This document shows positions 1-64,000 of a stretch of DNA of 64,000 nucleotides, piece after piece. The translations under genes were made by a program, and so were the position numbers. Under the pieces are notes generated by a model, which did no database searches, was not told the origin of the DNA, and saw nothing but the letters and a program-made list of their open reading frames with translations. Source of the stretch: Fidelibacterota bacterium (GTDB lineage Bacteria; Marinisomatota; Marinisomatia; Marinisomatales; S15-B10); assembly GCA_002715465.1 (NCBI GenBank), contig PAYY01000007.1:228475-292474 (forward strand). Reading direction: 5' to 3'. The stretch's first letter is position 1. Every line of letters begins with the position of its first letter.

Positions 1-102
1 TGAATTTTCTATAATTTCTTTGATATGAAAGAATTTCAAGCTTTGATTAAGATCAAACTGAAATTTTGATATGTCTATAGATTATACAAATATAATGGTC
101 TA

Positions 103-801
103 ATGAAAAAAAATCTTCTTTTCATTTTTGTATTTATTTCTACCTTATCAGCTGAATTTGATATTAATGAATTTATTAGTAAAGGGATAAGAGAATCATA
201 TGGTTCTCCTGAAAATTTGCAACTAATGACAGTGGCTTCTTTAGCTATTTTTGGTTTGATTAATTATGATGATGATATGAGGGAATTAAGTCAAAAAAAG
301 CCTGTAATGTCTAAAAAACTATCAAAATTATTAGATATCTATGGAGGCCGTTGGGCCTATCCAACCTTACTTGGAATGATTGCTTTTAGTCCAACTGCAA
401 AAAAAGAAAAAGCTAACCAGCTTATCTTTGCTTCATCATCGATTGGGGCAACTATTGCGACAACGTATTTAATTAAATTCAGCATTAGTCGTCTGCGACC
501 TGATGGTAGCAATAGACGCTCATTTCCTTCTGGGCATACTTCAGGAAGTTTTGTTTTGGCAGCAATTACCCATGAACTATATGGAAAAGAATTAGGTTCA
601 TTGTTATATGTAGTAGGATCACTGGTTGGAGCTCAAAGAGTTTTTTCAAATAAGCATTGGTTTACAGATGTAATTGCTGGGGCAACATTAGGAACAATGA
701 TAGGTCGAGGATTCAGTATTGCTTTTAATTCATTAGGAAAGGATTCTTCTAATAAACGTACCACTGATTTTTACATTCGTTTTTCAATACCAATTCACTG
801 A
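103..801 (+). CDS. PAP2-family membrane/exported phosphatase
   Basis: Phosphatase of the PAP2 (type 2 phosphatidate phosphatase) superfamily, acting at or outside the inner membrane. Residues 1-16 look like a signal peptide. All three family motifs are present: K125 with R132-P133 (KX6RP), PSGH at 142-145, and R179/H185/D189 (RX5HX3D), so both catalytic histidines are kept. Hydrophobic stretches lie between and around the motifs. The length, 232 aa, is usual. Such enzymes dephosphorylate lipid phosphates, for example undecaprenyl pyrophosphate or phosphatidate, but the substrate cannot be read from the sequence. It starts at the first ATG without a clear ribosome binding site. The 102 bases before it hold no feature I recognise. 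Confidence 0.88.
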   Translation: MKKNLLFIFVFISTLSAEFDINEFISKGIRESYGSPENLQLMTVASLAIFGLINYDDDMRELSQKKPVMSKKLSKLLDIYGGRWAYPTLLGMIAFSPTAKKEKANQLIFASSSIGATIATTYLIKFSISRLRPDGSNRRSFPSGHTSGSFVLAAITHELYGKELGSLLYVVGSLVGAQRVFSNKHWFTDVIAGATLGTMIGRGFSIAFNSLGKDSSNKRTTDFYIRFSIPIH

Positions 802-866
802 AAAAAATGATAATGGTTCTTTGAATGAAATGACATTTTTGACTATGTTACTTTAGAATTGATTTT

Positions 867-1754
867 ATGTCTGATATTTCTATTAGATTACATTTGGACC
901 CTGCAATTATTATTGATGGCGCAATGGGGACTCTTTTATTAGATAGAGGTTTGAATGTAAGCTTACCCCTTTGGTCAGCGAAGACTCTAGAAAAATCTGG
1001 AAAAGTGGTGGAAGAAATTCACAAAGATTATATAAATGCTGGTGCTGAAATAATTACTACGAATACCTTCCGTACCACAACAAGAACATTTTTAAAAGTT
1101 ACACAAGGGAATTTAGACAAAGCAAGAGAGTACGCTTGGAATAATTGTAAGATAGCTGTCAAGGCAGCCAAAAAAGTAGCTGGAAAGAATATTTTTGTAG
1201 CAGGTTCTATTGCACCTCTTGAAGATTGTTATATTCCAGAATTATTTCCTGGAGAAAAATCTGGATTTCTTGAATTTAGAGAGCTAGGAAAATGGTTAGT
1301 TGAATTAGGTGTAGATTTGTTTTTAATTGAAACAATGGGAAATGTTGCTGAGGCAAAATGCGCTCTTCGGGCAGTTAATAAATATCCAATAGCAAAATGG
1401 GTAAGTTTTATAATTAAGGATCCTCAAACAATTCTTGATGGTACTAATTTAAAAGAAGGCGCCAGAATTGCTGAAAGTGAAGGAGCATCCGTAATATTAA
1501 TTAATTGTTCAAGGCTTAACGATTCTATTAAAGCTATGAGAATTCTAGCAAATACTGTTTCTATTCCAATTGGGGTATACCCCAACCTAGGGAAAACTGA
1601 TCCAGAGCCTGACGGTTTTATTCAAGAGCTTTATTCTAAGGAAGAATTTATTAAAATGATGCAAGAAGCAATTGCAAGTGGTGCTAAGATTGTCGGGGCT
1701 TGCTGTGGCTCTACTCCTCAATATATTGCATCGCTAAAAGATAGTATAAAATAA
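867..1754 (+). CDS. homocysteine S-methyltransferase family protein, stand-alone
   Basis: Stand-alone homocysteine-binding TIM barrel, the domain of MmuM, BHMT and MetH that moves a methyl group to homocysteine. It opens with DGAMGTLL at 17-24 and has TTNTFR at 64-69. The three zinc/thiolate cysteines are C214 (INCS) and C279-C280 (GACCGSTPQ). The length, 295 aa, matches single-domain MmuM-type enzymes. No pterin or cobalamin domain is present, so the likely donor is S-methylmethionine, SAM or a betaine-like compound; the donor is inferred. A full MetH lies at 11216, so this is a second route. It is followed closely by a MarR regulator. Confidence 0.87.
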   Translation: MSDISIRLHLDPAIIIDGAMGTLLLDRGLNVSLPLWSAKTLEKSGKVVEEIHKDYINAGAEIITTNTFRTTTRTFLKVTQGNLDKAREYAWNNCKIAVKAAKKVAGKNIFVAGSIAPLEDCYIPELFPGEKSGFLEFRELGKWLVELGVDLFLIETMGNVAEAKCALRAVNKYPIAKWVSFIIKDPQTILDGTNLKEGARIAESEGASVILINCSRLNDSIKAMRILANTVSIPIGVYPNLGKTDPEPDGFIQELYSKEEFIKMMQEAIASGAKIVGACCGSTPQYIASLKDSIK

Positions 1755-1790
1755 ATTAATTTTTTGAGAAATAATTTGTACTTTACAAGT

Positions 1791-2216
1791 ATGGATTTTG
1801 GTGAACTATTGAATGAACTGGCAGTGTCTCTTAGCGCACTGCATAGGCGTGATATATGTAAAAAAGGTGAAACATTGTCTCTTTGTTTTATGCTGTCTTC
1901 TATTCAAAATAAAGGAATTCAAATGAGCAGTCTTGCATATAAGCTTGGTGTTGACAATAGCACTTTAACAAGACTCGTTGAAAATTTAGAAAGAAAACAA
2001 TTGGCTTTTCGCCAAAGGGATGAGGCTGATAAAAGGATTATTAATGTGTTTTTGACAAAAGGTGGGGAAGAGCTAATGCTACAATTTTCTAAAAGAATAG
2101 AATCTCTAGGGAAAAAAATCTTTGAGGACATTTCAATTGATAAGCGGGAGAGCGTAAAAGAAGCTTTAGAATTAGTGCTTTGGTGTTTAACGAGGGAAAG
2201 AATGTATAGGAAATAA
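1791..2216 (+). CDS. MarR-family transcriptional regulator
   Basis: Small winged-helix regulator of the MarR family (141 aa from this ATG). The recognition-helix region reads AYKLGVDNSTLTRLVENLER, followed by the wing with R-D-E-A-D-K-R and FLTKGGEEL, the typical MarR order of domains. No ligand can be told. The frame extends upstream to a TTG at 1764, 9 bases after the preceding methyltransferase; neither start has a good ribosome binding site, and I chose the ATG. The stop is 1 base from the TTG start of mutY, so the two are probably one transcript. A target in the flanking methyltransferase or mutY genes is possible but unproven. Confidence 0.82.
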   Translation: MDFGELLNELAVSLSALHRRDICKKGETLSLCFMLSSIQNKGIQMSSLAYKLGVDNSTLTRLVENLERKQLAFRQRDEADKRIINVFLTKGGEELMLQFSKRIESLGKKIFEDISIDKRESVKEALELVLWCLTRERMYRK

Positions 2217-2217
2217 T

Positions 2218-3306
2218 TTGTATAATACAAAAGAAGAGATCTATTTTTCTAAATTGATTGTAGATTGGTATAGAAAAAACTGCAGAAATTTGCCTTGGCG
2301 CAAAGATAAAGATCCATATAAAATTTGGTTGTCTGAAGTGATGCTGCAGCAAACTAAAGTCTCAACTGTAATTCCCTATTATAATAACTGGCTGAAACGT
2401 TTTCCAACTATTCAGCATGTTGCATCTTCAGATATTGATGATGTGATAAAAATATGGGAAGGTTTAGGTTATTATTCAAGATGTAGAAACTTTTATAGAG
2501 CATGTAAAATTATTGTTGATAAGTATGAAGGCACTATCCCTTTTGATTGGACTTCTTTTCGATCATTACCTGGAGTGGGCGACTATACAGCTGCTGCTGT
2601 TTTATCAATAGCATATAATTATAGTTATCCTGTTATTGATGGTAATGTTAGGAGAGTACTTGCAAGAATTATGTCTTATGACAAAATCGTAAACAAAGGA
2701 GATGTAGAATTCAGATTGAAATTAGAAGGATTAATTGATAAAAAATTTCCTGGTGATTTTAACCAAGCTATGATGGAATTAGGTAGCATAATTTGTAAAC
2801 GTACCAAACCTGATTGCAACCATTGTCCTGTGTTTCAGTTTTGCAAATCTTATAAAGAAGGCACAACTCATAATTTCCCTGTAGTAATTAAGAAAAAAAA
2901 GCCACCTCATAATACCATTGTTGTTGGTATTATTTGGAAAAACAAAAAATTTTTTATTCAAAAAAGACCTTATAATGGATTATTAGGTGGACTATGGGAA
3001 TTTCCTGGAGGAAAATTAAAAAAGGGTGAAAAATTAATTGATGCATTGGTCCGAGAAATTTATGAAGAGACAGGATTCTGTATTTCTGTCGGAAAAAAGG
3101 TCGGCTCAATCAAACACGAATATAGTCATTTTTCAATATCTCTTCACCTTTTTAACTGTCAATTAATTAATAACTCCCAAAAAATATTGTGTTCTAAATC
3201 CCAGCGTTGGATTTTTCCAGGCAATCAATCCAAATTTGCATTTCCAAAAGCGAACCACAAATTATTTGAAATGCTTGAATCACAATCTTGGGACAATGGT
3301 TTATAA
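2218..3306 (+). CDS. mutY: A/G-specific adenine glycosylase MutY with an intact Nudix box
   Basis: Base-excision repair glycosylase that removes adenine opposite 8-oxoguanine. The N-terminal catalytic half has E40 in SEVMLQQTKV, the helix-hairpin-helix LPGVGDYTAA at 117-126 and the catalytic Asp141 in VIDGN. The 4Fe-4S ligands are C193-X6-C200-X2-C203-X5-C209. The C-terminal MutT-like domain (about 230-345) keeps the 8-oxoG-sensing YSH (302-304) and also carries a perfect Nudix signature GX5EX7REUXEEXGU from G265 to F287, which is degenerate in the E. coli enzyme. The start is a TTG one base after the marR stop; the next in-frame ATG falls inside the catalytic domain, so TTG is very likely real. 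Confidence 0.94.
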   Translation: MYNTKEEIYFSKLIVDWYRKNCRNLPWRKDKDPYKIWLSEVMLQQTKVSTVIPYYNNWLKRFPTIQHVASSDIDDVIKIWEGLGYYSRCRNFYRACKIIVDKYEGTIPFDWTSFRSLPGVGDYTAAAVLSIAYNYSYPVIDGNVRRVLARIMSYDKIVNKGDVEFRLKLEGLIDKKFPGDFNQAMMELGSIICKRTKPDCNHCPVFQFCKSYKEGTTHNFPVVIKKKKPPHNTIVVGIIWKNKKFFIQKRPYNGLLGGLWEFPGGKLKKGEKLIDALVREIYEETGFCISVGKKVGSIKHEYSHFSISLHLFNCQLINNSQKILCSKSQRWIFPGNQSKFAFPKANHKLFEMLESQSWDNGL

Positions 3307-3324
3307 TTAGATTAAATTAATTCA

Positions 3325-4173
3325 ATGAATATATTTATTTGGGGGGCGGTAATTTTAGTCTTTTTCTTTGGTATTGTAGGATTCAAAATTCTTAATACCA
3401 CTGAGTTTCATAGTGAAAAGACTCCTATACATGCAAAGATCCCTCTTGATTTTCGGCATACAATTTTTTCAATTTTATTCTATCCTATTGGATTGACAAC
3501 TTTTATTTTTACAGTACTCACGCTTACTCCATTGGTTTTTATTGTTCATCCAAAGCGAGTAGGTTGGGCAATTCGATTTTATGGTAGATTAATGTTACTA
3601 AGTTTTGGAGTGATTGTAAAATTAAATGGCAAAGACAAATTAAAACGGGATAAAGCATATTTACTTTTAATCAACCATGAATCTCTTTTTGATGTTTTTT
3701 TAATGGGTTGTCTAACCTTTCGTCAGGTAACTGCACTTGGCGCCGCATATCAATTTAAACTACCATTGTGGGGTATCATGTTAAAGAGGTATGGAATTAT
3801 TCCTTTAAAAAGGCGTAAAACAAGTGAAGCAATTGAAGCTGTTGAAATGGCAAGGAAAAAACTTGAAGATGGCATTTGCGTTTTTTTAGCGCCTGAAGGA
3901 ACACGCACAGATGATGGTGAATTAAAGCCTTTTAAAAAGGGTGGATTTCATCTAGCCTTTGGCGCAAAAGCTGATATTTTGATTGTTGCTTTTAAAGGGG
4001 CATTTGAAATAAAAAGGAAGACGGATTGGAGAATAAAACCAGGAAGAGTAAATATAGATGTGGGTGATTTTATTTTATATGAAGATTATAAAGATTGTTC
4101 AATTGAGGAGCTCCAGTCTCATGTTCGTGGAAAAATGTTGGAACTTCTTAGAAGAGATAACAAATTATCTTAA
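3325..4173 (+). CDS. plsC: 1-acyl-sn-glycerol-3-phosphate acyltransferase (PlsC family)
   Basis: Membrane acyltransferase of phospholipid synthesis that acylates lysophosphatidate to phosphatidate. The HX4D catalytic motif is H118-D123 within INHESLFD, and the substrate motif EGTR is at 191-194, followed by KPFKKGGF. N-terminal hydrophobic segments at about 3-22 and 46-74 are membrane anchors. The length, 282 aa, is slightly longer than typical because of the extra N-terminal helix. It starts 18 bases after mutY in the same direction and is probably co-transcribed. Confidence 0.9.
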   Translation: MNIFIWGAVILVFFFGIVGFKILNTTEFHSEKTPIHAKIPLDFRHTIFSILFYPIGLTTFIFTVLTLTPLVFIVHPKRVGWAIRFYGRLMLLSFGVIVKLNGKDKLKRDKAYLLLINHESLFDVFLMGCLTFRQVTALGAAYQFKLPLWGIMLKRYGIIPLKRRKTSEAIEAVEMARKKLEDGICVFLAPEGTRTDDGELKPFKKGGFHLAFGAKADILIVAFKGAFEIKRKTDWRIKPGRVNIDVGDFILYEDYKDCSIEELQSHVRGKMLELLRRDNKLS

Positions 4174-4215
4174 TAAGAAAATGATTACTATTTTTACTAT
4201 TTCTATTTTAATAGA

Positions 4216-4483
4216 ATGGATAATACAATTGTAATAACTAGTTTTTTAGTTTTATTTTTTCAGTTTGGTTGTGAGAAAACTATTAATTGTAGTACTAATA
4301 TAAAATTTATGATTGGATATTACAGCTGGACTAACATGTGTATACGGCCAAATTAGATTTTCTTTCAGTAATCATAACTCTATTCTTTTGATGGGAAAAA
4401 GAATTAATAAGGATTATGTGGGGTCAGCGGTACTTGTGAACTATTTAGTTTTTGCGTTAATAGGGTTACTTATTATAAAATAA
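4216..4483 (+). pseudogene. decayed or frameshifted small membrane-protein gene
   Basis: The 309-base stretch between plsC and the HAD gene is not empty. One frame starts at ATG 4216 with a hydrophobic leader (MDNTIVITSFLVLFFQFGC) and stops at 4356. A second frame, shifted by one base, runs from a TTG at 4313 to TAA 4481-4483 and ends in a hydrophobic segment (SAVLVNYLVFALIGLLIIK). That stop overlaps the next gene's ATG as TAATG, the same coupling seen at 5184. This suggests either a frameshifted small membrane gene or a 56-aa TTG-started gene. I recognise no family. A single-base sequencing error would also explain it. Confidence 0.4.
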
Positions 4484-5184
4484 TGCGAAATAGAAGTAAA
4501 CAACTGATTTTATTTGATATAGATGGTACCTTAATTAATCCAGGAACTTCTGGTCGTAAACTACTGAATTTGATGGTAAAGGATATAAGCAACTGTTCAC
4601 CAAAACTTAAATATGAAGATGTAGCAGGATTTACAGATCCTATAATTGTGGAACAGGCTTTACGACGGACTGGAGTCAAAGAAAATGTATTGTCCTCAAA
4701 AATCAATGAAATCCTTGAGGATTATCCAAAAAGGTTAAAAAAAATCTATAATAATGATGAAGGTGTTTTTGTTTACAATGACGCAATTAAATTTGCTAAA
4801 GCATGTAAAGTGCAAGGTTGGGAAATTGGACTACTTTCTGGGAATGTGCGGAAGGCTGCAAAAATCAAATTGGATAGGTTTAATCTATGGCAAATGTTTC
4901 CATTTGGATTATTTGGAGATGATGCTCGTAGTAGAGAAGATCTTGTATGGTTGGCTGAAGAAGCATCATGGATATCAATTGGTGAATCATTTACACATGA
5001 TCGTATGGTATTAGTTGGCGATACTGTACATGATGTTAGTGCAGCAAAATTGAATAATGTTAGATCTTTGATTGTTTGTCGATATCCAGAACGATTTACT
5101 GATATTCAAAAGATTGGACCAACATGGTTAGTTAATTCTTTAAAAAATACTGAAAGGATTGTACAATGGTTGAAAGTGGAATAA
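4483..5184 (+). CDS. HAD-superfamily phosphatase (phosphoglycolate phosphatase-like)
   Basis: Soluble HAD hydrolase using an aspartyl-phosphate intermediate. Motif I is FDIDGT with D12 and D14, motif II is S119 in LLSGN, a basic residue follows in KAAKIKLDRF, and motif IV is VGDTVHD with D180 and D184. The cap between about 20 and 100 is of the helical C1 type. Family members hydrolyse small phosphates such as phosphoglycolate; the substrate here is unknown. It overlaps the remnant upstream and the membrane gene downstream, both as TAATG, so it sits in a translationally coupled run. Confidence 0.85.
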   Translation: MRNRSKQLILFDIDGTLINPGTSGRKLLNLMVKDISNCSPKLKYEDVAGFTDPIIVEQALRRTGVKENVLSSKINEILEDYPKRLKKIYNNDEGVFVYNDAIKFAKACKVQGWEIGLLSGNVRKAAKIKLDRFNLWQMFPFGLFGDDARSREDLVWLAEEASWISIGESFTHDRMVLVGDTVHDVSAAKLNNVRSLIVCRYPERFTDIQKIGPTWLVNSLKNTERIVQWLKVE

Positions 5185-5660
5185 TGTATTATATATATTT
5201 AATCGGGCACTTTGTTCTTGCGTTGATTTGGCTAATCTCAGCATTATTTCTTGATTATATATTTCTAAAAAAGTTTAATAAAGTATCAATGGAAGAAAAG
5301 AAAAATCTAATTTCAAGGATCCGTTCCTTATCAGATAAAACAGAAATGATAGCGTCCTTCTTTCTGCCACTTTTAGGTGTTTTGATGCTTATTGATGGAG
5401 AATATTGGCTTACAATTGGATTTATGCATTTTAAGATTACTATAGCATTGATTGCAATAGGTCTTTTTCATGCTTCCAGAGGTATACTACGAAAAATTGA
5501 AGTTGCGATAGATAGTGGTGATCCTATTAAAAAACTTTACAATAAATACATTATTTTTAGGACTATCGTTATAGCATTTCTTCTTTGTATTACCTCAACG
5601 ATATTAATTTTCCGAGGATATATATCTACCATTTATTTAATTAGGTCATGGCTAATTTAA
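5184..5660 (+). CDS. HemJ/CopD-like four-helix membrane protein
   Basis: Integral membrane protein of 158 aa with about four hydrophobic helices. The pattern resembles HemJ/CopD-type heme-binding membrane proteins: an N-terminal GHFVLALIWLISALFLDY, and a third helix starting FMHFKITIALIAIGLFHASRG with histidines that could bind heme. The likeness is by eye and the function is open. I chose the ATG at 5184 rather than 5166, because it forms a TAATG overlap with the HAD stop exactly as the HAD gene does with its own upstream frame. Its stop overlaps the next gene by 13 bases. Confidence 0.6.
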   Translation: MYYIYLIGHFVLALIWLISALFLDYIFLKKFNKVSMEEKKNLISRIRSLSDKTEMIASFFLPLLGVLMLIDGEYWLTIGFMHFKITIALIAIGLFHASRGILRKIEVAIDSGDPIKKLYNKYIIFRTIVIAFLLCITSTILIFRGYISTIYLIRSWLI

Positions 5661-6214
5661 CCAAAGTTCAAAAAATTGCTGAATATCATGCTCATGAATA
5701 TGCTGAAATTCAGATTTATCAAAATGAACAACTTACTGATTTATTGAACTATAGAGTGCAATCAATAGAAGGAGACAATATATTACTATTGAATCAATTC
5801 ATAGCAAGAGGTTTTCCGAGAGTATTGCTGATTTCTTTTTTTTCAGAATGGTGTCCTAATTGCCAGCATGAAGCATTAGTAATTGATAGAATCAATGAAA
5901 AATTTGTAAAGGAAGATTTTGAAGTTATTGTGATAGTTGAATATAGTGATTCTAAAAAGTGGGAAGATTTTATAACTAACAAATTAGATTCTCAATTAAC
6001 CTATTTTTTTGGTGAGATGCTTGAAAAGAATGAAAAGAAAAGGTTTCTAACGAATCATCATATGATAAAAACTTTAGTAAATGATAAACGTAAATGGGGT
6101 GTCCCATTACATTTTATGATTATCGGTGGGCGACTAAATAAGGTTTGTTGTGTTAAAGGAGAATTTGAAAAATTAGAGCTTGAGACTTTCTTAATTAAAA
6201 AACTTAATATCTGA
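5648..6214 (+). CDS. thioredoxin-fold protein with CPNC motif
   Basis: Cytoplasmic thioredoxin-like protein of 188 aa with no signal peptide. The redox motif is C69-P-N-C72 in SFFSEWCPNCQHEALVID, followed by VIVIVEYSD, the strand after the redox helix. A WGVPLHFMI stretch near 150 provides the cis-proline position expected of the fold. The first 55 residues are an unusual N-terminal extension. It may be a TlpA/redoxin-type thiol reductant or a peroxiredoxin-like enzyme. It is the last gene of the overlapping run that starts near 4313 and converges with the DUF4097 gene. Confidence 0.72.
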   Translation: MANLTKVQKIAEYHAHEYAEIQIYQNEQLTDLLNYRVQSIEGDNILLLNQFIARGFPRVLLISFFSEWCPNCQHEALVIDRINEKFVKEDFEVIVIVEYSDSKKWEDFITNKLDSQLTYFFGEMLEKNEKKRFLTNHHMIKTLVNDKRKWGVPLHFMIIGGRLNKVCCVKGEFEKLELETFLIKKLNI

Positions 6215-6240
6215 AGATTTTTGCTTTATCTATCATGTCT

Positions 6241-7482
6241 TTAACTTTTTATTTTTATTACTCCACGATTTGTCTCAAGATTGACTTTATATAATCCGTT
6301 GCTCTGTACTCCCTTACCTGAAGATATTCCTGACTGAACTTTTATATTTAAAGGAAAATCAGAAATAATTACTTCTCCTGGTTTCGCACCTGGATCTCGA
6401 ACTAAAACAGTAAAATTTGCAGGAAAGTTATTTGGTAAAAAAATATCTATATTCCCAAAAGAAGTTTGAAGATCGATTTCATGGTCACCATATTGATGAT
6501 TCCATAGTTTGAAAAGAGAAATATTTCCAAAAGAGGTTTTTCCATTGAAAGGTCCAAAAATATCTTGTGCATCAATTTTTCCAGTAGTATTCCATACTTT
6601 ACTCTTGCCTTTTATCTTTCTTAAAATAATTTCTCCAGTTGTAGTTGAAGCTTCAATATCCCCATTCAAATTTTCAAGTAATACATTGCCATTATCTGTG
6701 TGCAGATCAATTGTCTTCGTCGAGATCACATCTCTTGCGACAAGATCACCACTATCTGTTTGACCATAAATTTTTTTGCCTGTGATGTTATGTAGTTCGA
6801 TTTTTCCATTTATAGTTTTAGCTATTACATTACCATTTATATTTTTTGCATTGATATGTCCAATAGATGTATTGGCATTAACATTACCTTTAACATGGTT
6901 TAATTGAATGTTCCCATTCAATGTTGATATAGACATAGTCCCTCTGATTTTGGTGCAAACAACTTTTCCATCTGAATTTAGGAGGGTGAATTTTCCCGCT
7001 AGATCTTCAAGGATTATATTTCCACCATGGTTTGATATGTTCATTTTACCTTGCATAGATAGTATAGCTAGTTCACTTGCTTGACAATGGGTAACTATTG
7101 AAAAATTATTAGGTAAGTGTATTTCTAGATTGTCATTTAATCGCTTAGTTCTTGGCATAACACTTTCTATAAAGATAGTTTTAGAACCATCTTTTTCTTC
7201 AATATCCTTGATATTCAAACTATTTTGAAAATAAAGTCTTGCTTTATCTTTTGAAAAAACAGTTAGGAATGTTTTTCTTAAAACGGAAATTTTATTTTCG
7301 GAATTTCCAATAATGGAAATATTGCCCTGAAAATTTTTTATAACAAGTTCACCTGAAGATGCTGACGACAACTCATTGGTTGATGTAGCAAAAAAATTAT
7401 TATATGATACTTGTTTTATATCTTGAGTGTAGATAAAAGATATAGAAAAGAAATAAATAATAGTATAAATAAAAAATTTCAT
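6241..7482 (-). CDS. exported DUF4097-type beta-helix surface protein
   Basis: Secreted or surface protein of 413 aa. Residues 1-19 form a signal peptide ending before TQD. Residues 40 to about 390 are a long chain of short beta repeats (LNGNIQLNHVKGNV, TINGKIELHNITGK and similar, G-N/D-I/V every 8-10 residues), as in the DUF4097 putative adhesin family that folds as a right-handed beta solenoid. The molecular role is unknown for most members. It has its own transcription unit, convergent with the thioredoxin-like gene and separated by about 110 bases from mdh, which lies upstream on the same strand. Confidence 0.75.
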   Translation of the reverse strand: MKFFIYTIIYFFSISFIYTQDIKQVSYNNFFATSTNELSSASSGELVIKNFQGNISIIGNSENKISVLRKTFLTVFSKDKARLYFQNSLNIKDIEEKDGSKTIFIESVMPRTKRLNDNLEIHLPNNFSIVTHCQASELAILSMQGKMNISNHGGNIILEDLAGKFTLLNSDGKVVCTKIRGTMSISTLNGNIQLNHVKGNVNANTSIGHINAKNINGNVIAKTINGKIELHNITGKKIYGQTDSGDLVARDVISTKTIDLHTDNGNVLLENLNGDIEASTTTGEIILRKIKGKSKVWNTTGKIDAQDIFGPFNGKTSFGNISLFKLWNHQYGDHEIDLQTSFGNIDIFLPNNFPANFTVLVRDPGAKPGEVIISDFPLNIKVQSGISSGKGVQSNGLYKVNLETNRGVIKIKS

Positions 7483-7593
7483 AGATATAATATCATTAGG
7501 TGTTAAAATGGAATAAATAGATCTACCATTATTCCAACTTGGTTTTATTTATTCTAAATATAAGTTATTTGTAATAAGAAAAAAGGAGAAGAA

Positions 7594-8529
7594 TTATAGG
7601 CCAGTTTCAAATACAGTATCTTTTACTTTGTTAACAGTTGCCTCAAGTTGTGCCTGTTCTTCTTTAGTAAGATTAACTTCAAGAATTTTTTCTACACCAT
7701 TACCACCGATAATTGCTGGGACACCAATAAAGTAACCATTAATTCCATATTCACCTGTACAATAGGCAGCTGAAGGAATAACTCTCTTCTTATCTTTAAG
7801 GTAAGCTTCGATCATTTCGGTAATAGCTGCTGCTGGGCTGAAAAAAGCACTACCTTTTCCATATAGTTTAACTAACTCGGTTCCAGCTTCCTGAACTCGT
7901 TTTACAATAGAATCAATTTTTTTTTGAGATAACAGATCGGTCAAAGGTACCCCCCCAACAGAAGCTGTTCTAGTGAGAGGAACCATTGTTGGACCGTGAC
8001 CACCCATGACGATACATGAGACATCTTGAACAGATAATCCAGTTTCCATAGCAATGAAAGTTCTAAAACGTGCATTATCTAGCGCGCCAGCCATACCGAC
8101 TACCATATTTTTTTTAAAGCCACTTACTTTATGAAAAGCATAAACTATAGCATCAAGAGGATTCGAAACGACAATAACAAAAGCTCTCGGTGCATATTTT
8201 TTTACATTTTCAGCTACATTTGAAATTATTTTTACATTAGTTGATAGGAGATCTTCTCGAGTCATTCCAGGTTTACGTGGTATGCCAGCTGTTATAGCTA
8301 CAACATCTGCATTTTTTAGATCATTGAAATTCGCACTTCCATGAATATTGGAATCATAACCATCATGGGGCCGAACCTGCATAATATCAAGAGCTTTTCC
8401 TTTAACCATTCCTTCCACTTGTGGTATGTCAATTATTACAACATCTCCAAGTTCCTTTTGGGAACAAATTAAAGCAAGAATTCCCCCGATCTGTCCACCA
8501 CCAATAAGTGCTATTTTTTTTCTAGCCAA
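7594..8529 (-). CDS. mdh: malate dehydrogenase (LDH-like type)
   Basis: NAD-dependent malate dehydrogenase of the TCA cycle. The Rossmann motif is GGGQIGG at 10-16 with the adenine-ribose Asp in VVIID. The substrate-binding loop reads TAGIPRKPGMTREDLL, where arginine marks MDH rather than LDH. NPLDA and the catalytic histidine in MGGHGPTMVPL follow; most relatives have Asp where this has Pro after HG. The length, 311 aa, is usual. The start is a TTG at 8529; no nearer ATG keeps the nucleotide-binding strand. It lies 25 bases after rpmA and may be read from the ribosomal-protein transcript. Confidence 0.95.
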   Translation of the reverse strand: MARKKIALIGGGQIGGILALICSQKELGDVVIIDIPQVEGMVKGKALDIMQVRPHDGYDSNIHGSANFNDLKNADVVAITAGIPRKPGMTREDLLSTNVKIISNVAENVKKYAPRAFVIVVSNPLDAIVYAFHKVSGFKKNMVVGMAGALDNARFRTFIAMETGLSVQDVSCIVMGGHGPTMVPLTRTASVGGVPLTDLLSQKKIDSIVKRVQEAGTELVKLYGKGSAFFSPAAAITEMIEAYLKDKKRVIPSAAYCTGEYGINGYFIGVPAIIGGNGVEKILEVNLTKEEQAQLEATVNKVKDTVFETGL

Positions 8530-8554
8530 AACCGATTTTTTCTTTAATCAGAAT

Positions 8555-8806
8555 TTAATTTTGAACGTTAACAATTTTCCGTTTTTGACCCGCACGTGCG
8601 AATTTTATAGTACCATCAGTTTTAGCAAATAGAGTATCATCACTTCCAATGCCTACATTCATCCCGGGATGAACTTTGGTTCCACGTTGACGAACAATAA
8701 TTGATCCAGCTGTCACATATTGACCATCATAAGCTTTAACGCCTAGTCGCTTAGAATTACTATCGCGACCATTTTTGGTGCTTCCCATTCCCTTTTTATG
8801 AGCCAT
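8555..8806 (-). CDS. rpmA: 50S ribosomal protein L27
   Basis: Large-subunit ribosomal protein L27, which sits near the peptidyl-transferase centre. The diagnostic N-terminus [20 protein letters not shown] and the core [19 protein letters not shown] are clear. The length, 83 aa, is normal. The protein begins directly with MAHKK, so it lacks the cleavable N-terminal extension known from Firmicutes. It follows rplU by two bases, the classic rplU-rpmA order, here placed after the RNase G gene. Confidence 0.98.
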
Positions 8807-8808
8807 AG

Positions 8809-9162
8809 TTATTCTCCTGATTTAGAGGTTTTTTTAATCTTTTTTGTTTTGTCTATTTTAATCGCTTCAATTTGGATTAAGGTATAATCTTGACGATGGG
8901 TGTTTTTTACTCGATAACCTTTTCGACGTTTTTTCTTGAAAACAGGTACTTTTTTCTCTCGTCCATGTGACAGAATTGAGGCTTCAATTTTGAATCCTGG
9001 TACAGTTGGTTGACCAACAGTTATTGCATCCCCATCATCTATAAGCAACACCTTATGAAAGGAAACCTTATTACCAATATCTTCATTCTGATGTGGGATT
9101 TTTATTTCATGACCTTTTTCAACACGAAATTGTTTACCTGATATATCTATTATTGCATACAT
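8809..9162 (-). CDS. rplU: 50S ribosomal protein L21
   Basis: Large-subunit ribosomal protein L21, binding 23S rRNA. It opens [17 protein letters not shown] and carries the signature [18 protein letters not shown] near 78-95. At 117 aa it is slightly longer than the roughly 103-aa standard because of a lysine-rich C-terminal tail. It is followed immediately by rpmA and preceded, about 60 bases upstream, by the RNase G gene. Confidence 0.98.
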
Positions 9163-9220
9163 AGTTTTTTATGAGTTTTTAAGCTTGGAAAGTTATCTAT
9201 TTGTTTATAGATGTGTCAAG

Positions 9221-10768
9221 CTATACTTCTTTAGTTAATTCTTCTCCATTTTTTCTTGAAAAAAAACGATATTCAGTTGGCCCTAATAATTTATCTTGTT
9301 TTAACTCAATGTGGATAAAGTTTTTCCACATAAAATTTCGAATAACTTTCTTCTTAGACTCTTGAATATAATTAAACATATTTGGATGAACTTTCAGTGT
9401 TAGTCGTCTTTCACGTCTCTTTCTTTTAAAGTTTCTTATCCAACTATCAATCTCACTAATTATAGAATCCTTTGATGTTATCCTACCACTTCCGCTACAA
9501 GTAGGACAAACTTCACTGAGAGAATCTCTAAGAGAGAGACGAATACGTTGCCGGGTCATTTCTAATAATCCAAATTCACTAATAGGAGAAACAGCCATTT
9601 TTGCGCGATCTTTTTTTAGTTCACGTTTTAATTCATTATAGACTTTTTTTCTATTAGCTTCATCAAACATATCGATAAAATCTATAACAATTAATCCACC
9701 AATATCTCGAAGCCTCAATTGTTGAGCAACAGCCTTGGCAGCTTCAAGGTTGATTTTTAAAGAATTTGATTCATGGTTTCCCTTGCCGACAAAACGCCCA
9801 CTATTAACATCAATTACAACCATGGCTTCTGTATGTTCTATAATTATATAAGCACCGCTTTTTAACCAAACATTCCGTTTCATTGACTTGATAATCTCTT
9901 CATCAATCTTATGATGAGTAAACATGGGAGTTTTTCCACGATAAAGTTCTAAACGGGAAGCCATTTCAGGTGACACATTTTGAATATATCTATGTGTTTG
10001 ACGATGAATTTTTCTTGAATCCAATGTAATTTTATTAATATCATCACCTAGTATGTCTCTGATAACAGTTGACACTGTTTCCATGTCCTTAAAGATTATT
10101 GTAGGTGCTTCAGCATTTTTGGATTTTCTTTCCAGAGTTCTCCATTGTTTCAATAGGGCGTCAAAATCTTTTTTGATAATGGTATCACTTTTTCCTTCTG
10201 ATTCAGTTCTTACAATTAGACCTATATCCTTAGGCAAAAATTCTTGAATAAGTTTTCTTAATCGGCGTTTTTCATATTTATCCCATATTTTTTTTGATAT
10301 TCCAATAAAGTTAGTATTTGGTATTAAAACTACAAGATGACCTGGCAGGGCTAAATTTGTGGTTACCCTAGGGCCTTTTCCTGAGAATGGCTCTTTGATT
10401 ACTTGAATAAGAATTTCTTGTTCTTTTTGAAGCTCAACTTCAATATCCTTATGAACTATATGTTTTATCTTTTTACGGGGCCTTTTTTTAATTGATGCTT
10501 CATCTTCTTCATCTTCTGTAGTGGCATGTTTTAGGTACTCTGGGTTATTAATTTCAGAAAAAGGGAGAAATGCATTGATTTTATGACCAATATCTACAAA
10601 AGCTGCCTGCATTCCGGGCAACACATTCTCTACTTTACCTTTGTAGATGTTACCGATTATACCCATATCTTCCGGTTTTTCTACAAAGAACTCAACTAGG
10701 GATCCATCTTCTTGGATAGCTATACGCCTTTCGGTTGCCGTATCACTAACAAAAATTTCTTTACGCAT
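9221..10768 (-). CDS. rng: ribonuclease G/E family endoribonuclease
   Basis: Single-strand endoribonuclease for rRNA processing and mRNA turnover. From the chosen start (515 aa), an S1 RNA-binding domain covers about 37-130 with a charged insertion (EDEEDEASIKKRPRKK), then the DNase I-like catalytic domain with metal ligands D320 (AMVVIDVNSG) and D363 (LIVIDFIDM). The zinc-link CPTCSGSGR has C421 and C424. There is no long C-terminal degradosome scaffold, so it resembles RNase G more than E. coli RNase E. I chose the ATG at 10768 because AAGGAAATCC precedes it and the sequence MRKEIF matches the family start; an ATG at 10795 and a TTG at 10813 lie upstream. The long structured leader could mediate autoregulation. 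Confidence 0.93.
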   Translation of the reverse strand: MRKEIFVSDTATERRIAIQEDGSLVEFFVEKPEDMGIIGNIYKGKVENVLPGMQAAFVDIGHKINAFLPFSEINNPEYLKHATTEDEEDEASIKKRPRKKIKHIVHKDIEVELQKEQEILIQVIKEPFSGKGPRVTTNLALPGHLVVLIPNTNFIGISKKIWDKYEKRRLRKLIQEFLPKDIGLIVRTESEGKSDTIIKKDFDALLKQWRTLERKSKNAEAPTIIFKDMETVSTVIRDILGDDINKITLDSRKIHRQTHRYIQNVSPEMASRLELYRGKTPMFTHHKIDEEIIKSMKRNVWLKSGAYIIIEHTEAMVVIDVNSGRFVGKGNHESNSLKINLEAAKAVAQQLRLRDIGGLIVIDFIDMFDEANRKKVYNELKRELKKDRAKMAVSPISEFGLLEMTRQRIRLSLRDSLSEVCPTCSGSGRITSKDSIISEIDSWIRNFKRKRRERRLTLKVHPNMFNYIQESKKKVIRNFMWKNFIHIELKQDKLLGPTEYRFFSRKNGEELTKEV

Positions 10769-10848
10769 AAGGATTTCCTTTCTGCTTAGTGCCATATAAA
10801 CAGCACCTGCCAAGACTGTTTAGGCGAACTCTTCTCAATTATAAATAG

Positions 10849-10889
10849 AGTGCACATAATTTTATTAATAGGTTTGTTCAGTGTGCACT
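10849..10889. repeat. inverted repeat AGTGCACA...TGTGCACT in the rng leader
   Basis: Perfect 8-base inverted repeat, AGTGCACA (10849-10856) and TGTGCACT (10882-10889), separated by 25 bases. It lies 80-120 bases upstream of the chosen rng start on the minus strand. It could be a hairpin in the rng leader or a spaced protein-binding site. Nothing else is visible between 10769 and 10890. Confidence 0.35.
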
Positions 10890-10891
10890 GA

Positions 10892-11053
10892 CTTATTTTT
10901 TGCTTACTATGGCAAGCTATAAGGGAGGTACTAGTAAGGAAGGTAAAAAAAACTCTTTTTTTACTGAAATCGATGCCATTAGGCAAAATCGAAAACACTT
11001 ATCTCAAAAAAACTAGGGACCTTCCATGGTCTCCCTCAACACTTAAAAATAAG
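10892..11053. ncRNA. candidate rod-shaped structured RNA between rng and metH
   Basis: No gene fits the roughly 400 bases between rng and metH, but this part can fold into one long interrupted hairpin. CTTATTTTT (10892-10900) pairs with AAAAATAAG (11045-11053). AGGGAG (10922-10927) pairs with CTCCCT (11031-11036). GGAAGGT (10938-10944) pairs with ACCTTCC (11019-11025). Seven T (10956-10962) pair with seven A (11006-11012), around an inner hairpin TCGATGCC/GGCA..TCGA. The rod with an internal bubble recalls 6S RNA, or a structured 5' leader of rng read on the minus strand. The strand is undecided and no family signature was recognised. Confidence 0.35.
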
Positions 11054-11087
11054 CCCAAAAATAGCCTTACAAAAGGTTTTTGTAAAA

Positions 11088-11115
11088 TTGATTAAAATTC
11101 TTCCGTTTAGATAAT
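11088..11115 (+). promoter_or_regulatory. candidate sigma70-type promoter for metH
   Basis: TTGATT (11088-11093) and GATAAT (11110-11115) are separated by 16 bases. They match the -35 and -10 consensus at four and five of six positions. Transcription would start near 11122 and give a leader of about 94 bases before the metH ATG. This is a prediction from base pattern only; the promoter consensus of this lineage is not known to me. Confidence 0.35.
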
Positions 11116-11121
11116 AAAGAT

Positions 11122-11185
11122 CCGTAAAATCTATAAGGTGAGTATATGCCAAATTAATGTGAACAGGATAATACTTAAAGGCTAA
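11122..11185 (+). promoter_or_regulatory. metH: possible regulatory leader (pseudoknot-like) upstream of metH
   Basis: This roughly 64-base leader can form a 7-bp stem, TGAGTAT (11139-11145) with ATACTTA (11171-11177). GCC in its loop (11148-11150) could pair with GGC at 11180-11182, an H-type pseudoknot. The 3' side then reads GGCTAAAAACC, which recalls the GCTAAAAA of SAM-II/SAM-V riboswitch cores, and the leader runs straight into a terminator-like hairpin. The match is too partial to name a riboswitch class, and the rest of the SAM-II core is not recognisable. Confidence 0.25.
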
Positions 11186-11214
11186 AAACCCCGATTAACA
11201 CTGGGGTTTTTTAT
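11183..11214 (+). terminator. terminator-like hairpin abutting the metH start codon
   Basis: AAAAACCCC and GGGGTTTTT form a 9-bp stem around a 10-base loop, followed by a T-run and the ATG of metH only four bases later. As read on the plus strand it has the form of an intrinsic terminator, so metH expression would depend on reading through or refolding it. It also leaves no room for a normal ribosome binding site. The A-run on the other side makes it potentially bidirectional. Confidence 0.6.
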
Positions 11215-11215
11215 T

Positions 11216-14200
11216 ATGGACAATATAAAAGAAATACTTAAAAATAAAATTCTTGTTATAGATGGTGGCATGGGTACAATGTTACAGTCTTATGGATTAG
11301 AAGAAGTTGATTTTCGTGGTGAATTATTAAAAAACAATTTCTTAGATCTGAAAGGTAATAATGATATCCTAAGCCTAACATGTCCAGATCTCATAGAAAA
11401 GGTGCACACAGATTTTATTGAGGCGGGAGCGAATTTAATAGAAACAAATACTTTTAATGCAAATTCCATAAGCCAAGCTGATTATGGAACACAGAAATTA
11501 GTTTATGATATGAATGTTCGTTCAGTTGGAATTGCAAAAAAAGCTATAGAAAATTATAGTGATCGCAATCTCTTTGTCTGTGGTGCAATTGGCCCTACAA
11601 ATAAAACAGCATCTTTATCTCCTGATGTAAATGATCCAGGATTTCGAAATGTTAATTTTGATGAGTTAGTGATTGCTTATAGTGAACAAATCTCAGGACT
11701 TTTGGATGGCGGTGTAGATATTTTGTTAGTGGAGACAGTTTTTGACACTCTTAATTGTAAGGCAGCTTTATTTGCTATACGGTCAATCTTCGATGATCGT
11801 AAAATCAAAATTCCTGTTATGGTATCTGGTACAATTACTGATGCTAGTGGACGAACTCTTTCTGGGCAAACCGTTGAAGCATTTTGGCATTCTATTCGCC
11901 ATGGAGAACTAACGGCTGTTGGTCTAAATTGTGCCTTAGGTGCTGAAGAAATCCGACCTTGGTTGAATGACTTGTCAAGTATAGCTGATATAAATGTTTT
12001 TGTTTATCCTAATGCGGGGCTTCCCAATGAATTTGGAGAGTATGATCAATCGCCAGAATCTATGGCATTAGTAATTAAAGAATTTGCTCAAAGTGGTTTA
12101 GTTAATATGGTCGGTGGTTGTTGTGGAACTACTCCTCAACATATAAAGGCGATAGCTCAAGTTGTGGAAAAATTGAAGCCACGAATTATATCTAGCACAA
12201 ATTTTTTAACAAAATTAAGTGGTCTTGAAGCATTGACTATACGTCCTGAAAGCAATTTTATTAATGTAGGTGAACGGACTAATGTTACAGGTTCTGCCCG
12301 TTTCCGTCGATTAATCAAGGAAGAAAATTTTGAAGAAGCTTTATCTGTAGCTCAAGAGCAAATAGATAATGGAGCCCAGATCATTGATATCAATATGGAT
12401 GAAGGACTTTTGGATTCAGAAAAATCTATGGAACTATTTCTCCGTCTCATTGCATCTGAACCAGAAATTGCAACGGTTCCTATAATGTTAGATTCATCTA
12501 AGTGGTCTGTTTTAGAAATAGGTCTCAAGAATATCCAAGGAAAAGGGATTGTAAATTCTATTTCTTTGAAAGAGGGAGAGGATGAATTTAAACGACTAGC
12601 TTTACTTATAAAAAAATATGGTGCTGCTGTCGTAGTAATGGCTTTTGATGAACAAGGGCAGGCTGATACTTATGATAAAAAAGTAAACGTATGTACAAGA
12701 GCATATAATATATTAAAAGAAGTTAGATTTCCGTTAGAAGATATAATTTTAGACCCCAATATTTTTGCTGTAGCAACAGGGATAAAAGAACATAATGAAT
12801 ATGCCCTAGCTTATATTAATGCAACAAGAACGTTGAAAGAGACTCTGCCCCATATTCACATCAGTGGTGGTCTTAGCAACTTATCTTTTTCGTTTCGAGG
12901 AAATAATGGCGTAAGAGAGGCTATGCATTCAGTTTTTCTCTACCATGCAATTCAGGTTGGAATGGATATGGGTATCGTAAATGCTGGTCAGTTAGCTGTA
13001 TATGATGAAATTAATAAAAAATTAAAAGTTTGTGTTGAAGATGTTCTTTTTAACCACTCTGAAGATGCTACTGAGCGATTAGTAAATATTGCTGAAAAGC
13101 ATTTAGGTACAAAAAATCCAGCTAAAAAAGATTTATCGTGGCGCCAAAGTGTAGTGGAGAAGCGCCTGATCCATGCACTGGTAGAAGGATCAAGTGATTT
13201 TGTGATAGAAGATACAGAAGAAGCAAGGAGAAAATTTGACAAACCCATAGAAGTTATCGAAGGACCGCTAATGGATGGGATGAATATTGTAGGTGATTTA
13301 TTTGGGTCTGGTAAAATGTTCTTGCCCCAAGTAGTGAAATCGGCTAGAGTTATGAAGAAGGCTGTTGCACATTTGATTCCATTTATTCAAGAAGAAAAAA
13401 GAAATCAAGGAATTATCGGGAAATCAAATGGAAAGATTGTTATGGCGACTGTTAAAGGAGATGTTCATGACATTGGTAAAAATATTGTTGGTGTTGTATT
13501 AGGATGTAATGGATATGAAGTCATTGATTTAGGTGTGATGGTTTCATCGGATAAAATACTCTCAGTGGCGAAAGATGAAGTCGCTGATATAATTGGATTA
13601 TCAGGTCTAATTACACCAAGTTTAGATGAAATGATTAATGTTGCTAAAGAAATGGAAAGACTGCAATTTGACATCCCTCTTTTAATTGGTGGTGCAACTA
13701 CATCTTCAACACACACAGCTGTAAAAATTGAAGAACAATATTCTGGTCCTACTGTACATGTTTTAGATGCATCTCGTTGTGTTGGTGTAGTTAGTAAACT
13801 GATGAATCCAGAAAAAAGAAATTCATTTATTGATGATTGTAGGAATAACTATTTAAACATTCGTGAAAAACGTCAGAATAAAAAGGAATTAAAAAAACTT
13901 ACCATTGAAGAAGCTAGAAAAAGAAAATTGACCATCAATTGGAATAACTATTTACCTCCAAAACCAAAAAAAGAAACATTGGTCGTATTTGATGATTACT
14001 CTCTTGAGGAATTAACATCATATATTGATTGGTCACCATTTTTTCATGCATGGGAATTCAAAGGAAAATATCCAATGATTCTCCAAAATGAGAAGTATGG
14101 TAGTGAGGCAACTAAACTATTTCAAGATTGTCAAGTTCTATTAGAAAGAATGATTTCAGAGAAATTAATTATTGCTAAAGGAGTATTTAGTATATATCCA

Positions 14201-14752
14201 GCTTATGCCAAAGACGAAACTGTTTTTTTGAGGGATATTAATTTTCACTTTCCAAGACAATTAGTAGATAAAGGTCCTGATGGAATAAATTATAGTTTAG
14301 CAGATTTCATTGCACCAGAAAAAGATTGGCTCGGACTTTTTGCTGTAACAGCAGGACATGGTGTAAAAGAATTGTCTAAATTATTTGAGTCTCAGAATGA
14401 TGATTATAATGCAATTATGACAAAAGTAATTGCTGATCGATTAGCGGAAGCGTTTGCTGAGCGAATGCACCAAAGGGTTAGAAAAGAATTTTGGGGGTAT
14501 GACGAAAAAGAAAGTCTTCTAATTGAAGATATAATAAGAGAAAAATACAAAGGCATTAGACCAGCACCTGGATATCCTGCTTGTCCTGATCATAGAGAAA
14601 AGGATAAAATTTGGAGGCTCCTAGAAGTTGAAAAGAATACGGGTATTTCACTGACAGAAACTAGAGCTATGCTACCTGCTTCTTCAGTATCAGGATGGTA
14701 TTTTTCTCATCCTGATTCCCAATATTTTTCAGTTGGTTCCAATAATATCTAA
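11216..14752 (+). CDS. metH: cobalamin-dependent methionine synthase
   Basis: Full-length B12-dependent methionine synthase, 1178 aa, all four modules in order. The homocysteine barrel (about 1-325) has zinc ligands C239, C302 and C303. The methyltetrahydrofolate (pterin) barrel spans about 340-620 ([11 protein letters not shown]...). The cobalamin cap and Rossmann domain span about 630-880, with DVHDIG placing the axial ligand at His751. The SAM-dependent reactivation domain spans about 905-1178 ([28 protein letters not shown]). It makes methionine from homocysteine in the cytoplasm. The start codon lies directly after a terminator-like hairpin with no Shine-Dalgarno, which suggests leader control. 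Confidence 0.98.
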
Positions 14753-14797
14753 TGAAAAACTGTCTTCTTTTTTTCTGTATTTGTCTAATTTTAACGT

Positions 14798-15592
14798 ATG
14801 CAGTATGAGCTTGATGTTGCGATAAATGCGGCTTTAAAAGCCGGCGAGATTCTCCTCGATTATTATTATAGGAATTATGATGTAAAAGATAAAGGTACAT
14901 CTCCGATGTATTCAGGTCTAAATCCAGTTACAGATGCAGATCGTGCCTCTGATAATTATTTAAGGGAAATATTAACCTCTGAATTCCCACAGTATGGTTG
15001 GTTTTCTGAAGAAACTAAAGACTCTCCAGATCGTCTTTATAAGGATAGAGTGTGGATTGTTGATCCTTTAGATGGTACAAAGGAATATATTGATAAAATT
15101 CCGATGTGGGTTGTAAGCATTGCTTTAGTTGAGAATAAAGAACCAATATTAGGTGTACTTTATAATCCAGAAAAAGAAGAAATATTTACAGCTGTAACAG
15201 GTAAAGGAGCTTTTTATAATGGTAAATCTGTTACTTGCTCTAAATTGACAGAGCTTTCCAAAATGATTATTCTCAATAGTAGGACAGAGACCAGAGATGG
15301 TTTATGGCTTCCCTTTAAAGAAGTATTTAAAGAATTGAAGGGAGTAGGTAGTGTTGCCTACAAGCTTGGATTGACGGCAGCAGCTAAAGCTGATATATTT
15401 GCGACTTTACGTCCTAAAAATGAATGGGACGTTTGTGCTGGACACTGCATTATCAATGAAGCAGGAGGAATGATGATTGATTTGAAAGGGAATGAAGTAA
15501 CTTATAATAATAAGAATCCTCTATTCAGTCCTGGGTTAGTGGCGGGAAATCCTATGGTTGTAAAGAAGGTATTACGTTTATTGACTTTATAG
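14798..15592 (+). CDS. cysQ: CysQ-like 3'(2'),5'-bisphosphate nucleotidase / inositol phosphatase family
   Basis: Metal-dependent phosphatase of the inositol monophosphatase fold. E71-E72 (SEE) and D89-P-L-D92-G-T94 are the metal ligands, and NEWDVCAGH near 210-218 supplies the last one. DPLDGTKEYI is the CysQ form, as opposed to the DPIDGT.N of inositol phosphatases, so the likely substrate is 3'-phosphoadenosine 5'-phosphate from sulfate assimilation. The length, 264 aa, is normal. It lies 45 bases after metH in the same direction, a sensible sulfur-metabolism neighbour. Confidence 0.85.
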   Translation: MQYELDVAINAALKAGEILLDYYYRNYDVKDKGTSPMYSGLNPVTDADRASDNYLREILTSEFPQYGWFSEETKDSPDRLYKDRVWIVDPLDGTKEYIDKIPMWVVSIALVENKEPILGVLYNPEKEEIFTAVTGKGAFYNGKSVTCSKLTELSKMIILNSRTETRDGLWLPFKEVFKELKGVGSVAYKLGLTAAAKADIFATLRPKNEWDVCAGHCIINEAGGMMIDLKGNEVTYNNKNPLFSPGLVAGNPMVVKKVLRLLTL

Positions 15593-15618
15593 ATACAAAA
15601 ACTTATGGTGGTAAAAAA

Positions 15619-16575
15619 ATGAATGATTTGCCTAAAGATGCTATACCATGCTTGGACAAAGGTTTTTTACGTTTAGTTGATTCAATGGGAGGAGATGGAG
15701 CTATTGTACAGGCCGCACGAGTTAGTTATGGAAAAGGAACTAAGAAGATTAGTCAAGATAGAGGACTTATACGGTATTTAATGCGCCACCGTCACACTAC
15801 TCCTTTTGAAATGGTAGAGTTTAAATTTCACGCTAAAATGCCTATCTTTGTAGCAAGACAGTGGGTTAGACATAGGACAGCTAATATTAACGAATATTCA
15901 CTCCGATACTCAGAAGCTAGAGATGAATTTTATATCCCTAATCCAGAACAAATTCAATTTCAAAGTGTTTTGAATAAACAAGGTAGAAGTGAAGAAGTAC
16001 CTAAAGATTTAAAGGAAAAGGTCCAAAAATATTTTAAAGAAATTTCTGAACGAAGTTTCCAGTTATATAAAGAGATGAATGATGAAGGCGTTGCTAGAGA
16101 GCTTGCACGCGCTATTTTGCCAGTCAATCTTTATACCGAGTGGTATTGGAAGAATGATCTGCATAATCTTCTTCATTTTATTGGACTTAGATCAGATTCT
16201 CATGCCCAATATGAAATTCGAGTTTTTTCAGATGCTATGGGAAAATTCGTAAAGGGTATAGCACCTTTTGCATGGGAAGCATATCAGGACTATGTTGTCA
16301 AAGGTTTACGATTTTCTAATTCAGAACAAAACCTTTTGAAACAAAAACTTCCTAATAGAGTCATTGATGACTTAATTGAAGATATTACATATTCTATTAC
16401 AGCAACTATCTATGACAATAAAAATGATGTAGATCTTTATCCTTTATATCAAAAAAATGGTGGAAAAGATGAAAAGAGTGATTTTAATCTCAAGTGGGAA
16501 TCAGGGGAAATTCAAAAAGGAAATATTCGGGAATTAAGTGAGCTAAGGGAAAAACTTTTGATGATGAAAGGTTAA
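15619..16575 (+). CDS. thyX: flavin-dependent thymidylate synthase ThyX
   Basis: FAD-dependent thymidylate synthase making dTMP from dUMP with methylenetetrahydrofolate and NADPH. The ThyX signature is clear in RQWVRHRTANINEYSLRYS, with the upstream RHRHTTPFEMVEFKF. At 318 aa it is longer than the roughly 220-250 aa classical form, with a charged C-terminal tail after about 250. It may form a folate-linked run with metH and cysQ (gaps of 45 and 26 bases). The dCMP deaminase at 29421 would supply dUMP. Confidence 0.95.
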   Translation: MNDLPKDAIPCLDKGFLRLVDSMGGDGAIVQAARVSYGKGTKKISQDRGLIRYLMRHRHTTPFEMVEFKFHAKMPIFVARQWVRHRTANINEYSLRYSEARDEFYIPNPEQIQFQSVLNKQGRSEEVPKDLKEKVQKYFKEISERSFQLYKEMNDEGVARELARAILPVNLYTEWYWKNDLHNLLHFIGLRSDSHAQYEIRVFSDAMGKFVKGIAPFAWEAYQDYVVKGLRFSNSEQNLLKQKLPNRVIDDLIEDITYSITATIYDNKNDVDLYPLYQKNGGKDEKSDFNLKWESGEIQKGNIRELSELREKLLMMKG

Positions 16576-16592
16576 ATAAGTACTTTACGTAA

Positions 16593-17384
16593 TTAAGCTG
16601 AAGAAAATTTAAGAGAAATCTCATCAGCTGATACTACAATATTACCATCTTCTGTTTTAATTAATGCTGATCCATTTTGATTAATTCCCCAAAAATTACC
16701 AGACATATTTGCTCCCTTTAATTTGAATCTCACAGGTTCTTCTAAGTGATCACATAGTGTTAACCATGTCTTTTTCACTAGATCTATTTCTCCATTTTTT
16801 ATCATATTGATGAAAGGTTCCAAAGAATTCAAAATCCATGCAATAAGCAGTTCGCGTTGGATAGGTGATCCTTTTTCAGTAAAAATAGTCGTTGCATTCG
16901 ATTGAAGTTCTTTTGGGAGCTCTATTTTTTGTTCATTAACATTGATTCCCACACCAATTATTCCCCATATGATCATATCATGTCTAACTCGTGTTTGTAA
17001 TAGAATTCCACCACATTTTTTTCTTGCTAATAAAATATCGTTAGGCCATTTTAAAGTAGGAGACAACCCAAATCTTTTTATTGCTTCTGAGACTGCAATG
17101 CCTGTTGCAAGAGCTAGAAAGCCACTCTTTTTCACAGATATATTTGGCTTAATGAGAACGGAAAAAGTTATAGATTTTCCAGGAGAAGCATACCATGATC
17201 GACCTTTTGTTCCTTTTCCCTGAAATTGTTGATCAGTGATAATTAAAGTCCCATCAGATGTATTATTAGTGTCGATAAGTTCAAAACCTTCTAGGTTAGT
17301 AGATGGAAGTCTTTGATAATATTGAATATCGTGTCCTAAATAGGAAGTCTTTAAGTTTGCTTTAATTAATTGAGTGAAAATCAT
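16593..17384 (-). CDS. birA: biotin-[acetyl-CoA-carboxylase] ligase, monofunctional
   Basis: Biotin protein ligase that adenylates biotin and attaches it to carboxylase carrier domains. The biotinyl-AMP loop is QFQGKGTKGRSWYASPGKS, and LKWPNDILL follows with the substrate-binding lysine region and KCGGILLQ. There is no N-terminal helix-turn-helix, so it should not act as a repressor. A longer frame runs to 17420, but its first codons fall inside a perfect 28-bp palindrome that looks like the terminator of the preceding gene. I therefore start at ATG 17384 (263 aa). Confidence 0.92.
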   Translation of the reverse strand: MIFTQLIKANLKTSYLGHDIQYYQRLPSTNLEGFELIDTNNTSDGTLIITDQQFQGKGTKGRSWYASPGKSITFSVLIKPNISVKKSGFLALATGIAVSEAIKRFGLSPTLKWPNDILLARKKCGGILLQTRVRHDMIIWGIIGVGINVNEQKIELPKELQSNATTIFTEKGSPIQRELLIAWILNSLEPFINMIKNGEIDLVKKTWLTLCDHLEEPVRFKLKGANMSGNFWGINQNGSALIKTEDGNIVVSADEISLKFSSA

Positions 17385-17400
17385 AGATATTACTATAAAC

Positions 17401-17428
17401 AAAAGCCATTGGTTAACCAATGGCTTTT
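17401..17428 (-). terminator. perfect palindromic terminator after the LysM lipoprotein gene
   Basis: A perfect 28-bp palindrome, AAAAGCCATTGG / TTAA / CCAATGGCTTTT, lies 29 bases after the stop of the LysM gene on the minus strand and is followed by TTTTGTTTATAG. Stem and T-run are those of an intrinsic terminator. Because the sequence is fully symmetrical it could also be a dimeric protein-binding site. Its position overlaps the longest possible birA frame and argues for the shorter birA start. Confidence 0.75.
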
Positions 17429-17456
17429 AAGGAATACTTAGAGATAATTGGATCAA

Positions 17457-18089
17457 TTAAGTTTTTGGATCAATATTATCTCTTACTTGAAGTTTCATAC
17501 CAGGATCTAAGAAATTCCCATTTCCATTCAGTTTTTCACTATTGTCTAAATATAAGATGATCCATGCAACTGGGTCACCATAGAGTTTTTCTGCAATCTT
17601 CCAAAGCGTTTCACCAGAGCTTACTTCATACGGAGAAAAACCTGGTTGATATTCTTCAACCTTGTTTTCCCTTTTCAAAGTTAGATAATGGTAGGGGTAG
17701 ATAAGATTAGGATTGTCACCAATTTCTTCTTTATTCCAAGAATAAATTTCTTGCCATTTACGGAAATTTCCATATTCAGCACTTGCTATACTAATGAGGA
17801 AATCACCAGGTACGATCATATATGTATCCCACTCCGTTAGATTGATATTACTATCAATATTTGGACTCTCTGATATATTCTCAATAGGCAAAGTGATATC
17901 TATGGAAGGCCCACTTTGATCGGAATCAATATTATTGTCTGATTGATTTAGGCCCATTCTGTCTAGATCATTAGCCGAGTCAAGATCACGGGTGTCCTCA
18001 GGCGATACAGATGGTGCGGTTTGTTTTCCGCACGAGGCTAAAAGCATCATTAAGGCGAGAGAACCAATTAATAATTTGGTGTTATGCAT
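17457..18089 (-). CDS. LysM-repeat lipoprotein
   Basis: Envelope lipoprotein of 210 aa. The signal peptide ends in LMMLLASC, giving a lipidated Cys20. A disordered acidic linker runs from about 25 to 85. Two LysM peptidoglycan-binding modules follow: the first about 90-140 (YMIVPGDFLISIASAEYG...), the second about 150-205 (YEVSSGETLWKIAEKLYGDP). A GGAG sequence stands 8 bases before the ATG. It probably holds to or scaffolds the cell wall from the outer membrane; no enzymatic domain is present. The 274 bases upstream hold only an AAGGAA/TTCCTT inverted repeat near 18180 and no convincing gene. Confidence 0.85.
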   Translation of the reverse strand: MHNTKLLIGSLALMMLLASCGKQTAPSVSPEDTRDLDSANDLDRMGLNQSDNNIDSDQSGPSIDITLPIENISESPNIDSNINLTEWDTYMIVPGDFLISIASAEYGNFRKWQEIYSWNKEEIGDNPNLIYPYHYLTLKRENKVEEYQPGFSPYEVSSGETLWKIAEKLYGDPVAWIILYLDNSEKLNGNGNFLDPGMKLQVRDNIDPKT

Positions 18090-18363
18090 ATCTTTTTCTC
18101 CATATTTATTGTAAAGCTCTTATGAGTTTTACGCTAAGTCCAACAATCAGTTCCCGCGAACACCAACTGCTTAAAACAAGGAATATTTCCTTATGGACGT
18201 ATATCAACATATGTTTAAAGAGAGGTAATAGTCAATGTCTTTTTTATACAATTGAAAAAAATATCTCAAACTTATTTAAGATAACACTAATATTTTAACC
18301 GAAGAATTATGATGCATTCCACATGTTTTTTTGTTAAGAGTTACTTTTTTATAATTGGTTTAA

Positions 18364-19101
18364 TCATTTTATACCACGTTCTTTTTTTATTATTTTATAC
18401 GCATTATTTACAGCTTTAAATTTTTCTTCAGCCAGCTTACCAAAATCATCACCTAAATGGGAAACTTTATCAGGGTGAAATTTTGCGGCCATTCTTCGGT
18501 AGGCTCTTTTTACATCCTGATCCTTTGCGCTAGCATCTATTTCTAGAATGATATATGCATTTATAGATTCTTGGAGAAACATAGCCCGCATTGATTGACG
18601 ATCTGAGTCTGAAATCCCTATATAATCACAAATTTTTCTAATTAAAATATCTTCATGAGAATGTAAAGTTCCATCGGCATAGGCAAGCCCAAATAGTCCA
18701 TGGATTAATTCCAGTCTTGATGAATGGTCCATCTCTTTTTTTATTTGACGACATATTGGGTTTAAAGGATAATCCTGTTTTAGGATATCTTTAAAAACAA
18801 TCATCAATTCCTTAGAGTTTTCTATTCCAAAATGTTTGGTTAGAAATTCCTTGATGAAATCGAGTTCAGATTTAAGCAATTTATTATCAGCTTTCATTAC
18901 TTGGCCAAATAAGACAAGCAATGAAATAGCAAAGTCTCCTGGACGTGTTTTAGGATATTGCTCGTAATCATCGTAATTAGAATAATGGTAAGGTCCACTT
19001 GAGTTCTTTAAACTCGCTAAGGAAAATCCAACCAGAGCACCAATTGGTCCAGCCAACACCCATCCAAGTCCACTCCATAAGATTTTTTTACCTACAGGCA
19101 T
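18364..19101 (-). CDS. DjlA-like co-chaperone with TerB and J domains
   Basis: Membrane-linked DnaJ co-chaperone, 245 aa. A short glycine-rich hydrophobic N-terminal segment (about 8-30) could anchor it. A TerB-like helical domain spans about 55-175 (GDFAISLLVLFGQVMKAD, GLFGLAYADG). A C-terminal J domain spans about 182-243 with the HPD motif at 209-211. This is the architecture of E. coli DjlA, which stimulates DnaK ATPase. The neighbours give no hint of a specific client. Confidence 0.88.
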   Translation of the reverse strand: MPVGKKILWSGLGWVLAGPIGALVGFSLASLKNSSGPYHYSNYDDYEQYPKTRPGDFAISLLVLFGQVMKADNKLLKSELDFIKEFLTKHFGIENSKELMIVFKDILKQDYPLNPICRQIKKEMDHSSRLELIHGLFGLAYADGTLHSHEDILIRKICDYIGISDSDRQSMRAMFLQESINAYIILEIDASAKDQDVKRAYRRMAAKFHPDKVSHLGDDFGKLAEEKFKAVNNAYKIIKKERGIK

Positions 19102-19209
19102 TATATGTAAAACAAGTCAATCATTTAATTATTATAATTATAATATTATAGTTCATAATGATAATAACAAAAAAGTTTGTTTTTTCCCTAAATTCCCTAT
19201 ATTGCACCA

Positions 19210-19755
19210 ATGAGAAAGGGTCTAAAGGAATTAAAAACTGGCATTATTGTTAAATGGTTTAAATTAGGTCATAAATTATCAAATCCTAATTTTACGGGTT
19301 CAATAAGTAAAAATGGATCTGGAATTCGTTCAGCCCTTATAATTTTTCCTGAAGGACGAGATAATTCAAGAATAGCTCGTTATTTTTTGAAATCAATTTA
19401 TGCTAATGGACAAGCAGAAATCGATTTCCTGATGAAAAAATCTCTATACCATACTTTTCAGGGATCTCTACCTGAACGGGTAAAAATCTATGATGAGCAA
19501 GATTTCAATTGGTTTAATCTTCCTAAATTAGGGTTTGCCGAACGTATTTTTGATCGAGAATATGATGCAGTAGTTGACATGCATCCTTTTTTTAATCTTG
19601 CATCAGCATATCTTACATCTCTATCTGGTGCTCCTATAAGAGTGGGTTTTGCTAGTAGATTTTCTGAGAACTTTTTTAATGTTCAGATTGATAGTTCTAA
19701 AAGCGAATTTCTTGAAAGAAGTTACCTTGCGGTTCAAAAACTATTAAATATATGA
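19210..19755 (+). CDS. GT9-like half protein (N-terminal glycosyltransferase domain only)
   Basis: 181-aa protein resembling the first Rossmann half of heptosyltransferase/GT9-type glycosyltransferases: IIFPEGRDNSRIARYFLKSI, then YDAVVDMHPFFNLASAYLTSLSGAPIRVGF. The donor-binding C-terminal half is absent and no such domain follows, so it may be a binding protein or a partner subunit and not an enzyme. Its stop overlaps the next ATG as ATGA, so the two are translated together. I know of short uncharacterised proteins of this look in Bacteroidota but cannot assign a family with certainty. Confidence 0.5.
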   Translation: MRKGLKELKTGIIVKWFKLGHKLSNPNFTGSISKNGSGIRSALIIFPEGRDNSRIARYFLKSIYANGQAEIDFLMKKSLYHTFQGSLPERVKIYDEQDFNWFNLPKLGFAERIFDREYDAVVDMHPFFNLASAYLTSLSGAPIRVGFASRFSENFFNVQIDSSKSEFLERSYLAVQKLLNI

Positions 19756-20963
19756 ATATTACTGTTTTTGAAAATAGAGAATTGGCAACAAGGCTTTCAC
19801 CTATTGCTTTGACTCGTCCCGTTTTTGAACTAAGGTGTGGAGCTTTTTCATTTATAGAACGAATTTATAGGTTGCGACCAAATGCATCTATATCTTTATT
19901 TGTTCGTAAAGAGTTAATTGAGATCACCAAACACAGATTTCCAAATTATTCTGTAAATCCAGACTTTCCTGTTGAAGGTCTTTGGTTAAATGGTGGAGTA
20001 TTTTGGAATGAAGAAGCTCTTCAGAATTTAGAAAAACAATTTGGAACTTATCTATCTAATGATGGAAACTTTATTGGGGGTAATTTGTCATCTGAAGATG
20101 TTACTGAATACATAGATAAGGGAGGTCCAGTTGAAAATACACCTAACTTTAAAGGAAGAGATTATAATATAGATTCTATAAATTTTCTTTGGGATTGTAT
20201 AAATATAAATGGAAAAGCTTTAGAACGAGATTCTAAATTTTTTGATATGGGTAAAATTCAAGGAGAGATTGATGAAGATGTTCATTTATTAAAATCAAAC
20301 AATATTTATGTTGATATTGGAGCAAAAATCCGAAATAGTGTTATTATTGATGGTGAATCTGGGCCAGTAATAATTGAAAACAATACAATCATTAATCCAG
20401 GTGCTTATATTGAAGGACCTATCCATATTGGTGAGGGTTCAATTATAAATACGGGAGCAAAAATTTTTGGTAATACTAGTATTGGTAAAGGTTGTAAAGT
20501 CGGTGGAGAAATAACGGGATCTATTCTTCAAGGTTGGACAAATAAACAACATGATGGATTCCTAGGGCATTCATTCTTGGGTGAATGGATAAATATTGGA
20601 GCTGGTACTAATAATAGTGATCTAAAGAATAACTATTCTTCAGTGCATGTTTCAATAGATGGTCAATGGATAGATACAAAAAGTTTATTTGTTGGACTTT
20701 TTATGGGTGATCACTCAAAAAGCGGAATTGGAACAAGGTTTAATACAGGCTCTGTAGTTGGAGTGGCTTGTAATATTGCATTAAGTGGTTTTGTTCCAAA
20801 AAGCATTCCATCTTTTTCTTGGCTAGTTAATGATAAACATTCTAAACACAAATATGAAAAATTTGTTGAAACAGCAACTGTTGTCAAAAATAGACGAGGA
20901 GAATCTTTCTCTGATTATGAAGAGAAACTTTTTCGTCTAATTGCAGAGAATAATACTTTATGA
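19752..20963 (+). CDS. GlmU-like protein with left-handed beta-helix
   Basis: 403-aa protein like the GlmU-family proteins of Bacteroidota, putative sugar nucleotidyltransferases. The N-terminal half (about 1-180) starts ITVFENRELATRLSPIALTR and lacks the classical glycine-rich GXGTRM loop. The C-terminal half (about 185-370) is a left-handed beta-helix of hexapeptide repeats (IGEGSIINTGAKIFGNTSIG), as in acyltransferases and GlmU. GLGHS-type and NIGAGTNNSDLKNNYS segments match the family. The activity is inferred. It is coupled by a 4-base overlap to the GT9-like gene, which suggests joint work on a sugar or envelope precursor. Confidence 0.72.
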   Translation: MNITVFENRELATRLSPIALTRPVFELRCGAFSFIERIYRLRPNASISLFVRKELIEITKHRFPNYSVNPDFPVEGLWLNGGVFWNEEALQNLEKQFGTYLSNDGNFIGGNLSSEDVTEYIDKGGPVENTPNFKGRDYNIDSINFLWDCININGKALERDSKFFDMGKIQGEIDEDVHLLKSNNIYVDIGAKIRNSVIIDGESGPVIIENNTIINPGAYIEGPIHIGEGSIINTGAKIFGNTSIGKGCKVGGEITGSILQGWTNKQHDGFLGHSFLGEWINIGAGTNNSDLKNNYSSVHVSIDGQWIDTKSLFVGLFMGDHSKSGIGTRFNTGSVVGVACNIALSGFVPKSIPSFSWLVNDKHSKHKYEKFVETATVVKNRRGESFSDYEEKLFRLIAENNTL

Positions 20964-21044
20964 ATTATAATAAAATACTGTTGTTGACGGCACAGACACC
21001 AATTATATTATCCCTCCTCATAGAGGATAAATAGAAGGAAAATT

Positions 21045-21488
21045 ATGAGTTCAGAAGGTTTGATTTGTCCAGAATGTAGCATTTCGTTAAATGAAGAGGA
21101 TATTATAGAATCCTTAGTATGTAAGGAATGCAAAACAGATTTACAGAATGCAAAATATCTTGATTTCATTGAATATCTTGTTTCTAATGGTATTGTTAAG
21201 GATATTGATTTTTTTGATATGAAAATATATAAAGATGAGATTGAGCGTCTTGATCCAACGGATCAAGAAGAAATTGACCCCCAAGATTTTGAAAAAAAGA
21301 AAGACTCATTTTCTCTATTTGAAGAAGAAGTTGAAACAGTGGAAAAAGACAGTACCGAAGAAATGGATGTTTGGGAAGGTCTAGAGGAGGATTGGGAGGA
21401 ATTTAATCTTCGCAATAAGGAAGAAGCTAAAAACCCACTATTAAAGAATAAGAAAAAATCCCGTAGAGGTAGAAAGAAAAAATCGTGA
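21045..21488 (+). CDS. zinc-ribbon protein with acidic middle and basic tail
   Basis: 147-aa protein I do not recognise by name. Two CXXC pairs in the first 32 residues (CPEC and CKEC) form a zinc ribbon. Residues 60-125 are very acidic and the end is lysine-rich (KNKKKSRRGRKKKS), which would suit contact with nucleic acid or ribosomes. A good ribosome binding site (AAGGAAAATT) precedes the ATG. Its TGA overlaps the GTG start of the DUF3467 gene, so they are probably made together. Confidence 0.6.
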   Translation: MSSEGLICPECSISLNEEDIIESLVCKECKTDLQNAKYLDFIEYLVSNGIVKDIDFFDMKIYKDEIERLDPTDQEEIDPQDFEKKKDSFSLFEEEVETVEKDSTEEMDVWEGLEEDWEEFNLRNKEEAKNPLLKNKKKSRRGRKKKS

Positions 21489-21802
21489 ATAAAAAACAAG
21501 AGCAACAAATAAATATTGAACTAGATGAAAAAGTAGGTAGTGGTGATTATGCTAACTTTGTTGTAATTACACATTCTCCAGCAGAGTTTGTTATGGATTT
21601 TACTCGGCTTTTACCAGGTATGCCGAAGGCAAAAGTTAGTTCTAGGATAATTATGGCACCTTCTCATGTAAAAAGTTTTCAAAAAGCTTTAACCGAAAAT
21701 ATTGTTAGGTATGAAGAACAATATGGTGAAATTTCTATTCCTCAAAATGATTCATTCGATCAATATGGTGTAAAAATACCTGAAGATGGTTTGCCAAATT
21801 AA
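21485..21802 (+). CDS. DUF3467 family protein
   Basis: 105-aa protein matching DUF3467: a short Q/E-rich start, then GDYANFVVITHSPAEFVMDF, LLPGMPKAKVSSRIIM, and PSHVKSFQKALTENIVRYEEQYG. The family is widespread, small and uncharacterised. The start is GTG at 21485, overlapping the stop of the zinc-ribbon gene by four bases. Linkage of DUF3467 with a zinc ribbon is the only functional hint. It converges with the cation exporter gene. Confidence 0.8.
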   Translation: MNKKQEQQINIELDEKVGSGDYANFVVITHSPAEFVMDFTRLLPGMPKAKVSSRIIMAPSHVKSFQKALTENIVRYEEQYGEISIPQNDSFDQYGVKIPEDGLPN

Positions 21803-21855
21803 ATAAGATAAAATCACCCAGAGATTTTTTGAATATTTGGAAAGATAAGAAATAT

Positions 21856-22755
21856 TTAGTGATGATGCTCAAACTTATGTGAATGATTAATTGCAATTTT
21901 TTCTGTTTCACACTCAAGAGTCATATCTCTAACATCAAATTCTTCTTGGATAATTACACGAATATTTTCTTTTATAACTTCTGTTTCTTGAAGAGACTCT
22001 ACATTAACGACTACATGAGCAGTTCCAACTGTTAAATGTGAACAAACCTGCCATAATCGAATATCAAGAAAATCTTTTACACCATCTATTTTAATAATTC
22101 TTTGGCGGACATTTTCGATGTCTTGAGGTGATTTTTGCAAAAGAATTTCAGCACTGGAATATAAAACACGGCTAGCTCCTACAATTAGAATTAATGCCAC
22201 AAAAGCAGCAATAATAGGGTCAATTATAGGCTGTTCAAAAATTTGAATTGCGATCATACCACAAACTACTGATATAGAAGCAAGTATATCACCCAGAATA
22301 TGAAGATAGGCACTTTTAATATTTACATCATGGTGACGATCATTAGAAAAATGAAAAAATCGGATAACAATAATATTTATGAAAAGTCCAATAACTGCAA
22401 TAGAGAGAGCACCTTTAGTATCAATTATATTTGGATTATGGAATCGTTTCCAAGCCTCTAGAAAAATAAAAGCTGCAATAATACTTAATATTACACCATT
22501 GAATAGAGCACTAATAACCTCTAACCTATGATATCCAAAAGCCATTTGTTGGGTAGGTTTTCGTCGTTGGGCAACTGAAAGTGCCAGAGATGCAATTAAT
22601 ATTGAGCCAAGATCAGCAATGACATGAAAAGCATCTGAAATAAGACTTAAGCTTCCAAAGACTATGCCACCAAGGAGTTCGGCAAAAAAAGTAATAATTA
22701 GTAATATGGCTACTATTGTTAATACTTTTTGTGAATTCAAGTGATTATTAATCAT
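21856..22755 (-). CDS. czcD: cation diffusion facilitator (zinc/cadmium/cobalt exporter)
   Basis: Inner-membrane metal/proton antiporter of the CDF family, 299 aa, with six transmembrane helices. The metal site in helix 2 is H-V-I-A-D within SDAFHVIADLGS, and in helix 5 it is H-I-L-G-D within SAYLHILGDILAS; this HD/HD pattern is usual for Zn/Cd exporters. A cytoplasmic regulatory domain follows from about 205, and a histidine-rich tail (NHSHKFEHHH) ends the protein. Zinc is the likeliest substrate by family, but the exact metal is inferred. Confidence 0.93.
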   Translation of the reverse strand: MINNHLNSQKVLTIVAILLIITFFAELLGGIVFGSLSLISDAFHVIADLGSILIASLALSVAQRRKPTQQMAFGYHRLEVISALFNGVILSIIAAFIFLEAWKRFHNPNIIDTKGALSIAVIGLFINIIVIRFFHFSNDRHHDVNIKSAYLHILGDILASISVVCGMIAIQIFEQPIIDPIIAAFVALILIVGASRVLYSSAEILLQKSPQDIENVRQRIIKIDGVKDFLDIRLWQVCSHLTVGTAHVVVNVESLQETEVIKENIRVIIQEEFDVRDMTLECETEKIAINHSHKFEHHH

Positions 22756-22800
22756 GACAATGCACTAATTAAAACGATCTAAGGCTATTCATTTATATAT

Positions 22801-24684
22801 TTATTTTATTATCATCATTTTTTTATTAGCATAAAAATGATCAGTAATTAATTGATAAAAATAGATGCCTGTACCTAAAATCCTATTCTGACTATCTTTA
22901 CCATCAAAAAATACATGATGTTTCCCTTTTATCATCATCCCAGATTGAAGGGTTTTAATTTTCTGGCCTTTTAGGTTGTAAACGGTTAATTCTGTAAAAG
23001 TATCTTTTGCTAAATCAAAACTAATGATTGTTCCCGGGTTAAATGGATTAGGATAATTATTATATAATTCAAATTTATTCGGAATTGCAGTCTCATCTGT
23101 AATAATTACAAGTGGTTCAATGGGACCAATGGGCGAGTCCCAATCATCAATATTTGTGAATTGAGCGAAAACATTTCGTTGTTGGACAACTGGAATGCAA
23201 ATTCCACCTTGATCAGATTCATCAATTTTCATTAGAAGTCGTCCACCCGAATCTGGCATAGTGGGGTCAAAATCATGTGCTCCATCATTGATATTTAAAC
23301 CAAATTTTTCAAGTGAACCTATGATTTTTCCTGTTGCTAATTCTCTAAATTCTATTAACGCTTTTTCTTCGGCTTTTACACGTTCCATTCCATGTGCCAT
23401 GATGGTATCTACATTGGCGTTGAAATCGGAATATAATATTTCAGCTAAAGCCTGTCCAATTGATTGAGCCGTTGCGTTATCCAACCCAAAATTTTCCGCT
23501 ACATTTTTTGCTCCTTCCAGCATGGCATTCTTTTTTTCATTCGGATTGGTTGAAAGAGCATCATCAAGCCCTCTGTTAAAAGCGGAAGAAGCTCTAAAAA
23601 AGTTTGCAGTTAGATAATATCCTGTGAATTGGAAAGGTTCATCACCGGAGAAAGGTTTGTCATCTTTACCCCAGGCGTCAAAAATGTAACCTATACCATC
23701 CCAAGTACCCCCCATTGATTTATGTATTAATATTTGTTGAGATGGAGTAGAATCAAGTTTATCATGATCAAAGCCTTTTCCATTAATCATTGGATATTTT
23801 CCTACATTAATATTAGCACCTTTTTCAACTCCCCAAGCTGCCATACCTTCAATGGTTACATTATCAGCAGTAACAGATATACCTAATTGTCTATTTAATT
23901 CTCCGTTTTCATCAATGCCTTTATTAGACCCACCTGTTTCATAGTTTCCATCAATAGCATGCCATCGGATATCTAAATTTTTATATCTAGATGTTCCATC
24001 AAAGTTTTCTGTTTTATTTCGTCCTATGATCATTCCCCAAGATGAATCAGGATCACCAGGCAAAGGAGGAAGTGTTCCCTTCTTAGGATAGTGAACTCGG
24101 GGATTAATTGGTTTAAACCAATCTAAGTGAGCTGCTTCTTTAAGACCAAATCCCCAGACTATATTTCCATTTGGAAATTCTACGGGCTTACTAAATCCAA
24201 TTTCCAAGTTTTCCGAAAAAGATTTTACCATTAATTGATTAAGACAATTTTCAGTTTCGTTAAAAAGGTATGAGCTGGAGACTTGTTCTGGTTGTCCAGG
24301 TATAATGCCTTTACCATTTTCCATGTTAAGTGCAAAGGTAAAATCAATCCCGACTTTATTGATTAGTAAGTATGGATCTGTTGCCTCTCTATAGGATTCC
24401 ACAATTACAGATTCACCAACTTTTCCACCTATGATTGCTAGTTTAAGATCAACTTTTCCATCTAAATTTTCATCTACTTCTACATAATCCCCGTTTTTTA
24501 AAAGAACCCATTTGGCATAAACTCCATTAATATCCAAATCATCAGCATGATTTGCTTGACGAATAATATTCTCAAACTTTACCCGTAATGAATGTAATTG
24601 ATAGGTGCCTGTTATGGTTTGAGGCTTGACAATTCCAACTATTGTCAGTAAAAGAACAGAAACTGAAAAAAATTGTGTAATCAT
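22801..24684 (-). CDS. secreted protein with type IX-like C-terminal sorting domain
   Basis: Large exported protein of unknown role, 627 aa from the ATG at 24684 (a TTG at 24693 would add 3 residues). A signal peptide covers about 1-20. Residues near 60-75 read VDENLDGKVDL, a calcium-loop-like D-X-N-X-D-G-X-V-D. The middle shows no recognisable catalytic family. The last 80 residues are a sorting domain: NNYPNPFNPGTIISFDL, TVYNLKGQKIKTL, then GTGIYFYQL and KKMMIIK. That domain directs proteins through the type IX (Por) route in FCB bacteria and is then removed. The gene lies just after the Fe-S remnant. Confidence 0.7.
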   Translation of the reverse strand: MITQFFSVSVLLLTIVGIVKPQTITGTYQLHSLRVKFENIIRQANHADDLDINGVYAKWVLLKNGDYVEVDENLDGKVDLKLAIIGGKVGESVIVESYREATDPYLLINKVGIDFTFALNMENGKGIIPGQPEQVSSSYLFNETENCLNQLMVKSFSENLEIGFSKPVEFPNGNIVWGFGLKEAAHLDWFKPINPRVHYPKKGTLPPLPGDPDSSWGMIIGRNKTENFDGTSRYKNLDIRWHAIDGNYETGGSNKGIDENGELNRQLGISVTADNVTIEGMAAWGVEKGANINVGKYPMINGKGFDHDKLDSTPSQQILIHKSMGGTWDGIGYIFDAWGKDDKPFSGDEPFQFTGYYLTANFFRASSAFNRGLDDALSTNPNEKKNAMLEGAKNVAENFGLDNATAQSIGQALAEILYSDFNANVDTIMAHGMERVKAEEKALIEFRELATGKIIGSLEKFGLNINDGAHDFDPTMPDSGGRLLMKIDESDQGGICIPVVQQRNVFAQFTNIDDWDSPIGPIEPLVIITDETAIPNKFELYNNYPNPFNPGTIISFDLAKDTFTELTVYNLKGQKIKTLQSGMMIKGKHHVFFDGKDSQNRILGTGIYFYQLITDHFYANKKMMIIK

Positions 24685-24693
24685 AATTTGCAA

Positions 24694-24879
24694 TTATTTT
24701 TCTGTAATATTCTCTATAACTAAATCAGCAAGATCTTTAACCCGAACCTCTTCTTTACCTTCTGGAGTTAAAGGACCTAAACCTTGGTTGAACATTCCGT
24801 AACAAAAATTACAACTTGTGACAACTGTTTCAGCCCTAGATTCTATAATTTGTTCTGTAAAAGAAAAATACATCATCAT
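24694..24879 (-). pseudogene. C-terminal remnant of an ETF-linked Fe-S oxidoreductase
   Basis: 61-aa frame matching the end of the (Fe-S)-binding, cysteine-rich-domain oxidoreductases that accompany etfBA in many genomes. AETVVTSCNFCYGMF corresponds to the terminal CCG-type segment, and EEVRVKDLADLVIENI is the typical closing helix. The usual several hundred N-terminal residues with the two 4Fe-4S motifs are missing. Only 72 bases separate it from etfA, and the frame is closed upstream by TAG, so it is not a hidden selenoprotein. Its position downstream of etfB and etfA fits a deletion remnant. Confidence 0.6.
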
Positions 24880-24951
24880 AAAACTACACTATTTGATACA
24901 AAGTTAGAGTTTTTTTGTATACGGATGCTCGCAAGACATTAAAAATAGAAT

Positions 24952-25926
24952 TTATTCTCTTAAGGCTTTTATTAGTTTTGGAATAATTTCCAGAATATCA
25001 CCTACAATACCATAGTCTGCAAACTCAAAAAGAGGTGCTTCAGCATCTTTGTTTATTAAAATAATATTTTTAGAGCCTTTAATTCCTACAACATGTTGGA
25101 TCGCCCCTGAAATTCCAAGTGCAAAATAAAGTTTTGGCGCTACAGTTTTACCAGAACTTCCAATTAGATGGTAGGGTTCAAGCCAGCCAGCATCAATAAC
25201 TGGTCTTGATGAGGCCATCTTCGCTCCCATAATCTTTGCTAGATCTTTTGCAATTTGGACATTGTTTTCCGAACCTATTCCCCTACCTATGGAAACTATA
25301 ATATCTGCATTTGATAAATCAATATCACCCGTTACTTCTTGGAATGGTGGCTCTGAAATGGAGCGAATAGTATCAGCATCCATTGATAAAGAAATTTTCC
25401 TTATTGCAGAATGTCTGCCTTCAATGATATCTTCTTTCTTAAATGCTGAGGATTGGAATGAAATGATTACCGGTTTATCACAGTTTGGAATAATATCAGC
25501 AGAAAGTTTACCTGAGAAAATCTGTTTTCTTAAAATTAATGAATGGTTTTTTTCAATACGATATGAAATATTATCTGCTAAAAAAGGAAAATTTAGTTTA
25601 GCACTAACTCGGGGCAAGAAATCGCGAGCCATATATGTATGTCCTGCAAGAATAAATTTTGGAGTCTCTTGTTTAACTACTTCTCTGATGGCATCAGAGA
25701 AACCGTCACTACTATAATTAATTAATAAAGGATGTTCTGCAAATAAAATCTCATTAAGTTGTATACCTTTTAATAATTCAACAATTCTAGCGGTTTTATA
25801 TCCTAAAATAAGAGCAGAGACAGGAAGGTCGAAATCTTTTCCTAATGCTTGTCCAGCAGCTAGAACTTCATAACTTATTTGATGCGGGCCTTTTTTAGTT
25901 TGTTCAATAATAACTAATATGCTCAT
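24952..25926 (-). CDS. etfA: electron transfer flavoprotein subunit alpha
   Basis: FAD-binding alpha subunit of electron transfer flavoprotein, 324 aa. The C-terminal FAD domain is clear: VSIGRGIGSENNVQIAK, SRPVIDAGWLEPYHLIG, SGKTVAPKLYFALGISGAIQ and INKDAEAPLFEFADYGIVGD. It forms a heterodimer with EtfB and shuttles electrons from flavin dehydrogenases. I use the ATG at 25926, since the codon just before it in frame is TTG. It follows etfB by about 70 bases. Confidence 0.95.
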   Translation of the reverse strand: MSILVIIEQTKKGPHQISYEVLAAGQALGKDFDLPVSALILGYKTARIVELLKGIQLNEILFAEHPLLINYSSDGFSDAIREVVKQETPKFILAGHTYMARDFLPRVSAKLNFPFLADNISYRIEKNHSLILRKQIFSGKLSADIIPNCDKPVIISFQSSAFKKEDIIEGRHSAIRKISLSMDADTIRSISEPPFQEVTGDIDLSNADIIVSIGRGIGSENNVQIAKDLAKIMGAKMASSRPVIDAGWLEPYHLIGSSGKTVAPKLYFALGISGAIQHVVGIKGSKNIILINKDAEAPLFEFADYGIVGDILEIIPKLIKALRE

Positions 25927-25996
25927 CAAATAATTTGTCTCATTGGATAATAAAATGAATAAAATGAAAAGTTATATTATTGGAATGCATAAATAA

Positions 25997-26761
25997 TTAA
26001 AATAGCTTTAATTCTTTTTTTAAGATATCTAAAATACGTTGAATTTGTTGATCTACACTACCATCTATCATTTCTGTCTTTTTTGATTTTTTAGGATTAA
26101 AAATTTTTAAAATAGACTGGTTTGGATTCAGTTTATTATTGACTGTGACAGATTTAATTTCTTTTTTCTTCGCACTCATGAGTCCTTTTAAAGAAGGATA
26201 GCGTAAATTATTAATACCAGACTGAATGGTTATTGAAGAGGGTAGAGTAAGTGTTACCCATTGATACCATCCTGATTCAAGCTCACGTTTTACTCTTACT
26301 GTTGTATCAGTCACCTCAGTCTCCATTACTAAAGTAGCCGTTGTCATTCCAAGAAGTTCACCAATCAGCACTCCCACTTGACCAAAACCATTATCATCTG
26401 ATTGGAGACCAGATAGGATAAGATCGAAATTTTCTTCTTTAATTGTTTCAGCAATTATTTTGGCTATTTGTAATGGATCTGAATTGTACGGGTAGGGTTC
26501 ATCAATATGAATCCCTCTATCAACTCCTTTAGACAATGCTTCGCGAATAGTACGTTTAGCACGTTCCGGTCCTAAGCTTACCGCGACAACTTCACCATCA
26601 TCAAGTTTTGCAATGATTTGCAGAGCTTCCTCAATGGCATAGTTATCACTTTCATTTGTAAAAAAAGTGAGATTATCTTCTTTAACCCAATTTTGATCAT
26701 CAGAAATTTGAAGTTGAGACTCAGTCCCTGGAACCTGTTTTACTAATACAGCAATTTTCAT
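25997..26761 (-). CDS. etfB: electron transfer flavoprotein subunit beta
   Basis: Beta subunit of electron transfer flavoprotein, 254 aa. Family features are the N-terminal MKIAVLVKQVPG, the AMP/FAD-site region NESDNYAIEEAL, LILSGLQSDDNGFGQVG and LTLPSSITIQSGINNLRYPSLKGLM. It is first in the etfB-etfA-remnant transcription unit and diverges from the DUF5916 gene, so its promoter lies in the 108 bases at 26762-26869. A bifurcating role cannot be decided from the sequence alone. Confidence 0.95.
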   Translation of the reverse strand: MKIAVLVKQVPGTESQLQISDDQNWVKEDNLTFFTNESDNYAIEEALQIIAKLDDGEVVAVSLGPERAKRTIREALSKGVDRGIHIDEPYPYNSDPLQIAKIIAETIKEENFDLILSGLQSDDNGFGQVGVLIGELLGMTTATLVMETEVTDTTVRVKRELESGWYQWVTLTLPSSITIQSGINNLRYPSLKGLMSAKKKEIKSVTVNNKLNPNQSILKIFNPKKSKKTEMIDGSVDQQIQRILDILKKELKLF

Positions 26762-26869
26762 AATTAATAATGTATAAAGCCCTACAATGGTTGGTGTAAT
26801 TTAGTAAACTTTTTAGTTTTTGTATATTTCAGTATAGTAGAGTATATGTTTAAATTCTAGGATTATATA

Positions 26870-29341
26870 ATGAATCAACTCAACCATCCATCTCTTATTC
26901 TAATGATTATTTTGATGATTTATCAGTTTTCTCTAAAAGCTCAGGATAAACCTACTATGGAAACTCTATTGAATAAATCTACTAAGGCAGTTAGAACAAG
27001 TTCTCAACCAAATATTGATGGTAGAATGGATGATAAAGTGTGGGAAAATGCTATTCCTATTTCTGATTTTATTCAATATGAACCAGATAATCTTTCTCCA
27101 ATAACTGAAAATACAGCAGTTCGAATATTGTTTGATGATGAAGCATTATATATAGGTTTTAAATGTTTTGATTCAAATCCTTCAGAAATAATGAGCCGGC
27201 TAGCTCGTCGTGATCAATGGAAGGAAGCAGCTTCAAATAATGCGGATTGGGTTTCCATCGCATTAGATCCACAGAATGACAAAAAAACGGGATATATTTT
27301 TATTGTAAATGCCGCTGGAATAAAAATAGATGTTTTTGTTCCCGATGATGAAAATTATGATCCAGCTTGGAATGCTGTTTGGGATGCTAAAGTGAATCTT
27401 GGTTCTGATGGATGGACGGCAGAAATGAAAATTCCTTTTTCAATCTTTCAATTTAATTCTAACAGTATCCAAACTTGGGGGATGGAACTTCGAAGAGGAA
27501 TCTATAGAAAACAGGAAGTACAGAAATGGCCTGGACAGGCTAGAGGTGTAAAAGGAATTGTTTCATTATTTGGAACGCTAAATGGAATTATTAACATTCC
27601 TAATCCAAAACAACTAGAGTTGCTTCCTTATGTTCTGGGTGGCCAAAGCATAGGTAATGATAGGAATACAACGAAGGGGGTAGGAGTAGATATGGAATAT
27701 GGTATCTCTTCTAATACTTCTTTATCAATCACAATTAATCCTGATTTTGGGCAAGTTGAAGCAGACCCTTCAGTATTAAATCTTACAGCATATGAGACTT
27801 TTTACCCTGAAAAAAGACCTTTCTTTGTAGAAGGAGGTTCATTTTTTACACCTCAATGGAGTGAAACAGGAGATGGTTGGCAAAGAGGCTCCTTTACCTA
27901 TAAGCCAATAAGAGTTTTTCATTCACGAAGGATAGGTAAATACCCAAATTATTTTACGCCTAATGATGGAAATATTATAAGTTTATCTGAAAATACTACG
28001 ATACTAGGTGCAGCAAAAGTATTAGGAAAGACTCCTTCGGGTATCAATTATGGTTTTATTGAAAGTATTACAGACAATGAAATTGGAATTGTGGAAAAGG
28101 AAGATGGCTCGAGGAGTGAATTTCTATTAGAGCCACGTACCAATTATTTTATTGGTCGAATAGAAGCTCCATTTATTAATAATGCTTCAATACTAGGAAT
28201 AACATTTACAGATGTAAGAAGAGCAAAGGGAGAAAATGCTTCTGTAGGGGTATTTGACTGGAGAGTTCGATTCTTACAAAATAGATTTAGTTTTAATGGT
28301 CAAGCAGCATTTTCTAATCTAATGGGTAGTCAAGGTGGGGCTGGCAGGTTCCATGTGAAATATGATAATTTTAAATGGTGGACAATGGATCTATTATCAA
28401 CTTTTTATGATAATGGTTTTAAGAATAATGATCTGGGCTTTCTTAGGCGTTCTGGAGTCTGGAGCGTTAGAGTAGGAGGATCAATAAGGAAACAAGATCC
28501 ATGGGGTCCTTTCAGAAAAAATAGGTTAATGACAAGATATTTCCATTATTCCAGAACAGATCACATTGCTCTTGCTCGGACATTAATGCTTGATTCTCAA
28601 AATACCTTAAAAAGTTTTTGGATGTTTGGTTTTGGTGGTAGAATTGATTTAACAGCCATAGATGATGATGATCTTTTCAAAAATACAAATGCTTGGATGG
28701 TTGCTAGGCCTCCAAGTTGGGGTATGTGGTTTTATTTCTCTAGTGATCCCAGAAAACCCGTTGTTGTAAACCCAGCGTTCGCAGTTGGACATACAAAAAC
28801 TGGAGGTTTATCTCTTTGGTCCAGTATTAGGATGACTCTTAATCCTAAAGATAATTTTAGTATTTCAATAAAGAATGGTTTCCAGCGTGAGACAGATATG
28901 GAAGATTATGTTGCTGTCTTACCTAGGTCAGATCTTCCATATTCCATCCTTGAGACAGACTATTCACGTCTTTATAGTAGCTTAAATAAAAATGTTAGAG
29001 ATCTTACTGTCAGGATTAATTGGACAATATCTCCCGACTTGTCATTACAGCTATTTACTCAGCCATTTTATGCTTCTAATGATTATTATGATTATAAAGA
29101 ACTTAAAAATGAAGGAACTTTAGATTTTGTTCCTATAGATAACATCCCTTTTGAATCAGATTTTAGAATTAACAACACGGTGGGTACTGTTGTTGTAAGG
29201 TGGGAGTATTCTCTAGGTAGTACTGTCTATTTAGTTTACAATATTAATGATTCAAATTACTATTCATCTGATGAAAAAAAATGGACAGGAAGTGGAACAA
29301 ATACTGTTTTCTTGAAGCTGAATTATTGGTTTCAACCTTAA
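26870..29341 (+). CDS. DUF5916 outer-membrane protein with CBM9-like N-terminus
   Basis: Outer-membrane protein of 823 aa. A signal peptide covers 1-25. A CBM9-like beta-sandwich spans about 40-230 (PNIDGRMDDKVWENAIPIS, WNAVWDAKVNL, DGWTAEMKIPFSIFQF). The rest is DUF5916, ending as a beta-barrel with a terminal aromatic, NYWFQP. FFPEKRPFFVEGGSFF-type wording (YEKRPFFVEGG) is the family hallmark. The function of DUF5916 is unsettled; transport or binding of glycans or peptides is a guess. A second copy is at 57158. It diverges from etfB. Confidence 0.8.
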   Translation: MNQLNHPSLILMIILMIYQFSLKAQDKPTMETLLNKSTKAVRTSSQPNIDGRMDDKVWENAIPISDFIQYEPDNLSPITENTAVRILFDDEALYIGFKCFDSNPSEIMSRLARRDQWKEAASNNADWVSIALDPQNDKKTGYIFIVNAAGIKIDVFVPDDENYDPAWNAVWDAKVNLGSDGWTAEMKIPFSIFQFNSNSIQTWGMELRRGIYRKQEVQKWPGQARGVKGIVSLFGTLNGIINIPNPKQLELLPYVLGGQSIGNDRNTTKGVGVDMEYGISSNTSLSITINPDFGQVEADPSVLNLTAYETFYPEKRPFFVEGGSFFTPQWSETGDGWQRGSFTYKPIRVFHSRRIGKYPNYFTPNDGNIISLSENTTILGAAKVLGKTPSGINYGFIESITDNEIGIVEKEDGSRSEFLLEPRTNYFIGRIEAPFINNASILGITFTDVRRAKGENASVGVFDWRVRFLQNRFSFNGQAAFSNLMGSQGGAGRFHVKYDNFKWWTMDLLSTFYDNGFKNNDLGFLRRSGVWSVRVGGSIRKQDPWGPFRKNRLMTRYFHYSRTDHIALARTLMLDSQNTLKSFWMFGFGGRIDLTAIDDDDLFKNTNAWMVARPPSWGMWFYFSSDPRKPVVVNPAFAVGHTKTGGLSLWSSIRMTLNPKDNFSISIKNGFQRETDMEDYVAVLPRSDLPYSILETDYSRLYSSLNKNVRDLTVRINWTISPDLSLQLFTQPFYASNDYYDYKELKNEGTLDFVPIDNIPFESDFRINNTVGTVVVRWEYSLGSTVYLVYNINDSNYYSSDEKKWTGSGTNTVFLKLNYWFQP

Positions 29342-29420
29342 AAACTATTCCACTTTATATATTATGTTGATTTATTTAGACTTTTTTCAATTTAGATTAG
29401 AGAAATTATTCGAACTACTA

Positions 29421-29843
29421 TTATAAATGGAATAAGTTGATATTTAATTCAGCAGCATATTTTTTAATTCGCTTATCTCGATAAAATTCCGCATAATAGA
29501 TGGCGATGATTCCAGAATTAGCAATCATTTTGAAACAGTCATAGCAGGGAGAAGCAGTTACATAGATTGTGCTTTCTTCAATTCTTACGCCATGTCTGGC
29601 AGCTTGGACAATAGCATTTGCTTCTGCATGTATGGTTCGCACGCAGTGATCATTTTCGATTTCATGACCTTTATCATCGCAGTGATCTAATCCACGAATA
29701 CTTCCGTTATATCCTGTAGCAAGGATTGTTTTATCTCGGACAATAACTGCACCAACGTTTTTTCTATCGCAGGTGGAACGTGAAGCTACTTCTTTAGCGA
29801 TATTCATGAAATACTGTTTCCAACTTATTCGATTGTTGCTCAT
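29421..29843 (-). CDS. deoxycytidylate (dCMP) deaminase
   Basis: Zinc-dependent deaminase turning dCMP into dUMP. Zinc ligands and catalytic residues are HAEANAI (about 71-77) and SPCYDCFK (about 93-100). The order, with the preceding H-C insert region GLDHCDDKGHEIENDHC, is that of ComEB/dCMP deaminases, not free cytidine deaminases. The length, 140 aa, is normal. It is the last gene of the SUF transcript by position, two bases after DUF2480. Its product dUMP would feed ThyX. Confidence 0.92.
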   Translation of the reverse strand: MSNNRISWKQYFMNIAKEVASRSTCDRKNVGAVIVRDKTILATGYNGSIRGLDHCDDKGHEIENDHCVRTIHAEANAIVQAARHGVRIEESTIYVTASPCYDCFKMIANSGIIAIYYAEFYRDKRIKKYAAELNINLFHL

Positions 29844-29844
29844 G

Positions 29845-30096
29845 TTAAGAGGAGCGTTTTACAAAAATTTTCACTGCAGATCGTAGTTCACCGAAATATA
29901 TTCGATCTACATGTTCAGCCAAATGTGCTGTTAAAATAAGAAATGCCCAAGTAGGAACTATAGCATTTGCACAACCTCGAATTAAAACTCTTTTTCCTAT
30001 AAACTGGGTCCAATCAATTTGTGAAACTTTTTTTCGAAAAACTTTTTCTTTGATTACTCCTTCATCAAGAAAATCATCGAGATGAATAGTTTCCAT
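29845..30096 (-). CDS. short DUF2480 protein, end of the SUF operon
   Basis: Small protein of 83 aa matching one repeat of DUF2480: KVSQIDWTQFIGKRVLIRGC, NAIVPTWAFLILTAHL and IYFGELRSAVKIF. In Bacteroidota the family is about 165 aa with two such halves and is often found in suf operons; here only one half remains, and Arg replaces the second-half Cys of FGEPCS. The chosen start (ATG 30096) overlaps the stop of the A-type carrier gene as TAATG. The function is unknown, but the location argues for a part in Fe-S assembly. Confidence 0.65.
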   Translation of the reverse strand: METIHLDDFLDEGVIKEKVFRKKVSQIDWTQFIGKRVLIRGCANAIVPTWAFLILTAHLAEHVDRIYFGELRSAVKIFVKRSS

Positions 30097-30443
30097 TAAA
30101 CTGAGAAAGAAGTTCCACAACCACAGGTTCGAGATGCATTAGGATTTACGAATTTGAATCCGCCAGAAAGTATATCGGCTGAGAAATCAATAGTCATACC
30201 TCTTAAGTATAATAAAGATTTTAAATCCACAACAACTTTCACTCCATGATGTTCATAAATTTTATCAAACTCTCCTAAATCTTTATCCCATTCAAGGTTA
30301 TAGTTCATTCCAGAGCAACCTCCTCCAGAGACTGAAGCACGTAGATAGTCACCATCTTCATCCACACGAATTTGTAGTAAACGATCAGCAGCTGTCTTAG
30401 TAAGTGTAATTCCCTCTAATATTTCTTCTTGAATTTCAGCCAT
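30096..30443 (-). CDS. A-type iron-sulfur carrier (IscA/SufA/HesB family)
   Basis: Fe-S carrier protein of 115 aa. The three cluster cysteines are present in SGGGCSGMNY and CGCGTSF at the C-terminus, and LWNPNASRTCGCG-type wording is clear. It receives clusters from SUF scaffolds and passes them to target proteins. I start at ATG 30443, which has GGGA 7 bases upstream; a TTG at 30455 would overlap the preceding DUF59 gene. It is coupled to the DUF2480 gene by TAATG. Confidence 0.92.
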   Translation of the reverse strand: MAEIQEEILEGITLTKTAADRLLQIRVDEDGDYLRASVSGGGCSGMNYNLEWDKDLGEFDKIYEHHGVKVVVDLKSLLYLRGMTIDFSADILSGGFKFVNPNASRTCGCGTSFSV

Positions 30444-30445
30444 AT

Positions 30446-30802
30446 TTATTCCCAACTCTCTGACTCTTCTTTTTCATGATGTTTTGGTTCGAATCCAAGT
30501 TTCGATTTCGCTTCATCTTTCATCATTTCTGGTGTCCATGGAGGTTCAAATGTGATTTCTACAAAAGCTTGGTTAACATCATCCAGTGCTTCAAGTTTAT
30601 TTCTGATGTCATCAGCCATCATTTGTCCCATTCCACAGCCTGGTGTTGTTAGAGACATGATTATATTTATATCGGACTTATCCTCTTCAAAAGCCTCTTG
30701 AATTTTGATCTCATAGATTAGACCTAGATTATATAGATCTATAGGTATTTCTGGGTCGTAGCATTGCTTAAGAATTTGAATAACTTTTTTTTCGGTTATC
30801 AT
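30446..30802 (-). CDS. short DUF59/MIP18 family Fe-S maturation protein
   Basis: 118-aa DUF59 (MIP18/PaaD-like) protein. It has the family motifs CYDPEIPIDLYNLGLIY near 15-31 and the conserved cysteine in TTPGCGMG near 53-60, followed by FEPPWTPEMM. DUF59 proteins act as Fe-S maturation or transfer factors. This is the second DUF59 gene of the operon; the other is the longer SufT at 32514, and their C-terminal halves are plainly related. It lies 1 base after the Rrf2 regulator gene. Confidence 0.88.
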   Translation of the reverse strand: MITEKKVIQILKQCYDPEIPIDLYNLGLIYEIKIQEAFEEDKSDINIIMSLTTPGCGMGQMMADDIRNKLEALDDVNQAFVEITFEPPWTPEMMKDEAKSKLGFEPKHHEKEESESWE

Positions 30803-30803
30803 A

Positions 30804-31202
30804 TTAAAGTGTTACATCATTAACAGTCATATTATCAAACATTGTTCTCATGCTTTCATTTAGTCTTTGGATAGGAGATCGAATATTACATGTTTCCACT
30901 AATTCACAATTAGAATCAAAATAGCAATCCATTATACCCCAAGGTCCCTCCATTATTTCAAAGAACTCTGTCATGGAAAAACTGTCTAGTTTGGCTCTAA
31001 GTTTGTAGCCACCGTTTGGTCCTTGAATGGGTTCAATAAATTTTTGTCGGGATAATTCTTGTAAAACTTTCGCCAAAAGAGGTTGAGGAATTTTATATTG
31101 ATTGGCTATTTCTTTTGCACTTACAACCTTACCTTCATCAACAAAGCGTAGATGTCGTAATGCAATAAGTGCATATTCAGTTTTTCTAGTCAACTTTAAC
31201 AT
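30804..31202 (-). CDS. Rrf2-family Fe-S-sensing regulator (IscR/SufR-like)
   Basis: Winged-helix regulator of the Rrf2 family, 132 aa. The helix-turn-helix region is SAKEIANQYKIPQPLLAKVL with the wing IQGPNGGYKL. Cysteines C93, C99 and C105, spaced by five residues, match the 2Fe-2S ligands of IscR, so it should sense cluster supply. It is encoded inside the SUF operon it probably controls, between sufS and the short DUF59 gene. A three-half-site repeat upstream of sufB is the likeliest binding site, by inference. Confidence 0.9.
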   Translation of the reverse strand: MLKLTRKTEYALIALRHLRFVDEGKVVSAKEIANQYKIPQPLLAKVLQELSRQKFIEPIQGPNGGYKLRAKLDSFSMTEFFEIMEGPWGIMDCYFDSNCELVETCNIRSPIQRLNESMRTMFDNMTVNDVTL

Positions 31203-31257
31203 GATTCTATAATATAGTATTGCAAATTACAGGTTTGAATTTTAGCAATCAAGAGTC

Positions 31258-32514
31258 TTAAGTCATAAATTTTATAGTTTTTAATAGAGATTCTGCAAGA
31301 CTATCTATATCATTTATATCATTATATAGATAAAAACTAATTCTTACAGTGGCTGAAACATTCAATTTATTCATAATTGGTTGAGCACAATGATGCCCAG
31401 CTCGGACAGCAATGCCATCTTCATCTAATAATTGGGCTACATCATGAGGGTGAATTCCGTCAATGTTAAATGTTATTAATCCACCTCTATTTTTTGGACT
31501 GCCATAAATTATAATTTTATCAATTTCAGCTAGTTGTTTAAGAGCATAATTAGTTAATGTTGATTCATGGTCCTTAATTTTTTGAATCCCAATATTTGAG
31601 ATATATTTCACTGCAGAACCTAAGCCAATAGCTTGCGCAATATTTGGTGTACCTGCTTCAAATTTCCATGGTATTTGATTCCAACTAGACTTTTCAAGAT
31701 TAACGCTTTGAATCATTTCGCCACCACCAAGAAAGGGTTCCATTTCATTTAGAATTTCATTTCTTCCACAAAGAACCCCAACACCCGTTGGTCCTAGCAT
31801 TTTATGTCCTGAGAAACCTACGAAATCACAATCGATAGAAGATATGTCAATTCCTAGATGGGGAATACTCTGGGCACCATCTAGGAATGTTATTGCGCCA
31901 ACAGATTTAGCATGATCAAGTATTTTTTCAACATCATTAATAGTACCAAACACATTGGATTGATGAATAAATGATACAATTTTAGTATTTTTGTTGAAAT
32001 ATTTTTCTATATCCAAAAGATTTCCATCTTTGGTAAAAGGAATGAATTTCAAATTTGCACCAGTTAGTTTAGCGATAATTTGCCATGGAACAAGATTACT
32101 ATGGTGTTCCATTTCAGTCAAAAGTATTTCATCGTTTGCCTTTAAATTTTTTAAACCCCAAGCATAGGCAATTAGATTAATTGATTCCGTAGTTCCTTTG
32201 GTAAATATAACAGTATGTGAATCCTTAGCACCAATAAAACGACTAATTTGTCTACGGGCTTTTTCATATGCTTCAGTAGCTTTATCCCCAATTGAATAAA
32301 TAGACCGATGAACATTAGAATTATAATTATAGTAATATTCATTTACCGAATTGATTACTTGTGTAGGTGTCTGAGAAGTAGCCGCGTTGTCAAGATAAAT
32401 AAATGGTTTTTCTTTCGATTGATTAGCAAAAATGGGAAAGTCATTTTTTATGATATTCACATCCAAAGGAAGTGAGTTCAATACTTTCGATGAATTTGTA
32501 TCAATTATATTCAT
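31258..32514 (-). CDS. sufS: cysteine desulfurase SufS
   Basis: PLP enzyme releasing sulfur from cysteine as a persulfide for Fe-S assembly. PLP-binding K238 lies in FSGHKMLGP and the catalytic Cys376 in RAGHHCAQP, the SufS/CsdB type. The length, 418 aa, is normal. Its partner is the SufU scaffold or sulfur acceptor encoded upstream. Enzymes of this class can also act on selenocysteine, which is relevant because selD is the gene next to this operon. It overlaps the sufT stop by one base. Confidence 0.96.
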   Translation of the reverse strand: MNIIDTNSSKVLNSLPLDVNIIKNDFPIFANQSKEKPFIYLDNAATSQTPTQVINSVNEYYYNYNSNVHRSIYSIGDKATEAYEKARRQISRFIGAKDSHTVIFTKGTTESINLIAYAWGLKNLKANDEILLTEMEHHSNLVPWQIIAKLTGANLKFIPFTKDGNLLDIEKYFNKNTKIVSFIHQSNVFGTINDVEKILDHAKSVGAITFLDGAQSIPHLGIDISSIDCDFVGFSGHKMLGPTGVGVLCGRNEILNEMEPFLGGGEMIQSVNLEKSSWNQIPWKFEAGTPNIAQAIGLGSAVKYISNIGIQKIKDHESTLTNYALKQLAEIDKIIIYGSPKNRGGLITFNIDGIHPHDVAQLLDEDGIAVRAGHHCAQPIMNKLNVSATVRISFYLYNDINDIDSLAESLLKTIKFMT

Positions 32515-33065
32515 TAGTACATTCCAAGATCAAGACGGGCAGCTTCAGAAATCATATCTTGTGTCCAAGGTGGATCCCATACTAGTTCAACATTAACATC
32601 TCTAACTCCGGAAACATTCGCAACTTTTGATTTAACTTCATCTACTAACATTGGTCCCATTCCGCAACCTGGCGCGGTAAGGGTCATTTTTATATCAATA
32701 AATGATCCTCCATCTTCAGCATCATTGACTTCACATGAATAAATAAGTCCTAGATCGACCATATTTACAGGGATTTCAGGGTCATAACATGTTTTTAATA
32801 CATCCCAAATATCAGATTCATTGGCAGAACCAATGACTTCGCTGTCATCATTTAATTCTGTCATCACCTCTTTTCCAATAGCGTCGGCATCCTTTCCTTC
32901 AATTCTAAATAGAGATCCTCGTGCCATTACAGTATAGCTTCCACCTAATGCTTGAGTTATTCGTACTTCATCACCCTTTTTTAATATAAATGAATTTCCA
33001 AAGGGTATAAGAGTTGCTTCGCAATCTCGATTAATAATGATGATATCTTGTTCAGAAGAAGTCAT
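32514..33065 (-). CDS. sufT: SufT, long DUF59-type Fe-S assembly protein
   Basis: 183-aa SufT. The N-terminal part reads RDCEATLIPFG then KGDEVRITQALGGSYTVM, typical of the long SufT type, and is followed by a DUF59 domain with CYDPEIPVNMVDLGLIY and TAPGCGMGPML. SufT helps Fe-S cluster maturation, especially under high demand. It lies between sufU and sufS with single-base overlaps, so the order sufU-sufT-sufS is translated as a block. Confidence 0.94.
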   Translation of the reverse strand: MTSSEQDIIIINRDCEATLIPFGNSFILKKGDEVRITQALGGSYTVMARGSLFRIEGKDADAIGKEVMTELNDDSEVIGSANESDIWDVLKTCYDPEIPVNMVDLGLIYSCEVNDAEDGGSFIDIKMTLTAPGCGMGPMLVDEVKSKVANVSGVRDVNVELVWDPPWTQDMISEAARLDLGMY

Positions 33066-33508
33066 TATTCAGTTTTTGTAATTTTATTAGAACCTGATAA
33101 ACAATTATAAAGAGTATGCCATGGAAGGGTAGCACATTTTACTCTAGCTGGATATTTATGGACACCAGCCATCACAGAAAGTTTTCCGAGTTCTTCATCT
33201 TCTACCTCACCTGTTGTAACTAATTTGTGGAAAGACTTAAAAATTAATTTAGCCTCAGTAATAGTAATACCTTTTATAATGGTTGTCATTATAGAAGCTG
33301 ATGCTTTGGAAATTGCACAACCTGATCCATTAAACCTGATTTCATTTATAGTTAGGTCATTTATATTCATCATGAGGGATAACTTGTCTCCACATAGAGG
33401 ATTGAAGCCATTGCCAGAGTGAGTATATTTTTGCAGTACACCAAAATTCTGAGGATTTTGATTATGGTCTAAGATTACCTCTTGATAAAGTTCTCGAAGA
33501 TCGTTCAT
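33065..33508 (-). CDS. sufU: SufU-type Fe-S scaffold / sulfur-transfer protein
   Basis: SufU/IscU-type protein of 147 aa, acceptor of persulfide sulfur from SufS. Zinc/cluster residues are C39 and D41 (NPLCGDK), C64 (GSGCAIS) and C125 (RVKCATLPW). The insertion between the second and third cysteines is the SufU type rather than IscU. It starts LYQEVILDHNQNPQNFG, as usual. Placed between sufD and sufT. Confidence 0.95.
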   Translation of the reverse strand: MNDLRELYQEVILDHNQNPQNFGVLQKYTHSGNGFNPLCGDKLSLMMNINDLTINEIRFNGSGCAISKASASIMTTIIKGITITEAKLIFKSFHKLVTTGEVEDEELGKLSVMAGVHKYPARVKCATLPWHTLYNCLSGSNKITKTE

Positions 33509-33509
33509 A

Positions 33510-34772
33510 TTATATTTTCTCTAACCACTTTTCAAGAAGGTCTTGGCTATATTTGCGAACTTTATCATTTTTTATTTCATTTAATACTTCTCCAGCAAAT
33601 CCATTTATAAGAAGAGCTTGAGCCACAAAATCATCTAATCCTCGAGATTTTAAATAGAAAAGTGCTTCTTCATTAAGCTGGCCAGTAGTGGAGCCATGAG
33701 TACAGCGCACATCATCGGCATAAATTTCAAGTTGAGGGTTTGAATTCATTAGAGCTGTATTACTAAGTAAAAGATTATTATTTGTTTGATTCGCATCTAT
33801 TTTTTGAGAATTTTCTCGAACAATAGCTCGCCCATTAAAAACACCTGAGGATTTATCGGTTAAAATATACTTAAAAAGCATACGGCTTGTTACATGTTCA
33901 GATGCATGATCCATAATGATATTATGATCCATGTGTTGATGGTTATCCGCCAAACAAAGACCATTAAGAGTTATATCGGCTCCTTTGCCTGAAAGAATAG
34001 CCTTAACATCATGTCTATGAAGAATGGATCCTTTAGAAATATAACTTGCTCTAATAGAACAGTCTTGTAGTGCATTATAATAAGTTGATGAGAGATGAGA
34101 GGCTGACATTCCTTCATGTTGAATTCTAACATGCTCTACACTACTATTTTTACCACAGCGAAACATTGTTAAAGCATTATTAAAATAAGGTTCAGAATAG
34201 TTACCTTGATATTCTTCGATAATAGTTGCTTCTATATTGTCATCCAAATCTATTATTAAACGGGGATGATTCATTATAGGTTCAGACAATTCTGTTGTAA
34301 GGTAAAGGAATCTAATGATTGAATCTTTAGGGAAGTCTTTGGAAAAATGTAAATGGAGCCCATTGTTCATCATAGCTGTATTAAGAATAATAAATGGATT
34401 AGGATCACTTTCTAAGTCATTTATCAAAAGGTTTTCTTTATTATTATAATTTTCAAGAAAAGGATTAATTGTAAGCCCTTCTTGTTCTGTTGGCATTGTT
34501 GACTGATAATTGCCATTTAAAAAAACTAAGGTGGGAATAGAAAGGCCGTCAGTGACCATATTTTTATCTAAAGGTAAATCATCAGTTGATGATAAGCGAA
34601 ATGAGTTTTTAACTAACTCATTAAAACTAGTAAAACGCCATGCCTCCCAATGTTTTTTAGGTAGACCAATTTTTTTAAACCGATTGAATTCCTTTTTTCT
34701 AAGTTGCTTAAGAGATTGGGACTCCTGGTTTGAATTAGATAAAGTAAAAAACTCTTTTTCGAAATATTGCAT
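33510..34772 (-). CDS. sufD: Fe-S cluster assembly protein SufD
   Basis: SufD subunit of the SufBCD scaffold, about 420 aa. The C-terminal beta-helix core is recognisable by HHQHMDHNI-like wording (NHQHMDHNIIMDHA), SGVFNGRAIVRENSQKIDANQTNNNLLLS and DDVRCTHGSTTGQLNEEALFYLKSRG. A longer frame starts at a GTG (34796) inside sufC; I prefer the ATG at 34772, four bases after the sufC stop. It works with SufB and SufC in cluster assembly on the cytoplasmic side. Confidence 0.94.
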   Translation of the reverse strand: MQYFEKEFFTLSNSNQESQSLKQLRKKEFNRFKKIGLPKKHWEAWRFTSFNELVKNSFRLSSTDDLPLDKNMVTDGLSIPTLVFLNGNYQSTMPTEQEGLTINPFLENYNNKENLLINDLESDPNPFIILNTAMMNNGLHLHFSKDFPKDSIIRFLYLTTELSEPIMNHPRLIIDLDDNIEATIIEEYQGNYSEPYFNNALTMFRCGKNSSVEHVRIQHEGMSASHLSSTYYNALQDCSIRASYISKGSILHRHDVKAILSGKGADITLNGLCLADNHQHMDHNIIMDHASEHVTSRMLFKYILTDKSSGVFNGRAIVRENSQKIDANQTNNNLLLSNTALMNSNPQLEIYADDVRCTHGSTTGQLNEEALFYLKSRGLDDFVAQALLINGFAGEVLNEIKNDKVRKYSQDLLEKWLEKI

Positions 34773-34776
34773 AGCT

Positions 34777-35529
34777 TTATAAGCTTTCTTTTTCACGAAG
34801 CCAATTGTATCCTTTGTCTTCGAGTTCTTCTGCTAAGTTTTTTTTACCTGAACGAACAATACGTCCATCCATTAGGACATGGACAAAATCTGGTGACATA
34901 TATTGTAGTATCCGCTGATAATGAGTAATGACAATGACTGCACGGTCTTCACGTCTAAATTTATTCACACCATTAGCGACAATTTTAACAGCATCTATAT
35001 CAAGGCCTGAATCAGTTTCATCTAGAACAGCAAGAGAAGGATCTAAGGCAAGCATTTGAAGAATTTCATTTCGCTTCTTTTCTCCTCCAGAGAAACCATC
35101 ATTTACTGATCGCTTGAGATAAGATTCATCCATTTTTACTTCAGCAAGTTTTTGTTTAATAAAATCAAGAAAATCAACAGCATCCATTTCTGTTTCACCG
35201 CGATGTTTTCTTACAGCATTTACAGCAGCTTTCAAAAAGTATGCAAGATTAACCCCAGGAATTATGGCTGGATATTGATAGGACATAAAGACACCTTCTA
35301 AAGCACGTTCTACTGGATCCATTTCAATTAGATTTTTTCCCTTAAAGATAATTGTACCTTTTCCAATATCGTATAATTCTCGACCCGCAATTATATGGGC
35401 TAGAGTACTTTTTCCTGAACCATTAGGACCCATGATTGCATGAAGCTCGCCATCGTTAACTTTTAGATTAATTCCATTTAATATAGCCTTTCCCTCAATG
35501 CTAGCAGTAAGGTTTTTTATCTCAAACAT
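34777..35529 (-). CDS. sufC: Fe-S cluster assembly ATPase SufC
   Basis: ABC-type ATPase of the SufBCD complex, 250 aa. The Walker A is GPNGSGKST, the signature is FSGGEKKRNEI, and Walker B with the switch region is LAVLDETDSGLDIDAV, the soluble SufC form. There are no membrane segments. It drives the conformational change that opens the SufB-SufD interface. It lies 47 bases after sufB. Confidence 0.97.
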   Translation of the reverse strand: MFEIKNLTASIEGKAILNGINLKVNDGELHAIMGPNGSGKSTLAHIIAGRELYDIGKGTIIFKGKNLIEMDPVERALEGVFMSYQYPAIIPGVNLAYFLKAAVNAVRKHRGETEMDAVDFLDFIKQKLAEVKMDESYLKRSVNDGFSGGEKKRNEILQMLALDPSLAVLDETDSGLDIDAVKIVANGVNKFRREDRAVIVITHYQRILQYMSPDFVHVLMDGRIVRSGKKNLAEELEDKGYNWLREKESL

Positions 35530-35576
35530 GTAATTATGATCTCCTAAAATTGTTAATATAGAGTAGAAATGATTGG

Positions 35577-37061
35577 TTATCCAACACTACCTTCAAGACT
35601 TACTTCTAAAAGTTTTTGTGCTTCTACAGCAAACTCCATAGGAAGTTCTTTGAAAACTTCTTTACAAAAGCCATTCACAATCATAGAAACGGCATCCTCA
35701 GTAGAAATTCCTCTTTGGTTGCAATAATAAATTTGATCTTCACCAATAGCTGAAGTAGAGGCTTCATGTTCCATTTGAGCACTTGGATTTCTAACATCAA
35801 TGTATGGGAAAGTATGAGCGCCACATTTATCCCCTATTAGTAAAGAGTCACATTGAGAATAGTTTCGAGCGTTTTCTGCTTTTTTCTGAATTGAAACAGC
35901 CCCACGGTAAGTGTTTTGACCCTTTCCAGCTGAAATTCCTTTTGACACAATTGTACTTGAGGTGTTTTTACCCATATGTATCATTTTTGTACCCGTATCA
36001 GCCTGTTGAAAATTGTTTGTTAGGGCAACTGAATAAAATTCTCCTATACTATTATCACCTTTAAGTATCACACTAGGATATTTCCAAGTTATTGCTGAGC
36101 CTGTTTCTACTTGTGTCCAAGAAATTTTAGCATTTTTTTCAAGGCATGAGCCACGTTTTGTTACAAAATTAAAGATACCACCTTTTCCAGTTTTCGGATC
36201 ACCAGGATACCAGTTTTGAACAGTGGAATATTTAATCGTAGCGTTTCTATGAGCTACTAACTCAACCACTGCTGCATGTAATTGATTTTCATCCCGCATA
36301 GGAGCAGTACAACCTTCAAGATAACTAACATGACTATCTTCATCAGCGATAATTAAAGTCCTTTCAAATTGACCAGTATTTGCAGCATTAATTCTAAAAT
36401 AAGTGGAAAGCTCCATAGGACAGCGGACACCTTTCGGTACATAAACAAAACTTCCATCGCTAAAAACAGCTGAATTTAGAGTAGCAAAAAAATTGTCAGT
36501 ATAAGGGACAACTGATCCAAGATATTTGCGAACTAATTCGGGGTGATTGATTACAGCTTCTGAAAAAGAACAAAAAATTACACCGGCCTTTTCTAATTCT
36601 TTCTTAAAGGTAGTTGCAACTGAGACGGAGTCAAATACAGCATCTACAGCAACTCCAGCAAGCATTTTTTGTTCTTCCAAAGGAATGCCTAGCTTCGCAT
36701 ATGTTTTTAATAATTCCGGATCTACTTCATCAAGATTTTTAGGAGCATCATCTTTGGATTTAGGGGCTGCGAAATAGCTAATGGATTGGTAATCAATAGG
36801 CTCATATTTTACCATATGCCAATTTGGTTCTTCCATTTTGAGCCATTGTCGATAGGCCTTCAGTCTCCAATCAAGTAACCACTCCGGCTCATTTTTCTTG
36901 GAAGATATAAGCTTGATTACTTTTTCATTAAGACCAGGTGGAATGGTTTCCTGGTCAATCTCAGTTATAAAACCATATTTATATTCCTGAGAAAGTTGAC
37001 TTTCTATTGTTTGCATCTCGTCTGTTAGAGTTTGAACAGATGATTCATTATCTTTCATCAT
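35577..37061 (-). CDS. sufB: Fe-S cluster assembly protein SufB
   Basis: Scaffold subunit SufB, 494 aa, first gene of the SUF operon. Recognisable stretches are [39 protein letters not shown], and [19 protein letters not shown] with the conserved cysteine for cluster building. It works with SufC and SufD. Two adjacent ATG codons (37061 and 37058) are possible starts. The 107 bases upstream contain a candidate promoter and an operator-like repeat. Confidence 0.97.
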
Positions 37062-37084
37062 AATAGCCTTTTAATATATATAGA

Positions 37085-37113
37085 AATTAATTTCGCTAAT
37101 CGGCAGGAGTCAA
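37085..37113 (-). promoter_or_regulatory. candidate sigma70-type promoter for the SUF operon
   Basis: On the minus strand TTGACT (37113-37108) and TTAATT (37090-37085) are separated by 17 bases, close to the -35 and -10 consensus. The start of sufB lies about 24 bases downstream of the -10 element. The element was found by eye and the promoter rules of this lineage are unknown. Confidence 0.4.
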
Positions 37114-37128
37114 GGAATATCAGACTGA

Positions 37129-37157
37129 TTTTGTCTCATTTGAGACAAAACGTCTCA
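37129..37157. promoter_or_regulatory. operator-like repeat upstream of sufB (three GTCTCA half-sites)
   Basis: A perfect inverted repeat with 10-base arms, TTTTGTCTCA and TGAGACAAAA, two bases apart (37129-37150). It is followed by a third half-site GTCTCA at 37152-37157. It lies about 16 bases upstream of the candidate -35 and 68 bases from sufB, a position that suits an activator. The operon encodes its own Rrf2 regulator, the natural candidate to bind here. It is also just after the selD stop, so a weak hairpin or terminator role is possible, but no T-run follows. Confidence 0.5.
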
Positions 37158-37168
37158 TTTAATTATAA

Positions 37169-38221
37169 TTAATATACATGAATCCTTTTATCATTTGAAG
37201 TTTTGATAAACTTTCCAATAATACTAGCATCGTACGGTGTTTTGCCTTTGAAGTCTTTCACAAAAGAGTCTACTTTTTCTGTTGGTATAGCAATTAACAA
37301 ACCACCCGATGTTTGTGAATCAGCAATCATTAATTTTGCAATTGTATCAAACTTTTCATGAAAGTTGATTTCATTTGTAATATTATCCAGGTTTCTTTTT
37401 GTCCCACTGGGTACAATTCCATTACTTGCTAGTTCACGAACTCCATTAATAAATGGTAATTCATTAAACTTGATCTCAACTGAGACAGAGCTAGCTTTAC
37501 ACATTTCAAAAAGATGGCCAAGAAGACCAAATCCTGTTACATCAGTTGCGGCTTTAACACCATACTTAACCATGAGTTCACTAGCTGATGAATTTAGTGT
37601 TGTCATTAATTTATTTACCTCTTCAATTAAATTTACTGAGGCTTTATCCTTTTTAATTGCAGTGGAAATTATGCCTGAACCTAAAGGTTTAGTTAAAAGA
37701 AGTGTATTCCCAGGTTGTGCTCCTCCATTAGTAACTACTTGATCTAAAGGAATTTTTCCAGTTACAACTAATCCATATTTTGGTTCTTTGTCATCTATAC
37801 TATGTCCTCCTAAAATAGGTATTCCAGCTTCTTGAGATTTAATTGCTCCACCATGCAGTATTTTTTCTAATATGTTAAAGGGTAGATCATCTTTTGGAAA
37901 ACCAACGATATTTAGTGCGAATAGGGGTTTTGCACCCATTGCATATATATCAGATAGGGAATTTGCTGCTGCAATTTGGCCAAAAATGAATGGGTCATCC
38001 ACAATTGGTGTGAAGAAGTCTACTGTTTGTACTAGAGCTGTTTTTTCATCAAGACGTATTACGGCGGCGTCATCAGAAGAAGAAAAATCAGCCAGTATTG
38101 CATCATCAATATTTTTTGGTAGATTTCTCAGAACCTGAGATAGGTCATTTTGACCAAGCTTACATCCTCAGCCAGCTCCATGACTAAATTGTGTTAAACG
38201 TTTTGCATGTTTTTGTGTCAT
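37169..38221 (-). CDS. selD: selenide, water dikinase SelD, itself a selenoprotein (in-frame TGA = Sec18)
   Basis: Makes selenophosphate from selenide and ATP, the selenium donor for Sec-tRNA and selenouridine. A plain reading begins only at 38002 (MDDPFIFGQIAAANSLSDIYAMG), lacking the catalytic N-terminus. The same frame continues upstream to ATG 38221, crossing one TGA at 38170-38168. The resulting protein is 350 aa, the normal length, starting MTQKHAKRLTQFSHGAG-U-GCKLG. U18 takes the catalytic Cys position (E. coli Cys17) and K21 is the essential lysine. A candidate SECIS hairpin follows. The frame is closed upstream by TGA two codons before the ATG. It is the last gene after eda and a carbonic-anhydrase-like gene. 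Confidence 0.93.
38135..38171 (-). promoter_or_regulatory. candidate bacterial SECIS element in selD
   Basis: On the minus strand the Sec TGA lies in CTGAG (38171-38167), which can pair with CTCAG (38139-38135). Inside, GGTCA and TGACC form a 5-bp upper stem with a three-base AAA loop (38155-38143). The apical loop begins 17 bases after the TGA, within the distance known for bacterial SECIS elements. The guanine usually found at the start of the loop is absent, so the element is plausible but not perfect. Confidence 0.55.
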
Positions 38222-38269
38222 ACATCAAATTTAGAGAGGAAGAATGTGGCAAGGGAGAGGAAAATAGGA

Positions 38270-38653
38270 TTACTTTTCTCTTTTATACTCAATTGCTTCA
38301 AAATTTTCATTCACCCATAACTTTACTATCTTTAGTTTAGGGAATTGTGATTGTAGAAATAAACTGGATTGGTTTAGGTCGTAGAGTTGCTGGCTTTTGT
38401 TCACAGGATTACCAGCACAATCATGGTGGGCAACAATTCCAATTCCTATAGAAGAGTGTGCTTCAATGGAGATTTTCAATTTTTTAAGAATTGCTTCAAC
38501 ATTAGCCTTCGGTTGTTTTTTAGACAAAATTGAAACAGGCCCGGCTTCAGTAATACAGTCTACAAATTTTACCTCAAAATAATTTTTTAGATATTTAGAT
38601 ACAGGTTGCTGAACTCGTCCATCAATACAATTAATTACGGCACAAAAACTCAT
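38270..38653 (-). CDS. mini beta-carbonic-anhydrase-like zinc protein
   Basis: 127-aa protein with the metal site of beta-carbonic anhydrases: C9-X-D11-X-R13 (NCIDGR) and H76-X2-C79 (HHDCAG). It lacks the N-terminal helices and much of the dimer-forming part of true enzymes, which are about 200 aa. Catalysis is therefore uncertain; it could be a metal-binding or regulatory relative. It overlaps the eda stop by four bases and lies 48 bases before selD, so it is probably co-transcribed with both. Confidence 0.6.
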   Translation of the reverse strand: MSFCAVINCIDGRVQQPVSKYLKNYFEVKFVDCITEAGPVSILSKKQPKANVEAILKKLKISIEAHSSIGIGIVAHHDCAGNPVNKSQQLYDLNQSSLFLQSQFPKLKIVKLWVNENFEAIEYKREK

Positions 38654-39306
38654 AATTTCTGATTTCCATTAAATTTGCTTAGTTCTTGAAAGATAGTTTC
38701 TGCTTTTTTTCTTATACCTTCAAAATTCAAATCTTCCATCATTTTAGGTTCAAAAAGTGGACTCACGAATCCGATACCAGCGGCACCAGCATTAAGAACA
38801 TCTAACATATTGTTTATGTTTATTCCGGCAGTAGGAAAGATCTTTAGGTGAGGTTGAGGTCCTAAAATATAACTTATATATTCTGCTACGTTAGGGGGCG
38901 AAGGAAAAAGTTTTACAAAGTCAGCGCCAGCATCATCTGCAACTTGCATTTCTGTAGGAGTTTGAGTGCCAGGGATAGCAACTACATCTAATTCTCTACA
39001 CCTTTCTACTACTCTATGATTAAATATTGGAGACACAATAAATTCAGCACCTGCATCAACGGCACGATCAACAGACTCTTGATTCATTACAGTTCCAGCA
39101 CCAATACATAAAGATTTATCTCTAGATCGAAATTGTGTAATTAAATCTAATGCGCTAGGTGTAGTTAAAGTGAATTCGATTATTTTAAAGCCACCTTCTA
39201 TAGCGGCTATCATGGATGATTCTGCTATGGTTTTATTCTTAACTCTTATAATAGCACTCACCTTTTCAGTTAGGATAGTATTGACTATTTCATTCTTTTT
39301 ACTCAT
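38650..39306 (-). CDS. eda: 2-keto-3-deoxy-6-phosphogluconate/4-hydroxy-2-oxoglutarate aldolase
   Basis: Class I aldolase with a TIM-barrel fold, 218 aa. IEFTLTTPSALDLI carries the conserved Glu, CIGAGTVM the substrate site, FVKLFPSPPN the Schiff-base lysine, and KIFPTAGININNM the phosphate site. It cleaves KDPG to pyruvate and glyceraldehyde-3-phosphate in the Entner-Doudoroff or uronate routes. No other Entner-Doudoroff gene is nearby. It diverges from korA, with 225 bases between them. Confidence 0.9.
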   Translation of the reverse strand: MSKKNEIVNTILTEKVSAIIRVKNKTIAESSMIAAIEGGFKIIEFTLTTPSALDLITQFRSRDKSLCIGAGTVMNQESVDRAVDAGAEFIVSPIFNHRVVERCRELDVVAIPGTQTPTEMQVADDAGADFVKLFPSPPNVAEYISYILGPQPHLKIFPTAGININNMLDVLNAGAAGIGFVSPLFEPKMMEDLNFEGIRKKAETIFQELSKFNGNQKL

Positions 39307-39531
39307 TTGCTAATATAGAATTTTGCAAAACGAAGATGTTCTTTTGCTTTTGTTGCATTGAGATCAGAATTTAACATATTATATTTGAAGCTGGTGACCA
39401 TAAATTTTAAATGCTTTGGCTTTGTGTTACTATTTTCAAGTTGTTAAATTTAAAAGTGAAAATGATGGCCTAAAATAATTTTTCATGAAAGAATATAAAT
39501 CTAATAGTTTATACAGGAGTAAAATTTAGTT

Positions 39532-41364
39532 ATGCCTGATCGGAAAGTTGAAAGTTTAGAAAGTGTAGTTATTCGTTTTGCTGGTGATTCGGGAGATGGG
39601 ATGCAACTCATGGGAGATCGTTTTACTAATACCGCGGCTCTTGTAGGAAATGATCTTGGAACTTTTCCCGATTTTCCAGCGGAAATAAGAGCACCTGCTG
39701 GTTCTCTTGCTGGCGTTAGCGCTTTTCAGTTACAGTTTAGTAGTAGAGATATTTTTACTCCTGGAGATAATCTTGATGTCCTTGTTGCTATGAACCCAGC
39801 AGCTTTAAAAATGCATATTAAAGATTTAAGAGATGGTGGAATTCTTATTTTAAATAAATCAAGTTTTACAGCAAAAAATTTGAAGTTGGCTACTTGGGAA
39901 AAAAATCCTATTGAAGATGGCTCTCTTTCAACTTATCAAGTATACGATATTGAAATAAGTAGACTTGTTGCTAATGCTATGGAAGATCTTGATATCACAA
40001 GTAAAATGGTAGAAAGAACAAAAAACTTTTTTGGCTTAGGGCTTTTATATTGGATGTATGGTCGACCAATGGAGCCAACTATTGAATGGCTAGAAAGTAA
40101 ATTCAAAAAAAAACCAGAACTTATTGAATCCAATGTTAGAGCATTGAAAGCTGGGTTTAATTTTGGTGATATTACAGAATCATTTGCGACACAATTTGAG
40201 GTAGGACCCGCACCACTTGAGGTAGGTACTTATAGAAATATTATTGGAAACTATGCTACGGGGCTTGGTTTGCTAGCAGCAGCTAAAAGCTCAAAACTGC
40301 CACTTTTTTTTGGTGGTTATCCAATTACTCCGGCTAGCGATATTTTGCATCAACTTGCTCATTACAGAAATTATGGTGTTAAAACATTTCAAGCTGAGGA
40401 TGAGATTTCAGGAGTTGGATCAGCTGTAGGCGCATCTTTTTCAGGTAGCCTTGCTGTTACTGCTTCTTCTGGTCCAGGTATATGTTTGAAAGCCGAGACT
40501 ATTGGCCTTGCGGTTATTGCTGAACTTCCATTAGTCATTATCAATGTTCAACGAGCTGGTCCTAGTACTGGTATGCCTACAAAAACTGAGCAGGCAGATT
40601 TTTTCATGACCATGTATGGACGTAATGGAGAGTCCCCTGCACCTATTATTGCTCCTGCTACTCCTGGGGACTGTTTTTTTATGGCCTATGAAGCATGTCG
40701 CATTGCTTTAAAATATATGACACCAGTATTCATTTTATCTGATGCATTTCTTGCTAATGGTTCTGAACCTTGGATGATTCCTAATATTGATGATCTTCAA
40801 TCTATAGAAATTAAATTTGCAGAAACTAGAGATGGCCAATACATGCCTTATGAAAGAGATGAAAAGACTTTGGCGCGACATTGGGCTATTCCTGGGATGG
40901 CTGGTTTTGAACATAGAATAGGAGGTTTAGAAAGAGAACATATTACAGGAAATGTGAGTTATGATCCTGACAATCATGATCTTATGGTTAAACTGAGATC
41001 AGAAAAAGTAGCTGCAATAAAAAATGAAATTCCTCCTACCGAACTTTATGGTGAAGAAACTGGGGATTTACTGGTGCTAGGTTGGGGTAGTACATTTGGA
41101 GCGATCAGAACATCAGTTGAAGCCTTAAGAGAAGAAGGTCAATCGGTAGCTCATGCACATTTACGTTGGCTTAATCCTTTCCCAGCTGATCTTGGAGAAA
41201 TACTGTTAAAGTTCCAAAAGGTTTTGATTCCAGAGGTTAATTCTGGTCAACTGATCAAATTAATCCGTTCGGAATTTCTTATTGATGCGGAAGGTTTGAA
41301 CTTTGTTAGAGGAAAACCATTTCGTAAATCACAAATAATAAAAAAAATAAAAGAAATTTTATAG
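39532..41364 (+). CDS. korA: 2-oxoacid:ferredoxin oxidoreductase, fused gamma-alpha subunit (KorA type)
   Basis: Gamma domain (about 1-190, RFAGDSGDGMQLMGDRF...) fused to the alpha pyrimidine-binding domain (about 220-600), 610 aa, as in 2-oxoglutarate:ferredoxin oxidoreductases. Key segments are GGYPITPASDILHQLA, QAEDEISGVGSAVGASFSG and VINVQRAGPSTGMPTKTEQAD. With KorB it converts 2-oxoglutarate plus CoA to succinyl-CoA, or the reverse, using ferredoxin, which suits low-oxygen or reductive carbon metabolism. A 2-oxoglutarate rather than pyruvate substrate is inferred from the family. An AGGAG lies 12 bases before the ATG. Confidence 0.93.
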   Translation: MPDRKVESLESVVIRFAGDSGDGMQLMGDRFTNTAALVGNDLGTFPDFPAEIRAPAGSLAGVSAFQLQFSSRDIFTPGDNLDVLVAMNPAALKMHIKDLRDGGILILNKSSFTAKNLKLATWEKNPIEDGSLSTYQVYDIEISRLVANAMEDLDITSKMVERTKNFFGLGLLYWMYGRPMEPTIEWLESKFKKKPELIESNVRALKAGFNFGDITESFATQFEVGPAPLEVGTYRNIIGNYATGLGLLAAAKSSKLPLFFGGYPITPASDILHQLAHYRNYGVKTFQAEDEISGVGSAVGASFSGSLAVTASSGPGICLKAETIGLAVIAELPLVIINVQRAGPSTGMPTKTEQADFFMTMYGRNGESPAPIIAPATPGDCFFMAYEACRIALKYMTPVFILSDAFLANGSEPWMIPNIDDLQSIEIKFAETRDGQYMPYERDEKTLARHWAIPGMAGFEHRIGGLEREHITGNVSYDPDNHDLMVKLRSEKVAAIKNEIPPTELYGEETGDLLVLGWGSTFGAIRTSVEALREEGQSVAHAHLRWLNPFPADLGEILLKFQKVLIPEVNSGQLIKLIRSEFLIDAEGLNFVRGKPFRKSQIIKKIKEIL

Positions 41365-41372
41365 GGAGCAAT

Positions 41373-42389
41373 ATGACTAAAACTTCTATAGCACCTTTGA
41401 AAAAGAAAGATTTTGTTTCAGATCAAGATGTACGATGGTGTCCAGGTTGTGGTGACTATTCTATTTTAGCACAAACTCAGAAGACTATGCCAGACCTCGA
41501 TATACCTAAAGAAAAAATAGTTTTTGTAGCAGGAATTGGTTGCTCGAGTCGTTTCCCCTATTATATGGATACCTTCGGTTTTCATACAATCCACGGTAGG
41601 GCCCCAGCTATTGCTTCAGGTATCAAAGTATCAAACCCAGACCTTTCTGTTTGGGTTATCACTGGTGATGGAGATGCACTATCTATTGGCGGGAATCACC
41701 TGATCCATTTACTAAGACGTAATTTGGACATGAATATTATTCTATTCAATAATGAAATTTATGGACTTACCAAAGGTCAATATTCTCCTACCTCTGAATT
41801 TGGAAAAAAGACTAAATCTTCACCATTTGGGTCTCTTGATAGACCTTTTAACCCAATATCTTTGGCTCTTGGTGCTAATTCTACATTTATTTCCAGGACA
41901 ATAGATACTAATACACTACATCTTCAAGACTCCTTAAAACAAGCTCACTATCATAAAGGTACTTCTTTTATTGAAGTCTATCAGAATTGTCTTATTTATA
42001 ATGATGGTGCATTTTCGCATCTTTCAGATAAATCAGTAAAAGATGATAATATCCTTGATCTTAAACATAATGAGCCAATGATATTTGGTAAGGAACTTGA
42101 CAAAGGGATTCGTCTTGAGGGGTTCAAAGCTAAAGTTGTAAAAATAGGAAAAAATATAGCTAAAGAAGATATTCTTGTCCATAATCAACATGATCGAGAT
42201 TTAGCTGGGTTATTAGCAAATTTTACTGAAGATGAATCTCTACCAACTCCTTTAGGTGTGATTTATACTAATAACCAACCTAGATATGAAGAATTAATGA
42301 TTGAACAAATTAATTTAGCAAAAGAAAAACTTGGTGAGGGAGATCTTCAAAAACTAATATCAGGGACAGACACATGGGAGGTAACGTAG
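41373..42389 (+). CDS. korB: 2-oxoacid:ferredoxin oxidoreductase beta subunit (KorB type)
   Basis: TPP-binding beta subunit, 338 aa. CPGCGDY near 23-29 and IGCSS provide Fe-S cluster cysteines. ITGDGDALSIGGNHLIHLLRRN is the TPP/Mg motif, and NNEIYGLTKGQYSPTS the following loop. There is no separate ferredoxin-like delta subunit, as usual for KorAB. It starts 9 bases after korA with GGGAGC as ribosome binding site, so the two form an operon. Confidence 0.94.
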   Translation: MTKTSIAPLKKKDFVSDQDVRWCPGCGDYSILAQTQKTMPDLDIPKEKIVFVAGIGCSSRFPYYMDTFGFHTIHGRAPAIASGIKVSNPDLSVWVITGDGDALSIGGNHLIHLLRRNLDMNIILFNNEIYGLTKGQYSPTSEFGKKTKSSPFGSLDRPFNPISLALGANSTFISRTIDTNTLHLQDSLKQAHYHKGTSFIEVYQNCLIYNDGAFSHLSDKSVKDDNILDLKHNEPMIFGKELDKGIRLEGFKAKVVKIGKNIAKEDILVHNQHDRDLAGLLANFTEDESLPTPLGVIYTNNQPRYEELMIEQINLAKEKLGEGDLQKLISGTDTWEVT

Positions 42390-42459
42390 GATTCCCTTTT
42401 AAGCTATTAATTTTCAAATTAGTTATTTATATGTCAAGCCCATTTTAAGGATTTAAGTT

Positions 42460-43857
42460 TTGTCTTACCGAATTGAAATAGATACCATGGGTGAAATTAA
42501 TGTTCCAGCTGAAAAATATTGGGGTGCACAGACTCAGCGTTCCTTGGAAAACTTCAAGATTGGAAAGGAATATTTCCCATCGGAATTTATTAAGGCTTAT
42601 GGCCTAATTAAATGGGTATCTGCTGATGTGAATGCAAGGATTGGAGTATTAGATGAAAAAATAGCATGTTTAATTTGTGATGCTTCACAGGAAATAATTG
42701 ATGGAAAACTAGATGATCAATTTCCTTTAGTTGTATGGCAAACGGGTAGTGGTACTCAGACAAATATGAATTTCAATGAGGTAATTGCTAATCGTGCTAT
42801 TGAAATTTCAGGTGGTAAAATGGGGTCGAAAATCCCTGTTCATCCTAATGATCATGTTAATAAATCTCAATCAACAAATGACACTTTTCCTTCAGCAATT
42901 AATATTGCAGTCGCAATGGAAATAAATTCTCATCTTTTAACTGAAATTAATTTACTTAAAGAAGGATTAGAATTAAAAGCGGATGAATTTTCAGATATAG
43001 TAAAATTAGGTCGAACCCATCTACAAGATGCTACTCCTGTAACTTTAGGACAAGAATTTTCTGGATATGCATCACAGATAGATCACGCAATTACTTCTAT
43101 AAAACATGCTTTGCTTCATATCTATGAACTTTCATGGGGAGGTACGGCTGTTGGTACAGGTTTAAATTCTCCTGAAGGTTATGCAGAAATGGTTGCTAAT
43201 TTAATTGCCAAAAAAACAGGATTACCATTTAAATCAGCACCAAACAAATTTGAATCAATGGGTGCGCATGATTCAGCAATTGAAATGTCTGGTGCATTAA
43301 AAACACTTGCTGTTTCTCTTAATAAAATCGCCAATGATTTGCGTTGGTTGGGTAGTGGACCAAGGTCAGGAATTGGAGAAATAATTTTACCATCAAATGA
43401 GCCAGGATCGTCAATTATGCCTGGTAAAGTGAATCCAACTCAAGCTGAAGCCATTACAATGGTTGCAGCTCAAGTAATGGGTAATGATACTACTCTTACT
43501 ATGGCTTGTTCATCAGGTAATTTTGAGCTAAATGTATATCGTCCAGTTATAGCATTTAATTTATTGCAATCTATTAAACTTATTGGCGATGCTGCTTCTT
43601 CATTTAATAAAAAATGTATATCCGGTATTAAACCTAATCTTGACCGAATTCAAAAGAATCTTAACAATTCATTAATGCTTGTAACAGCTTTGACGCCATT
43701 TATCGGTTATGATAAAGCAGCAAAAGTAGCAAAGACAGCGCATAAAAATAATTCTACTTTGAGGGAAGCTATCATTGCTCTCGGTTATATGTCAGGTGAA
43801 GAATTTGATGAAAAAGTAAAGCCAGAAGAAATGATATCACCAAGTAATTTAATCTAA
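42460..43857 (+). CDS. fumC: class II fumarate hydratase
   Basis: Fe-independent fumarase of the TCA cycle, 465 aa. The signature [13 protein letters not shown] is intact, with [18 protein letters not shown] and [17 protein letters not shown] around the active site. The start is TTG at 42460, preceded by AAGGA; the sequence before the next ATG (residue 10) aligns with the usual fumarase N-terminus, so the TTG is real. It follows korAB by 70 bases. Together with Mdh it gives three TCA-type steps in this window. Confidence 0.96.
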
Positions 43858-43968
43858 ACATTTTTACTTTTTTGTGCATTCTTGTATAGAGTTGTTTAAA
43901 CTACATAGAATCTTACGAACCTATTTGTTTTAGTAGAAAATTGTAAAAGGGCGGGAGAGTGACATCTA

Positions 43969-46101
43969 GTGAAAAAAATTATTAAAAGAGTTTTATTGAT
44001 TTTTTTCGCAATATTTATTGTTGGCTTAATTACTATTTGGAACCTTGCTAAAGATTTGCCTTCTCTTGAGCAGTTAGAGAATTATGATCCAGATTTGGTA
44101 ACAAGAATTTATTCTTCGGATGGGATTCTCTTGAAAGAACTCTATACTCAAAGGCGTGTATTCGTTGATTTAGAGGAAATTCCTAAGGAATTAATAAGTG
44201 CAGCAATTGCTTCAGAAGATAGAAGATTCTATTCTCATTGGGGTATATCTCTTCGTGATGTAATTCGAGCGATTTTAATCAATTCTATACCTCCACCTAA
44301 ATTTAGACAAGGTTTTAGTTCAATTACTCAGCAATTAGCTCGGAATCTTTATGATACTATTGGTTTTAAAAAAACTATAACTCGTAAACTGAAAGAAATG
44401 ATTACTGCAATCCAAATTGAAAAGACATATACTAAAGAAGAAATTCTTGAGATGTATATAAATTCAATCCATTTTGGACACGGGACTTTTGGTGCTCAGG
44501 CTGCAGCAAAAAGATATTTTAAAAAGGATGCTTCAGATTTAACGCTGAGTGAATGTGCTTTACTTATTGGGATTCTACCTCGTCCAGCTACTTATAGTCC
44601 AGTAAATTATCCTGAGCGAGCAATTCACCGTCGTAATATTGTTCTCAGATTAATGCGCCAGCAAAATATGATTACTCAATCTACTTATTCTGAGGCAAAA
44701 GCACTTACAATAAAAGTAACACCTGATCGTGATGATCTTGGAATAGCGCCTTATTTTACGGAATATGTTCGTAGAATTCTTGAACAAGAAGATGAAGTTT
44801 TAGATTTAAACATTTATCGTGATGGACTTATTATATATACTACTTTAGATAGCCGGTTGCAAATTGCTGCCGAAGATGCTATCATGAAAAGTATTATAAC
44901 TAATCAGAGCAGACTTAATAGTAGGCTTTTTTCAGATAGAGAAGAATTTGAAGAACTTGCTTACCTTGGTATTTACCCTGAGGATTCTGTGAAAGTTATG
45001 CTTGCGGGTGAAAGTCCTCTTTATGAAGAATTACGCGACCAGTTACTAGTACAAGCGGCATTGGTTGCTGTAGAGCCTAAAACTGGTTATATAAAAGCAA
45101 TGATTGGTGGTCGTCCTGATTATCACGATCAATATAATAGAGCAACTCAGGCAAGGAGACAGCCAGGTTCTATTTTTAAACCATTTGTATATACAAGTGC
45201 CATAGATAATGGTTATGCGGTTACGCATCAATTATTAAATCAACCTGTGGTATTAAATGTACAAAATTCCATAGGTGAGTGGGAGAAATGGATGCCTAGT
45301 AATTATGATGGTACTACAGGAGGCTTAACTACTCTTAGAGAAGGTCTAAGGAGATCTCTTAACTTGATCTCTGTAAGGATGGTTCAGGAATTGGTACCTC
45401 CTGAAGTAGTAGCAAAAACAGCCAAGCAAATGCATCTTAGTACTCCTATAAGAGCTGTGGATGCTATTGCTCTTGGAACTTCTGAAGTTTTACCATTAGA
45501 AATCACATCTTCATATGCTACCTTTGCTAATAATGGTGTTTGGAGTAGGCCCATGGCTATAGAAAGGATTGTTGATCGGTTTGGCGTTACTGTAAAAGAA
45601 TATTCTCCGCATAGGCAGGAAGTATTAAATGAAGAAACCGCCTTTATTATGACTGATCTTCTTAGAACAGTAATTGATCGAGGAACTGGTGGTAGAGCAA
45701 GATGGATGTATAAATTTACCCATCCAGCAGGCGGAAAGACTGGGACTACTCAAAATTGGACTGATGCTTGGTTTGTAGGATTCTCTCCTTACCTTGCTAC
45801 TGGGGTATGGTTTGGAGTGGATGATCCTAAGGTTAGTTTAGGAGAAAAACAAGATGGCTCTCGTGCGGCATTGCCAGCATGGGCTCGTTTCATGAGAGCT
45901 GCTCATGATAGTATGGATTGGAACCATCAAGATTTTTCTAAACCAGATGGAGTGATTCAACAAAAAATTTGTGCTACTTCTAAAGCCTACCCTACCCGTT
46001 TCTGTCCAACAGAGGATGAATTCTTTATTAAAAAGTATGCCCCTTCTAAAGTTTGTAGAATTCATAGTGAAATGAAATCAAGAAGAGAAAATCCGCGATG
46101 A
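43969..46101 (+). CDS. bifunctional penicillin-binding protein 1A
   Basis: Class A peptidoglycan synthase, 710 aa, with an N-terminal membrane anchor (about 7-27). The glycosyltransferase domain (about 60-235) has the catalytic Glu83 in ASEDRRFYSHWG and SSITQQLARNLY. The transpeptidase domain (about 350-640) has S401-X-X-K404 (GSIFKPF), SLN in RRSLNLIS and K590-T-G. The C-terminal tail carries three cysteines (KICATS, RFCPTE, KVCRIH), a small unusual feature. It starts at GTG 43969 with GGGAGAG upstream and converges with the LptF/G gene. Confidence 0.94.
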   Translation: MKKIIKRVLLIFFAIFIVGLITIWNLAKDLPSLEQLENYDPDLVTRIYSSDGILLKELYTQRRVFVDLEEIPKELISAAIASEDRRFYSHWGISLRDVIRAILINSIPPPKFRQGFSSITQQLARNLYDTIGFKKTITRKLKEMITAIQIEKTYTKEEILEMYINSIHFGHGTFGAQAAAKRYFKKDASDLTLSECALLIGILPRPATYSPVNYPERAIHRRNIVLRLMRQQNMITQSTYSEAKALTIKVTPDRDDLGIAPYFTEYVRRILEQEDEVLDLNIYRDGLIIYTTLDSRLQIAAEDAIMKSIITNQSRLNSRLFSDREEFEELAYLGIYPEDSVKVMLAGESPLYEELRDQLLVQAALVAVEPKTGYIKAMIGGRPDYHDQYNRATQARRQPGSIFKPFVYTSAIDNGYAVTHQLLNQPVVLNVQNSIGEWEKWMPSNYDGTTGGLTTLREGLRRSLNLISVRMVQELVPPEVVAKTAKQMHLSTPIRAVDAIALGTSEVLPLEITSSYATFANNGVWSRPMAIERIVDRFGVTVKEYSPHRQEVLNEETAFIMTDLLRTVIDRGTGGRARWMYKFTHPAGGKTGTTQNWTDAWFVGFSPYLATGVWFGVDDPKVSLGEKQDGSRAALPAWARFMRAAHDSMDWNHQDFSKPDGVIQQKICATSKAYPTRFCPTEDEFFIKKYAPSKVCRIHSEMKSRRENPR

Positions 46102-46113
46102 CATTAATATAAT

Positions 46114-47475
46114 TCACAACTTTTTTTGAGAAAAAAGATTGAAAAACTTTATAACTTTCCGTTCAAATGTTGTTTGGTAAGTCATTACTATTCCAATAGT
46201 ACCTAGTACAATATTGGGAATCCACATGGCAATAGCACCATTTAAATAATTTCTATCTGCGAATTCTTCTCCTCCGATTAAAAATAAATAGTAAATAAGA
46301 ACGAAACCAAAGCTAAGAACGATTGCTGTAAACAATCCTCCCTTTTTAGTCATGATTCCCAAGGGAGCACCTATTAAGACAAAAACGATGCATGCAGTGG
46401 GTAATGCAAACTTTTTATGAATCTCAACTATATAACGGTTAATACTTCTTTCATAGCCTTGTCTCATTTGGTAATCTGTTCTGACTCTATTAGCGAGTCT
46501 CTCTAAATTCTCCCTGTTTGTCCATGGGTGATTAGGATTCTTTATGGTAGTAACTCTTTCTAAATCTAGTTTTTCATCAATGAGAAGAAGCATTTGATTT
46601 ATAGTTTTAGGTTTTTCATCTCCAATGAGACTCATTTCAAACTCATTATTGATTCGTTTGTCAATTGCATCGATTCTTTCGTTAAAACCGTTAATTTTTT
46701 CCTGCATCATTTTTACAGTCATCTCTCTATCAGTTCTTGACGTTGTTTCTCGTCTCTGAAGCATTAGATCATCAGCTGGTATTGTAATCCTATGGCGCTC
46801 AAATTGTATTCGGCGATAATTTTGGTAATTTTTTACCTCTAATTCATGAATTTCACCTTTATATAAAGTAATTAGGATTGCATCATCAAGTGGTGTAAAA
46901 GAACCTTCGTTTGCTCGAATAGAAGTTTGAGTTACGGATCTGTCTTTACTATAAATATGTATATCTTGGTACTTATCACCCCGTTTACCCTTGACGATAA
47001 AGCTATATTGAGGAAGATCATCGATAAAATAGCCAGCTTCAACATTAAGATCTGGCCTTTTTCGATAAATATCTCTAGCTAACATTCGTGCATCATGGTT
47101 CATTTCTGGGAGAATAGAATTGTTAAAACCAATTAGCGCTGTACCAACTAGAGCAGCAAAAGTTAGTGCTGGCCATAAAATACGAGGGAAACTTATACCA
47201 GAAGATCTGAGAGCTACGATCTCATTATCCTCAGAAAATCTTCCAAAAGCCATAAGAGTAGCGACAAGGACAGCAACAGGCGTAGCTAGCGCAAGAATCC
47301 AAGCTATATTTAGAAAAAGATATTCAATTATTATCTTTAGAGGAAGTCCTTTCCCTAGGAAACGATCAATGGCTCTAAGTAAAAAATTAGTAAAAAGTAA
47401 AAATATTACTATGATAAGTGAATAAATGAAAGGAAGGAAATGTTCTTTAATAATGTATTTAGTAACCAGCTTCAT
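46114..47475 (-). CDS. LptF/LptG-family lipopolysaccharide export permease
   Basis: Permease subunit of the Lpt lipopolysaccharide transporter (YjgP/YjgQ family), 453 aa. Two groups of three membrane helices (about 10-110 and 360-445) flank a periplasmic beta-jellyroll (about 115-255). A charged coiled region (about 255-330) is longer than in E. coli LptF. It starts MKLVTKYIIKEHFLPFIYSL, the common signature. Only one such gene is in the window; its partner and LptB are elsewhere. It converges with the PBP gene. Confidence 0.9.
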   Translation of the reverse strand: MKLVTKYIIKEHFLPFIYSLIIVIFLLFTNFLLRAIDRFLGKGLPLKIIIEYLFLNIAWILALATPVAVLVATLMAFGRFSEDNEIVALRSSGISFPRILWPALTFAALVGTALIGFNNSILPEMNHDARMLARDIYRKRPDLNVEAGYFIDDLPQYSFIVKGKRGDKYQDIHIYSKDRSVTQTSIRANEGSFTPLDDAILITLYKGEIHELEVKNYQNYRRIQFERHRITIPADDLMLQRRETTSRTDREMTVKMMQEKINGFNERIDAIDKRINNEFEMSLIGDEKPKTINQMLLLIDEKLDLERVTTIKNPNHPWTNRENLERLANRVRTDYQMRQGYERSINRYIVEIHKKFALPTACIVFVLIGAPLGIMTKKGGLFTAIVLSFGFVLIYYLFLIGGEEFADRNYLNGAIAMWIPNIVLGTIGIVMTYQTTFERKVIKFFNLFSQKKL

Positions 47476-47565
47476 AAGTTTTGAAGAATGATAAATATAG
47501 AATTCAAACTGTTAAAATATATATAACGTTAAGAATTACTTTTTTGGATCTATTTTAGGAACTAG

Positions 47566-47640
47566 GGTGAGGGACGGGACTTGAACCCGCAGCCACCAGG
47601 ACCACAACCTGGAGCTCTAACCAATTGAGCTACCCCCACC
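47566..47640 (-). tRNA. tRNA-His (anticodon GTG)
   Basis: A complete cloverleaf on the minus strand. The acceptor GTGGGGG pairs with CCCTCAC. The D-arm is GCTC..GAGC. The anticodon stem CCAGG/CCTGG encloses TTGTGGT with anticodon GTG. The T-arm is GCGGG TTCAAGT CCCGT. An extra 5' G opposite C73 is the histidine identity element. CCA is not encoded and must be added. It stands alone between the lptF/G-type gene and the oxygenase gene. Confidence 0.97.
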
Positions 47641-47735
47641 ATATTAAATTCATTATCTATTGAAAATAGTGAGCTAATAAATCTAATCTAAATTTACATA
47701 TCTAAAATGGAAACTGAAAAAACACTAGTATTTTA

Positions 47736-48578
47736 CTATTTTAAACCTATTTCACTCAGTCTTTCATCTAAAAAACTTTTTGCAGTATGCTTAGAAGAAA
47801 GAACCACATCATCTCTGGGATGGAGAAATAATGGCATTGCATATCTTGATTTTTTCTTTAATTCTTCAGAAGGATTTGAAACTTTGTGCGTAGTTGAAGG
47901 AAAATAATTTTCAGAAACCAATTCAAGCATATCACCTATATTAACAATTAGCATTCCAGGATCACATGATACTTTATGCCATTTCCCTTGTACATCTTTT
48001 ACCTCTAGGCCTGGTTGTGTCCCAGCAGCAAGGATTGTTATTAAATTAATATCTTCATGGTTGGCGGCTCTAATGGCACCTTGTTCTTGAGTGTCAGTTA
48101 TGGGTGGGTAATGAATAATTCTTAAAAGGTTGTTCTTGCTATTATGAATCATTTCACTAAGTGGTATAGAGAAATTGTTCTTTATTTTTTCTGGGCTGTA
48201 TTTTTCTATCCAGCTTAGAAGGGTGGATCCAACCTCAACCATATTTTTATACAAATCTATTGTAACTAAGCCAATATTTTCAGGGAAACGACCCCAAGGA
48301 TAAAAATGATAAAACTCCTTAAGATCCTTAATTGAATTTCCTTTAGCATTTTCAGTTAGCAAGGGGAAATACCCATCCTGATTGAGTTTGTCAAAAGTGT
48401 ATTTAAACTTAATCTCAGATTGAAAAAAACTTTCCCAAGCTTGGTAAGTATTTAAAATTTTATCAGGAGGTATTGGATGATTATTTAAGATCCCAAAACC
48501 AGTTGTCCGAAGTGATTGCACAAATAGTTCAGGAGTACTAGGGGATGAAAAATCTAATGTAAGAACACCTGAGGTCAT
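47736..48578 (-). CDS. 2-oxoglutarate/Fe(II)-dependent oxygenase (isopenicillin N synthase-like)
   Basis: 280-aa non-heme iron oxygenase of the isopenicillin N synthase-like fold. The iron triad is H174-X-D176 (NHEDINLITIL) and H231 (STTHKVSNP). The 2-oxoglutarate-binding Arg is R245 in KSRYAMPLF, where Ala replaces the usual Ser of RXS. The N-terminal GFGILNNHPI is the family's DIOX-N part. It lies 36 bases after apt and is in line with mtnA-mtnP-apt, so it may act on a salvage- or nucleoside-related compound. The substrate cannot be read from the sequence. Confidence 0.8.
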   Translation of the reverse strand: MTSGVLTLDFSSPSTPELFVQSLRTTGFGILNNHPIPPDKILNTYQAWESFFQSEIKFKYTFDKLNQDGYFPLLTENAKGNSIKDLKEFYHFYPWGRFPENIGLVTIDLYKNMVEVGSTLLSWIEKYSPEKIKNNFSIPLSEMIHNSKNNLLRIIHYPPITDTQEQGAIRAANHEDINLITILAAGTQPGLEVKDVQGKWHKVSCDPGMLIVNIGDMLELVSENYFPSTTHKVSNPSEELKKKSRYAMPLFLHPRDDVVLSSKHTAKSFLDERLSEIGLK

Positions 48579-48614
48579 TTTTTTATATCTAAAGAAATTT
48601 AGAAGTTAGTTTTT

Positions 48615-49136
48615 TTAAATATTGAGCACAGAAAATACAGGATCTGGTGCAAGATCATCTTCTCCTTTTAAGTCTATTAAATTAATTAAAAAAGCATAGC
48701 TTGCTATTATCCCACCAGCACTTTTAACTAATTTTCCAACAGCTTTTGCTGTTCCTCCTGTGGCTATTAGATCGTCAACAATCAATACTTTGTCGTGCTC
48801 ATTAATTACATCTTTATGAATTTCTATTTTATCTGTTCCATATTCCAAATCATATTCTATAGAAATTGTTTCTCCAGGAAGTTTTCCTGGTTTCCTTGCA
48901 ATAGCAAAAGGACAATTTAGTTCTAATGCTATAGGTGCGCCAAAAATAAATCCTCTACTTTCAATTCCAAGAATAGTATCAATTGACATTCCTCTAAAAT
49001 GATTTGAAAGTATATTTATGGTGTCTTTAAAAGCATCGGCATCCATTAAAAGGGTAGTTATATCTTTAAATTGAATCCCAGGTACTGGAAAATCAGAAAT
49101 GGTTCTTATTGAGTTAATAATTTTTTCTTTATCCAT
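48615..49136 (-). CDS. apt: adenine phosphoribosyltransferase
   Basis: Converts adenine and PRPP to AMP. The PRPP-binding signature is VLIVDDLIATGGTA, with FPVPGIQFKDITTLL at the N-terminus and GIESRGFIFGAPIA as the hood. The length, 173 aa, is normal. It overlaps the mtnP stop by 8 bases. This is functionally apt, since MtnP releases adenine that Apt would recycle. Confidence 0.96.
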   Translation of the reverse strand: MDKEKIINSIRTISDFPVPGIQFKDITTLLMDADAFKDTINILSNHFRGMSIDTILGIESRGFIFGAPIALELNCPFAIARKPGKLPGETISIEYDLEYGTDKIEIHKDVINEHDKVLIVDDLIATGGTAKAVGKLVKSAGGIIASYAFLINLIDLKGEDDLAPDPVFSVLNI

Positions 49137-49926
49137 TAATGCTCCTATAAAATGATTGACAATTACATTTCCATAGTTTCAACAAAGGAATCGTTTGAAT
49201 AATTAAATTTTTAACATTACTAGCATTTTTTTTCATAACTGCATATACCATTTCAAAACTTACTTCTTTTTCGCTTTCATGCCAACAATCATAATCTGTA
49301 CTCATGGCAATACTTTGATAACATATACCAAGTTCTCTTGCAAGTACAACTTCTGGAACTGTAGACATGTTGATAATATTACAACCCCATGATCTAAACA
49401 TTAAACTTTCAGCTTTAGAACTAAATCGAGGGCCTTCTATAGTGACGACAGTTCCAGCGGGATGGTAAGTAAGATCTAGTCGCTCGGCTTGTTTTTGCAA
49501 TTTATCTGAGATTTTTCTACAAAATGGTTTTCCCATAGACACATGTTGGACATTTGATTGATCATAGAAAGTTCCTAAACGTTTTGTAGTTCGATCAATA
49601 AATTGATCTGGAAAAATAAAATCTCCAGGTTTGATATTTTCTTTCAGAGATCCACATGCTGTCGTGGCGAGGATATGTGTACATCCTTGTTCTTTTAATC
49701 CCCAAATATTCGCCCGGTAATTTACATTTGTAGGATTAATGGAATGATTTTTTCCATGACGAGATATTATTGATACAGGAATGCCAGAAATTAGGCCACA
49801 TACAATATCTGAACTCATTGCACCATACGGTGTTGTTACTGATTTAAGGGAGTGATTTTTAATAATAGCTGGATCTTCTAAGCCAGAGCCACCAATTATG
49901 CCTATTATTATATTATTATCTGACAT
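49129..49926 (-). CDS. mtnP: S-methyl-5'-thioadenosine phosphorylase
   Basis: Splits methylthioadenosine into adenine and methylthioribose-1-phosphate, 265 aa. The N-terminal phosphate loop IIGGSGLEDP, RHGKNHSINPTNVNYRAN, and VTIEGPRFSSKAES with NMSTVPEVVLARELG identify the MTAP/PNP family; the nearby mtnA argues for the MTAP assignment over plain purine nucleoside phosphorylase. It overlaps mtnA by 11 bases and apt by 8, so the three are one operon. Confidence 0.92.
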   Translation of the reverse strand: MSDNNIIIGIIGGSGLEDPAIIKNHSLKSVTTPYGAMSSDIVCGLISGIPVSIISRHGKNHSINPTNVNYRANIWGLKEQGCTHILATTACGSLKENIKPGDFIFPDQFIDRTTKRLGTFYDQSNVQHVSMGKPFCRKISDKLQKQAERLDLTYHPAGTVVTIEGPRFSSKAESLMFRSWGCNIINMSTVPEVVLARELGICYQSIAMSTDYDCWHESEKEVSFEMVYAVMKKNASNVKNLIIQTIPLLKLWKCNCQSFYRSING

Positions 49927-50977
49927 TTCTTTGTTTCTCTAATGAATTCATATATGGATTATGAGCTATCCCAATTTCTGTAATGATCCCTTTAATCAGA
50001 TCAGCTGGAGTAATATCAAATGCTGGTGTCGAGACATCTATATCTTCAACTGTAAATTGCACCCCTTTTATTCGAGTAATTTCTTTAGGAGAACGTTTTT
50101 CAACAGGAATTTCTTTTCCTGAACGAATTTGAAAATCTACAGTTGACAGTGGTGCGGCTACATAGAAAGGGATATTATGATATTTGGCTAGGACAGCTAG
50201 ACTGTACGTTCCTATTTTATTTGCAGTGTCACCATTTGCAGCTATTCTATCAGCTCCGACAAAGATACCATCTAAATCATATTTTCTCATAACTGAAGCG
50301 GCCATACTATCGGTAATGAGCGTAAATGGTGTGCTGGTTCTTTTTAACTCCCATGTATTAAGTCTAGATCCTTGAAGCAATGGTCTGGTCTCACAAACGT
50401 TTACATGGACACCTTTTCCTTGAGCATGAGCATATTGTATAACACCTAAGGCTGTTCCAATGCCACTTGTAGCTAATCCTCCTGTATTGCATACTGTCAT
50501 AACTTTTCCATGTTTAGGAATAATTTCAGATCCATGTAAACAAAGACGATGGCATCTTGAAAGGTCATCTTCTTTTATAGAGTTTGCTAGATCAAGCAAT
50601 TCTAGCTTTAATTGATTTACTGACCCATTGAATTTCTTAACAGTTTCTATCATCTTATTTACAGCCCATTTTAGATTAATCGCTGTAGGTCTTGTTTCTT
50701 GAATAATCTTAGCGGTTGTAAAAAATTTATCTTTAAAAGTATTCAGATTATCAGCTTGGATTTCATTAGCGGCTAGGACAGAAGCATAAGCTCCAGCAAC
50801 ACCAATTGCAGGTGCACCTCTTATAGCAAGTCTTAAAATTGCATCACAAAGAATGCGATAGTCAGATGTCTCAAGAAATTCTTCTTCAATGGGTAACCTG
50901 GTTTGATCAATCAGTTTAACCTTACCATTATTCCAAGTGATAGTAGGTGTTGGTTTTACAAGTGGTTCAGTTTGCAT
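49916..50977 (-). CDS. mtnA: methylthioribose-1-phosphate isomerase
   Basis: Second step of methionine salvage, methylthioribose-1-phosphate to methylthioribulose-1-phosphate, 353 aa. The family motifs are RGAPAIGVAGAYA, VCNTGGLATSGIGTALGV with the catalytic cysteine, VCETRPLLQGSRLNTWEL and VGADRIAANGDTANKIGTY with the catalytic Asp. MtnB, C and D are not in the window, so either the rest of the cycle is elsewhere or a shorter shunt is used. It is 61 bases after the M20 hydrolase gene. Confidence 0.95.
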   Translation of the reverse strand: MQTEPLVKPTPTITWNNGKVKLIDQTRLPIEEEFLETSDYRILCDAILRLAIRGAPAIGVAGAYASVLAANEIQADNLNTFKDKFFTTAKIIQETRPTAINLKWAVNKMIETVKKFNGSVNQLKLELLDLANSIKEDDLSRCHRLCLHGSEIIPKHGKVMTVCNTGGLATSGIGTALGVIQYAHAQGKGVHVNVCETRPLLQGSRLNTWELKRTSTPFTLITDSMAASVMRKYDLDGIFVGADRIAANGDTANKIGTYSLAVLAKYHNIPFYVAAPLSTVDFQIRSGKEIPVEKRSPKEITRIKGVQFTVEDIDVSTPAFDITPADLIKGIITEIGIAHNPYMNSLEKQRNVR

Positions 50978-51038
50978 AGCACGTTCAATTTAAGATTATA
51001 TGTTGAAAATTGGGTTAAAAATGAAATTTCATCACAAA

Positions 51039-52334
51039 TTATTTTATTCCACCAGCAATTAAAAAATCCAAAATTAAAATGCTCATCGCTTTCATTCCAA
51101 TCGGTATGCAAGAGTCATCAGCTCGGAAAGTGGGAGTATGGTGGTCTCCTGAAATTGTTCCAGGTTTAACCATGCCAAGACGATAGTAAAATCCAGGTAC
51201 TATGTTTGCGAAAAGTGAAAAATCCTCACCACCCATGGTTGGAGGAATCTGAAAAACATTATCTGTACCGATTGCTCTTTCAAGACTAGGTACTACTTGT
51301 GATGTTAACATAGGATTATTTATTGTAGCCGGAATCCATTTTTTGTAATTCAAATTATAAGATCCACCATAGGCTGAAGTAACTCCCGATAAAATTGCAT
51401 GCATTCTATTTTCAACTGTATCTTGAGCTTTTTTGCTATATGTTCTAACAGTACCCTCAAGGTAAACTTCAGCTGGGATTATATTAAATCTATTTCCACC
51501 CCGAATTATTCCAACTGTTACTACACTTGGTTCGCGAGGATTAAGTGAACGAGATCTAATAGTTTGTAAGGCTGAGACAACTTCCGACGCCATTACGATA
51601 GGATCAATAGATTTTTCTGGACTAGCACCATGAGCTTGCCGACCTTTTATTTTAATAATAAATTGATCAACAGCAGCAAATGCGGGACCTGATGAATAAC
51701 CAATGGTACCTGACTCTAAATTCGCAAGCGTATGTAGTCCAAAAATCGCAACTGGACGAGGATTATCCATAGTATTCTGTTTTATCATAAGCATAGCACC
51801 ACCTTCTTCACCCGGAGGTGGTCCTTCTTCAGCGGGCTGAAAAATAAATTTGACAGTTCCTGGGAGTATTTCTTTTATTGAGTTAAGCACAGATGCAACA
51901 CCTAATTGTACAGCGGTATGAACATCATGTCCACATGCATGCATAACACCTACATCATTTCCAAGATAGTTAGTACGCACCGTTGATTTGAATGAAAAAT
52001 CAGTATCTTCTGTTACTGGGAGTGCATCCATATCAGCTCTTACAGCAACGACGGGACCTGGTTTTCTACCTTTTAATATACCTATTACACCAGTGTGAGC
52101 AATTCCAGTTTTCACTTCCATTCCCAAAGAATTGAGGTGTTCTTCTACTAGTTCAGCTGTTTTAAACTCCCTATTACTTAATTCTGGGAACTGATGTATT
52201 TGATGTCGATATTCTATAGTTTCTTGGGCATATTTTTTTACAGCTTTTTGAATTGCCTTGTCATTGCCCCTTATATTTGAAATAAAAAATACAGAAATTA
52301 TGAATAAAAAATAATATAAACTGTTTCTAAACAT
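51039..52334 (-). CDS. exported M20-family amidohydrolase
   Basis: Zinc/manganese amidohydrolase of the M20D type (hippurate hydrolase / IAA-amino-acid hydrolase-like), 431 aa. Residues 1-23 are a signal peptide, so it acts outside the cytoplasm, unlike most relatives. Metal-binding segments are MHACGHDVHTAVQLG, FQPAEEGPPPGEEGG and the final GGEDFSLF. VAVRADMDALPV is also diagnostic. It likely removes acyl groups from amino acids or small peptides; the substrate is unknown. Confidence 0.9.
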   Translation of the reverse strand: MFRNSLYYFLFIISVFFISNIRGNDKAIQKAVKKYAQETIEYRHQIHQFPELSNREFKTAELVEEHLNSLGMEVKTGIAHTGVIGILKGRKPGPVVAVRADMDALPVTEDTDFSFKSTVRTNYLGNDVGVMHACGHDVHTAVQLGVASVLNSIKEILPGTVKFIFQPAEEGPPPGEEGGAMLMIKQNTMDNPRPVAIFGLHTLANLESGTIGYSSGPAFAAVDQFIIKIKGRQAHGASPEKSIDPIVMASEVVSALQTIRSRSLNPREPSVVTVGIIRGGNRFNIIPAEVYLEGTVRTYSKKAQDTVENRMHAILSGVTSAYGGSYNLNYKKWIPATINNPMLTSQVVPSLERAIGTDNVFQIPPTMGGEDFSLFANIVPGFYYRLGMVKPGTISGDHHTPTFRADDSCIPIGMKAMSILILDFLIAGGIK

Positions 52335-52418
52335 ACTTTAACCCTTTATAATACTTAGTTCAATAGATTGTACATAAATAATTTATTATAAATAAACTGT
52401 GAATACAGTTTAAACATT

Positions 52419-53795
52419 TTAGAACCGGTGTATTGCATTAATTACAATTGTTCCCTTGGTAAAATTTTCAATAGTACCAGAGGGAGTATACTCATCTGAG
52501 GAGATTCTTTCAAATGATGTGCCAATGTAGGTTACGTTAATTATAAATTGTTTTGTTGGAGAAAAAGAAATTCCTCCAGTGGTGTATTCTTTTTCCCTAT
52601 TTTTTGAATTTAGTAACGGTGAAGGAAAATTAGTATAACCTGCTCTTAGACTAACAGCATTTCCTTTTATTCTTATCACATATTCTCCTCCAGCATGAAA
52701 TTCTACTGTCGATTTATATTCTTGAGAAAAGACTCGATTTTCTGTTAAAAGATCATCATATATTTCTGTACCTCTATCAATGTTGTTTAAGTTAAATCTT
52801 GTCTTTCTCCAATCCTTAAAACGAGCTGACACTGAAATAGTTAATGAAGTACCAGTTATTGCAAGTCCACCATCTATTGAAAGTGGGGTTTTAATACCAT
52901 AATCCCAAAATCCTGACATAGTTGAATCAGTGCTAGAGCCATCATCAAAGGTTAGTTCTTCCTCTAAGTAATGTTGTTCAGTAATCGTAAAATTTGATGG
53001 TAGAGCAATATTAATTCCTGTCTTAATTTTGGGACTAATTGCGGTAAGGAATCCCAATCTAAATTTTGATGATCTACCTTCAAGAGTTAGATCTTGCGTT
53101 ACAAAATAATCATTGAAATCGGCTGGAAAATTCTCGTATAAATTCTCTAAATCACTTTGTGTAAAAATAAACCTATATTCTTCTTGTATTGAAATTGAAG
53201 AGTATGAAAGTCCCGCTGTAGTTCTTGGTGAAAGTGCTATGCCCATCCCTATTGATATCTGATCTACTCCACCAACACTCCTTATTTTTTCGGATCTTTG
53301 TACATTTTTATTAAACATATGATAGATGAGTTTTTCATTTTCTATGAATCTGAATTCAAGTTGATTATCTACATTGCTGAAACCAGAAAAATTTATTATA
53401 TCATCATATGAGGCAATTTTGTTAATTCCTACTCCAACAACAAAGCTTCCTCTTATGGTTGGCAAAGCACTAACTAAACCTATTGCCCCTAGACTTCTGT
53501 TATAATCATTTATGGATGCTGTTGTTCCAAGATAGGTGATTTTATTTGATATAGAAGTGCCTAATCCCTCAGCAAATACCTCGCCTCTTGGAATTGCTGC
53601 TAGACCAGCTGGATTCCAATAGACAGCAGAAAAATCATTACTCAATGCTGTATATGCTCCTCCCATGGCTAACGCTCTTGCTCCAAAACCTATTTCATCA
53701 CTACTAATTCGAATAGCATCAGATGCAGTTTGACTGTTTGCTAAACATAAAAAGAGAAAACAATAGACTAGACAGAATTTTGCCCAGCTACTCAT
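52419..53795 (-). CDS. PorV/FadL-like outer-membrane beta-barrel protein
   Basis: Outer-membrane barrel of about 458 aa. A signal peptide covers about 1-22. The mature N-terminus reads IGFGARALAMGGAYTALSND then FSAVYWNPAGLAAIPRGEV, the hallmark of PorV/FadL-like proteins, and the end is IHRF with a terminal aromatic. PorV carries type IX cargo in Bacteroidota, and this window encodes a sorted protein at 22801. A FadL-type channel is the alternative. I use the ATG at 53795, since 53798 is TTG. It lies 27 bases after the Tyr-rich lipoprotein gene. Confidence 0.75.
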   Translation of the reverse strand: MSSWAKFCLVYCFLFLCLANSQTASDAIRISSDEIGFGARALAMGGAYTALSNDFSAVYWNPAGLAAIPRGEVFAEGLGTSISNKITYLGTTASINDYNRSLGAIGLVSALPTIRGSFVVGVGINKIASYDDIINFSGFSNVDNQLEFRFIENEKLIYHMFNKNVQRSEKIRSVGGVDQISIGMGIALSPRTTAGLSYSSISIQEEYRFIFTQSDLENLYENFPADFNDYFVTQDLTLEGRSSKFRLGFLTAISPKIKTGINIALPSNFTITEQHYLEEELTFDDGSSTDSTMSGFWDYGIKTPLSIDGGLAITGTSLTISVSARFKDWRKTRFNLNNIDRGTEIYDDLLTENRVFSQEYKSTVEFHAGGEYVIRIKGNAVSLRAGYTNFPSPLLNSKNREKEYTTGGISFSPTKQFIINVTYIGTSFERISSDEYTPSGTIENFTKGTIVINAIHRF

Positions 53796-53822
53796 CAAAA
53801 TTTTCGGAATAAAAAGAGTTAT

Positions 53823-54536
53823 TTATCTCCGGCGTGTTACTCGGCCAGAGGATGAAGATTTTGTGCTTGATGAGGAAGTCCTTCCAGAACTTCTAGTACC
53901 TGAGAAAGAACCACCACTATTCCATGATCTTGTCGTAGAAGTGTTATAAGAAGATACTCGTGATGAAGGAATATTTGAATTTTTCGCCAAAAAAAATGGA
54001 GATGAAATAAACTTAGAATTAGGGGACTGTTTTCGTATTGGTTGTGCTGTAACCATCATTAATGGAACCTCTCTTCGAATAACCAAGTTTGAACCAGAAG
54101 AAGTCATATCTCTACGATCCCATTTACGTTGAGGTTGACTATTAACTTCATTGAAAATAATAGGACTTGTTAAACCATAGCCTGTGCTATAAGGATAGTA
54201 GCCATAACGATTATAGCCATATCCATAAGGAGAATACATTTGATTTGAATAATATGATGAATAAGGAGAATATAGTCCGAAAGGAGATCCATAATTTCCA
54301 TGATATGACCAGAAGTTTGAATCATATCCATAGCGATTATATCCATATGGATTTTGCGAATATGGGATAAAATCTGTATATCTTTCCATTCCATTCAATC
54401 CATATGGGTCCTCTTCATTAAATGTAAACTCTTCTTTTTCAGATTCAGGTTGATGCAACCAAGCTAATTGAGTATAACAACCCTGAAAAAGGAATAAAAA
54501 AGCCAATATAGGGATAATCTTTACTTTCTTTATCAT
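53823..54536 (-). CDS. Tyr/Gly-rich lipoprotein of unknown function
   Basis: 237-aa lipoprotein with lipobox FLFQGC (Cys20). Residues about 60-125 are low-complexity with repeated Y-G-Y-N-R-Y-G and S-P-Y-G units. The C-terminal 50 residues are rich in Ser, Thr, Gly and Arg (SGRTSSSSTKSSSSGRVTRRR). No known domain is visible. It is encoded 27 bases ahead of the PorV/FadL-like gene and probably co-transcribed, so it may be a periplasmic or surface partner. The 178 bases upstream hold no visible gene. Confidence 0.65.
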   Translation of the reverse strand: MIKKVKIIPILAFLFLFQGCYTQLAWLHQPESEKEEFTFNEEDPYGLNGMERYTDFIPYSQNPYGYNRYGYDSNFWSYHGNYGSPFGLYSPYSSYYSNQMYSPYGYGYNRYGYYPYSTGYGLTSPIIFNEVNSQPQRKWDRRDMTSSGSNLVIRREVPLMMVTAQPIRKQSPNSKFISSPFFLAKNSNIPSSRVSSYNTSTTRSWNSGGSFSGTRSSGRTSSSSTKSSSSGRVTRRR

Positions 54537-54714
54537 CTTATTAAAGTTTACTTGCCGATTTAAGCAATATCAAGGTTTTTCTTATTAAGTGTTTAATGCC
54601 GATAAATTAAAATAATTAAACCATAATTTTTGAACTTTAAGTAAATAAATTTTTGATGAATGTCACTTTTTATTAAGAAAAAATATTTAATTGAATATTT
54701 AATAAAACAATAGT

Positions 54715-57066
54715 TTACTTCAATTCAGTTTCGAATAGCTTAAATATTCTTCTATATTCATCAGTCCAACTGCTTGGTTCTTTGAATCCATGTCCTTCAA
54801 TAGGATAAATAGCAACTTCCCAATTTTTTTTACCTAATTCAATAAGTCGTTGTGCTAGTCTTACGACATCCTGAAAATGAACATTTGTATCAATCATTCC
54901 ATGACATATAAGAAGTGCATCTCTTAATCCTTCAGCATGATAGATCGGAGAACTTCTCCTATACGCGATACTATCTACTTGTGGAATATTTAGTATATTT
55001 GATGTATAAGGATGATTATAGTGTGCCCAATCTGTTACTGGTCTAAGCGAGGCTCCAGCAGAAAAGACACCTGGTTTTGTAAACATTGCCATCAAAGTAA
55101 TAAATCCGCCGTAAGAACCACCATAGATGCCAATTTTTTCAGGATTAACATCATATTCATTAACTAACATTTTTGCTCCATCTACTTGATCATTGAGATC
55201 TTTACTTCCCATGTGACGGTAAATGGAAGTTCGCCAATCTCGACCGTAGCCAGCACTTCCTCGATAATCAATATCTAAAACAGTATATCCATTATCTGCT
55301 AATAGGTTGTGAAACATATATTCTCGGAAATAGTTGCTCCACCATTTATGTACATTTTGAAGGTATCCTGCACCATGGACAAAAATAACAGCTGCACCAC
55401 TATTTTTTTGTTTATCTGGGAGATATATTCTTCCATAGACTTTTGCACCATCTTCGGCTTTAAAAGTAATAATATCAGGAACGCGCCATGGATAAGAATT
55501 CCAATCATCTGTTTGTGATTTTGTTAATCGAATAATTTGTGATCCTATTTTATTTTTCATAAGAAAAAGATCCCATGGTCGATTGCTATAAGAATGTCTT
55601 ATTGCAATAAACTTCTCATCTGGCGACAACCATGTTTCATTATTTCCCACCATCGAAGTGACTTTTTCCCATTTCCCGCCTTGAATTTTCATTCTATATA
55701 AATGTAGTTCACCTGGATGCACTTGATTAGAACGGAAATACCACCATTTTTTGTCTCGGGATATTCTAACATCTCTTACTTCAAATTCACCAGAAGTCAA
55801 TTGTTTTTTTAACCCTGTAATCACATCAACTGAAAAAAGATGAGAATAGCCTGTTTCCTCTGATTGAAACCAGAAACTTTTGTTGTCAGGGGTCCATCCC
55901 ATACTCACAGGACCTCGCCACCATCGTATACCTGGACCTCCAATCCAAGCTTCGTCATGCTGATGATCCAATAGTTTGATATGACTGGTAGATGGATCGA
56001 TCAATATTATCCAGCGATCCTTGTTATCTAGTGATTGCAATATTAAGACAGCATGATTACCATCTTCAGACCAGATTGGACCGGTAAAATGGACCTCTCT
56101 TTTAATTTTATTAATGTTAGTTTTAGAGAGATTAAAATTTGAGGTATCAAAAATGTTTGGTAGGCTGTCAGTAGATAAATAAGTAACAGTATCAGCGATA
56201 ATGTTGTAAATACCAAATTCATACTTTCCATCTTGGCGACCTACCTTTTCTCGTGCATCTAAATTTTTGGTAAACCCTGTTGCCGTTACATAATTAGGAA
56301 CTATTGTTCTTTCAATATTTGGTGAAGGATCAAAAGTGTGGAAAGTAATAATTTTTTCATTAGGACTAAGAAGAATGGATTGAATTATTTTTTCTCCATG
56401 AATAATGCTTAAAGGCCTTTTAGGTTTTTCAGCTTTTAAGATTAGTTCTTTTTCTTCCATTTCCAACCGTTGATTATTAATAGTCTTTATAAGATCTAAC
56501 TCTTCATCTTTAAGCCATTGTTGTTGATCTGAAATGGGATCATCCTGTATTTTTTGATATTTTTTAAAATCGGTCATTTGAATGGTAGAACCAGTGTTTA
56601 TTTCCCATTTAAATAGATTCCCATTAGAAATGTAGGTTATGCTTTTTTCATCACTAGAAAATAAAGGAGAAGATTCAAGAGTGATTGTTTTTGTTATTTG
56701 AGTCCTCTTATCTGATTTAATATTAAGAAGAAAAATATCACCATTTTTTTCATATACTTTTTTCATAAAATCCTTTGTGTAGTCACCATCTTTAGATGGA
56801 AGAACAATGCGATCTTTTTGAGATACTTTTATAGGTTCTCCGCCTTTTGGTGAAACTTTGTAAAGAGAATCGCTTGTAGTTCCCTTAGGATTCCATTTAA
56901 AATAGATCCATTTACTATCTTCTGACCAATGAATATTAGATGGGGATGTTCCTAACCATTTAGGATCTTGCATGATTTTTTCAACGGTTAGTTCATATGG
57001 CTTTTCACCGATAAGAATCCCACAAGATATAATTGAAAGAAACGTTAAAGTTAATATTTTAAGCAT
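54715..57066 (-). CDS. S9 prolyl-oligopeptidase-family peptidase (DPP IV-like)
   Basis: Exported serine peptidase of about 783 aa. After a signal peptide, a beta-propeller of WD-like repeats spans about 40-520, then an alpha/beta hydrolase domain. The nucleophile is in GIYGGSYGGFITLM (Ser near 651), the Asp in CHGMIDTNVHF, and the His in EGHGFKEPSSW. It probably trims peptides in the periplasm or at the surface. I start at ATG 57066, which has GGAA about 8 bases upstream; the frame extends 8 residues to 57090. It diverges from the DUF5916 gene. Confidence 0.9.
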   Translation of the reverse strand: MLKILTLTFLSIISCGILIGEKPYELTVEKIMQDPKWLGTSPSNIHWSEDSKWIYFKWNPKGTTSDSLYKVSPKGGEPIKVSQKDRIVLPSKDGDYTKDFMKKVYEKNGDIFLLNIKSDKRTQITKTITLESSPLFSSDEKSITYISNGNLFKWEINTGSTIQMTDFKKYQKIQDDPISDQQQWLKDEELDLIKTINNQRLEMEEKELILKAEKPKRPLSIIHGEKIIQSILLSPNEKIITFHTFDPSPNIERTIVPNYVTATGFTKNLDAREKVGRQDGKYEFGIYNIIADTVTYLSTDSLPNIFDTSNFNLSKTNINKIKREVHFTGPIWSEDGNHAVLILQSLDNKDRWIILIDPSTSHIKLLDHQHDEAWIGGPGIRWWRGPVSMGWTPDNKSFWFQSEETGYSHLFSVDVITGLKKQLTSGEFEVRDVRISRDKKWWYFRSNQVHPGELHLYRMKIQGGKWEKVTSMVGNNETWLSPDEKFIAIRHSYSNRPWDLFLMKNKIGSQIIRLTKSQTDDWNSYPWRVPDIITFKAEDGAKVYGRIYLPDKQKNSGAAVIFVHGAGYLQNVHKWWSNYFREYMFHNLLADNGYTVLDIDYRGSAGYGRDWRTSIYRHMGSKDLNDQVDGAKMLVNEYDVNPEKIGIYGGSYGGFITLMAMFTKPGVFSAGASLRPVTDWAHYNHPYTSNILNIPQVDSIAYRRSSPIYHAEGLRDALLICHGMIDTNVHFQDVVRLAQRLIELGKKNWEVAIYPIEGHGFKEPSSWTDEYRRIFKLFETELK

Positions 57067-57157
57067 AATAAATTCCGTTTTTGAAAGCATGAGTTACAAT
57101 AACTATAATGTAATAATATGTAACTAATTAAATATTGTAAATTCTAATTATTATTTA

Positions 57158-59359
57158 ATGACAATAAAAAATCACTATATATTTTTTACTATTCCTATTC
57201 TGTCTCTCCTATTGGGGAGTCAGAATTATATTGAAAATGATCAATTGCGATTTGTTGAAACTATAAATATTGGAACCTCTGAAATCCATCTTGATGGGAA
57301 TTTGGATGAAGAAGAATGGCAATTAATTACTCCTGCCTCTAATTTTATTCAACGAGATCCTATAGAAGGGATCCCATGTACAGAAAAGACAGAAGTCTAC
57401 ATTCTTTATAATGATGACAATCTTTATTTTGGTATAAAGCTTTTCGATAGTGATCCTTCGGGTATTCTTTCTTATCAAAAGCGACGTGATGCTAGCCTTA
57501 GAACCGATGACAGATTTATGTGGATTCTGGATACTTTTAGAGATGGTCGAACAGGGTATTTTTTTGAAATTAATCCAAAGGGACTAATGGGAGACGGAAT
57601 CGTTGGCAGTGGAGGTCGATGGAATATTAATAAGTCATGGGATGGAATATGGGATGCTAAAGTTATTATTAATGAAGACGGGTGGTCGGCAGAAATTGAG
57701 ATTCCTTTTAGAACATTAAATTTTAATCCTGAAATAGATACTTGGGGTGTCAACTTTCAACGGACAATTCGGAGGAAAAATGAAGATGCTCGCTGGTCAG
57801 GTTATAAACGGAACCAGAATCTAAGCAATCCTGTTCATGCTGGAGAGCTAAGGGGACTAAAGGAAATTTCACAAGGTAGTGGATTAGAAATTACACCATA
57901 TGGAATTTTGAAAAATCAATGGAGCGAGGATGATATAAGAAAAAATCCTAATGATACCGGTTTTGATATATCTTTTAATTTTACTCCTAGCCTTAGAGGA
58001 TCCTTTACTTATAATACTGATTTTGCAGAGGCAGAAGTGGATCAGCGTCGTGTAAATCTCACTAGATTCCCACTTCGTTTTAATGAAAAACGAGATTTTT
58101 TTCTTGAAGGTTCAGCTGTTTATTCTTTTGCTAATTACAGTGGTGTTTATCCGTTTTTTAGTCGACGAATAGGGATCTCTGAAGGGAATCAGGTTCCAAT
58201 TGCCTATGGTGGCCGACTTACAGGACAAGTTGGCAATTATGAAATAGGAATGGTTACTGCCCAAACAGAGGCAGTAGGAAAAGTACCAGCTGAAAATTTT
58301 AATGTAGCAAGGGTGAAAAAGTCTCTTTTTAAAGAATCTTACCTTGGATTTGTCTATACTGGAAGGTCAGCAAATACAGATTCAGTTTATAAAGATCAGG
58401 ATCTAGTAGGTGTAGATCTTGATTTAAGAACTTCAAAATTTAGAGGTGATAAGAATCTTGATTTTCAAGCATTTTTTATAGGGCATTCAACTTCAAATAA
58501 TAGCTCTGACTTAACTATTAGTGATCTTTCTACCCGAGGAATTAGACTAAACTATCCTAATGATTTATGGCAAGCACATATTTCTTATAGAGAATTCGGA
58601 GAAGGCTATGATCCAGCTGTTGGCTTTAATCAAAGGAATGGTTTTAAACGAATTCAACCTAGCCTAAGTTACCGCCCAAGGCCTTCTAATTGGGCGTTAG
58701 TGCGACAAATAAGATTTAATTTAAGGTTTGAGTATATGACAGATATGGAGAATCGTTTATTAAAAAGAAAAACTGAATTAACCCTATTCCAATTGAATTT
58801 TGAAAGTGAGGACAATATTTCTGCAAAAATATCAAATTTAAAAGAATATCTAGATAGTGATTTCGAAATTATTGATAATAATATTATCATGATGGGTAAT
58901 TATGTAACCAATAATTTTGAGCTTTCAGGCAGGACATCTGGGAGGAGGAAAATTTCAGGAGGTTTTTCACTAAAGTCTGGTGAATTTTGGACAGGGAAGA
59001 AAAATACTGTAGGAGGAGGTCTTTCTATAAAGCCAATAACAGGAGTGGATTTTCAAGGGAAATTTGAATATAACAAAGTTTCTTTAATTGGAGGGGAATT
59101 TGATACAAATCTTTATACGTTAACTATGGGACTATATCCTACTCCCCGTATGGCCTTTTATAGTAATATGCAGTATGATGATATTTCTAACCTGTTAGGT
59201 TTATTTACTAAACTTCAATTTACAGTTAAGCCTGGGAGCGATCTATATATCGTTTATACACATAACTGGCTTAGCCTTAGTGAAAGAATATTAGATAGAA
59301 AACTGCAAACAGTTTCCAGAATCAATTCTGTAAAGCTTAATTATACGCATCGTTTTTAA
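57158..59359 (+). CDS. DUF5916 outer-membrane protein, second copy
   Basis: 733-aa relative of the protein at 26870. A signal peptide covers about 1-22. A CBM9-like domain spans about 35-215 (EIHLDGNLDEEEWQLI, KSWDGIWDAKVII, GWSAEIEIPFRTLNFN). The DUF5916 region follows with FNEKRDFFLEGSAVYSF, and the barrel ends in NYTHRF. It diverges from the S9 peptidase gene, which suggests a peptide-uptake context, but the family function is unsettled. Confidence 0.8.
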   Translation: MTIKNHYIFFTIPILSLLLGSQNYIENDQLRFVETINIGTSEIHLDGNLDEEEWQLITPASNFIQRDPIEGIPCTEKTEVYILYNDDNLYFGIKLFDSDPSGILSYQKRRDASLRTDDRFMWILDTFRDGRTGYFFEINPKGLMGDGIVGSGGRWNINKSWDGIWDAKVIINEDGWSAEIEIPFRTLNFNPEIDTWGVNFQRTIRRKNEDARWSGYKRNQNLSNPVHAGELRGLKEISQGSGLEITPYGILKNQWSEDDIRKNPNDTGFDISFNFTPSLRGSFTYNTDFAEAEVDQRRVNLTRFPLRFNEKRDFFLEGSAVYSFANYSGVYPFFSRRIGISEGNQVPIAYGGRLTGQVGNYEIGMVTAQTEAVGKVPAENFNVARVKKSLFKESYLGFVYTGRSANTDSVYKDQDLVGVDLDLRTSKFRGDKNLDFQAFFIGHSTSNNSSDLTISDLSTRGIRLNYPNDLWQAHISYREFGEGYDPAVGFNQRNGFKRIQPSLSYRPRPSNWALVRQIRFNLRFEYMTDMENRLLKRKTELTLFQLNFESEDNISAKISNLKEYLDSDFEIIDNNIIMMGNYVTNNFELSGRTSGRRKISGGFSLKSGEFWTGKKNTVGGGLSIKPITGVDFQGKFEYNKVSLIGGEFDTNLYTLTMGLYPTPRMAFYSNMQYDDISNLLGLFTKLQFTVKPGSDLYIVYTHNWLSLSERILDRKLQTVSRINSVKLNYTHRF

Positions 59360-59467
59360 TTCTTTTTTCAATTAGTATAAGTCCCCATTGAATGTTTCCC
59401 TATATATCCTTATAATACCCACTTAGTCTTTGTATAATATGCAACTAACAATTTTAGTGAGATTAAC

Positions 59468-59971
59468 ATGAAAAAGTTTTTATTTGGATCGTCGGATATA
59501 GAATTTTCTTCAGCGCAGCTTTCAGGTCTAGTTATATTGCGCGTATTAATTGGTTGGCATTTTCTTTATGAAGGAGTAGCCAAATTATTAAATCCTTATT
59601 GGTCTTCTGCTGGTTTTCTTTTAGAGTCAAAATGGATCTTTTCTGGTGTTGCAACTACTATTGTTGCCAGTCCATCACTATTAACATTTGTTGACTTTAT
59701 AAATATGTGGGGTCTTACCTTGGGGGGATTAGCTTTATTAATTGGACTCCTAGAAAGACCGTCTGCTATTGCTGGAATAGCATTGATGTTAATTTATTAT
59801 GTGTTTAACCCACCTTTACTAGGTCTTGAATATTCTAGACCTACTGAAGGGAGTTATCTTATTGTGAATAAGAATCTAATTGAAGCAGCAGCTCTTTTTA
59901 TTATTTTCTATTTTCCTACTGGATCAAGAATAGGGTTAGACAAGTTCCTCGTAAAATTAATTAAAGATTAA
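59468..59971 (+). CDS. DoxX family membrane protein
   Basis: 167-aa four-helix membrane protein of the DoxX family: VILRVLIGWHFLYEGVAKLL in helix 1, then helices at about 60-85, 88-115 and 135-155. In some organisms DoxX is a quinol oxidase subunit, but most members are of unknown role. A 17-base gap to the Tat-exported oxidoreductase indicates an operon. DoxX next to Gfo/Idh oxidoreductases recurs in sugar-related loci, to my knowledge. Confidence 0.85.
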   Translation: MKKFLFGSSDIEFSSAQLSGLVILRVLIGWHFLYEGVAKLLNPYWSSAGFLLESKWIFSGVATTIVASPSLLTFVDFINMWGLTLGGLALLIGLLERPSAIAGIALMLIYYVFNPPLLGLEYSRPTEGSYLIVNKNLIEAAALFIIFYFPTGSRIGLDKFLVKLIKD

Positions 59972-59988
59972 AAGAAGGAGAGATCTCT

Positions 59989-61602
59989 ATGAATGAATCA
60001 ACTAATGATACTCCTCAAAATAATAGCATAGAGGAAAACAATTTTGAAAGGAGGGAGGTTCTTAAGGGGCTTGCAACTTTTCCTGTCTTAGGTGTTTTCT
60101 TTTATAACCTTTGGCAAAAAATTCGCGTAGATGCCTTAAAAAAGAAAAATTTACTTGCTGATTTGATAAGTAAACAAGATGCACCCGCTATTCTGTCATC
60201 AGCATCATCAGGTGATCATTTACGGTTGGGAATTATTGGTTATGGTGGTCGGGGTGCACATCTTGTTAGATCAGCTGGTTTTTCAACACCTGAATGGAAT
60301 AAAAATGCATCTAAAGCAGCTGAAAAAAACAAACTAAATAAACAATATGAAACCTTTATGCAACAAGAAGATCTCAATGTATCTATAGTTGGTGTATGTG
60401 ATCTTTTTGATGTCAGAGCTGAGCAAGGTATAGAAGCTTCAAAAAATGAAATTAGACCTGGCCCTAAGCCATTAGAGATAGCGAAGCGTTACAAGCATCA
60501 CGAAGATCTTATAGCAAATGATGATATAGATGCTGTTATTATTGCTACTCCTGATCACTGGCATTCAAGGATAGCTATTGATGCTGCAAATGCAGGAAAG
60601 CATGTTTACTGTGAAAAAGGTTTGACTCGGACATTCGATGAAGCAATAGATCTTTATGATACAGTTAAGGAAACCGGAATTACATTTCAGTTAGGGCATC
60701 AAAACAGACAGGTAGAAGCCAATGAAAAAGCCCGTCAGATTTTTGAGCAAGGTTTACTAGGGCCAGTAAATCTAGTAGAACTTACAATTAATAGAAATTC
60801 AGCATCTGGTGCTTGGGTATGGGATATTCATCCTGAAGGAAACAGCAAAACAATTGATTGGGAAACTTTTCAAGAACCCTCTCCTAATAAAATACCATTT
60901 GGTGAAGAAGCACTTAAAAGATTTTTTCGTTGGCGCTGTTGGTTTGACTATGGTACAGGTTTGTCAGGTGATCTATTCTCTCATGACTTTGACCAGGTTA
61001 ATCAGATCCTTAATCTAGGTATCCCAAAATATGCCAGTGCATCTGGTGGTATTTACTTCTACAAAGATGGCCGGGATGTACCTGATGTTTTTCAAGCCAC
61101 TTATGAATATCCAGATAAAGATTTGACATTACTTATCAGTTCAACGCTTTCTAGTAGACATGGCCGTGGAAATATGATAATGGGGCATGATGCTACTATG
61201 ATATTGGGTGGTCAGTCAAATAGTAGCTCTCTTGGAGGTTTCACAGTGAATGCTGATTCTGGTTCTTCTCAGTACAAGGATAAAATTGATTCAGGTATAA
61301 TTAATTCACAATACCCAATTTATTCTTATTCTCCTGGTTCGAAGCAAATTGACGGTATAACATCAGCTACGGCAAAATATTTTGCTAGCAAAGGTCTTTC
61401 GTATACTTATCGGGAAGGTAAACGCGTGGATCCAACCCATCTTCATATGAAAGATTGGATTGATTCCATTAGGAATGGAACTCAACCGAGATGTGATATT
61501 GAAGTTTCATTGGATGAGGCCTTGGCCTGTCATATGGCTACCGAATCATTTTTAAAAGGTCGTCGTATAGAATGGGATCCTAAAAAACGTAAATTAGTTT
61601 AA
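59989..61602 (+). CDS. Tat-exported Gfo/Idh/MocA-family oxidoreductase
   Basis: 537-aa NAD(P)-dependent oxidoreductase. A twin-arginine signal E-R21-R22-E-V-L-K with a hydrophobic stretch follows a 20-residue N-region, so it is exported folded with its cofactor. The Rossmann motif is LGIIGYGGRGAH near 80. The catalytic lysine is in YCEKGLTRTFDEA, where Gly replaces the usual Pro of EKP. GDLFSHDFDQVNQ is the substrate-site helix. Periplasmic members of this family act on sugars or polyols, often with a tightly bound cofactor; the substrate is unknown. A strong AGGAG site precedes the ATG. Confidence 0.88.
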   Translation: MNESTNDTPQNNSIEENNFERREVLKGLATFPVLGVFFYNLWQKIRVDALKKKNLLADLISKQDAPAILSSASSGDHLRLGIIGYGGRGAHLVRSAGFSTPEWNKNASKAAEKNKLNKQYETFMQQEDLNVSIVGVCDLFDVRAEQGIEASKNEIRPGPKPLEIAKRYKHHEDLIANDDIDAVIIATPDHWHSRIAIDAANAGKHVYCEKGLTRTFDEAIDLYDTVKETGITFQLGHQNRQVEANEKARQIFEQGLLGPVNLVELTINRNSASGAWVWDIHPEGNSKTIDWETFQEPSPNKIPFGEEALKRFFRWRCWFDYGTGLSGDLFSHDFDQVNQILNLGIPKYASASGGIYFYKDGRDVPDVFQATYEYPDKDLTLLISSTLSSRHGRGNMIMGHDATMILGGQSNSSSLGGFTVNADSGSSQYKDKIDSGIINSQYPIYSYSPGSKQIDGITSATAKYFASKGLSYTYREGKRVDPTHLHMKDWIDSIRNGTQPRCDIEVSLDEALACHMATESFLKGRRIEWDPKKRKLV

Positions 61603-61634
61603 AATTTTTCTAATTCATTCCGGCAAATTTTCAA

Positions 61635-62888
61635 ATGAGCAAGAATACTCGCCTAGGAACAATGATGTTCTTACAGTATGCTCTTTGGGGAGCATGGTTG
61701 CCTGTCACAGCTCGTTATCTATCAGCTAATATAGCCGAAGGTGGACTTGGTTTTAGTGGATTCCAAGTCGGCATGATTTTGGGCTTTGGTGGTTCTATAG
61801 GTGCAATCAGTGCTCCATTTATCGCTGGTCAATTAGCTGACCGTTATTTCAGTACAGAGCGAGTACTTTCTTTTTTACTCGTAATGGGTGGACTAATTAA
61901 ATGGTATACTTCATTTCAGACTGATTATCTTACATGGCTTTATTTATCTGTAATTTACAGTGTAGTATATATGCCAACTTTTGCCTTAACTAATTCCATC
62001 ACATTTTCACATATAAAAAATCAAGAAAAAACATTTCCTAAAATTAGGGCATGGGGAACTATTGGATGGATAGTTGCTAGCTGGTCTTTTCCCATGATAT
62101 GGCTTCAACAAGATATTTCCTTTCAGTTGATGCCGCCTTTTTTATCGGGACAAGAAGTACCCAATGTAACTGCTAAACTTTCGGATGCTCTTCAATTTTC
62201 AGGAATAATTTCAATTACATATGGGGTCTTATGTTTTTTACTTCCTCATACTCCTCCTAAAACTGAATCAATTGAACCTTTAGCCTTTAGAAAAGCATTT
62301 CAATTATTTAAATATAAATCCTTTGTAGTTATTGTTTTTGCTAGTCTTTTTGTAAGCATTATACATCAAATTTATTTTCTTCAGACTGGACCTTATTTAT
62401 CATCGATTGGTGTCAAAGACAGTTCAATTGGACCTGCCATGACAATTGGTCAATTTTCTGAAATAATAATTATTTCCTTTCTAGGCTTTTTTTTAAAACA
62501 TCTTGGATTCAAAAAAGTTATGGTCATTGGCACAATGGCATATTTCTTACGCTATATGATTTTTGGGATGACTTTTTTCCCAGTCTGGTTAATTATTCTG
62601 AGCCAGATATTCCATGGAATTTGTTTTGCTTTTTTCTTTGCGACAGTATTTATCTATGTTGATAAACTTGCAGATGAGGATGTACGTCACTCAGCCCAAA
62701 CTGTTATAACCATGTTCCTTGGAGGTGGTCCAATATTAGCAGGTTGGTTATCTGGTAAACTGCAGGAAATAAACACCATAAATGGTATATTCGACTATTC
62801 ATCATTTTGGTATACACTATCAATAATTGGCCTTTTAACATCAGTGTTTTTTTTCACACAATTCAAAGATGAAACAGAAAAAAAATAA
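61635..62888 (+). CDS. MFS sugar/nucleoside:H+ symporter-like permease
   Basis: 12-helix major facilitator of the nucleoside:H+ symporter (NupG-like) type, 417 aa. It starts LGTMMFLQYALWGAWLPVTA and has PFIAGQLADRYFSTERVLSFLL between helices 2 and 3, typical of this branch. The family carries nucleosides and, in Bacteroidota-like genomes, sugars. The context, between two Gfo/Idh oxidoreductases, favours uptake of a sugar or its oxidised form. The end overlaps the start of the next gene by 20 bases. Confidence 0.87.
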   Translation: MSKNTRLGTMMFLQYALWGAWLPVTARYLSANIAEGGLGFSGFQVGMILGFGGSIGAISAPFIAGQLADRYFSTERVLSFLLVMGGLIKWYTSFQTDYLTWLYLSVIYSVVYMPTFALTNSITFSHIKNQEKTFPKIRAWGTIGWIVASWSFPMIWLQQDISFQLMPPFLSGQEVPNVTAKLSDALQFSGIISITYGVLCFLLPHTPPKTESIEPLAFRKAFQLFKYKSFVVIVFASLFVSIIHQIYFLQTGPYLSSIGVKDSSIGPAMTIGQFSEIIIISFLGFFLKHLGFKKVMVIGTMAYFLRYMIFGMTFFPVWLIILSQIFHGICFAFFFATVFIYVDKLADEDVRHSAQTVITMFLGGGPILAGWLSGKLQEINTINGIFDYSSFWYTLSIIGLLTSVFFFTQFKDETEKK

Positions 62889-64000
62889 TAATTATAGATT
62901 AGGAATTGGATTTATTGGGGGTGGATTTATTACTCGTTTCCATATCCAATCACTGCTTTCAGTACGAGATTGTGATGTTGTAGGGGTAATGTCTCGAACA
63001 AAGCAGGCAGCCGAAACCTCTGCCGCTTTGGCAAGATTAGTTGGGGTTGGTAATAATGCTAAAGCCTATTCTTCTATCACGGATATGATTGCTGACCCAA
63101 ATATTCATGCGTTATGGATATGTTCACCAAACTTTAGTAGGATAGAGACGATGGAAGAGATCGCACATGCAATAGAAACAGGGAAAGGTGAATTGATTGG
63201 TGTCGCTTGTGAAAAGCCTTTAGGTCGTAATGTGGCTGAAGCGACAAAAATGGTAAAACTTGCAAAGAGAATAGACTTATTAGATGGTTACCTAGAGAAT
63301 CAAGTCTTTGCTCCATCAATCACAAGGGGAAAGGAAATTATTTGGGAAAGGGGAGCTTCAACTACTGGTCCACCCTATCTAGCTCGAGCAGCTGAGGAAC
63401 ATAGTGGACCTCATAACCCATGGTTTTGGGAGGGGGAATTGCAGGGTGGAGGTGTAATAAATGATATGATGTGTCATGCGGTAGAAGAAGCTCGGTATAT
63501 GTTAACTCCACCAGGAGAGCCAAGGGAATTTTTAACCCCTATAAGTGTTAATGCTTATGCTTCATGCCTTAAATGGCAGCGCCCAAAATTTGCAAAAATT
63601 CTATCAGAAAAAAGTGGAGGAAAAACTGATTATTTAAAACGACCTTCAGAAGATTTTGGAAGATCATTAATTGAATATATTACTCCTAAGGGCGACAAGG
63701 TTGTAGTAGAAACTACTACATCATGGTGTTTTGTAGGTGCGGGACTTCGTTTAAGCATGGAACTTTTTGGCCCAGAGTATTCACTTTTTGTTAATTCTTT
63801 AGATTCCGATCTGAAGGTATTTTTCAGTAGAAATGTTAGAGGATCTGAAGGAGAGGATCTTGTAGAAAAACAAAATGCTGAATCAGGGGAGATGCCTGTT
63901 GTTAGCAACGAAGCTGATGCCTATGGATATGCTGCTGAGAACCGTCATATGGTTCAGTCTTTTCTGAAAGGAGAAAGACCAACTGAAAATTTTGATGATG
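62869..64000 (+). CDS. Gfo/Idh/MocA-family oxidoreductase, cut by the window end
   Basis: The first 377 codons of a cytoplasmic oxidoreductase, continuing past the window. From ATG 62869 the protein reads MKQKKNNNYRLGIGFIGGGF, with the Rossmann motif GFIGGGFITRFH. CEKPLGRN carries the catalytic lysine (EKP motif). GGGVINDMMCHAVEEARYML is the substrate-site helix with Asp and His. No signal peptide is present, so it could process intracellularly what the Tat-exported homologue makes outside. It overlaps the permease stop by 20 bases, showing one transcription unit. Confidence 0.88.
   Translation, partial: MKQKKNNNYRLGIGFIGGGFITRFHIQSLLSVRDCDVVGVMSRTKQAAETSAALARLVGVGNNAKAYSSITDMIADPNIHALWICSPNFSRIETMEEIAHAIETGKGELIGVACEKPLGRNVAEATKMVKLAKRIDLLDGYLENQVFAPSITRGKEIIWERGASTTGPPYLARAAEEHSGPHNPWFWEGELQGGGVINDMMCHAVEEARYMLTPPGEPREFLTPISVNAYASCLKWQRPKFAKILSEKSGGKTDYLKRPSEDFGRSLIEYITPKGDKVVVETTTSWCFVGAGLRLSMELFGPEYSLFVNSLDSDLKVFFSRNVRGSEGEDLVEKQNAESGEMPVVSNEADAYGYAAENRHMVQSFLKGERPTENFDD

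Follow-up and report, generated by a model that had tools for sequence, protein, structure and literature searches.

Introduction

Enzymes of the SelD family (selenide, water dikinase) carry either selenocysteine (Sec) or cysteine in an N-terminal loop, and passages of PMC13188914 name this residue as the catalytic one. The Sec-containing form ranks, in passages of published surveys, among the commonest known bacterial selenoproteins, and one survey puts its share at 19% of SelD genes; passages on marine metagenomes count 357 Sec forms in the GOS marine set (PMC2398784) and 28 in the Sargasso set (PMC1088965). For the RNA element that directs Sec insertion in bacteria, the bSECIS, the model outlined in passages of PMC13188914 specifies an apical loop of 3-9 nt, an upper stem of 4-16 bp and a G within the first two nucleotides of the loop, together with a distance of 16-37 nt from the UGA to the loop and a free energy of -7.5 kcal/mol or lower.

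Here we describe a selD gene in a 64,000-nucleotide stretch of DNA (hereafter the window) whose nearest selD loci belong to Neomarinimicrobiota (Marinimicrobia, SAR406). Like the described Sec-containing SelD proteins (TIGR00476), it combines a TGA at the conserved loop position with a full-length match to the family and a hairpin downstream, and the companions of such genes, selA, selB and tRNA-Sec, are seen here in its relatives. We find no essential difference from this type; the residue following Sec is Gly in the window, where 76 of 78 relatives have Ala. The Cys-containing SelD of known structure (Protein Data Bank (PDB) 3u0o) belongs to the same family and has the same length, with its Cys17 aligned to Sec18, but it has Cys in place of Sec, and the folds of the three Cys-type genes checked did not show the hairpin. 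Given how common Sec-containing SelD is in published surveys, the window gene is a further case of a well-known bacterial arrangement and adds no new principle. What it does confirm is that a seemingly broken selD is intact and that simple open reading frame (ORF) calling loses its catalytic end; decoding of UGA as selenocysteine in this marine lineage is very probable.

Results and Discussion

A full-length SelD frame interrupted by one TGA

The selD frame lies on the minus strand of the window (37169..38221) and, read from 38221 to 37169, comprises 350 codons followed by a normal stop; its sole internal stop is the TGA at 38168..38170, the codon of residue 18. The plain ORF on the same strand (37169..38002), which is the output of simple gene calling, starts at GTG 38002 and encodes 277 amino acids. 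A preliminary description of this DNA had claimed that this ORF lacks the catalytic N-terminus and that reading through the TGA at 38170-38168 adds back 73 codons and the motif H-G-A-G-U-G-C-K. Translation bears out all of this: the plain ORF is 73 codons short of the full frame, and the predicted Sec18 stands in the context HGAG-U-GCK, with the conserved Lys of the N-terminal loop after the U. The expectation that automated annotation would render the gene as broken is likewise borne out, the database protein P0002 being the short 277-amino-acid ORF.

Comparison of the 350-residue read-through product with SelD families, proposed as a check in the preliminary description, yielded 402.1 bits for the NCBIfam SelD profile TIGR00476 (cut-off 125) and 382 bits for NF002098 (cut-off 299; residues 4-347), and the Pfam domains AIRS and AIRS_C were found in the full frame. 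The TIGR00476 alignment spans profile positions 1-309 of 311, in keeping with the claim that 350 residues represent the full length of the family. Among the matches to SelD structures in PDB, 3u0o, which we take to be the Escherichia coli protein, aligns with residues 5 to 339 of the query and places Cys17 opposite residue 18, the correspondence that had been proposed for Sec18. Judged by these alignments, the full frame is a member of the SelD family with a predicted Sec at the catalytic-loop site.

From ATG 38221 to the TGA the sequence contains no other in-frame ATG, GTG or TTG, and the frame is closed by a stop two codons ahead of this ATG, which makes ATG 38221 the only common start that takes in the loop. 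A clear Shine-Dalgarno sequence was not found ahead of it on reading the sequence.

Conservation of the TGA among relatives

In the genome collection, 264 selD loci were confirmed, and the best 80 (L001-L080) were retained and aligned to residue 18. All 78 of these best 80 loci that reach the residue-18 codon have TGA there, while in the other two (L056 and L074) the match begins past residue 18 near a contig end. With TGA in 78 of 78 relatives, its presence in the window is not a matter of chance. Conservation in the relatives extends to the codons that flank the TGA on either side. In each of ten Neomarinimicrobiota genomes chosen among the selD loci, a single SelD passes the cut-off, and it has exactly one TGA; of ten genomes from the nearest relative's family (that relative among them), nine have a SelD match, each with one TGA, and one genome is without a match.

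In homologues, Cys can occupy this site, as it does in 3u0o and, encoded by TGC, in three plasmid-borne selD genes; a conserved in-frame TGA at a Cys site of this kind is a mark of selenoproteins. At the protein level, the 18 matches that follow the window's own entry are 73-97% identical to it and 256-308 amino acids long, lengths that would be expected if these frames, too, had been cut at the TGA. A separate observation concerns a TGA-containing selD (L118) on a Photobacterium plasmid record, for which the incomplete PLSDB table lists no gene under the match.

A hairpin downstream of the UGA, kept in most relatives

In the window, the sequence that follows the UGA folds into two hairpins. 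The main, bSECIS-like hairpin (38126..38140, minus strand) has the sequence UCUCAG-GUU-CUGAGA when read from 38140 to 38126, that is, a 6-bp stem with the loop GUU; the stem starts 27 nt and the loop 33 nt after the UGA. A smaller hairpin (38143..38155, minus strand) folds between the UGA and the main one. Compared with the bSECIS model, as far as passages of PMC13188914 describe it, the window hairpin agrees in its GUU loop, its 6 bp, the G in first position and the 33-nt spacing, but is weaker, with -5.2 to -6.0 kcal/mol on its own against the -7.5 kcal/mol of the model. Stretches of 48-51 nt that start at or after the UGA and take in both hairpins fold at -11.3 to -11.7 kcal/mol; given the values for the main hairpin alone, it takes the neighboring hairpin to bring the energy down to that of the model.

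Against recoding with synonymous codons drawn from selD itself, the window has a z-score of -2.70. Across 79 genes, which are related and hence not independent, the mean z is -1.81, and 49 of the 79 fall below -1.64 compared with 6.5% of 432 control windows elsewhere in the same genes. Dinucleotide shuffling of the window alone gives a z of only -1.27, with 24 of 200 shuffles as good.

Covariation was assessed on 56 sequences, the window and 55 of the 78 relatives, the other 23 having been removed manually beforehand (near-duplicates as well as certain divergent rows, including helix-breaking ones). Across the six pairs in this hand-selected set, 91.1% of cells are paired, versus 76.6% after shuffling; 47 cells are changed on both sides, versus 11.4 in shuffled alignments and at most 23 when the helix is slid; and the covariation score is 0.392, versus 0.128 shuffled and 0.013-0.110 slid. 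A weaker measure is how many of the six pairs show any two-sided change: in the same 56 sequences there are four, a value reached by 29 of 500 shuffles. The pair joining the third base of codon 28 to the first base of codon 32 occurs as CG (20), GC (14) and UA (13), so that a silent base tracks the opposite codon. When all 79 sequences are taken, six pairs can form in 53, five in 9 and four or fewer in 17, and 74 of the 79 begin the loop with G.

RNAalifold returned no consensus structure for either the 56 or the 79 sequences, which come from several phyla. On six close sequences it predicts the two hairpins at -14.44 kcal/mol, and on a hand-chosen 34 at -11.75 kcal/mol, the latter being a favorable subset because L028, L037 and L050, which were left out, lack the main hairpin in their individual folds. 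This subset consists of the window, 30 loci titled Neomarinimicrobiota and three loci of unnamed phylum; in addition to these three, the titled locus L051 is not part of it. An Rfam scan of the window at the gathering threshold found only a tRNA, and the six Rfam matches around the UGA all score far below the gathering scores of their families.

As controls, five of 584 matching plasmid records, all from other phyla, were picked by hand from 40 listed. The three Cys-type selD genes among these five can form 4, 2 and 2 of the six pairs (z of +1.28, -0.24 and +0.64); for the two TGA-type genes the counts are 6 and 4, and the z-scores -2.0 and -1.55. One Cys-type control thus forms as many pairs, four, as one TGA-type control. 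Taken together, the hairpin folds more strongly than expected from synonymous recoding, carries compensatory changes and is kept in most relatives, although some measures do not support it. In function, it would presumably serve to recruit SelB.

Selenocysteine machinery and other selenoprotein genes in related genomes

The ten chosen Neomarinimicrobiota genomes, whose completeness is not stated, served as one set for all counts of the machinery. The complete Sec system (selA, selB, selC and other selenoproteins) that the preliminary description predicted for the genome was recovered in these relatives. Both selB and selA score over the cut-off in 10 of 10 genomes and tRNA-Sec in 9 of 10. ARAGORN identifies all nine of the latter as tRNA-Sec with the anticodon TCA and the candidate from the tenth as tRNA-Leu; no tRNA-Sec over the cut-off was found in the 0.9-Mb genome of L011. 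For selenouridine synthase (family TIGR03167), one of the ten has a match that passes the cut-off.

Matches with one TGA inside were found for SelW-like proteins in nine of the ten genomes, for AhpC/TSA-type proteins in all ten and for AhpD-like proteins in six. When nine such stretches were taken and read directly, eight displayed a CxxU, TxxU or UxxC motif, all of which are among the motif types listed for marine selenoproteins in passages of PMC2398784. CxxU is present in the SelW-like matches of L105, L111 and L112 and the AhpD-like matches of L108 and L109, TxxU in the AhpC/TSA-type matches of L106 and L113, and UGSC, a UxxC motif, in the AhpC/TSA-type match of L110; the ninth stretch, L107, has no recognizable frame.

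Thus, Neomarinimicrobiota relatives possess Sec machinery and several TGA-containing selenoprotein genes despite the tabulation, in passages of PMC5029168, of three SAR406 genomes as orphan-SelD organisms, a listing that may be due to incomplete genomes. A Marinimicrobia bin is named in PMC8318568, the passages of which contain no account of its selenoproteins. The idea that SelD is the only selenoprotein of the lineage is ruled out by the TGA-containing SelW-like, AhpC/TSA-type and AhpD-like genes in relatives.

Decoding of the UGA and alternative explanations

We consider it close to certain that the gene encodes the SelD of a bacterium, probably an uncultured marine member of Neomarinimicrobiota, and that UGA18 is decoded as Sec by tRNA-Sec and SelB. 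The decoding would be guided by the hairpin located just downstream, inside the coding sequence, and Sec18 would sit in the flexible, selenium-binding N-terminal loop. From selenide and ATP, the enzyme is predicted to produce selenophosphate, which SelA would use to make Sec-tRNA. If the organism has no second SelD, as is the case in the ten relatives searched, the enzyme would need its own product for its own synthesis.

A pseudogene, or a sequencing error at the TGA, in an organism that makes a Cys enzyme or none, would also explain why the plain ORF is shortened to 277 amino acids, as the TGA indeed does. We regard this as highly improbable: the same TGA stands in every one of the 78 loci, among the best 80 of 264, that extend to this codon, apart from this codon nothing interrupts the frame, whose score is that of a full-length SelD, and the next-best 18 proteins are short as if cut likewise. 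Equally improbable is the reading that the true product is the 277-residue ORF from GTG 38002, which would be a SelD devoid of the N-terminal loop. This frame is open and identical to the entry P0002, but the conservation of codons before as well as after the TGA argues against it, as does the loss of the residue, Sec or Cys, that is catalytic in this family.

There is, finally, a very slim chance that UGA is read genome-wide as an ordinary amino acid, for instance tryptophan or glycine. In its favor, five aligned database SelD proteins (P0021, P0027, P0029, P0032 and P0041) have Trp at the Sec site; however, the DNA of L012, the N-terminus of which is close to that of P0021, has TGA, so these Trp entries look like gene calls made under genetic code 4. 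The window itself points away from reassignment. Of the 61 ORFs of at least 100 amino acids found there, 57 were taken, four overlapping ones having been left out by hand; these end in TAA (43), TGA (9) and TAG (5), and TGG is used 264 times. Extensions through TGA were accepted if 12 or more codons preceded an upstream TGA or 15 or more followed a terminal one; six passed, selD included. Only in selD is the TGA flanked on either side by a long open stretch, with 18 codons before it and 55 up to the plain start. The other four upstream extensions have 2 to 14 codons between the TGA and the ORF, and only one of the nine ORFs ending in TGA has at least 15 further open codons, namely 18. Relatives with SelB and a tRNA-Sec with the anticodon UCA likewise argue for Sec insertion rather than reassignment.

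The suf neighborhood of selD

Directly upstream of selD, at 38270-38653, lies a gene for a putative carbonic anhydrase (PF20393) of 127 amino acids; a tblastn search at an E-value of 1e-8 gave no match among the best 80 of the 264 selD loci. Downstream, on the same strand, selD is followed by sufB, sufC, sufD, sufU, a gene for an FeS_assembly_P protein, sufS, a gene for an Rrf2-family regulator and further Fe-S genes, selD and the suf region together occupying 30096-38221 of the window. The first of these, sufB (35577..37061, minus strand), is a conserved neighbor. Counting tblastn matches of more than 50% identity on the same strand and no more than 4 kb after selD, we found sufB in 20 of the 27 loci titled Neomarinimicrobiota among L001-L080 that have at least 4 kb of flank, in both loci of unnamed phylum and in none of 32 loci of other phyla. 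The SufB of the window is 90% identical in L001, and this, along with the nearest selD loci, is the basis for placing the window in Neomarinimicrobiota. Besides the window, sufU was seen in five loci and sufS in one (L001), in flanks that reach at most 5 kb; the presence of sufS downstream in the window and L001 alone is due to the fetched flanks ending too early in most loci.

The sufS gene (31258..32514, minus strand) encodes a cysteine desulfurase of the SufS family (TIGR01979, 577 bits; cut-off 475), a possible selenium donor, and the Rrf2-family regulator (30804..31202, minus strand) matches PF02082 with 91 bits (cut-off 30). It is conceivable, albeit rather doubtful, that in Neomarinimicrobiota a self-dependent Sec-containing SelD and the suf genes constitute a shared module for selenium and sulfur supply, in which SufS would provide SelD with selenium and the Rrf2-type regulator of the cluster would govern selD as well. 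Between selD and sufB, there is an inverted repeat at 37129-37150; the inverted repeats around GTCTCA/TGAGAC in this gap, at 37129-37157, could be a terminator or the operator of a regulator.
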